From Candidatus Caenarcanales bacterium (GTDB lineage: Bacteria; Cyanobacteriota; Vampirovibrionia; 2-02-FULL-35-15), in contig JAGVKQ010000028.1 in NCBI GenBank assembly GCA_020050435.1, forward strand, positions 1 through 34,750: a stretch of 34,750 nt of DNA, in the 5' to 3' direction. The translations under genes were made by a program, and so were the position numbers. The notes under the pieces were generated by a model. It saw only the letters and a list, made by a program, of their open reading frames with translations. It did not search any database and had not been told where the DNA came from. This document shows positions 1 through 34,750 of this stretch, in pieces (the stretch's first letter is position 1; every line of letters starts with the position of its first letter).

Positions 1-97
1 AAGATATTTTACCTCTGATTTCAGAAAGACGTTCAGTTGGGTTTCTTGAACCTGCGTCACCTGTTAATGGTACTGGGACTATACTTAATATAAACAT
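1..97 (-). CDS. 5' end of an unidentified protein (runs off the left edge)
   Basis: A minus-strand reading frame starts with ATG at 97 and stays open to the window edge, giving about 32 residues beginning MFILSIVPVPLTGDAG and continuing with SRNPTERLSEIRGKI. A full Shine-Dalgarno AGGAGG lies at 107-112, nine bases upstream of the ATG, which is the main reason for calling this a gene. I do not recognise the family. The visible piece has a short hydrophobic start followed by a polar, charged stretch; it does not look like a complete signal peptide. It is divergent from the response-regulator gene, with about 300 bases of shared upstream DNA. Confidence 0.6.
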   Translation of the reverse strand, partial: MFILSIVPVPLTGDAGSRNPTERLSEIRGKIS

Positions 98-214
98 AAT
101 TAATTTCCTCCTATTTGATAAGCCGTTTACCTAGATCTCTGCTTATCTATGTGTGGTATTAAATAGGCCTATGGTTAACAGAACGTAATGAAAAGTATTA
201 AATCTTTTCCAAAT

Positions 215-233
215 ATATAGGGTAACCCTATAT
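215..233. promoter_or_regulatory. 19-bp perfect palindrome, candidate operator
   Basis: ATATAGGGT-A-ACCCTATAT is perfectly symmetric around base 224. It sits between divergent genes, 162 bases before the response-regulator ATG and 118 bases before the minus-strand ATG. The size and symmetry fit a site for a dimeric repressor or activator. No T-run follows, so a terminator is unlikely. The binding protein is unknown; the response regulator next door is one candidate. Confidence 0.45.
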
Positions 234-377
234 TTGAGAAGAAAAAGGGACATTTGAACTAGGTAAATAAGACTAATAAGGCTGATAAGTTATTTGTCTT
301 ATCTACCCTATAAGCCAGATATGCCTCAAACTACTAGGACTTTTACCAGTAAGACTTCTTCTATATAAAGTGCTTAA

Positions 378-383
378 TATAAT
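378..383 (+). promoter_or_regulatory. TATAAT -10 box before the response-regulator gene
   Basis: A consensus TATAAT ends 11 bases before the ATG at 395. No good -35 is visible 16-18 bases upstream and there is no Shine-Dalgarno. If used, transcription would start about 5 bases before the ATG, giving a nearly leaderless message. The same TATAAT-11 bases-ATG arrangement recurs at 32599-32616. Confidence 0.35.
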
Positions 384-394
384 AGAATTGAATT

Positions 395-1102
395 ATGACT
401 GAAGAAATAAAAGATACATTTATTGTAGTAGACGATCATCCACCTATTAGAGCTTTTAGTAAATCAATTCTGAAAGAAACTTTTCCAGGCAGCGTTGTTC
501 TAGAAGCTGAATCTGGAAGGCAAGCAATTGAACTTAGCTTAAAAAATAAACCAAAGCTTGTAATTATGGACATAGCGATGCAGGATATTGATGGTATAGA
601 AGCCACACAAAAAATTGTGCAAAATTTGCCCGATACAGGGGTTATTATTTATTCAAATTATGGTGAAGAGGTTTATGTAAGAAAAATCAGACAAACTGTT
701 CCAGTTGATAGAGCTTTTGGATATGTGTTAAAAACAGCTAGTCAGGATCAGTTTACCCAGGCAATTAAACAAGTTTACTCAGGTGAAGTTTGGTTACATC
801 CAGATGTTCAGCAAGTTGTATGGAAGTTGAATCTAAATAAAAAAAGCACTCAACTTACTGATATTCAGCATCAAATATTAATAGCTGTTGCTATAGGTAA
901 AACTAATGATTGGATTGCAGAAAAATTATATATGAGTAATAAGACCATTCAATACCATCTTTATTCTATATATGATAAATTAGGAATAAATAATGCTCAA
1001 AAGAAAGTAAATCCTAGAAATGAAGTAGTTTGCGTATCCTTACTAAAAGGATTAATTGAAGTACAGGACCTTAAGCAGGCTTTTGAAAAAGAAAATGTAT
1101 AA
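395..1102 (+). CDS. NarL/FixJ-type response regulator
   Basis: This is a two-component response regulator of 235 residues: an N-terminal receiver (about 8-125) and a C-terminal LuxR-type helix-turn-helix (about 150-212). Visible receiver residues are the acidic pair D13-D14, the likely phosphate acceptor D59 in VIMDIAM, S87 in the switch position and K113. The HTH part (LTDIQHQILIAVAIGKTNDWIAEKLYMSNKT... region) shows the usual spacing, with a weaker than usual recognition helix. No histidine kinase is adjacent, so it is an orphan regulator locally. Its stop overlaps the next gene by 8 bases (ATGTATAA), so the two are probably translated together. Likely role: transcriptional control, perhaps of its own exported-protein operon; that last part is inference. 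Confidence 0.9.
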   Translation: MTEEIKDTFIVVDDHPPIRAFSKSILKETFPGSVVLEAESGRQAIELSLKNKPKLVIMDIAMQDIDGIEATQKIVQNLPDTGVIIYSNYGEEVYVRKIRQTVPVDRAFGYVLKTASQDQFTQAIKQVYSGEVWLHPDVQQVVWKLNLNKKSTQLTDIQHQILIAVAIGKTNDWIAEKLYMSNKTIQYHLYSIYDKLGINNAQKKVNPRNEVVCVSLLKGLIEVQDLKQAFEKENV

Positions 1103-1754
1103 CTTAAAGAAATCTATAATGGTTTTATTAATTATTGCTTTTGTAATAATTCCTTCTTGTTTTGCTGCATCTGAAAAAAGATATAGGCCAGCCAGCAATT
1201 TGAATGTAGTAAATTATGCTAGAAACCTTACCTTATCTATAATTGATACAAACTTTCGAGGTAGTTGGGTTGTTAATCCTGAAGAAAATGAGCAAAGTCA
1301 TATTAAGGCTCAGAGAGTAATCAGTAGCTTGTCTCAGGTTAAGATTGGTAAAACCTTAAGAGAGGTTAAGAAAATATTAGGAAATCCTTCAGAAGTTAAG
1401 GGAAATGGAAGAATCTTGCTATATGGATTACGAAATGAAGATGGTTCATATAAAGATTTAACCCAGATTTTTCTAGATGAAAAACTACAACGTGTGATAG
1501 CCGTCACATCATTCAATCCCAAAAATATAGTAGAAAATATAGGGGTGTCAATTGGCGATCCAATTGATAGAATTATTTCAGTTTATGGTGAACCAGTAGA
1601 TGAAAAAGACTTTATTGAAGATCAGGATAATAAAGACTATCTTGGAATGTATTATTTATATCCGAGATCTGGTATTGGTTTTCTTATCGGACAAAATAAA
1701 GGTACAAAGAATCCTATTGTTCAAGGAATCCTTGTTTTTGGAAATATTCAATAA
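1095..1754 (+). CDS. Exported protein with two BamE/SmpA-like repeats
   Basis: This is a 219-residue protein. The ATG at 1095 is chosen because the frame upstream of it only duplicates the end of the response regulator, and because a signal peptide then begins at once (basic start, hydrophobic core LLIIAFVIIP, cleavage near FAA). The serine before the cysteine follows a proline, so a lipobox is doubtful. Two related segments appear: IGKTLREVKKILGNPSEV and IGDPIDRIISVYGEPVDE, each matching the short helix-turn pattern of BamE/SmpA-type folds (many of which bind outer-membrane machinery or inhibitors). It lies between the regulator and the CHAT protein, 16 bases before the latter. The function is unknown; a periplasmic partner of the CHAT protein is a reasonable inference. 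Confidence 0.75.
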   Translation: MYNLKKSIMVLLIIAFVIIPSCFAASEKRYRPASNLNVVNYARNLTLSIIDTNFRGSWVVNPEENEQSHIKAQRVISSLSQVKIGKTLREVKKILGNPSEVKGNGRILLYGLRNEDGSYKDLTQIFLDEKLQRVIAVTSFNPKNIVENIGVSIGDPIDRIISVYGEPVDEKDFIEDQDNKDYLGMYYLYPRSGIGFLIGQNKGTKNPIVQGILVFGNIQ

Positions 1755-1770
1755 AAGAGAAATTCTTTTT

Positions 1771-4557
1771 ATGACAAAGCCAACACCAATTTTATTTATA
1801 ATAATTCTACTAGGATTTAGTTTCTTGTGCTCTCATGCTGAGGCAGCAACTCCTGTTATTTATAACTGTGTTCCTCAATCTCTCCAACAGGGGCAAATAA
1901 CAACAGCTGTTATTACGGGAGAAAATTTAAATTCTACCGTAGTTGGAGTTAGCGGTGGAGATGTTTATGCATTAATTTTAAAACAAGATCCTGGTGGAAT
2001 GAGTTTAACTATTCAATTTGCTACTAGACCTACAGCTGAACCTGGTGAAAGAGAGTTATATCTTCGTAATGCTAGTAATGAAGTTGAAAAATATCTGATA
2101 AAAATAATACCAAGTAGTGCTCCTGTTGTTGAAGGTATTTCACCGGGATTTACCACGCCAGGATCCACATTGCTTTTATATTTAACTGGAATGGGACTGA
2201 CTGATTCTATTGTTTCTACTGCTTCAAATGATATTCTTATTAATTCTTATAGAGGATCTCCAGATGGTACTTTAATTTATCTTTCTGTTTCAATCTCAAA
2301 AGAAACCCAGCCTGGTACATATCAATTCTATGTAAGTGCTCCTGGCGGCCAATCTCAAGCAGATTTAGTTGTAGCTTCTACTGTTAAAGAAGAAGATTCT
2401 TCCTCTTATTCTGACCCTTATTCTCCGGGGATATATTCCATTGAACGAAATCCATCAAATAGCGATCAAGTTGTTTTAAGAGGGGCTATGTTTGATGTCG
2501 ACCCATCAAAAAATACAGTTACTTTATTTGAAAATAATGATGGTGTTTTAATTGGTCGGCAAGTTGAAGTTCTTTCATCCAGCCAAAACGAACTTATTAT
2601 TAATTTACCTGAAGGTTTAAAATCTGACTCTATTAGCTTTGCTGTTTCAAATACAGATGGAAAATCAAGTAATATCAAAACATTTACTTCCTCCTCTGAA
2701 ACTCAAACATCTACAAATGCTCCTGAACTTGATAGTGAAAGTGCTAACTCTCTTCCTGGCGAATCACAAGAAACAACAGCCTCAAGTGCTGGACCACAAG
2801 CCACATCAGTATCAAACACTGTTCAAGCAAGTAACACTAATACAGCAAATGCCCAGGGTGCAAGTTCTCCTCCTGTAGAGCAAGCAACTGCTACTGCTCA
2901 AAGTCCTCAGCAAGACCCAGGTAAAACCCCATCTGCTATTGCTCCAAGTCCTACCACAACCGTAACTGACAAAAACATTGAAGCAATTGCAGAAGTTAAT
3001 ATTGCTCAAAATATAAAAAACTTAAACCCTTATCTTTTTGCTAATAATGCAAACCAGGATTCAAAAATTGAAACAAAATTCAATTCTAATGAAATGAAGG
3101 ATCCAGCAAAAATTCTTTCTTCCATAGAAGAAAGCAAACAAATTAAAACACAGGTTGATCTAATAATGTTAGCTCTTGATCAATCAAAAGGTAATGAAGA
3201 GCTTTCAAATGCTGCTAAAAAAGCAGAAGGTTTAAAATCTAAAGTTGAAGAGCTTGAAAGAGTTATAGAATTAGAAAAGCAAAAAAATAAACCAAATCAA
3301 AGAAAATTAGTAAAATATCAAGAACTCTTGGCTTCTGCAAGTGCAGAATCTAGATCACAAACATTCGCTCTTTTAAATAACCTCCTTAAATATAAGCCAC
3401 AGTTGAAAAACCTTTTAACTCAAAAGCCTTTTGATTTGGCTGCAATTCAGCCTAGTATTCCGAATAATACTGCAGTCATTCAATACGTACCCACTGAAGA
3501 AGGTTTGATTATATTTGTTGTTGATAGTAAAAATTTAAAAACAAGAATTAATAAATCAATCACTAAAGATATCTTAAATAAAGAAGTTCAGGAATACAGA
3601 CAACTTTTTGAAAAAGAAATTGATAGGATAAAAGTAACAGGAAGAGTTACCCCCATAGTGAGTTGGAAAGACGACAAATCCATTACTTATAAAAAAGAGA
3701 TTCTCCCATTAAAAGAAAAAAATATTTTACTTTATAATGCTCTAATAGCTCCAATAGAAAAGGATATTGCAAATAAAACCGTTCTAGCAATTATTGCTAA
3801 TGGTTGGTTAACATATCTTCCTTTTCAGGCTTTAGCAAAGCCTACAAAAGAGGGTGATCTTAAATTTTTAATTTCTGAGAAATCAATTGTCTCCTTAGAT
3901 AGTGTAATTGCATTAAATAAAACAATTCCAGCATCTATATCAGGCATGTCAAATGTCACTATTTTTGCAAATCCAGACAACTCTCTTCCTGGAGCGAATA
4001 AAGAAGCTGAACTTATAAGTAAGGTTTACTCAATGTCCACTATGTCATTTGTTCAACAACCATTTACTGTTTCTATTATTAATCAGTTAGCAAAAAAAGC
4101 AGACATTTTACATTTAGCCACTCATGGGCATTTAGATGGATCAGATATAAATGCAAGTTATCTTGTTATTGGAAAAAAATTAGAAAAAGGTAAAACTTTA
4201 CAGAAGAAACTTTGGCTGAAAGATATCTATGATTTAAATCTTGAGAATAGTAAACTGGTTGTACTTAGTGGTTGTGATACTGGCAAAATTGGCAACCTTT
4301 CAAGTGAGCCTGATGACATTGTTGGCAGTTTGGCTTCAGCATTTAGAGTTGCAGGGGCAAATACTATTTTGGCAAGTCTATGGAAAGCTCATGATGAAGC
4401 CACTAAAATCATTATGCAAAATTTCTATGAGAACTTGAAGCTTGGATACAATAAAGCGGAATCTCTGAGACGTGCTGAACTTAAACTAAAAGAAAATCCA
4501 AAATACAGTCACCCACTTTTCTGGTCATTGTTTACTTTGATAGGTGATTGGAGATAA
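1771..4557 (+). CDS. Secreted TIG-like/CHAT-domain protease
   Basis: The protein has 928 residues, counted from the ATG at 1771. A longer frame exists upstream but overlaps the previous gene; the chosen start gives a clean signal peptide ending at AEA-A near residue 26. Order of parts: signal peptide; two or three Ig-like TIG-type beta domains (about 27-305); a Ser/Thr/Ala/Gln/Pro-rich linker (about 305-410); helical and coiled-coil region (about 450-560); CHAT domain (about 570-928). CHAT is a caspase-like peptidase fold; the expected catalytic pair is visible as H785 in LATHGH and C835 in LSGCDTG, followed by the conserved GLA.AF..AGA..ILASLW-type segment and a C-terminal FW..F.LIGD. Most exported CHAT proteins I know of carry TPR repeats; none are evident here. 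It likely acts outside the cytoplasm. The substrate is unknown. Confidence 0.88.
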   Translation: MTKPTPILFIIILLGFSFLCSHAEAATPVIYNCVPQSLQQGQITTAVITGENLNSTVVGVSGGDVYALILKQDPGGMSLTIQFATRPTAEPGERELYLRNASNEVEKYLIKIIPSSAPVVEGISPGFTTPGSTLLLYLTGMGLTDSIVSTASNDILINSYRGSPDGTLIYLSVSISKETQPGTYQFYVSAPGGQSQADLVVASTVKEEDSSSYSDPYSPGIYSIERNPSNSDQVVLRGAMFDVDPSKNTVTLFENNDGVLIGRQVEVLSSSQNELIINLPEGLKSDSISFAVSNTDGKSSNIKTFTSSSETQTSTNAPELDSESANSLPGESQETTASSAGPQATSVSNTVQASNTNTANAQGASSPPVEQATATAQSPQQDPGKTPSAIAPSPTTTVTDKNIEAIAEVNIAQNIKNLNPYLFANNANQDSKIETKFNSNEMKDPAKILSSIEESKQIKTQVDLIMLALDQSKGNEELSNAAKKAEGLKSKVEELERVIELEKQKNKPNQRKLVKYQELLASASAESRSQTFALLNNLLKYKPQLKNLLTQKPFDLAAIQPSIPNNTAVIQYVPTEEGLIIFVVDSKNLKTRINKSITKDILNKEVQEYRQLFEKEIDRIKVTGRVTPIVSWKDDKSITYKKEILPLKEKNILLYNALIAPIEKDIANKTVLAIIANGWLTYLPFQALAKPTKEGDLKFLISEKSIVSLDSVIALNKTIPASISGMSNVTIFANPDNSLPGANKEAELISKVYSMSTMSFVQQPFTVSIINQLAKKADILHLATHGHLDGSDINASYLVIGKKLEKGKTLQKKLWLKDIYDLNLENSKLVVLSGCDTGKIGNLSSEPDDIVGSLASAFRVAGANTILASLWKAHDEATKIIMQNFYENLKLGYNKAESLRRAELKLKENPKYSHPLFWSLFTLIGDWR

Positions 4558-4579
4558 TTGTCATTGCAAACGAAGCTAC

Positions 4580-4710
4580 TTTGTCATTGCGAGGAGCCAT
4601 GAAGTGGCGACGTGGCAATCTTATAAGGAAACTATCGTGAAAGGTGACTTTGCTTAAGTTTGTTTAGGTGTAAGATTGCTTCAGGTCTTGCAGACCTTCG
4701 CAATGACAAA
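4580..4710. repeat. GTCATTGC-type palindromic element, copy 1
   Basis: A 131-bp element has 13-bp perfect terminal inverted repeats, TTTGTCATTGCGA (4580-4592) and its complement (4698-4710). It has an inner inverted pair, GGCAATCTTA near 4614 and TAAGATTGC near 4671. Each arm has a mini-hairpin: GCCAT-GAA-GTGGC (4596-4608) on the left and AGGTCT-TGC-AGACCT (4683-4697) on the right. A partial extra end (TTGTCATTGC at 4558-4567) precedes it. It fills the gap between the convergent CHAT and ftsH genes and may double as a two-way terminator. Two relatives occur at 18160-18280 and 22078-22119. Confidence 0.85.
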
Positions 4711-6633
4711 TTACGATTCCGTTACGTTAATAACGTGTGAGTTGCCATTAGTTGAGGCATCTGGCTTTTTTATATTTTTCTTAGACTCAAATACAAACGT
4801 ATCTGAAATTACTTTATCAACAATTTCTTTAAATTCATCTTTATCTATGGTTTCTTTATCTAGTAAAACCTGAGTTAATGCATCCATTTGTTTTCTTTTA
4901 TCTGAAAGAAGTTTTTTGCACTCATCATACAATTTATCTATTATTTTCTTCATTTCAGAATCTATTTGAGTAGCAATCTCTTCACTGTAATCTCTAGAAT
5001 GTCCAAAATCACGACCAAGGAAAACATGTTCATTGCTTTGACCAAAAGTCATTGGACCAAGTCTTTCACTCATACCAAACTGTGTAACCATTTTACGCAA
5101 CAATTCAGAAGCTTTTTGGAGATCATTTTGAGCCCCAGTAGTAATGTCACCAAAAACTAATTCTTCAGCAATTCTGCCTCCAAGGAGAACCTTGATTCTG
5201 GCTAAAAGCTGTGACTTTGAATAGTTTAAATGATCTTCTTCTGGGAGGGTAAGAGTCAGTCCAAGAGCCATTCCACGAGGAATAATTGTTACTTTGTGTA
5301 GTGGGTCAGAATCTTTTTCATAATAAGCTACAAGTGCATGACCAATTTCATGATATGCAGTGATTTCTTTATCTTTTGGAGTAATAATTCTTGTTTTTCT
5401 TTCTGGACCTGCAAGTACTTTATCAATAGCTTTTTCTAGGTCTTCCATGTCAATTTCACGTTTGTTGTCACGTGCTGCAAGTAAAGCAGCTTCATTTAAA
5501 GTATTTGAAAGATCTGCACCTGTAAATCCTGGTGTTCTTCTAGCAATTATTCTTAGATCTACATCTTTCCCAAATGGTTTACCTTTAGCATGTACTTTTA
5601 AAATAGCCTCTCTACCAGAAATGTCTGGTCTATCAATAACTATTTGTCTGTCAAATCTACCAGGTCTAAGCAAAGCACTATCTAAGATGTCAGGTCTATT
5701 TGTAGCAGCTATAACTATAATACCTGTAGTAGCTTCAAATCCGTCCATTTCAACAAGTAGTTGGTTTAAGGTTTGTTCTCTTTCGTCGTGACCGCCACCA
5801 AGTCCTGCGCCACGTTGTCTACCTACAGCATCAATTTCATCTACAAATACTATGCAAGGAGCGCTTTTTTTTGCTTGGTCAAAAAGATCTCTTACACGTG
5901 AAGCACCTACACCTACAAACATTTCCACAAAGTCTGAACCGCTAATACTAAAAAATGGTACTCCAGCTTCTCCTGCTACAGCTCTTGCCAATAATGTTTT
6001 ACCAGTACCTGGTGAGCCTACAAGTAAAACTCCTTTAGGTATCCTTGCACCTATAGCAAGATACTTTTCACTACTTTTTAAAAAATCAACAACTTCTTGT
6101 AATTCTTGTTTTGACTCATCAATTCCAGCCACATCAGCAAAAGTAACCTTGACCTTGCTGTCGTGTTGTAATTTTGCTCTGCTTCTACCAAAGTTCATAG
6201 CTTGATTGCCGCCGCTTTGCGCACTTCTAATCATAAAGATAAGCATTATAAGGAATAGTGCAGGGACAAAAATAGAGGTAAGAAAATTAAACCAAAAACT
6301 TCCAGTACTTGAAGCTCTCACATCAACATCAATCATATGCTTAACAAGCTTGTCAGCTAAGTCTTTTAAAGATTTCCCATCTGAGTTCGGAACTCTTACT
6401 GTTTTTTCTGTTTCATCAGGAAAAATCACTAACAAAGAATCTGAGTCATTGGTAACAATCACTTTTTTTATAGGACTTTGACCTTCAATAGGGAATGCTA
6501 GTCTTATGAACTCACTATAAGTAAGTACATTTGTTCTTTCTTTCTTAGCCACAATAGTTATTATGAATAGGCTAAGAAGCATAAATAAAACTACAAAAGG
6601 TATGGTGGCGCTAAATTTTTTCATTTCATTCAT
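4711..6633 (-). CDS. ftsH: ATP-dependent zinc metalloprotease FtsH
   Basis: This is the membrane-bound AAA+ protease that extracts and degrades misassembled membrane proteins and short-lived regulators; it works as a hexamer facing the cytoplasm. The 640 residues match the family length. Visible parts: first membrane helix (about 10-29), periplasmic FtsH_ext domain (about 32-110), second helix (about 115-136), AAA module with Walker A GSPGTGKT (206-213) and Walker B IVFVDEID (261-268), the second region of homology around 309-327, and the zinc site HEIGH (428-432). The C-terminal tail is polar. The ATG at 6633 is followed by another in frame three codons later; there is no strong Shine-Dalgarno for either. 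It is last in the tilS-hpt-ftsH order known from many bacteria, 31 bases after hpt. Confidence 0.98.
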
Positions 6634-6664
6634 ATTTTATCATGAATTAAGAGTTACAAATCTC

Positions 6665-7201
6665 TTATAATTCAACTCCTAAAAAGGGTAAATGTCTAAA
6701 CTTTTCTGCAGTATCTAGTCCATACCCTACCAAGAAGTAATTACCCACATTAAAGCCTACATAATCTGCTTTTACATTTACTTCTCTTCTTTCATCCTTA
6801 TTTAACAAGCAAGCAACTCTTAGGCTTTTTGGTTTGTATTGAGTGACAATATATTCTTTTAAGAAACCAATCGTTCTACCACTATCTATTATGTCTTCAA
6901 TAATGAGAATGTCTCTTCCCGATAAGTCTGGCAATGTAAGCATTGGAGCATCAATCTTTCCGCTTGATACTTCTTTTGAACCATAGCTTGATATCCTTAC
7001 AAATTCTATTTGTAAAGGATGTTCAATTCTTTTAATCAAATCTGATGTGAACATAAAAGCACCCTTTAAAACTGATATAACCACAATAGGTTTAGTAATT
7101 TTTTTCTTTGAATAATCGTTATTTATTTTCTTTGCTAAAGAGCTAACAGCTTTTTTTATTTTTAATTCCGAATAAACTACTTTTATTTTTTTTGCTTTCA
7201 T
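6665..7201 (-). CDS. hpt: Hypoxanthine phosphoribosyltransferase
   Basis: This purine-salvage enzyme joins hypoxanthine (and usually guanine) to PRPP, giving IMP or GMP, in the cytoplasm. It has 178 residues, a normal length. The PRPP-binding loop ILIIEDIIDSGRT is at about 98-110, and the base-binding end includes DYVGFNVGNYFLVGYGLD. Its ATG lies 2 bases after the tilS stop, with GGAG about 6 bases upstream inside tilS, so the two are translationally linked. The window also holds purF, so both salvage and de novo purine synthesis are represented. Confidence 0.95.
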   Translation of the reverse strand: MKAKKIKVVYSELKIKKAVSSLAKKINNDYSKKKITKPIVVISVLKGAFMFTSDLIKRIEHPLQIEFVRISSYGSKEVSSGKIDAPMLTLPDLSGRDILIIEDIIDSGRTIGFLKEYIVTQYKPKSLRVACLLNKDERREVNVKADYVGFNVGNYFLVGYGLDTAEKFRHLPFLGVEL

Positions 7202-7203
7202 AA

Positions 7204-8535
7204 TTACTCCGATGTTGAGAACTTTAAAAAATGCGTGGGTGACTTTATGACTTTAATTTTTTCGCTGATTGAGTATCCGGGGATCCATAAAACCTCATTT
7301 CTAAAACATAGTAATGGTAAATTATATCTTTCTTCTTTAGATATTTTTTTATTTAAAAGATAGTTTTTTAATTTTGTGGTTTTTTTGAATCCAAGGGGTT
7401 GAAATATGTCTTTAGGACTTCTAAATCTAACTTTTAAGCTCTTCCTTTTATAGGAAGACAGGTTAGCAAAAGCTGTCATTGAGTTGTCTTTTGGGTACTT
7501 GCCGTTAAATTTACTTAGCTTAATTTCTTTAAAAGTAAGTTTGGAGTTTTTATTTAATTTTGTCGTTTCTTCTTTTTCTGGTCCAAAATATATATGTTCT
7601 TTTGTAGATATAAGAAAAATATCTTTTGATAAAGAAATCTTTTTACTAGTACTAATATCATCTAAAACACCTTGAATCTTAGATATGTTTCCTTTGATCT
7701 TGATCTTTGACATTAACCAATAAATAAATGATTTCTGTTCATACTCACTCATTTTAGAAAACTGTTTTTTATTGACTTTAATATGATGTTTTCCTATTGA
7801 ATTAATTAAATCTGTTGAATTATTGTAAATGTGATCTAGTGTCTTATCCTGAGAAAAAACCAAATCACTTAGGTTTAAAAGATTTTGATCATAATTACTG
7901 TTAACCTCTTCTAGTAGAGGGAGAATCTTTTTTCTGATGAAATTTCTTTTGTGACTTATATCTTTATTTGTTTTGTCCTCGTTAAAAGAGATTTTATTCA
8001 CTTTTGCATAATCAACAATTTCTTTCTTGTTTAAATTTAGCAGCGGTCTAAATACAGTTAAATCCTTTGAATATTGAAAAAAATCTTTAATTGGCATTAA
8101 TCCTTTTGGACCAGTGCCCCTAAGCAGCCTGAAAATAATTGTTTCTATAAAGTCATCTTTATGGTGTGCAGTACAAACAAAATCAAGATTATGTCTTTTT
8201 GCTATTTCCTCAAAGAAAGAATATCTTTGCTCTCTTGCAACCTCTTCATTATTTATGTTCTTGGTTTTATTTTCACCTTGTATAAAATCAATATTTTTTA
8301 CTTTGCAAAAATTTTCTACAAGCTTTAAGTCTAAGTGTGATTCTTCTCTCCACTTATGATTGAAGTGTAATACGTGCAAATGTATTTTTAAATCTTTACT
8401 AAGTTTGCTCATGAGATCAAGCAAAACCATAGAATCTATGCCACCAGAGATAGCTATGCCAATTTTTCTTCCTTTTAAAAAATTAATTTTATCTAAGACT
8501 TTAGAACTCAGTGTTGGGATCTTTTTCTTTATCAT
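7204..8535 (-). CDS. tilS: tRNA(Ile)-lysidine synthetase
   Basis: TilS puts lysine on C34 of the tRNA(Ile) with anticodon CAU, turning it into an AUA reader; it is essential in most bacteria and matters in an AUA-rich genome such as this. The PP-loop SGGIDS is at 30-35 if counted from the ATG at 8535. The N-terminal ATPase domain runs to about 220, and a TilS C-terminal domain is visible in the last 75 residues (RFRSPKDIFQPLGF...). An in-frame ATG 12 codons upstream (8571) would lengthen the overlap with the preceding gene from 35 to 71 bases; neither has a clear Shine-Dalgarno, and 8535 gives the usual distance to the PP-loop. Length from 8535 is 443 residues. Confidence 0.93.
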   Translation of the reverse strand: MIKKKIPTLSSKVLDKINFLKGRKIGIAISGGIDSMVLLDLMSKLSKDLKIHLHVLHFNHKWREESHLDLKLVENFCKVKNIDFIQGENKTKNINNEEVAREQRYSFFEEIAKRHNLDFVCTAHHKDDFIETIIFRLLRGTGPKGLMPIKDFFQYSKDLTVFRPLLNLNKKEIVDYAKVNKISFNEDKTNKDISHKRNFIRKKILPLLEEVNSNYDQNLLNLSDLVFSQDKTLDHIYNNSTDLINSIGKHHIKVNKKQFSKMSEYEQKSFIYWLMSKIKIKGNISKIQGVLDDISTSKKISLSKDIFLISTKEHIYFGPEKEETTKLNKNSKLTFKEIKLSKFNGKYPKDNSMTAFANLSSYKRKSLKVRFRSPKDIFQPLGFKKTTKLKNYLLNKKISKEERYNLPLLCFRNEVLWIPGYSISEKIKVIKSPTHFLKFSTSE

Positions 8536-9523
8536 CGTTAGATTTTTTGTCTTTTTTCTTTGACTTGCCATCTTTAAAAGTATCCAATAATTCTACTGAC
8601 TTGTTGAGTGCTGATTTAGCAGGTGTTTTAATTATACTGAGTTCACCATCTTCATCACTTACAGGTATTACATTAACTCTTTTTGTTAAAAATACTAGAC
8701 CTATAAGCTGAGGTTTTAAAGCTTCACCAGTAAGTCCTACTGTGGCTGTAATGAGCTCATTTTTTCCTACGTTATTAGCTGTAATCCATTTTTCAAGTTT
8801 CAACTCATTAGTAAGTCTAAATTTATCATCTGTCGTAACCTGAGGAAAAATTAAAACTTCTTTACTTATTGCTGCTACAGGTTTTATATCTTTAGGCAAA
8901 TCAAAATCAAGTCTTGTTGTATATTGTTTTCCACCGGGTACTTGCTCAGGAGCATTTAACCTAATTTTATCTTGATCGATTAGTCCTATTCCTTCCCCAT
9001 AGCCTATGGAGACCTTTTCAAATAAAGTTTTATCGCTGGTAATTTTCCATTTTGGTCCAAATTTCTTAAGAAATAACTGACCCATTGAAACAGCTTTTAA
9101 TGATCCTTTTGTGCCGACTTCCTCTCTTACTTTGGAAGATATCCCTTCGTATAAATCTGTACTTTCTATAGTGGCATATTCACCAAATATTCTAATTACT
9201 CTATCCTGAGACTTGCTCATTATGTCTGGATAAGCTCCCCATAAATCTTTTGTTAAATCTGTTATTGACTCAAAATCAAGTCCATCACCATTAATAAAAT
9301 CGTCAGAGTAATAATTATTAAGTTTATTGATGTCGTGGTTATTCCAAGAATTCTCTACATTATCTAATAACTCACTTATTTTTTTATATTCAACCGATGT
9401 ACTTATATCTTTAGAATCTGTATTGAGAGAAAATGCAGCACTTTGTAAATCAAAGCTGTAAGAAGGTGAAGTCGTAAGTAATATTAAAGTACAAGCAACT
9501 AATAAAAGATTAAGTTTATTCAT
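8501..9523 (-). CDS. Exported protein with an NTF2-like (SnoaL/DUF4440-type) domain
   Basis: The protein has 340 residues from the ATG at 9523; a GTG five codons earlier (9538) is possible but gives a less typical signal peptide. The signal peptide has core LLLVACTLILLTT and ends near SYS-F. Residues about 45-170 match the pattern of NTF2-like domains: a helix with NSWNNHDINKLNNYYSDDF, then strands ending in WKITSDKTLFEKV. The second half (about 175-320) is beta-rich, with a charged Lys/Asp tail. Its last 35 bases overlap tilS, so it heads the tilS-hpt-ftsH operon. The function is unknown; NTF2-like folds serve as binding or catalytic domains, and nothing here points to a ligand. Confidence 0.75.
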   Translation of the reverse strand: MNKLNLLLVACTLILLTTSPSYSFDLQSAAFSLNTDSKDISTSVEYKKISELLDNVENSWNNHDINKLNNYYSDDFINGDGLDFESITDLTKDLWGAYPDIMSKSQDRVIRIFGEYATIESTDLYEGISSKVREEVGTKGSLKAVSMGQLFLKKFGPKWKITSDKTLFEKVSIGYGEGIGLIDQDKIRLNAPEQVPGGKQYTTRLDFDLPKDIKPVAAISKEVLIFPQVTTDDKFRLTNELKLEKWITANNVGKNELITATVGLTGEALKPQLIGLVFLTKRVNVIPVSDEDGELSIIKTPAKSALNKSVELLDTFKDGKSKKKDKKSNDDKEKDPNTEF

Positions 9524-9583
9524 ATAAGTAATTCCCACATGAATATCTTACAATATCAAGAGAAGAATTGACGTATTCATAAT

Positions 9584-9886
9584 ATGAAAGAAAAAAATAA
9601 CTTAAAACCAGAGCTTTTAGCTGTTTCAAAAAGAGGAACTATTATTGAGAACTTGTATTCAGGTTGGATTTGTGTGGTTAACAAAGATAAGAAAGTTGTA
9701 TATAGAAAAGGCAATGTAAATGATAGTGCATTTTTAAGGTCATGTGCAAAACCAGTTCAGGCTATTCCCGTAATTGAATCAGATATTAAACTTACACAAA
9801 AAGAACTAGCTATTATTTGTGGATCTCACACAGGAAGTAAATATCATCAAGCCGTCTTAAAAGAAATAATAAAAAAAATAACTTAA
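9584..9886 (+). CDS. L-asparaginase II family, N-terminal part (broken frame)
   Basis: These 100 codons encode the N-terminal third of an asparaginase of the PF06089 type (L-asparaginase II family). Matching features are the start ELLAVSKRGTIIENLYSGWI, the segment FLRSCAKPVQAIPVIES and LTQKELAIICGSHTGSKYHQ. The frame ends at TAA 9884-9886, just past a run of eight A (9871-9878). The rest of the protein continues in the -1 frame (see next entry). It is divergent from the NTF2-like gene, with about 60 bases between. No Shine-Dalgarno is clear before the ATG. Confidence 0.8.
   Translation: MKEKNNLKPELLAVSKRGTIIENLYSGWICVVNKDKKVVYRKGNVNDSAFLRSCAKPVQAIPVIESDIKLTQKELAIICGSHTGSKYHQAVLKEIIKKIT
9871..9878 (+). 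other. A8 tract where the asparaginase reading frame shifts by -1
   Basis: In frame 0 the tract reads ATA AAA AAA ATA ACT TAA. A -1 slip gives AAA AAA AAT AAC TTA and continues through family-typical sequence (LLKCGIHMPFDE) into the C-terminal part. A AAA AAA is a classic slippery heptamer, and runs of A this long also permit RNA-polymerase slippage. A true deletion or a sequencing error in the homopolymer are equally possible from sequence alone. Confidence 0.7.
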
Positions 9887-9915
9887 GAGTAGAGCTTCTT
9901 AAATGTGGTATTCAT

Positions 9916-10563
9916 ATGCCATTTGATGAAGAAGAGAAAATTAAACTAATTAGGAAAAATTTAAAACCTAATGTTTTGCATAATAACTGCTCTGGAAAAC
10001 ACTTGGGAATGCTTTGTGTATGTAAAAAAAATAAATATAATTTTGATAACTATTTGAGCTTAAAACATCCATTGCAAATGCAAATATTAAAAAGTATTCA
10101 AGAGCTTTCTGAGTATAAAAATATTCAAATTGCCGTAGATGGATGTGGATTGCCAGTCTTCTCTCTCCCCATAACTAACATTGCAAAACTATTTTCAAAC
10201 TTTACTAAAGAGTCGCCCCACCGGGGCGCCTATACAAAAATAATTGAGGCTATGACTTCATTTCCTTATTTGGTTGGTGGTAAAGGTCAGATAGATTCTG
10301 AGTTGATGAATCTTTCAGAGGGAAAATTAATTGCTAAAGTTGGTGCAGATGGCATAATTATAGCTGCACATGATGGGAATGCACTTGTTGTAAAAATTGC
10401 TGATGGCAGTCCTAAAATCAGGGCATTTATTTTTTTAAAGATGCTTGTAAAACTTGGCTTGATAAAAGAAAAAGCTATTTTAAAATCAAATCTAAAAGAT
10501 ATGTATCTTGGAGAAATTAAAAACGTTGTAGGGAATGTTGTGGGGAAGCTAATTTATTGTTAA
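9916..10563 (+). CDS. L-asparaginase II family, C-terminal part (broken frame)
   Basis: These 215 codons from the first ATG carry the rest of the same enzyme, which would convert asparagine to aspartate and ammonia. The clearest family block is LHNNCSGKHLGML, followed by VDGCGLPVFSLP, YLVGGKGQIDSELM and the KVGADGIIIAA region. Coding matches begin upstream of this ATG, from about 9877, so the ATG at 9916 is only the first start codon available if the two parts are translated separately. Joined by a -1 shift, the product would be about 326 residues, the normal family length. A short GC-rich palindrome (CGCCCC-ACC-GGGGCG) lies in frame at 10213-10227. The stop overlaps the end of the convergent gene by 15 bases. 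Confidence 0.8.
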   Translation: MPFDEEEKIKLIRKNLKPNVLHNNCSGKHLGMLCVCKKNKYNFDNYLSLKHPLQMQILKSIQELSEYKNIQIAVDGCGLPVFSLPITNIAKLFSNFTKESPHRGAYTKIIEAMTSFPYLVGGKGQIDSELMNLSEGKLIAKVGADGIIIAAHDGNALVVKIADGSPKIRAFIFLKMLVKLGLIKEKAILKSNLKDMYLGEIKNVVGNVVGKLIYC

Positions 10564-11307
10564 TTGAATATCTTTCTTTAAAACAATCTGCAACTCTTGT
10601 CCCCTGGATAGGGTTATATTATCGCCATAAGAGAAAAGTGCTATGAGTGAGCCTCCAACTAGAGCACCAACAACTGGTGTTCCAAGAGTAGCTACTGATA
10701 TAACTCTTCCTGTCGTGCTATCTAAAAGATTTTGTGTAGGTTCCATAGCTTTTGTACCAAAGCCAGTCATTGGATCTAAAATCCCACTAGCATTTACAAT
10801 CCCTTGTTGAATATCAAGTTCAGCATCAAGTGGAATGACTTCACCCACAGGAGTTACAAGCTGGTCTAAATGTAAGCCTATTTTCCCTGCCATGCTAAAA
10901 ACACTTGGTTTTTTAAGAAAACTTATGTGACCTCTTACCCAGGATCCTCTAGGTACAACAAGCTGTGGCGGAGTGCTAGGGATGTAAAAATCTTCAATGA
11001 TATGAGCTTTAAAATAATCACCTAATTTAGAAAGCTTTGCATCTAGTGGACTATCAACACCTAGTCTTAATCTCGTATCAAGTGGTATAGATGTGGCATT
11101 TGCAGAAACCTTATGTGCAGAGCTTTTTTTTATTACATTTGGGAAATTAGGGATTTTTTTTAATTCTATATTTGAAGGATTATTACTACCTTCTGTCTGA
11201 TTTTCAATAGGAGCTTTTAAATCTAAACCGTATACCATGGAAGATAACCCATTGATTAAAATTAAAAATAAACAACAAATAACTTTAATCATTTTATGAG
11301 AGTTCAT
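10549..11307 (-). CDS. Exported protein of unknown function
   Basis: The protein has about 252 residues from the ATG at 11307, which overlaps the preceding YtxH gene by 14 bases; an ATG at 11292, one base after the YtxH stop, is equally possible. The longer frame upstream only copies the YtxH gene in another register. A signal peptide (VICCLFLILINGLSSMVYG) is clear. The middle holds LVVPRGSWVRGHISF, a beta pattern also seen in VirB10/TrbI-like and surface-associated proteins, and the end has a glycine-rich hydrophobic hairpin (VGALVGGSLIALFSYG) that could insert in a membrane. I would not assign a family. It is last in the cluster with YtxH and DUF948 genes. Confidence 0.7.
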   Translation of the reverse strand: MNSHKMIKVICCLFLILINGLSSMVYGLDLKAPIENQTEGSNNPSNIELKKIPNFPNVIKKSSAHKVSANATSIPLDTRLRLGVDSPLDAKLSKLGDYFKAHIIEDFYIPSTPPQLVVPRGSWVRGHISFLKKPSVFSMAGKIGLHLDQLVTPVGEVIPLDAELDIQQGIVNASGILDPMTGFGTKAMEPTQNLLDSTTGRVISVATLGTPVVGALVGGSLIALFSYGDNITLSRGQELQIVLKKDIQLTIN

Positions 11308-11602
11308 CTTGGAGTAAAACATCACTGCCACGTTTTGAAAATTCATCAATTCTAGAGCTGATTTTACTTGCTTTTTCTTTGACAATTGATGATACTTTGT
11401 CAGCTTGGGTTTTACTGTAACCCTGTATTTCAGAAAGCTTTTCTTTTGATAGACTTTTTAATTCTTCTGATTTAATTGCTAAATCATCTCTAACTTCTTT
11501 ACCTGGTTTTGGCGCAAAAAGCAAACCAAGTACTACTCCAGAAATAACTCCTGAAAGTAAACCTAAACCAAACTTTAAAATATTTCCTTCTTCTTTAGAC
11601 AT
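11294..11602 (-). CDS. YtxH-domain protein (downstream copy)
   Basis: A small membrane-anchored protein of 102 residues. The ATG at 11602 is preferred to a GTG three codons earlier because AGGTGA lies 5 bases before it. A membrane-spanning glycine-rich helix (FGLGLLSGVISGVVLGLLFA) leads into the YtxH hallmark APKPGKEVRDDL, then an amphipathic Lys/Ser/Glu-rich helix. YtxH proteins occur near stress and envelope genes; the biochemical role is not known. A second YtxH gene lies two genes upstream. Confidence 0.8.
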   Translation of the reverse strand: MSKEEGNILKFGLGLLSGVISGVVLGLLFAPKPGKEVRDDLAIKSEELKSLSKEKLSEIQGYSKTQADKVSSIVKEKASKISSRIDEFSKRGSDVLLQDELS

Positions 11603-11637
11603 TTTTATCACCTATACCTTTGTGTTTGTATATAATT

Positions 11638-11943
11638 CTATCCGTTTTTTTCTTTTCTGCAACTAGCTAAATAATCCTTAACCCCAATCAGAACACCATA
11701 AGTTGAGGAAGTTATAGCTACATTAGTCTGATTAAATGCACTTTTTACACTATGTACACTATTTTTAATTTCTTTAACAGTGGGTTCAAGGTCATTGTTA
11801 ATTGTGTCTAGCAAATTTTGTGCTGAGCTAAGCGTTCTTGAAGTCTGCATTGCTATAGGGAGTATCACAGCAAAAGTACATAAAGATATTATTGAAAGTA
11901 ATATCAATGAATAAATAACCAATTGATTTATATCCAATATCAT
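11638..11943 (-). CDS. DUF948-type membrane protein
   Basis: A 101-residue protein: a membrane helix (about 9-31, VIYSLILLSIISLCTFAVILP), then a helical region with MQTSRTLSSAQNLLDTINNDLEPTVKEIKNSV, the heptad pattern of DUF948 proteins. These frequently sit next to YtxH proteins, as here (one on each side). The start is 2 bases after the stop of the upstream YtxH gene, so they are co-translated. It probably forms a membrane-tethered coiled coil; the function is unknown. Confidence 0.75.
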   Translation of the reverse strand: MILDINQLVIYSLILLSIISLCTFAVILPIAMQTSRTLSSAQNLLDTINNDLEPTVKEIKNSVHSVKSAFNQTNVAITSSTYGVLIGVKDYLASCRKEKNG

Positions 11944-11945
11944 AT

Positions 11946-12260
11946 TTATTTACTGTTTGAGTTTGTTGTAGCTAGTTTTTTTAATTCACTTGCTTTATCT
12001 TTTGCAGCGCTTACTCCTGTAGAAACAGCTTGAGAAATCTTAGATCCTTGTTCTTCACAAGCATCTAATGCAAAGTCAATAACTGAAACAATTAAATCAA
12101 CAATGCTTTCAAAAAGACTAGAAATGTTTTTTGGAACTGAATCTATTTTTTCTTTCAAATCAGCCCTAAGTTCTTTTCCTGATTTTGGTGCATATAAAAG
12201 TGCAGCAATAATACCTAAAAGCAAACCCCAAAATAAACCGTTTTTAACTGATAGTTTCAT
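11946..12260 (-). CDS. YtxH-domain protein (upstream copy)
   Basis: A 104-residue protein and first gene of its cluster, with GGAG eight bases before the ATG. It has a membrane helix (GLFWGLLLGIIAALLYA) followed by APKSGKELRADLKEKI, the YtxH signature, then two further hydrophobic and amphipathic helices (SIVDLIVSVIDFALDA and an Ala/Lys/Ser-rich tail). It differs from the downstream copy in the longer middle helix, so the two may not be interchangeable. Confidence 0.82.
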   Translation of the reverse strand: MKLSVKNGLFWGLLLGIIAALLYAPKSGKELRADLKEKIDSVPKNISSLFESIVDLIVSVIDFALDACEEQGSKISQAVSTGVSAAKDKASELKKLATTNSNSK

Positions 12261-12355
12261 AATTTGTTCTCCAAATGAATTCTACCAAGATTTGACTATA
12301 AGTAATCAGCTACTTTTAAATTAATGTGTAAAGCTTGATGAGGGTTAAGATAATA

Positions 12356-12436
12356 AATTAGTTATTAGCGCTCAGCTTGTCAGCGTTCAGCAGAACAGTT
12401 CTAAACTGACTGCTCAGGGGGCTGATTAGCTGATCT
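12356..12436. repeat. Self-similar TCAGC-rich patch
   Basis: The patch contains many copies of short words around TCAGC, GTTCAGC and GCTGA on both strands, and a small palindrome AGAAC-A-GTTCT. Approximate pairing of TCAGCGTTCAGCAG with CTGCTCAGGGGGCTGA could form a hairpin. It lies just after the stop of the Kazal gene on the minus strand's 3' side and may be its terminator or a decayed repeat. Confidence 0.3.
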
Positions 12437-12438
12437 TT

Positions 12439-13659
12439 CTAGTGACATGCTCCACTAGTGAAGTTCTTAAGTCCAATTTTTTGTGCTTCACACTTATTGG
12501 TATAAGTTACGCCATCACAACCACAAACGGGTGCAGATATAGGAGCACACTTTACTCTGCTTACATTAAATAAATAACATTTATCTCTAAAAAAGACCTT
12601 ACCCGGTGGGCATATGCAGGAATTCTCTGAACATGAAAGAGTGCCACAGCCTGTTACACAGCCATTAGCATCTTTAGGTGGGTTACTGTATGTGCAGCCT
12701 GAAGCTGGTAAACATATAGGAGGAATAGGGCAATTGTTTTGTGAATAGGTGAAGTCAGATATATAATTGACGCCTTCTATACCAATAAAGTAAATCACAC
12801 CTTTTGAAATATTTGATAAATCTGGAATTTCAGGTATAGTAATTTTAACTTCCTTATCATTTATTAAAGCGAAGGTGCCTTTAATTGAAGGGCTTCCGCC
12901 GTTATACACTGTTCCAGAAAAGATTACAGCTTTTAATGCACCAAGATTACTACCATTAACCGTAATAATATCTCCTGATTTTCCTCTAGTAGTAGAAAGA
13001 TTAGAAATAGTTGGAACATCTTTAACATTCTCACTAAGATCTTCCCAGTAATTTTTAATTACTACAAGTTCTTTTTTATAAGCACGAGCTCTCCATAATT
13101 CTTGCCTAACTTCATTTGCATCACCACTGTTTATATCATTAGCAACACCACTAACTGGATAGTCTAAGGGTACTTGAGTTAAAAAAGCTCCAAGAAGAGC
13201 TTTTAAATCTTTAATTCTTTCTTTTGTTCTATCTAAATTTAAGTTTATATCTTTTAAATGTTCTTGAATAAGTTCTTTGTCTTCATCTCCATATATATAA
13301 ACTTTAATATATGGACCTCTTTCTATGGGTTCATTAATTTTATTTATTTCCTGGCGAACTAAGTCTGTATATCCAGTTTGTAGACTGTTATCAAGTCCTT
13401 TTACGTCTACAGGAAGAGATGCCTGTAAAATAAATGAGCCTATTAAAGCTTCTAGAGCAGTTAATCTTTCTAATCTTGCTGTGGGATCATAGAATCTAAA
13501 AGTATCATGTTCAAATATTAATTGATCATCCGTAAATATATTTCCATTCCCATAAATAGTAAGTGGCACCGGTACTGCACTCGCCTCCGCTCCACTAAAA
13601 ATAAAACCACTATTAAAAAACAAACTCACAGCTAAAAAAATACTTAAAAATCTTTTCAT
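12439..13659 (-). CDS. Exported Kazal-type protease inhibitor with a TIG-like domain
   Basis: A 406-residue protein; AGGAG lies 5 bases before the ATG. Signal peptide to about 27 (AEA-S). A helical middle (about 45-200) has two related stretches (ERLTALEALIGSFILQASLP and RIKDLKALLGAFLTQVPLD), suggesting an internal duplication. A TIG-like beta domain follows (about 213-290), then a cysteine-rich region ending in a Kazal domain (about 368-405) with PVCGCDGVTYTNKCEAQ, the Kazal core. Kazal domains inhibit serine proteases by presenting a loop; here it would act outside the cell or in the periplasm. The CHAT protein also has TIG-like domains, but CHAT is a cysteine peptidase, so an inhibitor-target link is speculation. 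It stands alone on this strand. Confidence 0.85.
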   Translation of the reverse strand: MKRFLSIFLAVSLFFNSGFIFSGAEASAVPVPLTIYGNGNIFTDDQLIFEHDTFRFYDPTARLERLTALEALIGSFILQASLPVDVKGLDNSLQTGYTDLVRQEINKINEPIERGPYIKVYIYGDEDKELIQEHLKDINLNLDRTKERIKDLKALLGAFLTQVPLDYPVSGVANDINSGDANEVRQELWRARAYKKELVVIKNYWEDLSENVKDVPTISNLSTTRGKSGDIITVNGSNLGALKAVIFSGTVYNGGSPSIKGTFALINDKEVKITIPEIPDLSNISKGVIYFIGIEGVNYISDFTYSQNNCPIPPICLPASGCTYSNPPKDANGCVTGCGTLSCSENSCICPPGKVFFRDKCYLFNVSRVKCAPISAPVCGCDGVTYTNKCEAQKIGLKNFTSGACH

Positions 13660-13774
13660 GAATACTCCTGTTAATAAAAAGTATTAAAAAGTTTCTTGGT
13701 TAAAGCCAGGTTAAAAAAATGATTAATTTAATTTTAAGCGGGATAAGTGCTAGGGGCATTGCTATTTGAAAAAA

Positions 13775-14827
13775 TTATTGATATGAAAGACTGCCTATTT
13801 GCAATTTACTTATGACATCATCCACGGAGATACTTTCCATGCATAAACCTGAGTTTGTTTTTTTCTTACAGCTTTTTAAGTCACCTATACAAATACAATT
13901 CTTAGCTTTTAAAATATCAAAATCACCAGTAAATGGACCCGATCTTTCTGGAATGGTCGGTCCGAAAATCCCTACTACTTTTTTAGATAAAGCACTAGCT
14001 ATGTGAATTAGTCCAGTATCACCTGAAATTATGGTAGTTGAACTATTTATTATTTTACTTACTTCTATGAGGTCTAGTTTTCCTATGAGATCAATAGTCC
14101 TTTCTCCAAAACTTGAAAAATATCCTGAAAGCTTTTCTTCATCTTCCCCACCTAAAAAAACTATTTTAAGATCAGGATCACAAATTGATAGGATTTTTTT
14201 AGCTAACATCACCCAGTTTTCTATTGCCCATGCTCTATGTGGTCTGACTTTTCCTACCCCCACTACAAAACAGATATATTTATTTTCTTTTAAGCCATAG
14301 TCATTTAATATTGATTTATTTTCATCTACAGTTAAAGTCTTTGATTCTAAGTTATGCGCTGAGATATCTGAATCAAAAGTCTTTGCAAAGTTTACTACTG
14401 AATGTAAATCTTTCTCTTTTTTATAGTGGAAATATTTTTTTGCTTTAACATTGAAAAGATTAAATAGAAAAAATCTAAGGCTTCCATGTAAATTGAAAAA
14501 GTAATCTATGGGAGTTTTATCACTTAAAATATCAGAAGCAGCTTTAGATGAGTTTTTTTTATTGAATGCCCAGGTCTTATCTATAAAACTACAAGAGTTG
14601 TTTAATAGATAAGAAACATTAGCTGAGGTGATATATTCAATGCTTGCATTTTTGTATTTCTTCTTTAAGTGTTTAGCTAAGGGTAATGTATGAATTACAT
14701 CGCCTATGCCACCCAACCTACATAAGATTATTCTTTTTATACCAGCATCAGACCCTGATTCTGAATAATTACTACTAGTTGAATTACTCAGAAGAGAGTC
14801 TATTTGCTTACCGATTTTATCCCGCAA
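13775..14827 (-). CDS. GT9-family glycosyltransferase (heptosyltransferase-like)
   Basis: 350 residues if the TTG at 14827 is the start. No ATG or GTG occurs before the conserved first strand (IKRIILCRLGGIGDVIHTLPL, residues 30-50), and the TTG is 3 bases after the ilvC stop with AAGG upstream, so I accept it with caution. The C-terminal half shows FLGGEDEEKL, the sugar-donor motif SGDTGLIHIASAL and VVGIFGPT. Family members (WaaC/WaaF/WaaQ) add heptose to lipopolysaccharide core; the exact sugar and acceptor cannot be read here. Its presence supports an outer membrane. It shares the ilvC transcript. Confidence 0.85.
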   Translation of the reverse strand: MRDKIGKQIDSLLSNSTSSNYSESGSDAGIKRIILCRLGGIGDVIHTLPLAKHLKKKYKNASIEYITSANVSYLLNNSCSFIDKTWAFNKKNSSKAASDILSDKTPIDYFFNLHGSLRFFLFNLFNVKAKKYFHYKKEKDLHSVVNFAKTFDSDISAHNLESKTLTVDENKSILNDYGLKENKYICFVVGVGKVRPHRAWAIENWVMLAKKILSICDPDLKIVFLGGEDEEKLSGYFSSFGERTIDLIGKLDLIEVSKIINSSTTIISGDTGLIHIASALSKKVVGIFGPTIPERSGPFTGDFDILKAKNCICIGDLKSCKKKTNSGLCMESISVDDVISKLQIGSLSYQ

Positions 14828-14830
14828 AGT

Positions 14831-16015
<1,185 letters not shown>

Positions 16016-16078
16016 CTACTCTTAACCGAGTTTGTCAAGGCTTTCATACAGGGAAGATTCTTTACTAAGGGAATACTT

Positions 16079-16264
16079 ATGAGCTTGAGAGAAATTAAAG
16101 AAGACTTGATATCAGAAGCTGAGTTACTTATCTATCAGATGAGGGCTGCCCAGTTAAAAACTGATTATGAAACTGTAAATATCAAGGCTGACGTTTTGAC
16201 AGATATTTGCAAAAAACTTGAGTTTATAAGAGTAGAAGAAGAGAGGCTTTATAACCATGAATAA
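16079..16264 (+). CDS. Small helical protein (61 aa)
   Basis: The ATG at 16079 has AAGGG 8 bases upstream; the frame extends back to 15944 but that part is not protein-like. 61 residues, Glu/Lys/Leu-rich, predicted mostly helical (REIKEDLISEAELLIYQMRA...). No family recognised. It overlaps the next gene by 8 bases (ATGAATAA), so they are likely made together and may be partners. Confidence 0.6.
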   Translation: MSLREIKEDLISEAELLIYQMRAAQLKTDYETVNIKADVLTDICKKLEFIRVEEERLYNHE

Positions 16265-16520
16265 TGAAATTGAAATTGATGAGACTTCTGGCAACGGTTT
16301 AGAAAGAATTAAATCTCAGCTTGAACAAATGAAAAAGCGCTTGAATGAACTAGACAGCGTATTGAACATACAAGAAAAAGCTATAGATCTTTTAGAAGAC
16401 AATAATAATTCTTTAGCTAGAGAAGCAAATATGACAAGAAAACAAGTTTCCCCAGAAGTAATTATGAGAAATGTTTTTTCAAAAGGCACTTTACCAAAGA
16501 TCCTTCAAAAAAATCAATAG
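16257..16520 (+). CDS. Small coiled-coil protein (87 aa)
   Basis: Residues about 14-60 form a clear heptad coiled coil (LERIKSQLEQMKKRLNELDS...); the C-terminus is basic and polar. No membrane segment and no known motif. It overlaps the previous gene and is followed by a hairpin with T-rich tail at 16552-16592, which closes this two-gene unit. The function is unknown. Confidence 0.6.
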   Translation: MNNEIEIDETSGNGLERIKSQLEQMKKRLNELDSVLNIQEKAIDLLEDNNNSLAREANMTRKQVSPEVIMRNVFSKGTLPKILQKNQ

Positions 16521-16819
16521 AAAGTAACCAAATCTATATAAACAATTGTTCGGCCGATCTGCACGTTATCTTTAGTGGGTCGGCCTATTTTTCGGCCATG
16601 AAATGTAAAGGATAGTTTTATTCTTCTTGACAAGTTATCTAAAGTCGGAGATTCTAATATATAGCAGGGTTGTTTTGTTTTATTTACTTCTCAAAAAAGT
16701 AAATTGAAAAAGGTAGATTAAGGTTTTTAAATTGAAATTTTAAATCGGATTATCTGAAGTGAAATTTCAAAAGTTCTTAAAACATAGTCTACAAGCCTGT
16801 TAGAAAACGACTTAATGAT
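16521..16819. other. Intergenic region before yggS (299 bp)
   Basis: Contains the terminator-like hairpin at 16552-16592 with three copies of CGGCC, and a TTGACA box at 16627-16632 that could be a -35; the best -10 at a 17-base spacing (GATTCT, 16650-16655) is weak, while TAATAT at 16655-16660 is too far (22 bases). I see no further gene or fold. The yggS promoter is probably here. Confidence 0.45.
16552..16592 (+). terminator. Terminator-like hairpin after the coiled-coil gene pair
   Basis: GGCCGA (16552-16557) pairs with TCGGCC (16580-16585), with CAC/GTG pairing possible in the loop, and TATTTTT follows at 16586-16592. It is 31 bases past the second coiled-coil gene. A third CGGCC follows at 16593. 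Confidence 0.55.
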
Positions 16820-17515
16820 GTGAGCATCAAAGAAAATCTCTCAAAAATTAAGGAACAAATAGCAGATGATAAGGTCAAAATTATTGCTGTTACAAAATAC
16901 GCAAGTGATGAGGAAACCTACGAAGCATATAAATTAGGCATCCGGGACTTTGGTGAAAGTTACGCTCAAGATGCACTAGAAAGAATATCCAGAAAAATAG
17001 CCGATGAGAATTTTCAGAAAAAAGCAAATTGGCATTTTATTGGAAGGCTTCAGAAAAATAAAGCTAAGTATGTAGTTGGTAGTTTTAGCTTAATTCATTC
17101 AGTAGATTCTTTTGAACTTGCAAATCTGATAAATAGGCTGGCTTTTGAAAAAAATATAGTCCAAGACATACTTCTTCAAGTGAATATATCAGGGGAAATA
17201 TCAAAAGCAGGTTTCAAAGAAGACGATTTAAATCAAGTATTTGATCAGTTTAAAGATCTGACAAATATAAAAATATTAGGACTGATGACAATGGCTCCTA
17301 ATACTGAAGACGAAAAGCTAATTGAAAATAGCTTTAAAAAGCTTAAGGTTCTTAGAGATTCTCTCAATGAAAAGTATTCTATTTCGCTAAGTGAGCTATC
17401 AATGGGTATGAGCAACGATTATAAAATAGCAGTTAAGTGTGGAGCAACAATGGTAAGACTAGGAAGAGCTATATTTAAGGATTTTTTATTAAGAACTAAC
17501 CTGGAGGTCAAATGA
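16820..17515 (+). CDS. yggS: PLP homeostasis protein, YggS family
   Basis: A cytoplasmic pyridoxal-phosphate-binding protein (PLPBP family) that keeps B6 vitamers balanced; it has no known catalytic activity. 231 residues. The PLP lysine is K26 in IIAVTKY; further family blocks are FGESYAQDAL, WHFIGRLQKNKAK, ILGLMTMAP and LSMGMSNDYKIAVKCGATMVRLGRAIF. The start is GTG at 16820, the only one giving the normal N-terminus; no clear Shine-Dalgarno. Overlaps sepF by ATGA, an arrangement shared with Firmicutes, Actinobacteria and Cyanobacteria. Confidence 0.95.
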   Translation: MSIKENLSKIKEQIADDKVKIIAVTKYASDEETYEAYKLGIRDFGESYAQDALERISRKIADENFQKKANWHFIGRLQKNKAKYVVGSFSLIHSVDSFELANLINRLAFEKNIVQDILLQVNISGEISKAGFKEDDLNQVFDQFKDLTNIKILGLMTMAPNTEDEKLIENSFKKLKVLRDSLNEKYSISLSELSMGMSNDYKIAVKCGATMVRLGRAIFKDFLLRTNLEVK

Positions 17516-18102
17516 GCACATTAGAATGGATTAAAGGTTTTTGGTATCAAGAAAAACATGCTGATGTATATGACTCTCACGATTTTGATGAATTGTGGAA
17601 AACTGAGGAACAAGATGGAACTCCTATGAGTCGTCTCTTAAGTAGAACGTTTAAAAAGGAAGCTTTAGATAAAAATTATTGTGAATTAAATACAACAGAG
17701 GAGAATATAAACGTGATAGAACACCCAACAATAACATCTCAAAGTGAAGTCGTCGTTATTGAGCCAAGATCATTTGATGAGGCTCTTGACATTGTTGAAG
17801 AACTTCGTTGCAGAAAATCAATTGTACTTAACTTACAGTATCTTGATGCTGAGCAGTCACAAAGAGTTGTTGACTTCTTGTCTGGAGCTACACATGCTCT
17901 TGATGGACATCAACAAAGAGTAGGACAAGGCGTATTTATCTTTGCACCAAGTAATTTCACTCTTAATTCAGAATCAAATGAAGCCAGAGCACTAAAAGAT
18001 GCTTTCTGGGGACGTAGTCGTGAAAGAGAACAAAGTCAAAATCGAGAAGTTCAAAACCAGTATCAGTATAGTGAGCCTATAAAGAAAAGCTCAATATTCT
18101 AA
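17512..18102 (+). CDS. sepF: Cell division protein SepF
   Basis: SepF binds the C-terminus of FtsZ and membranes and helps anchor or bundle the division ring; found in Gram-positives and Cyanobacteria (Cdv2 there). 196 residues: N-terminal acidic and aromatic amphipathic piece (MSTLEWIKGFWYQEK), variable linker to about 75, then the SepF core (about 78-162) with EVVVIEPRSFDEALDIVEEL, IVLNLQYLD, VVDFLSGATHALDG and VFIFAPSN. A polar tail of about 30 residues (Gln/Arg/Ser) follows. Coupled to yggS by the ATGA overlap; a clean terminator follows at 18126. Confidence 0.93.
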   Translation: MSTLEWIKGFWYQEKHADVYDSHDFDELWKTEEQDGTPMSRLLSRTFKKEALDKNYCELNTTEENINVIEHPTITSQSEVVVIEPRSFDEALDIVEELRCRKSIVLNLQYLDAEQSQRVVDFLSGATHALDGHQQRVGQGVFIFAPSNFTLNSESNEARALKDAFWGRSREREQSQNREVQNQYQYSEPIKKSSIF

Positions 18103-18125
18103 ATAATGTGGAATGCCAATCTTAG

Positions 18126-18157
18126 AATGCAGGGTGTAAAAGCTCTGCATTTTTTTT
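18126..18157 (+). terminator. Rho-independent terminator after sepF
   Basis: AATGCAG (18126-18132) pairs with CTGCATT (18145-18151) around a 12-base loop and runs into a stretch of T (18150-18157). It lies 24 bases past the sepF stop and ends the yggS-sepF unit, just before repeat copy 2. Confidence 0.8.
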
Positions 18158-18159
18158 AG

Positions 18160-18280
18160 ACGTCATTGCTAGGAGGATTCTATCCGACGAAGCAATCTCA
18201 CCATAGTAATGCATTAATAGATTGCCACGCATACTGCTTGCCATGGCAAGCAGCTACTTTCGTTCAGCTCGCAATGACGT
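18160..18280. repeat. GTCATTGC-type palindromic element, copy 2
   Basis: 121 bp with 10-bp perfect ends (ACGTCATTGC / GCAATGACGT). Inside are GCAATCTCA near 18192 and AGATTGCCACG near 18220, matching the inner pair of the other copies. Left-arm hairpin GGAT-TCT-ATCC (18175-18185); the right arm has a 20-bp perfect palindrome at 18234-18253 centred on CCATGG. Located between sepF and metG, both on the plus strand, so unlike the other two copies it is not between convergent genes. Confidence 0.85.
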
Positions 18281-18303
18281 GAAACGTTTTTTATTGCTAA
18301 AAT
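18274..18303 (+). promoter_or_regulatory. metG: Candidate metG promoter overlapping the repeat end
   Basis: ATGACG (18274-18279, part of the repeat's right end) sits 18 bases before an extended -10, TGCTAAAAT (18295-18303). Initiation would fall close to the metG ATG at 18310, implying a leaderless transcript; no Shine-Dalgarno precedes metG. Confidence 0.4.
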
Positions 18304-18309
18304 AAAAAT

Positions 18310-19863
18310 ATGTCGAAAGAAACGTTTTATATTACCTCTCCACTTTATTATGTAAATGATGTGCCGCATATTGGAAGTGCTTATACTACGATTGCTTGTG
18401 ATGCCGTAGCAAGGTATAAAAGGTTAAGAGGTTTTGATGTTTGCTTTCTTACTGGTACAGATGAACATGGTCAAAAAATCTTTAAAGCAGCAAATGATAA
18501 AGGGATGACACCTCAGGCTCACTGTGATTTTATAGCATCTAAATTTCAAGAACTCTGGAAGTTGCTAGATATAAAGTATGATAAATTTTCAAGAACTACA
18601 TCTAAAAATCATGAAGTAATTGTTCAGGAATTTTTTAACCGTGTATATAAAAATGGAGATATTTATGAGGCTAATTATGAAGGCTTGTACTGTGAACCAT
18701 GTGAAGACTTTAAAGCAGCAAAAGACTTATTAGAAGGGAATATCTGCCCTGTACATAAAACAAAAGTTCAGGAATACAAAGAAAAAAATTATTTTTTTGC
18801 TCTTTCAAAATTTCAGGATAGGCTTTCTGACTATTTTGATAAAAACCCAGATTTTATTCAACCAAGCTATAGAAAAAATGAAGTTTTAGGCTGGGTCAAA
18901 GAAGGACTTAAAGATTTTCCTATTTCTAGACAGTCTGTTAAATGGGGAATTCCTCTTCCAGTAGATACTTCTCAGACTATTTATGTTTGGTTTGATGCAT
19001 TGATTGGATATTTATCTCCTCTTTTAAATGATGGAGATTTAGTGAATCTTGAAAATGCTATGAAAAAATATTGGCCTTCATCAGTGCATGTAATAGGGAA
19101 AGATATTTTAAGATTTCATGCTGTTTATTGGCCTTGTATGCTTATGTCAGCTGGTTACCCTCTACCTGAAAAAGTTTTTGGACATGGTTTCTTGACTAAA
19201 GATGGTGAGAAGATGGGGAAATCCACAGGAAATATAATTGATCCATATGAGCTAATAAATGAGTTTGGTACTGATGCAGTTAGATTTTATTTTTTAAAAG
19301 AAGTTGCATTTGGGAAAGATGGCGATTTCTCCAGAGAAACTTTTATAAATAGAATTAATTCTGATTTAGCTAATAATCTTGGGAATCTTTTAAATAGGTC
19401 TTTAAACTTGGTGAATAAAAACTTTAATGGAGAGATTGAAAATACAAACTCAGATTTACTTTCTTTAAAAATTAAAGTAGAAGAAACCATTAAATCTTAT
19501 GAAAAGCATATTGAAAATCTTGACTTAAAAGATGCTTTAGATGTTGTTTGGCAGCTTGTAGATGCTACGAATAAAGCTTTTAATGACAATGCCCCTTGGA
19601 AAATGATTAAAGAAGGCAAGGTTAATGAAGCAAAAGCATGTCTTTACGAAACGCTTGAAATACTTAGAAACATCAGTATTTTAGTTAATCCCTTTATTCC
19701 TAGCACAAGTGTTAAAATGTATGAACAACTTGGTTTTGACTCATTTTCTTTAACTTCTGAGTGGGACTGTCTTGGCATTGGTAAAAAATCACAATTTTTT
19801 AAGGTTCTAGAGGGAAAACCTATCTTTCCTAGGGTTGAAGATAAGATGCAGAAGGCTGTATAA
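18310..19863 (+). CDS. metG: Methionyl-tRNA synthetase
   Basis: A class I aminoacyl-tRNA synthetase that charges tRNA(Met). 517 residues: catalytic Rossmann fold with the HIGH-type motif HIGS (20-23), a zinc knuckle with C128, C131, C146 and H149 (third-to-fourth ligand pair is C..H rather than C..C), WFDALIGY, and the KMSKS loop as KMGKS (301-305). An anticodon-binding helical domain fills the rest. It ends without the C-terminal dimerising tRNA-binding (OB-fold) domain of the longer forms. It stands as its own unit behind repeat copy 2. Confidence 0.97.
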   Translation: MSKETFYITSPLYYVNDVPHIGSAYTTIACDAVARYKRLRGFDVCFLTGTDEHGQKIFKAANDKGMTPQAHCDFIASKFQELWKLLDIKYDKFSRTTSKNHEVIVQEFFNRVYKNGDIYEANYEGLYCEPCEDFKAAKDLLEGNICPVHKTKVQEYKEKNYFFALSKFQDRLSDYFDKNPDFIQPSYRKNEVLGWVKEGLKDFPISRQSVKWGIPLPVDTSQTIYVWFDALIGYLSPLLNDGDLVNLENAMKKYWPSSVHVIGKDILRFHAVYWPCMLMSAGYPLPEKVFGHGFLTKDGEKMGKSTGNIIDPYELINEFGTDAVRFYFLKEVAFGKDGDFSRETFINRINSDLANNLGNLLNRSLNLVNKNFNGEIENTNSDLLSLKIKVEETIKSYEKHIENLDLKDALDVVWQLVDATNKAFNDNAPWKMIKEGKVNEAKACLYETLEILRNISILVNPFIPSTSVKMYEQLGFDSFSLTSEWDCLGIGKKSQFFKVLEGKPIFPRVEDKMQKAV

Positions 19864-19956
19864 TTATCTGGAATATATTTCATAACAAAGTAATAACAAA
19901 ATCATATAAATAAAATATTCTATTAACTGAGCCTTATATTTCAGGAATAAAAATAA

Positions 19957-20637
19957 ATGGATAATATACTAAATACAGTTGGTGATGCTACTAGAGGCAG
20001 AGTTGCAATTTTCATTGATGGAAATAATCTTTTCCATGCCGCAAGAACTATTGGTATTGAAATTGACTATGCAAAGTTATTAAAACTTCTTTGTAATAAG
20101 GGTTCTTTGCTTAGAGCTTTTTTCTACACAGGTGTAGATGAGAATGCATCTAAGCAACAAGGATTTCTTCTATGGATGAGAAGAAATGGTTATAGAGTAG
20201 TTCAAAAAGAATTAAAAGTTTTTCCAGATGGGACTAAAAAAGCAAATCTAGATGTAGAAATTGCAGTAGATATGTTGAGTTTATCTGCAAAATATGAAAC
20301 AGCTATTTTAGTTAGTGGAGATGAAGACTTTGCATATGCTGTAAATGCTGTTGCTTATAAAGGTGTGAGAATAGAAGTAGCAGGTTTTAGAAATAATACT
20401 TCTCCAAAACTTATAGATGTTTGTGATAGGTTTATTGATTTAGATAGCTTAATACCATTTATTATTAAAGAGCCAGATAGTGAAGAACAAAAAGCAGCTA
20501 TTGATGCTGCCAAAGCAAGTGGACTATTGTTATTGGAAGATGATTTAATGCTTGCTTCAAGAGAAAGAACATCACCATTCTTAAACAAAAAAGCACATGA
20601 GAAAGTCATTACAGAAGTAAAAGTACCCAGACCGTAA
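19957..20637 (+). CDS. NYN-domain (LabA/DUF88-like) putative ribonuclease
   Basis: 226 residues. The NYN domain (about 15-150) is a PIN-like fold; expected acidic metal-binding residues are visible: D21 in FIDGNN, D99 and D105 in LDVEIAVDM, D122 and D124 in SGDEDF. LabA in cyanobacteria is linked to circadian output; related NYN proteins cut RNA. The C-terminal 60 residues are helical and polar. AGGA lies about 10 bases before the ATG. Between metG and mgtE, same strand; no functional link is evident. Confidence 0.85.
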   Translation: MDNILNTVGDATRGRVAIFIDGNNLFHAARTIGIEIDYAKLLKLLCNKGSLLRAFFYTGVDENASKQQGFLLWMRRNGYRVVQKELKVFPDGTKKANLDVEIAVDMLSLSAKYETAILVSGDEDFAYAVNAVAYKGVRIEVAGFRNNTSPKLIDVCDRFIDLDSLIPFIIKEPDSEEQKAAIDAAKASGLLLLEDDLMLASRERTSPFLNKKAHEKVITEVKVPRP

Positions 20638-20700
20638 ACCAGGTAAAATAACAATAGATGAATCGTATGAGTACTTTTGAACGTCTCTTTAAACTAAGCC

Positions 20701-22074
20701 ATGGCTATAGAACAAAAAACTACTGTAAGCGAAAAACTTTCTCAGCTTCTTGAAAATAAAGATGCTAATGAAATAAAACTTTTTTTAAATGATGAATATC
20801 CACAAGACATTTCAGAAGCTATAGAAAATCTTAAAGAAGAAGATAGAATAACTTGTTTTAAATTGCTTGAATTGGACCAGGCTTCAAAAGTTTTATCAGA
20901 ACTCAATTCTGATACTCAGATGGATCTTTTAAAATCTCTTGGTCCTGATTATGTGGCACCCATCATATCTTTAATGGGTGATGATGATGCTACTGACTTG
21001 ATACTTAAATTACCTGAAAATGAAAAAATGTCCTTTTTGAGAGTTCTTCCTGATCCTATTCAACAAGCCCAAGTTAAAGAACTTATTCATTATCCATCTG
21101 AGTCTGCTGGTGGAATTATGTCTACTGACTTTCTTCACTTAAGGTCAGACATGACTATAAATATTGCTTTTAATCATGTAAGAAGACAGGCTCCTGAGTA
21201 TAAAGGACAGGTCTATTACCTATATGTAGTTGATAACACAAATAAATTGGTAGGAGTTATTACTCTGAGAAATCTAATTTGTGCCCCATCTAATGATGTT
21301 GTTGAAAATCACATGAGTGATGAAGTTATCTCTTGTAATGTAAATGACGATCAGGAAAATGTAGCAAAAACTATTTCTAAATATGATCTTATTGCTCTTC
21401 CTATTATTGATGATGATAATACATTGAAAGGGATTGTAACTATCGATGATGTTGTAGATATTTTAAAAACTGAAACTACAGAAGATATTTATCAAGGATC
21501 TGGTATTAGTGATGCTGTTCCTTCTGATGAATTGATCAATGGAAAAGTTGGATTTGCTGTTCGTGCTCGCTTACCTTGGCTTTTACTAACTCTTTGTGGT
21601 CAAACAATTGCAGCTTGTATAATTGCATCATATGATAAAACAATTGCTAGTATTCCTATTGCAGTTTCATTTATGCCTCTTTTATCTGGACTATCTGGAA
21701 ATGTAGGTGGACAAACAGCTACGATTATAGTTAGAGGTCTTGTTACTGGTGACATAGAATTGAAAGATGCTTCTAAACATCTTTTTCATGAAGTAAGAAT
21801 TGGATTTTTATTAGGAATAGTGTGTTCAATTATTACAGGATTTGTTGCATGGTTTCAACATGGAAATCAATTATTAGGTTTAGTAGTAGCTTTTGCACTT
21901 ACATGTTCTATGACTCTTGGCGTACTCTTAGGTACTGTTTTCCCTATTCTTCTTCAATACTTTAAAAAAGACCCAGCTACAGCCAGCTCGCCACTTATTA
22001 CTACAATGCTTGATATGACTACTTTTGCAATTTATTTAAGTATTATTTCTAATTTGATCAAGTCTTTGAGGTGA
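20701..22074 (+). CDS. mgtE: Magnesium transporter MgtE
   Basis: A Mg2+-gated Mg2+ channel in the inner membrane, 457 residues. Order: N-domain of MgtE helical repeats (about 5-130), two CBS domains (about 135-260, including VVDNTNKLVGVITLRNL and ALPIIDDDNTLKGIVTIDDV), the plug linker, and five membrane helices (about 285-455). Family motifs PLLSGLSGNVGGQTA and DPATASSPLITTMLDMT are intact; the latter carries the pore aspartate. No Shine-Dalgarno before the ATG at 20701. No M-box is recognisable in the 63-base gap upstream. Repeat copy 3 follows immediately. Confidence 0.95.
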   Translation: MAIEQKTTVSEKLSQLLENKDANEIKLFLNDEYPQDISEAIENLKEEDRITCFKLLELDQASKVLSELNSDTQMDLLKSLGPDYVAPIISLMGDDDATDLILKLPENEKMSFLRVLPDPIQQAQVKELIHYPSESAGGIMSTDFLHLRSDMTINIAFNHVRRQAPEYKGQVYYLYVVDNTNKLVGVITLRNLICAPSNDVVENHMSDEVISCNVNDDQENVAKTISKYDLIALPIIDDDNTLKGIVTIDDVVDILKTETTEDIYQGSGISDAVPSDELINGKVGFAVRARLPWLLLTLCGQTIAACIIASYDKTIASIPIAVSFMPLLSGLSGNVGGQTATIIVRGLVTGDIELKDASKHLFHEVRIGFLLGIVCSIITGFVAWFQHGNQLLGLVVAFALTCSMTLGVLLGTVFPILLQYFKKDPATASSPLITTMLDMTTFAIYLSIISNLIKSLR

Positions 22075-22077
22075 CCC

Positions 22078-22119
22078 TGTCATTGCGAGGAGCTCTGAAA
22101 GAGCGACGTGGCAATCTCA
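22078..22119. repeat. GTCATTGC-type palindromic element, copy 3 (left arm only)
   Basis: TGTCATTGCGAGGAGC, then the hairpin GCTCT-GAA-AGAGC (22092-22104), then GCGACGTGGCAATCTCA. Compared with copy 1 the flanks are nearly identical while the stem is changed on both sides, and the GAA loop is kept. The right arm is missing or decayed. It lies between the convergent mgtE and kinase genes, starting 3 bases after the mgtE stop. Confidence 0.8.
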
Positions 22120-22162
22120 CATATAGTTAGTGGTTAACAGAGATTACTTGATTCCTATATTG

Positions 22163-23782
22163 TTAAGAGTCAGTCAATTTGAAATAAAGTTTAAATTCAG
22201 TACCTTTTCCAACTTCACTTTCAACTCTATAAGAACCACTGAATCTGGAAATGTTCTCCTGTAAATAAGGCATTCCCCATCCTAAAGTTCCAAATGTACT
22301 TTCACCTTCTCTGCACTCTTTCCTGTTCATTTTTTCAAGTCTTTCTGGTTCTATTCCACAGCCATTGTCCTTTACTATTACTTCAGCTACTTCATCATTA
22401 GTACTTAATCCATATTTAGCTAAATCTGTTTGAACATCTAGATGTGTATCTGAAACCTTTATTCTTTTAGTGGAAACAGATACTTTACCGTCAGGGTTTT
22501 CTCCTATGGCTTTTCGAGAATTAGTAATTAGCTCATCGGTTATATGTCTTAAAATATCAAAATTTCCAGAAATAATTAATGAATCATCTTTTATTTCTAG
22601 ATCACTCTCATGGAAGCAATTATTAATTTTAAATGATCCAGAATTAATATCTTTTGAGCTGATTTGATAGCCATTATATAGTTCAAATAAATCCTCTAGC
22701 TTTTTATGCATTACTGTAAAATCTTCATTTTCTTGTGCTAAGTTATACAATCTTATGTTAATGAAATTAAAACAATTCCCGATTGCATGTAATGTAAATC
22801 TGGTTTTATCACTTTCTTTTTTAGATAAATCACTATAAGAAATTCCTGTAGTTTTAACTATAGCTTCAAAGACTCTCTCTTCTAGAACATCTTTTCTTTC
22901 AAAGTCTTTTTGTCCAATTTCAACTAACACTTTTCGTAACTCAAGATTTATTTGTTTAGTAATTTCTACAAGCTTGCTTAAATGTTTAGAGTTTATATCT
23001 ATTTCGACTAGAGAGGGTTTAAAATTTCTTATGTATGTTTCTAGTCTTTCTAGATCAGTATGTTCTCCAATTTTCATTGTAGCTATTAATTTAGCTGTTA
23101 AAATCTCATCAGTATCAAATCTTCCAAACTTTTTCATTTTCAATATGGGGATTCCGTTAGAGTTAGTTTCTAACCCTGTTACAATTTCTTGCATTGCTAT
23201 TGCAGTATGTAATTGTTCATTAAAAGAACCGAAAATATCATCTCCCCAGCTTCCTGAGTAAATAACTGTAGGTAAAAAAGAATCTGCTTCTGCTAATCTT
23301 CTTAGTAATTCATCTCCATTAAATCCACTTTTTACTCCGCTTGCATCGAACTGAACCATGGATAAATCGGTTATTAATGCATCATATGGTTGATCACTTA
23401 ATTTTGATCTTTGAATTTTTTCAAATGCTATTTGTGGATTAGTTTCTACTTCTACAGTGCAGCCATTTTCTACAGTAAAGACTTTCTCTAATCGTTCTTT
23501 AACAAAGTCAGCTGTATAGCTCATGTCATCTACTATTAATATTTTTCTATTTCTTGTATAGTTTTCTAAACTACTTAAATCTAATCTTGCTTTAGCTGCT
23601 AGTGTAACTTCTGATCCAGGAGGTTTTGTAGCCGTGGATGCTGGGCTAATTCTTTTAGCAATGGGTTTGGGTAAAGCAACTTTTGGTTGAGTTGCAGTTC
23701 TTGGTGAAACTTCTGTTAATGCTATTAAAATCATACTTTTATTAAGTATGGCTATTATAGGCATAGTAGTAGTTTTTTGCAT
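22163..23782 (-). CDS. Hybrid histidine kinase with N-terminal receiver
   Basis: 539 residues. The first 75 are low complexity (Ala/Thr/Pro/Lys) with one short hydrophobic patch, so probably cytoplasmic. A receiver follows (about 80-235; D85-D86, phosphate acceptor D139 in LITDLSM, K in the ILKMKKFG region). A helical stretch (240-410) contains a likely phospho-histidine, H332 in RFTLHAIGNCFNF. The ATPase domain (about 411-537) has the N box DELITNSRKA (416-425), G1 DNGCGI (472-477) and G2 near 501-527. The receiver-before-kinase order suggests it is controlled by phosphorylation from another kinase. No partner regulator is adjacent; the orphan response regulator at 395 is a possible but unproven partner. 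No Shine-Dalgarno before the ATG. Confidence 0.85.
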   Translation of the reverse strand: MQKTTTMPIIAILNKSMILIALTEVSPRTATQPKVALPKPIAKRISPASTATKPPGSEVTLAAKARLDLSSLENYTRNRKILIVDDMSYTADFVKERLEKVFTVENGCTVEVETNPQIAFEKIQRSKLSDQPYDALITDLSMVQFDASGVKSGFNGDELLRRLAEADSFLPTVIYSGSWGDDIFGSFNEQLHTAIAMQEIVTGLETNSNGIPILKMKKFGRFDTDEILTAKLIATMKIGEHTDLERLETYIRNFKPSLVEIDINSKHLSKLVEITKQINLELRKVLVEIGQKDFERKDVLEERVFEAIVKTTGISYSDLSKKESDKTRFTLHAIGNCFNFINIRLYNLAQENEDFTVMHKKLEDLFELYNGYQISSKDINSGSFKINNCFHESDLEIKDDSLIISGNFDILRHITDELITNSRKAIGENPDGKVSVSTKRIKVSDTHLDVQTDLAKYGLSTNDEVAEVIVKDNGCGIEPERLEKMNRKECREGESTFGTLGWGMPYLQENISRFSGSYRVESEVGKGTEFKLYFKLTDS

Positions 23783-23866
23783 TAAATATTTTTAATTTTG
23801 GCTAATAAAAACCAGTGTAAATATAAAAGAAGTCTAAAGAATTATCTTAAGTAAGACAGGTATCCT

Positions 23867-23896
23867 TTTTATGGGACATTAAGAAGCCCCATAAAA
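23867..23896 (+). promoter_or_regulatory. Hairpin in the rpsU upstream region
   Basis: TTTTATGGG (23867-23875) pairs perfectly with CCCATAAAA (23888-23896) around a 12-base loop. It lies 65 bases before rpsU and between divergent genes, so a terminator for either neighbour is not expected. It could be a leader structure of rpsU or part of its promoter region. Confidence 0.4.
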
Positions 23897-23960
23897 CATG
23901 ATAATATTTTCAATGTTAATCTAAAGCCCTAGAGGGTAAATTTTATATAGGAGGTCTAAG

Positions 23961-24134
23961 TTGTCAGAAGTTAAAATAGAAGACGGTGAAAGTCTAGAAT
24001 CCGCTCTTAAAAGATTTAAGAAAAAAGTTCAAAAAGCAGGAATCTTAACAGAGGTTCGCCGCAGAGAACATTACGAAAAACCAAGTGTTAAGAAAAAAAG
24101 AAAAAGTGCACAAGCCAAAAAGAAGAAAAGATAA
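23961..24134 (+). CDS. rpsU: 30S ribosomal protein bS21
   Basis: A 57-residue basic protein, starting at TTG 23961 with a full Shine-Dalgarno AGGAGG at 23950-23955, five bases upstream. The product begins [19 protein letters not shown] and shows the bS21 core: [28 protein letters not shown], then a Lys/Arg tail. bS21 sits near the anti-Shine-Dalgarno end of 16S rRNA on the small subunit and helps initiation. The TTG start and short length make it easy to miss. Its last 50 bases overlap the start of the next gene in another frame. Confidence 0.95.
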
Positions 24135-25065
24135 ATACTTCTTAGTTTTTTTATTAGCTCTATCAATTTCAAATGCATTAGCACAGTCACCCTCACCAAA
24201 CGGAGAGGGTGATTTGTCTTCTATAGAGGATAAAATATTTCATCAACAGTATGCAAATGAAAAAAAGGAAGATAGAGTATCAAGAATAGAAGAGTTTTTA
24301 TTTGGCGTTAAATCAAATAAACCATATGATGAGAGATTAAATAAAATAGTTAAATCTTTGAAAGTTAATGAAATTCCCAGACCAGATGATTCGCCCGCCT
24401 TTGGCGAGGCTCGCTCACAGAGTGAGCGGCACCTTCTTTCTCCACCAACTCGACCCGAGGTTCGCCAAGGGCAACCTGTTGTTCCAGCTAAGTCTTCTGC
24501 TGGTGTTCTAGGTACCATTTCAGATATTGAGAAAAAAGTTTTAGGCAAAACATATAATGATCTTTCATTTCAATCTCGTGTTGAACAATTGGAAGAAAAA
24601 ATGTTGAGTGGAGATGAGTCTGCTAATGCTATAAATAAACCTCTTTTGGAAAGAGTTACTGTTTTAGTTAAAAGAGCAGGAGTAAATAATCAACCCATTG
24701 AAGACTATAAAACTATTAGACCAAATATAAATTCAAATTCAAGACCTTCTAACATGGCAACTCAAAGTTATAGGATAGATCCAAATACAGGACAAATAAT
24801 TAATGAACTGAGTGGAGAAGTCGTAAAGGACATATCAGGAAATCCAATACAGGTGAAAATTCCTACTCAGCTTCCATCTAATTTATTACCATTTCAAAAT
24901 GATAATTATCCTTTTTTACAGCAGCAACAAAATCGAAACCAAAATGCATTTCCTAATCAACTTCAAAATAATAATTCTTATGGCTTAGGTGGTGCTGGGC
25001 AAAGTCCGTTAGATTTACTCTATAATCAAAACAATTTAGATACTGGTGAAGATCCTAATTACTAG
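24085..25065 (+). CDS. Exported repeat protein with in-frame palindromic inserts
   Basis: 326 residues from GTG 24085 (GTG 24106 is an alternative); both starts lie inside rpsU, so translation is probably coupled. A basic N-terminus and hydrophobic core ([16 protein letters not shown]) make a signal peptide. Two copies of a ~30-residue unit follow: [20 protein letters not shown] with RIEEFLFG, and [20 protein letters not shown] with QLEEKMLSG. Between and before them lie GC-rich palindromes read in frame (24187-24212 and 24391-24474). The last third is Asn/Gln/Pro-rich, disordered. Function unknown. The TAG stop shares CTAG with the stop of the convergent gene. Confidence 0.75.
24187..24212. 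repeat. Small palindrome in coding sequence
   Basis: TCACCCTC (24187-24194) and GAGGGTGA (24205-24212), an 8-bp perfect stem with a 10-base loop, encoding SPSPNGEG right after the signal peptide. The sequence resembles CCCTCACC..GAGAGGG repeats that are widespread in other bacteria (from memory; not searched). Confidence 0.6.
24391..24474. repeat. GC-rich palindromic insert in coding sequence
   Basis: About 84 bases (28 codons), strongly GC-rich in an AT-rich gene. Inner stem CGCTCAC-AGA-GTGAGCG (24412-24428); outer ends carry GCCC..TTGGCGA (about 24393-24407) and its near complement TCGCCAAGGGC (24462-24472). It encodes [20 protein letters not shown] and then RPEVRQG, unlike the Lys/Asn/Ile-rich flanks, and falls in the linker between the two protein repeats. 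Confidence 0.7.
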
Positions 25066-26189
25066 GGTTGTTTACCTGAAATCCCTCTGAAGATTTTCTG
25101 TCTTTTCCAGTTAATTACAAGTGCATAAAAAAGAGCTAAGGCTATTATAAATGCTGAAAGTAAAGTAAACCTAATAAATGAGCCTTTGCTAATTAGAAGT
25201 GTAGCCACGATTCCAAATATAAATGAAACTGAATATAAAACATATGAAGTGATTTTTTGAGAAAATCCAAGCTGCAAAAGCTTATGATGAAGATGTTCTT
25301 TATCCGGCTGCATTATAGGTCTTCCACTCATAAGCCTTCTGATAATGGCAAGAAAAGTGTCTACTATAGGCAATGCAAAAACTAAAACTATCAGAGGTGT
25401 AATAACTGCAAAAGCTACTTTTTTTGTAGCGCAGCCTATGGTTAAACAGGCAAGTATAAATCCAATTAAATAAGCTCCTGAATCGCCTAAGAAAATACGA
25501 GCGGGATTAAAATTCCATCTTAAAAACCCAAGCATAGCACCTGCTATAGTCGCTGCAAGTAATGCTCCTGCTGGTTGAGCTATTCTATAGTCAAGAGAAA
25601 CAGCCCAAATAGCAAGAGCACCTACTATACATACTCCTGTTGCAAGCCCATCCATCCCATCGATTAAATTTATGGCATTTGTAATTCCAGCTATCCAAAA
25701 TATAGTTATAAAGTAACTTGTTACAGGATCAAACTGAATAGCACTACCTCCAACAGAAAGTTTGAATAATCCAAAATCAGCATGATATAAAGGGTTTGAA
25801 ATGGACATAATCTTTACACCTAAATACCATGCAATGGTTGCAGCTAAAAATTGAATCATTAATTTTACCTTCGGAGAAAGCGGTTCTATATCATCTAAAA
25901 GACCAATGAAAAAAATTATCGTACCACCTGCAAAAATCCCAAGAAGAGTAAAAGAACTATGAGACGTTAAACTATAACTCCAATATGTTGGTAAAAATAA
26001 AAGTGAAGTTAAAAATAAGCTTACATAAATTCCTACTCCGCCTAATCTAGGTATAGGAGTAGTATGTAATTTCCTTTGATCTGGTTTGTCTAAAAATCCT
26101 AATTTAAGTGCTCTTGTTTGTATGGCAGGAGTAAGAATATAAGTAATTGCTAAAGCAAAGAAAAAAGCAATAAAATTACTTAAGCGCAT
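25062..26189 (-). CDS. WecA/TagO-type undecaprenyl-phosphate sugar-1-phosphate transferase
   Basis: An inner-membrane enzyme that moves a sugar-1-phosphate (usually GlcNAc-1-P) from a UDP-sugar to undecaprenyl phosphate, starting a surface polysaccharide. 375 residues from the ATG at 26189, which matches the family N-terminus and overlaps glyA by 14 bases; an ATG at 26213 would overlap more. About 10-11 membrane helices. Motifs: [30 protein letters not shown] (DD pair), [23 protein letters not shown] and the C-terminal [12 protein letters not shown]. The sugar specificity cannot be read. Last gene of the Rieske-glyA unit. Confidence 0.92.
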
Positions 26190-27429
26190 ATTGTAGGTAA
26201 AGGGGAAATTCATTACATAATGATTCTACCGTTTTTTTAGCATTTTCTTTTGTTTTGTTATCAGATGGGTTTTTCAATACATCTGAAATCGTTTTACCTA
26301 AAAGTTGCATTTCCTTAATTCTTAGACCTCTTGTAGTTACTGCAGGTGTTCCTAGTCTGATCCCACTGGTTACAAATGGTGACTGTGGGTCTTTTGGAAT
26401 AGTATTTTTATTACAGGTAATTCCTACGCTATCTAATAAAATCTCTGCTTCTTTACCAGTAAGGCTAACTTTTCTAAGGTCAACAAGTAAAAGATGATTA
26501 TCTGTTCCACCACTTACTACATCTACCCCAGATTTAATTAAGGACTTTGCTAATTCTTGAGCATTTTCAAGTACTGATTTTTGGTAGTTCTTAAATTCTG
26601 GAGAAAGCGCTTCTTTAAGTGCTACTGCTTTGGCTGCAATAACATGCATCAATGGTCCACCTTGACTACCAGGAAATACTGCAGAGTCTATTTTCTTTGC
26701 AAATTCTTCTTTACAGAAAACCATTCCGCCTCTAGGACCCCGAAGAGTTTTATGTGTAGTGGTAGTAATAAAGTGTGCATGTGGAAATGGGCTAGGATGT
26801 AGTCCAACAGCTATGAGTCCAGCGATATGTGCCATATCTACCATTAAATAAGCACCAATAGAATCTGCAATCGCTCTAAATCTTGCAAAATCTATAGTTC
26901 TGGAATATGCACTAGCTCCAGCAATGATTAGTTTTGGGTTCTCTGCTTTTGCAATTTTTTCTAACTCATCATAGTCAATAAAACCATTTTCATCTACACC
27001 GTATGAAGCCACTTTAAACCATTTGCCAGAAACATTGGCTGGAGATCCATGAGTAAGGTGTCCACCCTGATCCAGAGACATTCCAAGTATAGTATCTCCT
27101 GGTCTTAACATCGCTAAAAAAACAGTAAAGTTCGCCTGTGCACCGCTGTGTGGCTGAACGTTTACATGTTCTGCACTAAAAAGTTTCTTTGCTCTTTCAA
27201 TGGCAATCTTTTCAACTTCATCTACATTTTCGCATCCGCCATAATATCTTTTTCCTGGCAATCCTTCAGCGTATTTATTTGTAAGAACAGTACCCTGTGC
27301 TTCCATTACAGCAAGGCTAGTAAAATTTTCACTGGCTATAAGTTCAAGCCCAGATTGTTGTCTGTGAAATTCTCTATTTACTGACTCGTAAATTTCAGGA
27401 TCAACTAATTTTAAATTTTCAAGTGTCAT
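26176..27429 (-). CDS. glyA: Serine hydroxymethyltransferase
   Basis: A PLP enzyme that interconverts serine and glycine and loads 5,10-methylene-tetrahydrofolate. 417 residues, normal length. The PLP lysine is K227 in [14 protein letters not shown]; other blocks are [36 protein letters not shown] and [14 protein letters not shown] lies about 6 bases before the ATG, inside the end of the Rieske gene. It gives one-carbon units to the purine pathway that purF starts, though they are not in one operon. Confidence 0.98.
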
Positions 27430-27430
27430 T

Positions 27431-27775
27431 TTAACTCCCTTTTATCGTTACAAAAATTTCATCATTTTCTATTTTAACCGGATAAGTTTCAGCAAATACA
27501 TCTTGTCTGGGATGGCTGATACATTTCCCTGTGGCTAAATCAAAGGTCCAGGAATGCCAACAACAAGTAACCTGTGCTTTCTCACAGTCTACTGGTCCTT
27601 CATGTAGAGGTCCACCAGCATGTATACAGATATTATTTATGGCATATAATTTATTGTTTGTATTAAAAATACCTATTTCTTTTCCATCAACCTGAATCGC
27701 CTTAGCTTGGCCTGTAGGAAGCTCATTTACCTTACAAACCCTTACTAATTTTGAATTCGTTTTTTCCATAACCAT
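27431..27775 (-). CDS. Rieske-type [2Fe-2S] ferredoxin
   Basis: 114 residues, a single Rieske domain without a membrane anchor or catalytic partner domain. The ligand motifs are visible: C50-I-H52 and C71-C-W-H74 (C-x2-H), with [11 protein letters not shown] and [10 protein letters not shown] typical of the NirD/BphF-like soluble group. Probably a small electron carrier. It stops one base before the glyA ATG, so it is in the same transcript. ATG at 27775 or 27769; neither has a strong Shine-Dalgarno. Confidence 0.9.
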
Positions 27776-27957
27776 AAGAGTTTAGCAGTAATTACTAAAC
27801 TTTTATAGAATTTATAATATGGTGTATTGGCAAAGTAAGGTTTTGTCTGATTCATTCAGCAAAACTTGTAAAGTGATAGGCAAAGCCATTCCAGTGTATA
27901 TTGCAAAGCCCGACAAGTGACGAAGGAACGAGGAGGGCGGTGAGTAATAGATTTAAC

Positions 27958-29694
27958 ATGTATGAAACAATAACTTGCCTTTTTAAGTCATCTTTAAATA
28001 TGCAAGAAGATTATAATAGCGAAGCATTTTTAAGACGTTTGAAATTATATCTTTTTATTTTTGTATTGATGGTTGGGTTTTCTCATACGTGGGCAGTAAG
28101 AGATTCTGTAGATCCTGATGGAGTCTCTTATTTAGATGTAGGAAATGCATATTTTAATGGTAACTATAGCGGTGCTATAAATGCAAATGGTTACTGGAGT
28201 CCGCTTTATCCTTTAATTCAAGGGGCTTCAAATTATTTGTTTAATCCTTCTATTGATTCAGAATCATTGTTTATACATCTAGTAAATTTTATAATTTATA
28301 TATTTTCATTTCTTGCTTTTAAATTTTTCTTTACTCAGCTTATGAGTAAAATTGATTCAGAAAATAAAGAGTTAATAACTTTAAATTTGGTGACATTTCC
28401 AAAATGGGCATGGATTACAATTGGGCATTTTCTTTTTATATGGAGCTCAATGAATCTAATTACCATTTCTAAAGTTACGCCAGATATGTGTGTTTCTGTT
28501 TTTGTTTATTTGATTTCTGGCATATTGCTAAAAATTTCCAGTAATAAAACTTCTATTGTTGATTTTGTTTTTTTTGGTCTTTTTCTTGCTCTTAATTACT
28601 TTTCAAAAGCTGCCATGTTATTGATTGCTTTGATTTATGTTCTTGTTCTGTTTTTCATGACAATTAAACAAAAAAGTAATTTTTTAAAACCATTGATTGC
28701 ATTGGTAGTTTTTCTTTTGGTTTCAGCTCCTTATATCAGTGAATTATCTAAAGCAAAAGGACATTTTACATTTAGCGAAACGGGAAAGCTTGTTTATTCT
28801 TTCAGAATGGAAGACACCTATTTCTGCTGGATGGGAGGTTTGAAAGGATGTAATCAAGCAACTCACCCCGCAAAGAAAATCTTTGATAAGCCCAATGCTT
28901 ATGAATTTGGTAGTCCAATAATAGGCTCATATCCTATATGGTTTGATCCTACTTATTGGTATGGTGGTCTGAGTGCTAAATTTAATCTAGTGAAACAGTT
29001 AAAGATTTTAGTTCAAAGTTTTGAACGAAGCTTTGATCTTTTTCTTGAAATGCAAGGATTTTTAATAGCGAGTTTTTTTATTCTTGCTATTTATTCATCT
29101 TTAAAATTGAAAGATGTTTGTAAATTATGGTTTTTAATACTCCCTTCAATTATTACTATTTTTATGTACTCTTTAATTGATTTGCAGAGCAGATATTTGG
29201 GAGCATTTATTTGTATTTTATGGATTAGTCTTTTCTATTCTATTCGATTAAAAAACACCGATGAGTCAAAAAAACTATTAAGTTCAGTGAGTGTTGTATT
29301 GATTTTATTCCTTGTGACAAATAGCGTCTACTCAAGAGATATGCTCACAAATGGCAAAATATCTTCTGCAGAAATGCACAGAGCCGTTGCAAAGCATCTT
29401 ATAAAAGTAGGACTTAGAGGCGGGGATAAGGTAGCAGTAGTAGGAACTGACTATGGCATATACTGGGCGCATTTAGCTAAAGTAAGAATTTCTTGTGAAA
29501 TTCCAGTAGAGGAAGAAAAGAATTTCTGGGTAAGTAGTAATGAAAGAAAAGAAGAACTTTTTAATAAGATGAAGCAGTATGATATGAAATATTTAGTCTC
29601 TGAAAGAGCCCCAGAAGTGGCTTTAGATCAAGGGTGGGTTAAGATACCTGAGACTAGTTATTGTTTTAGAATATTAGATACGATTCACGAATAA
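27958..29694 (+). CDS. Multi-span membrane glycosyltransferase (GT39/ArnT-like)
   Basis: 578 residues from ATG 27958. The open frame reaches back to TTG 27901, but the first 19 codons there are unusually GC-rich (a purine-rich run with AGGAGG at 27931-27936) and look like non-coding or repeat DNA. The N-terminal helix is followed by DSVDPDGVSYLDVGNAYFNG and NGYWSPLYPLI, the acidic first loop typical of polyprenyl-phosphate-sugar-dependent transferases. About 9-10 membrane helices follow, then a soluble C-terminal domain (about 460-578). Substrate unknown; probably decorates a surface glycan or protein. A 14-bp tandem repeat covers its stop. Confidence 0.75.
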   Translation: MYETITCLFKSSLNMQEDYNSEAFLRRLKLYLFIFVLMVGFSHTWAVRDSVDPDGVSYLDVGNAYFNGNYSGAINANGYWSPLYPLIQGASNYLFNPSIDSESLFIHLVNFIIYIFSFLAFKFFFTQLMSKIDSENKELITLNLVTFPKWAWITIGHFLFIWSSMNLITISKVTPDMCVSVFVYLISGILLKISSNKTSIVDFVFFGLFLALNYFSKAAMLLIALIYVLVLFFMTIKQKSNFLKPLIALVVFLLVSAPYISELSKAKGHFTFSETGKLVYSFRMEDTYFCWMGGLKGCNQATHPAKKIFDKPNAYEFGSPIIGSYPIWFDPTYWYGGLSAKFNLVKQLKILVQSFERSFDLFLEMQGFLIASFFILAIYSSLKLKDVCKLWFLILPSIITIFMYSLIDLQSRYLGAFICILWISLFYSIRLKNTDESKKLLSSVSVVLILFLVTNSVYSRDMLTNGKISSAEMHRAVAKHLIKVGLRGGDKVAVVGTDYGIYWAHLAKVRISCEIPVEEEKNFWVSSNERKEELFNKMKQYDMKYLVSERAPEVALDQGWVKIPETSYCFRILDTIHE

Positions 29695-29710
29695 CGATCC
29701 ACGATTAACG
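29680..29710. repeat. 14-bp imperfect tandem repeat at a gene end
   Basis: ACGATTCACGAATA (29680-29693) and ACGATCCACGATTA (29694-29707) followed by ACG; 12 of 14 bases agree. It spans the stop codon of the membrane glycosyltransferase and the short gap to the convergent HNH gene, so the last codons (DTIHE) may be repeat-derived. Confidence 0.6.
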
Positions 29711-29712
29711 GT

Positions 29713-30225
29713 TTATGCACTCATTCCTATAATATACTTCTGCCAATTTGGAAATTTAGATGTAGCAAGTCTAGTGGCTTCAAAGTACAAATATCCATGT
29801 GGTGATTTAGGTGGTTTAGCAAAGTGCATATTTGCTTCTTTAGGAGTTTTATTTCCTTTTTTTACATTGCAGGATTGGCAGCAGGCTACTACATTTTCCC
29901 AGGTATCTGTTCCACCACGACTACTGGGAAGTACATGGTCAATGGTCAAGCTTCCAGACTTTATACTGCAATATTGACAAGCATAATTATCTCTTATCAT
30001 TAGATTTTTTCTTGTTAGGGGGATTTCTTTATAAGGTACTTTAATATATTTTCTTAAACGTATAACAGTGGGTAAGTTAAAATTTCTGTAAACTACTTTT
30101 CCTGTATTTTCAATCTGCTCTGCTTTCCCTTTAAATACAAGTAAAAAAGCTCTTTTCCAATTGCAAATGTTAAGCGGTTCATATGAAGCATTTAAGACTA
30201 GTACTTTACACTTTGCGTGATTCAT
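29713..30225 (-). CDS. HNH endonuclease-family protein
   Basis: 170 residues from the ATG at 30225 (a TTG three codons upstream is the longer option). The start VLVLNASYEPLNICNWKRAF is typical of a conserved HNH group widespread in cyanobacteria and other phyla. The HNH domain (about 75-135) has C-x2-C (CQYC), LTIDHVLPSSRGG with the H of HNH, WENVVACCQSCNVKKGN, so a zinc-bound beta-beta-alpha metal fold. No intron, Cas or restriction partner lies nearby; it is probably a stand-alone chromosomal nuclease of unknown role. Confidence 0.88.
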   Translation of the reverse strand: MNHAKCKVLVLNASYEPLNICNWKRAFLLVFKGKAEQIENTGKVVYRNFNLPTVIRLRKYIKVPYKEIPLTRKNLMIRDNYACQYCSIKSGSLTIDHVLPSSRGGTDTWENVVACCQSCNVKKGNKTPKEANMHFAKPPKSPHGYLYFEATRLATSKFPNWQKYIIGMSA

Positions 30226-30510
30226 TTTTTTCAATCAGATAACCCTACTAATTTACTTATGACTAATTAGTTTAATAGACTACTTTATATATAAAAAGTT
30301 GTCCATCATTACGTAAATCAATTAGAAGTTTATCTTTTTTCTTCTCTACTGCTTCCTTCGTAGGACTGTTAAACCCTTTAAAAATTCATGCAGTATATAA
30401 TTTATACCCTTTAAAGCTTTAAATTTGGTTAAAAAAAAAGACAATTAGCAAGTTATAATTGATTTGATTAAAAATTGGTTATTAAATAGTTAAACTTTAG
30501 TAAGAAAAAT
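30226..30510. promoter_or_regulatory. Upstream region of purF with candidate promoter and direct repeats
   Basis: No gene seen. CCCTTTAAA occurs twice, at 30374-30382 and 30407-30415, 33 bases apart (about three helical turns), which could be an operator pair. A TATAAT box lies at 30454-30459, 51 bases before the purF ATG; no good -35 is visible at the normal distance. The region also serves the divergent HNH gene. Confidence 0.35.
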
Positions 30511-31983
30511 ATGACTTTTATAAGCTCTATAAATGATGAAATAGATGATAAACCCAAAGAAGCTTGTGGTGTATTTGGTTTAATTGCTCCTGGTGAAGAT
30601 GTAGCCAGAGTGGCTTTCTTTGGATTGTATGCACTTCAGCATAGGGGTCAGGAAAGCTGTGGAATAGCTACTTTTGACAATAATAACAACATTCACATCC
30701 ATAAAGAAATTGGATTAGTTAGTCAGGCTTTTGATGAAACTGTTCTTGCTAAGTTAAAAGGTGAAATTGTAGTTGGACACACCAGGTATTCTACTACTGG
30801 CTCAAATAATATTTGCAATGCACAGCCCATAATTGCTAGTTATAACGATTATGGAATTGCACTGGCTCATAATGGAAACCTTGTAAATGCTAATAGCTTA
30901 AGAGACACTTTGATAAAAAGAGGATATTCTTTTGAGTCCACTACTGATAGTGAAGTAATGGCTAAGCTTGTCATTTATGAAATGGCTAAAATTGATAAAG
31001 AGAAAAATCAGATCAATTTAAAAGAAGCTATTGTTAATGCTTTTAGGCAATGTAAAGGTGCCTTTTCTGTATCAATTGCCACTAAGGATCAAATAGTAGC
31101 TATAAGAGATCCTGATGGTGTTAGACCTTTATGTATAGGAATTACTAATAAAGGGCATCATGTAATCTCTTCAGAAAGTTGTGCTCTTGATATTGTCGGT
31201 GCAGAGTTTGTCAGAGATGTAGCCCCTGGTGAAGTAGTTCTTATAAATAGAATACAAAAAATTGACTCTACTTTTTTAACAAATGAAATAAAACCACACC
31301 ATTGTATTTTTGAGTTAATTTACTTTTCCAGACCAGATAGTCTTTTCAGAGGGCTTAGCATTTATCACTTTAGAAAAGAACTTGGAAGACAATTAGCTAG
31401 AGAATCATTTGTAGATGCTGACTATGTAATCTCAGTCCCAGACTCTGGAACTCCAGCTGCTATAGGATATGCAGAAGAATCAAAACTTCCATATTCTGAA
31501 GCACTTATAAAAAACAGATACATAGGAAGAACATTTATTCAGCCCACACAGATGTTAAGAGAATTAGGAATTAGATTAAAGTTAAATCCATTGAAAGATA
31601 TTATTGCTGGAAAGAAAATAGTAGTTATCGATGATTCTATCGTTAGAGGAAATACCTCTAAAAAATTAGTTAAATTGATTAGAGATTCTGGCGCTAAAGA
31701 AATTCACATGAGAATCAGTTCTCCACCTGTACAATGGCCTTGTTTTTATGGAATAGATATTGATTCCAGAGAACAATTAATTGCAGCGAATAACTCAGTA
31801 GATGAAATAGCTAAGTATATTGGTGCAGATTCTTTAAAATATATAAGCCATGAAGGTATGATTAAGGCTACTGGCTTATCTCGTGAGACTTTCTGCACAG
31901 CATGTTTTAGTGGTGAATATCCGATAGAAATACCTTCTGAATTAGAAGGGGCAAAACATAGGTATGAAACTGCTAAGGGATAG
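30511..31983 (+). CDS. purF: Amidophosphoribosyltransferase
   Basis: The first committed enzyme of purine synthesis: PRPP plus glutamine to phosphoribosylamine. 490 residues. A short propeptide (about 18 residues) precedes the Ntn nucleophile C19 in CGVFGL. The PRTase half carries VVIDDSIVRGNTSKKL. Cysteines at PHHCIF, QWPCFY and FCTAC match the four ligands of the [4Fe-4S] cluster of the B. subtilis-type enzyme, so this is the iron-sulfur, oxygen-sensitive form with processing. The ATG at 30511 keeps the short propeptide. Confidence 0.97.
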   Translation: MTFISSINDEIDDKPKEACGVFGLIAPGEDVARVAFFGLYALQHRGQESCGIATFDNNNNIHIHKEIGLVSQAFDETVLAKLKGEIVVGHTRYSTTGSNNICNAQPIIASYNDYGIALAHNGNLVNANSLRDTLIKRGYSFESTTDSEVMAKLVIYEMAKIDKEKNQINLKEAIVNAFRQCKGAFSVSIATKDQIVAIRDPDGVRPLCIGITNKGHHVISSESCALDIVGAEFVRDVAPGEVVLINRIQKIDSTFLTNEIKPHHCIFELIYFSRPDSLFRGLSIYHFRKELGRQLARESFVDADYVISVPDSGTPAAIGYAEESKLPYSEALIKNRYIGRTFIQPTQMLRELGIRLKLNPLKDIIAGKKIVVIDDSIVRGNTSKKLVKLIRDSGAKEIHMRISSPPVQWPCFYGIDIDSREQLIAANNSVDEIAKYIGADSLKYISHEGMIKATGLSRETFCTACFSGEYPIEIPSELEGAKHRYETAKG

Positions 31984-31994
31984 ATAAAATCTTT

Positions 31995-32261
31995 TTAAGG
32001 GTAATATTTGTAAATGTCTTTCCTATGCAAAACTCTTTCTAAAATTAAGGTTTCACCTTCTTGTTTTAAACCAAGTCTATAATCCCCAAATCTTACCTTG
32101 TAATATTTTTGGTGTCCTTTTAACTTCTCACATTTTCTTATTTCAGATAGTGAGCCACTCTTAACTATAGTTTCAAATGCAAAAATTTCAATACTTACTC
32201 TTTCATTTTTAGGAATTTTAGCTAAATCTTTTAAAAATGTTTTACTGTATAGTGTTTTCAA
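31995..32261 (-). CDS. RelE/ParE-family toxin
   Basis: 88 residues with the family layout: MKTLYSKTFLKDLAKIP start, LKGHQKYYKVRFGDYRLGL in the core and LERVLHRKDIYKYYP at the end. RelE toxins cut mRNA in the ribosome; ParE relatives poison gyrase; the arginines and K/Y tail suit RelE better. It overlaps the antitoxin gene by 4 bases (ATGA), antitoxin first, the normal order. Convergent with purF. Confidence 0.88.
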   Translation of the reverse strand: MKTLYSKTFLKDLAKIPKNERVSIEIFAFETIVKSGSLSEIRKCEKLKGHQKYYKVRFGDYRLGLKQEGETLILERVLHRKDIYKYYP

Positions 32262-32461
32262 TTTGCTTTGTCTAAGCCTTTATAAAATTCTTTAGCTTCA
32301 TTTAAGCCAAGATATTCTCTTTCATCTCCTTCTTGGATTAACTTAAAAAGCCCATGATCTTCAAGGATATCTTCTATTTTTTTAAAAACATTAATGTCAA
32401 TTTGAACAGCTATTGCTTTGTTTTGTTCATCCAGGATATATTTTTTTTCAAATTCATCCAT
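32258..32461 (-). CDS. Antitoxin partner of the RelE-type toxin
   Basis: 67 residues, acidic, preceded by GGGGGAG 7 bases before the ATG. The N-terminal half (IAVQIDINVFKKIEDILEDHGL) resembles Phd/RelB-like antitoxins with a short dimerising part; the C-terminal half (LGLNEAKEFYKGLDKAN) would wrap the toxin. Such pairs repress their own promoter, in the gap upstream. Identification rests mainly on the gene order. Confidence 0.8.
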   Translation of the reverse strand: MDEFEKKYILDEQNKAIAVQIDINVFKKIEDILEDHGLFKLIQEGDEREYLGLNEAKEFYKGLDKAN

Positions 32462-32598
32462 AACAACTCCCCCCTACTCATGTATTGATTTTACCAAATC
32501 TCATCATTGAAATCTCAGGTAAGTTAAAATCTTTTTAATCTTCCTTAAAAAGTGATTCAATTTTCGTACATTTAACCTTTTCATTACCTCTCACGTCT

Positions 32599-32604
32599 TA
32601 TAAT
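32599..32604 (+). promoter_or_regulatory. TATAAT -10 box before the cysteine-rich protein gene
   Basis: TATAAT followed by 11 bases and the ATG at 32616, the same spacing as at 378. No Shine-Dalgarno precedes that ATG. If used, the message is nearly leaderless. The -35 region is not consensus. Confidence 0.35.
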
Positions 32605-32615
32605 GCATGTACCAT

Positions 32616-34750
32616 ATGAAATTAAAGAAAAGAATATTTAGTGTTCTGTGCAATTTATTCTTAGTAGCTTCTACTTTACTTCCAAACTATATGGCCATAG
32701 CTAGTGCCGATAGGAGAGACGTTGTATACAACGTCTCAACAAAACCAGAAAATCTTATTGTTCAAAATGTGGAAGATAAGGTCTTAAAAGAGAAAAAATC
32801 TCCAGCTAAATCAAAAAAAACTTCTGCCCCAAAATGTATTAAATCAAAGGGTGAGTTTAAGCCATTTTGCGAGAACGGAGAGTTCACCTGCCCAGATAAT
32901 TCTTTTAAAAAAGTATGTGCAAAGTCAAATAAAAAACTAAAGCCATTTTGTGTAAGTAATAGAGGGAGAAAGAGATTAGGTGGATGTAGTATCAGTGATT
33001 TAAGTACCGCTGGATCTACACCTGCGTCTACTCCCATTACTGAAACCGCATTGCCTACAGATTCAACCACCACACAAAATATAAATCCAAGCTCTATTCC
33101 TTCACTAAATCCTGATGTTACTCCTTCTTCAGAACCTATACTTCCAGGATCAGTACAAATGGCTACTCCCTTACCAGTACAAACTTCTACCCCAGCACCT
33201 TCTAAGGCTAATATAGAATGTGGCTATTCTGGTCAACGATGTTGCAATGGAGTCAGTTGTAAAATTGGAAATTTAATTTGTCAGGAAGGTATCTGTGAAG
33301 TAATAAAGAGAACTGGTGAAGCAGCAAAAGTCATCGAGTCAGGACCTCAGCAAAACATCACAGCAAATCTAGTAAAAACTACAGACTCAGAAAATCATGC
33401 AGCACTTATAGTAAACACAGTAAATGAAAACCCACTCCCTAATATTTCTCTTCCGATTATAAATGTATTTAATAATTTCTTAGAAATAAAAGCTCCAGAA
33501 AATGCTAAACCACCTTATACTATTTCAGTTAATTACAGTGATGCAAAACTGTCTAATTCATCTAATTATTCTTACAGTGACATAAGGCTTTATCATGGAA
33601 TCGGCGAAAGTTGGGTAGATGTTACTACCTCTAATGACACTAATAGTTTTACTCTTACAGGAGTCGTAGATTCTCTTTCTCCATTTGTAGTGGGTGCTGA
33701 TCCTGCAGCAGCTTTAATTCCTACAAAACCTTGTGGAATAATTGGATTACAATGTTGTAGTTATCCTATTGTTAAGCCCTGTTTTTCTGGTGTGTGTAAT
33801 GGTGGAGTATGTACTGATCCAACAACATCAACTGGTGGACCTGTATGCAGAATAAATGGGGCAAGTTGTGTTGATGGTTCAGATTGTTGTAGTGGATACT
33901 ACTGTACTGCTACACCTGCACGAAGAGTAGGTGTATGTGCTCCTAATGAAGAATCTACACTTGTAAATCCAGTAGATGTTACGATCTCACCTACTGCAGA
34001 ACCTACATCTACCCCTACAGAACTTACCTCTGAAACAAGTTTAGATTTTGAAAGTTCAGTAATGTTCTGTGGAGGTGTTGGTGACTCGTGTTGTGATAGC
34101 ACTCCCCAGTGTCAACGTGGAACCACTTGTGGTTCGGGTAGGATTTGTCGTGGTGCTCCTTGTGGAAGACTTGATCAAACTTGTTGTAGTATGGATGCCC
34201 CATGTGACGGTACCGTACTTATGTGTGATTCTCCTTCTAATACTTGCAAGACCCCATGTGGGATAGAAAATAGTATGTGCTGTACTACTGGAACTCCATG
34301 TAGTTCTGGGCTTACCTGTAACTCTTCTATGGTTTGTGCTGCTTCATCCACTAGTTCTACATCATCTACCAGTTCCACTTCATCCACTACATCTGGTATT
34401 CCTTGTGGATCACGACAAGGTGCTTCATGTTGTGCTACAGGAGCTCCATGCCAATCTGGACTTTCTTGTAATCCTAGTTCTATGACTTGTTTTAATTGTG
34501 GAAAATTTGATCAACCATGTTGTACTACTGGAAGTCCTTGTGAATCTGGATTTAAATGTAATTCTGGTATGTGTGATGTAGATAATGGTAGTTGTGCAGA
34601 AAATGAAGCTTTATGTAATGGAGCGTGTGTTACCACACTTCCTAATAGTTCTATGTGTTCATTTCAAGATGCTAATCCTTGTTGTAATGGAAAATATTGT
34701 ACCGGTCAATTTGCTGTTCGTAATGGACTATGTTCACCATGCGGTGAAGT
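32616..34750 (+). CDS. Very large exported cysteine-rich repeat protein (3' end outside the window)
   Basis: An open frame of 711 complete codons runs from ATG 32616 to the edge with no stop. Signal peptide (KLKKRIFSVLCNLFLVAST.. ending near ASA-D). Parts: basic Lys/Ser region with a first cysteine group (C74-C127); Thr/Pro/Ser-rich linker (about 130-200); a first C-C module from C202; a beta-rich stretch (about 245-365) ending in FTLTGVVDSLSPFVVG; then at least seven or eight modules of the pattern CG...(x)CC..G.PC.SG..C....C (for example FDQPCCTTGSPCESGFKC). A Ser/Thr-rich run (about 34346-34396) separates modules. It should be exported and heavily disulfide-bonded. The module pattern is like animal and plant EB/dickkopf-like C-rich repeats only in outline. 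Function unknown. Confidence 0.85.
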   Translation, partial: MKLKKRIFSVLCNLFLVASTLLPNYMAIASADRRDVVYNVSTKPENLIVQNVEDKVLKEKKSPAKSKKTSAPKCIKSKGEFKPFCENGEFTCPDNSFKKVCAKSNKKLKPFCVSNRGRKRLGGCSISDLSTAGSTPASTPITETALPTDSTTTQNINPSSIPSLNPDVTPSSEPILPGSVQMATPLPVQTSTPAPSKANIECGYSGQRCCNGVSCKIGNLICQEGICEVIKRTGEAAKVIESGPQQNITANLVKTTDSENHAALIVNTVNENPLPNISLPIINVFNNFLEIKAPENAKPPYTISVNYSDAKLSNSSNYSYSDIRLYHGIGESWVDVTTSNDTNSFTLTGVVDSLSPFVVGADPAAALIPTKPCGIIGLQCCSYPIVKPCFSGVCNGGVCTDPTTSTGGPVCRINGASCVDGSDCCSGYYCTATPARRVGVCAPNEESTLVNPVDVTISPTAEPTSTPTELTSETSLDFESSVMFCGGVGDSCCDSTPQCQRGTTCGSGRICRGAPCGRLDQTCCSMDAPCDGTVLMCDSPSNTCKTPCGIENSMCCTTGTPCSSGLTCNSSMVCAASSTSSTSSTSSTSSTTSGIPCGSRQGASCCATGAPCQSGLSCNPSSMTCFNCGKFDQPCCTTGSPCESGFKCNSGMCDVDNGSCAENEALCNGACVTTLPNSSMCSFQDANPCCNGKYCTGQFAVRNGLCSPCGE

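Follow-up and report, generated by a model that had tools for sequence, protein, structure and literature searches.

A conserved three-gene locus

Why should the genes for a response regulator with no kinase beside it, a small exported-looking protein and a putative caspase-like protease lie together in a single run? The question is raised by three plus-strand genes at positions 395–4557 of the window, by which we mean the whole stretch of 34,750 nucleotides analyzed here, one contig of a 2.49 Mb Melainabacteria MAG that is about 97% complete. The genes encode a response regulator (RR), a BamE-like protein and a TIG-CHAT protein. As the sequence-only reading of this DNA had stated, they share a strand and either overlap or stand 16 bases apart: the ATG of the BamE-like gene falls inside the 3′ end of the RR gene, giving an overlap of 8 bp, and the TIG-CHAT gene starts 16 bp past the BamE-like stop codon. 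The features of the locus, with the evidence for each in brackets, are as follows.

333–352, + strand: conserved dyad-like element ACTAGGACTTTTACCAGTAA, about 53–72 bp before the RR gene, candidate RR binding site (family conservation)
395–1102, + strand: NarL-type response regulator, receiver and LuxR/GerE HTH (Pfam; orthologue in 11 of 11 family genomes)
1095–1754, + strand: exported-looking BamE/BLIP-like protein, 219 aa (alignment, weak Pfam match, fold match)
1326–1520, + strand: first BamE-like repeat, approximate (predicted alpha-beta-beta-beta-beta order; register with the second repeat)
1536–1745, + strand: second BamE-like repeat, approximate (predicted structure; register with the first repeat)
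1771–4557, + strand: exported-looking TIG-CHAT protein, 928 aa (CHAT match at 3.4e-51; full-length orthologues only in the window's family)
1771–1845, + strand: signal-peptide-like N-terminus ending ...SHAEA (by eye; hydrophobic N-terminus kept in orthologues)
1852–2688, + strand: three TIG/IPT-like Ig domains, residues about 28–306 (model pLDDT mostly 75–88; plexin IPT)
2692–2985, + strand: disordered Ser/Thr/Pro-rich linker (pLDDT about 25; poorly conserved)
3730–4548, + strand: CHAT domain with His785 (codon 4123–4125) and Cys835 (codon 4273–4275) (profile, alignment)

The trio is present in the same order and on the same strand in all 11 genomes, from eight genera, of the window's family, a group of non-photosynthetic relatives of cyanobacteria; in two of these a contig end interrupts it, with the pieces placed consistently with contiguity. 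Across the nine complete loci, the intergenic gaps range from −20 to +16 bp, with start codons picked by eye. Identity to the window proteins within the family is 79–86% for the RR and 49–61% for both the BamE-like and TIG-CHAT proteins, and the closest named TIG-CHAT records belong to Candidatus Melainabacteria MAGs (56–60% identity), one of them labelled groundwater. Gene order in relatives, which the sequence-only reading had named as the check on its proposal, is conserved, and within the window's family we saw neither the genes separated nor the CHAT gene alone, the two arrangements that it had named as counter-evidence.

The genes 5′ of the RR differ among the family genomes without the trio being split, and those 3′ of TIG-CHAT are kept across the family, beginning with a convergent ftsH and followed by hpt, tilS and others. 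We found no phage match that would indicate a phage origin. Several other features of the surroundings were recorded. A dispersed palindromic REP/MITE-like repeat lies at 4556–4712, between the CHAT gene and ftsH, and matches eight places in the genome, its own among them, in full or in part. At 9584–10563 on the plus strand, a gene breaks up into two overlapping reading frames around 9856–9877, reflecting either a frameshift or an assembly error; its relatives have a single open frame of 313–331 aa. Large proteins (790–960 aa) with exported-looking starts are encoded near the RR in four family loci and are missing in others.

The response regulator and its kinase

The RR matches the Pfam families Response_reg (4e-20) and GerE (3e-11) and has the makeup of a NarL/FixJ regulator, with an invariant acidic pair, phospho-acceptor Asp, Ser/Thr and Lys in addition to the GerE HTH. 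When 289 genomes of the class were searched, orthologues with E values under 1e-30 turned up solely in the window's family and in one sister lineage, a large-genome lineage of the same class whose best orthologue scores about 1e-55. We sampled 14 loci from 12 genera of this lineage and found the same unit in all of them: a kinase with CHASE2, HisKA_3 and HATPase_c domains, the RR orthologue and an exported-looking BamE-like gene, with a dnaX-like gene farther downstream. None of the 14 loci contains a CHAT gene. The sister-lineage operon resembles that of the window in its orthologous RR, its reciprocal-best kinase, the two-repeat C-terminus of its BamE-like protein and a similar upstream element, and it differs in that the kinase is adjacent, the CHAT gene is absent and the N-terminal region of the BamE-like protein is long and variable.

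Searching the window's family with the sister-lineage kinase, we located a CHASE2-HisKA_3 kinase away from the trio, although in one genome only a fragment is present. In the window's genome it lies outside the window, at contig C12:226077–228053. This unlinked kinase retains all three domains (CHASE2, HisKA_3 and HATPase_c) and intact H, N and G boxes, and the nine loci that we read have conserved flanks, with no RR next to the kinase. In the reverse search with the kinase of the window's genome, the RR-adjacent kinase was the best match in 10 of 10 sister genomes.

The sequence-only reading had called the RR an orphan. This is correct as to position, as no kinase adjoins the trio in any of the 11 family genomes, but two results lead us to reject a kinase-less regulator. 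All 14 sister loci have a CHASE2-HisKA_3 kinase ahead of the RR orthologue, and the search in both directions identified the reciprocal-best kinase of the window's genome away from the trio. On this evidence the RR is no true orphan. Its sensor kinase appears instead to be encoded at a distance, a pairing that we propose for the window's family from orthology to the adjacent pairs. The simplest history, if the direction of change is read correctly, would have the window's family splitting the kinase from the RR and gaining TIG-CHAT downstream.

A conserved element upstream of the regulator

Within the 150 bp preceding the RR gene, the block most strongly conserved across the eight genera is ACTAGGATTTTTRCYAGTAG, with 100 identities against a shuffle mean of 81.8 (sd 1.8, maximum 86 in 100 shuffles). 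This family consensus of the element is an imperfect dyad, which takes the exact form ACTAG-N8-CTAGT in three genera. The best block before the kinase in the sister lineage is CTGGGGTTTWCCCCAG-like and often a perfect dyad, scoring 130 against 107.5 ± 1.5 in shuffles. The two consensus strings, which were chosen by eye, agree at 12 positions in a 16-base stretch, a level that 14 of 20000 shuffles of the letters attained; compared directly with the sister lineage, the window's own upstream region gave a score of 121 against 118.4 ± 3.1, which is not significant. As to position, the CTGGGGTTTWCCCCAG-like dyad lies about 50–150 bp upstream of the sister-lineage kinase, and in several loci a conserved CTAGACTA stretch comes after it.

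When we searched the window's genome with the element, the closest match was the site before the RR. The other genomic matches carry three mismatches, which is near the control level, and yielded no further targets for a regulon; no convincing element precedes the unlinked CHASE2 kinase. A promoter scan returned promoter-like sites no more frequently than in shuffles. The occurrence of an upstream element in both lineages suggests autoregulation by the RR from this candidate site.

The BamE-like protein

In the second protein of the trio, a start resembling a signal peptide precedes a conserved helix and a pair of repeats; the protein has no significant membership in any single Pfam family. 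Its match to the BamE profile (PF04355) is sub-threshold, at 0.022 and 15 bits against a cut-off of 23.2, and we do not assign it to BamE, since the family alignment has neither a conserved Cys after the signal peptide nor a conserved lipobox. With a model whose mean pLDDT is only 58, Foldseek against the PDB returned SAV1118 (2e-4), BLP (4.5e-3) and BamE (5e-3), as well as OsmE, whereas a sequence search of the PDB returned no BLIP or BamE and only chance-like matches. By profile comparison the two repeats are in register, a result that is not significant alone. Of the exported protein with two BamE-like repeats described by the sequence-only reading, the exported-looking start is upheld; the fold matches come from a low-confidence model, and the BamE family match and the repeat register fall short of significance.

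BLIP, BamE/SmpA_OmlA, PepSY and DUF2874 have been united in one periplasmic superfamily whose members probably act as inhibitors and of which PepSY typically accompanies M4 or M36 peptidases (PMC2954215). As predicted, the window's protein would resemble this BLIP-like superfamily in combining an exported-looking start with alpha-beta repeats in tandem. Its counterparts in the sister lineage are 361–621 aa long and are encoded just 3′ of the RR orthologue. As the sister operon lacks a CHAT gene, partnership with CHAT cannot be the only role for which the BamE-like protein evolved; the earlier idea of a small partner dedicated to the CHAT protein does not hold by descent, for the BamE-like protein is found with kinase and RR where CHAT is absent. 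Judged from sequence comparison of the two lineages, the kinase, RR and BamE-like protein are the older partnership and TIG-CHAT is a family-specific addition.

The TIG-CHAT protein

The third protein matches the CHAT profile (PF12770) at 174.8 bits against a cut-off of 24, and a helical segment connects its disordered linker to this domain. In all ten aligned proteins, His785 (in the motif THG) and Cys835 (in SGCDTG) are invariant, which bears out the intact His/Cys pair of the sequence-only reading; the TIG and linker regions, by contrast, have diverged. In the window protein the Pfam TIG match falls below threshold (0.011); four of ten orthologues match TIG, at best at 1e-6, and the top PDB match of the three Ig-like domains, taken from a model with an overall mean pLDDT of 56, is to the IPT domains of plexin. 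No TPR match was found in the ten orthologues, so the protein does not belong with the TPR-CHAT proteins and TIG-like domains do replace TPRs, as had been proposed from the sequence. Among 386 genomes of the phylum, with the best candidates per genome scored, full-length matches occur only in the window's family; elsewhere only the CHAT end matches. Both the BamE-like and TIG-CHAT proteins are probably exported, as read by eye from their N-termini, and TIG-CHAT is a predicted protease.

Two further proteins are recorded here for their domains. One, encoded at 12439–13659 on the minus strand of the window, looks exported and combines a weak TIG match with a C-terminal Kazal-type inhibitor domain. 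The other, found in one family genome at positions 4164–7295 of a locus on contig C238, is a different CHAT protein of 1043 aa encoded downstream of an ECF sigma factor-like gene (by eye).

Relation to known CHAT proteins

The sequence-only reading had regarded an exported CHAT protein as unusual, and we reject this view. The nearest CHAT relatives, which come from the sister lineage and from Cyanobacteria, have a signal-peptide-like N-terminus followed by TPRs and CHAT, and exported-looking TPR-CHAT proteins are common in Cyanobacteriota. Because these nearest relatives in the class and in Cyanobacteria look exported, an exported CHAT protein is not exceptional in the phylum, and the novelty of the window's protein therefore lies in the replacement of TPR by TIG and in its tie to the RR. 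The exported-looking TPR-CHAT proteins have the C-terminal CHAT domain and the signal-peptide-like start in common with it, with CHAT-region matches down to E 6e-43, but they carry TPRs in the position of the TIG domains and, in the loci examined, do not lie beside this RR orthologue.

The TPR-CHAT protein of the type III-E Craspase (Csx29) shares the CHAT fold and the His-Cys dyad with TIG-CHAT. This dyad has been described for both Craspase TPR-CHAT and separase, and the motifs of TIG-CHAT correspond to it (PMC9729208). The NCBIfam match is nonetheless weak (2e-6, 26.9 bits against a cut-off of 300), and TIG-CHAT differs from Csx29 in looking exported and in having TIG instead of TPR. With no type III-E neighbours and no CRISPR genes recognised nearby, we do not place it in type III-E; nor is a link to type III-E or to defence supported, padloc giving no match for the CHAT protein. 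HetF of Anabaena is, like TIG-CHAT, a CHAT-type putative protease, but it sits in the membrane, carries TPRs and interacts with FtsI (PMC8406250), whereas TIG-CHAT shows neither a TPR match nor another obvious membrane segment. We also do not regard TIG-CHAT as a gingipain-type (C25) substrate of type IX secretion, as none of ten orthologues has a C25 match; the CHAT domain reaches residue 926 of 928, too close to the end for a C-terminal sorting domain to follow. A literature search, with most subscription journals outside its coverage, found no paper pairing a CHAT domain with a TIG domain or a CHAT protease with the periplasm, and nothing on the control or substrates of an exported-looking CHAT protein of Cyanobacteriota.

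A candidate pathway for an exported protease

A regulator, an inhibitor-like protein and a caspase-like protease that always occur together in the window's family, with a kinase that appears to lie elsewhere, look like a pathway controlling a protease outside the cell membrane. We consider the chances evenly balanced that the trio is the output arm of a CHASE2-kinase/RR pathway controlling an exported caspase-like protease and its BLIP-fold partner. In such a pathway, a membrane kinase with its CHASE2 sensor outside and its HisKA_3/HATPase portion inside would phosphorylate the RR, which would bind the dyad-like element at 333–352 and control its own operon. The BamE/BLIP-fold protein and the caspase-like protease would both be sent across the inner membrane, with the three TIG domains acting as the binding or display arm of the protease. 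The BLIP-fold protein would most likely restrain or position an extracytoplasmic partner. Because the protease is co-exported, we favour it as the partner that the BLIP-fold protein would control, as proposed for the PepSY/BLIP-like periplasmic inhibitors; ancestrally, the BLIP-fold protein would have acted with the kinase/RR pathway alone. This reading draws on the linkage of the trio, the sister-lineage operons, the reciprocal kinase matches, the upstream elements that exceed shuffles in both lineages, the BLIP-like precedents and the His-Cys dyad. Counting against it are the equally stable gene order downstream, the sister operon without CHAT, the lack of an element ahead of the unlinked kinase and the low overall confidence of the BamE-like and TIG-CHAT models.

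The BLIP-fold partner is perhaps a protease inhibitor or a sensor feedback protein that would bind its target. The second of these roles gives the main rival explanation, which we hold to be plausible but somewhat improbable: the BamE-like protein would serve the CHASE2 kinase from the periplasm, in feedback or as an accessory, and TIG-CHAT would be just another target gene of the pathway that sits in the operon. CHASE domains face outward, and an exported protein could touch CHASE2; the kinase, RR and BamE-like protein also occur together in the sister lineage without CHAT. In the window's family, however, the BamE-like gene stayed with the RR and CHAT genes while the kinase moved away, and the BLIP-like fold has precedents of the protease-inhibitor type (PMC2954215).

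It is quite unlikely that the RR and BamE-like protein are the functional unit and TIG-CHAT a passenger in a rarely rearranging stretch of chromosome. The downstream order of ftsH, hpt and tilS is equally conserved, and synteny alone is consequently weak evidence of shared function. The linkage on the upstream side is more telling because the genes there vary and those downstream do not: this side rearranges without splitting the trio. Moreover, the overlaps and intergenic distances (−20 to +16 bp) measured in nine loci, the shared strand and the convergent ftsH that follows point to co-transcription, and we infer that the three genes form one transcription unit. TIG domains are binding modules, and the catalytic region of the model is of low confidence with protease activity only predicted, but a surface adhesion or scaffold protein built on a CHAT fold without a working protease is very improbable when the catalytic motifs are invariant in ten of ten proteins whose TIG and linker regions diverge.

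Control of an exported protease by the CHASE2-kinase/RR pathway is the reading that we prefer. In a bolder form, which we put forward as a speculation more likely wrong than right, it would be an extracytoplasmic protease switch in which the CHASE2 kinase and RR drive both TIG-CHAT and its own BLIP-fold inhibitor, an envelope or cell-surface counterpart of separase and securin whose inhibitor would have been recruited from an older role on the sensor side.

Implications

Comparison between lineages can match an apparently orphan regulator to its kinase. Exported-looking CHAT proteins are widespread in Cyanobacteriota, and in one lineage such a protein comes with a regulator and with a candidate kinase, DNA site and protein partner, each of these candidate ties being testable in Escherichia coli or in vitro without culture of the host.
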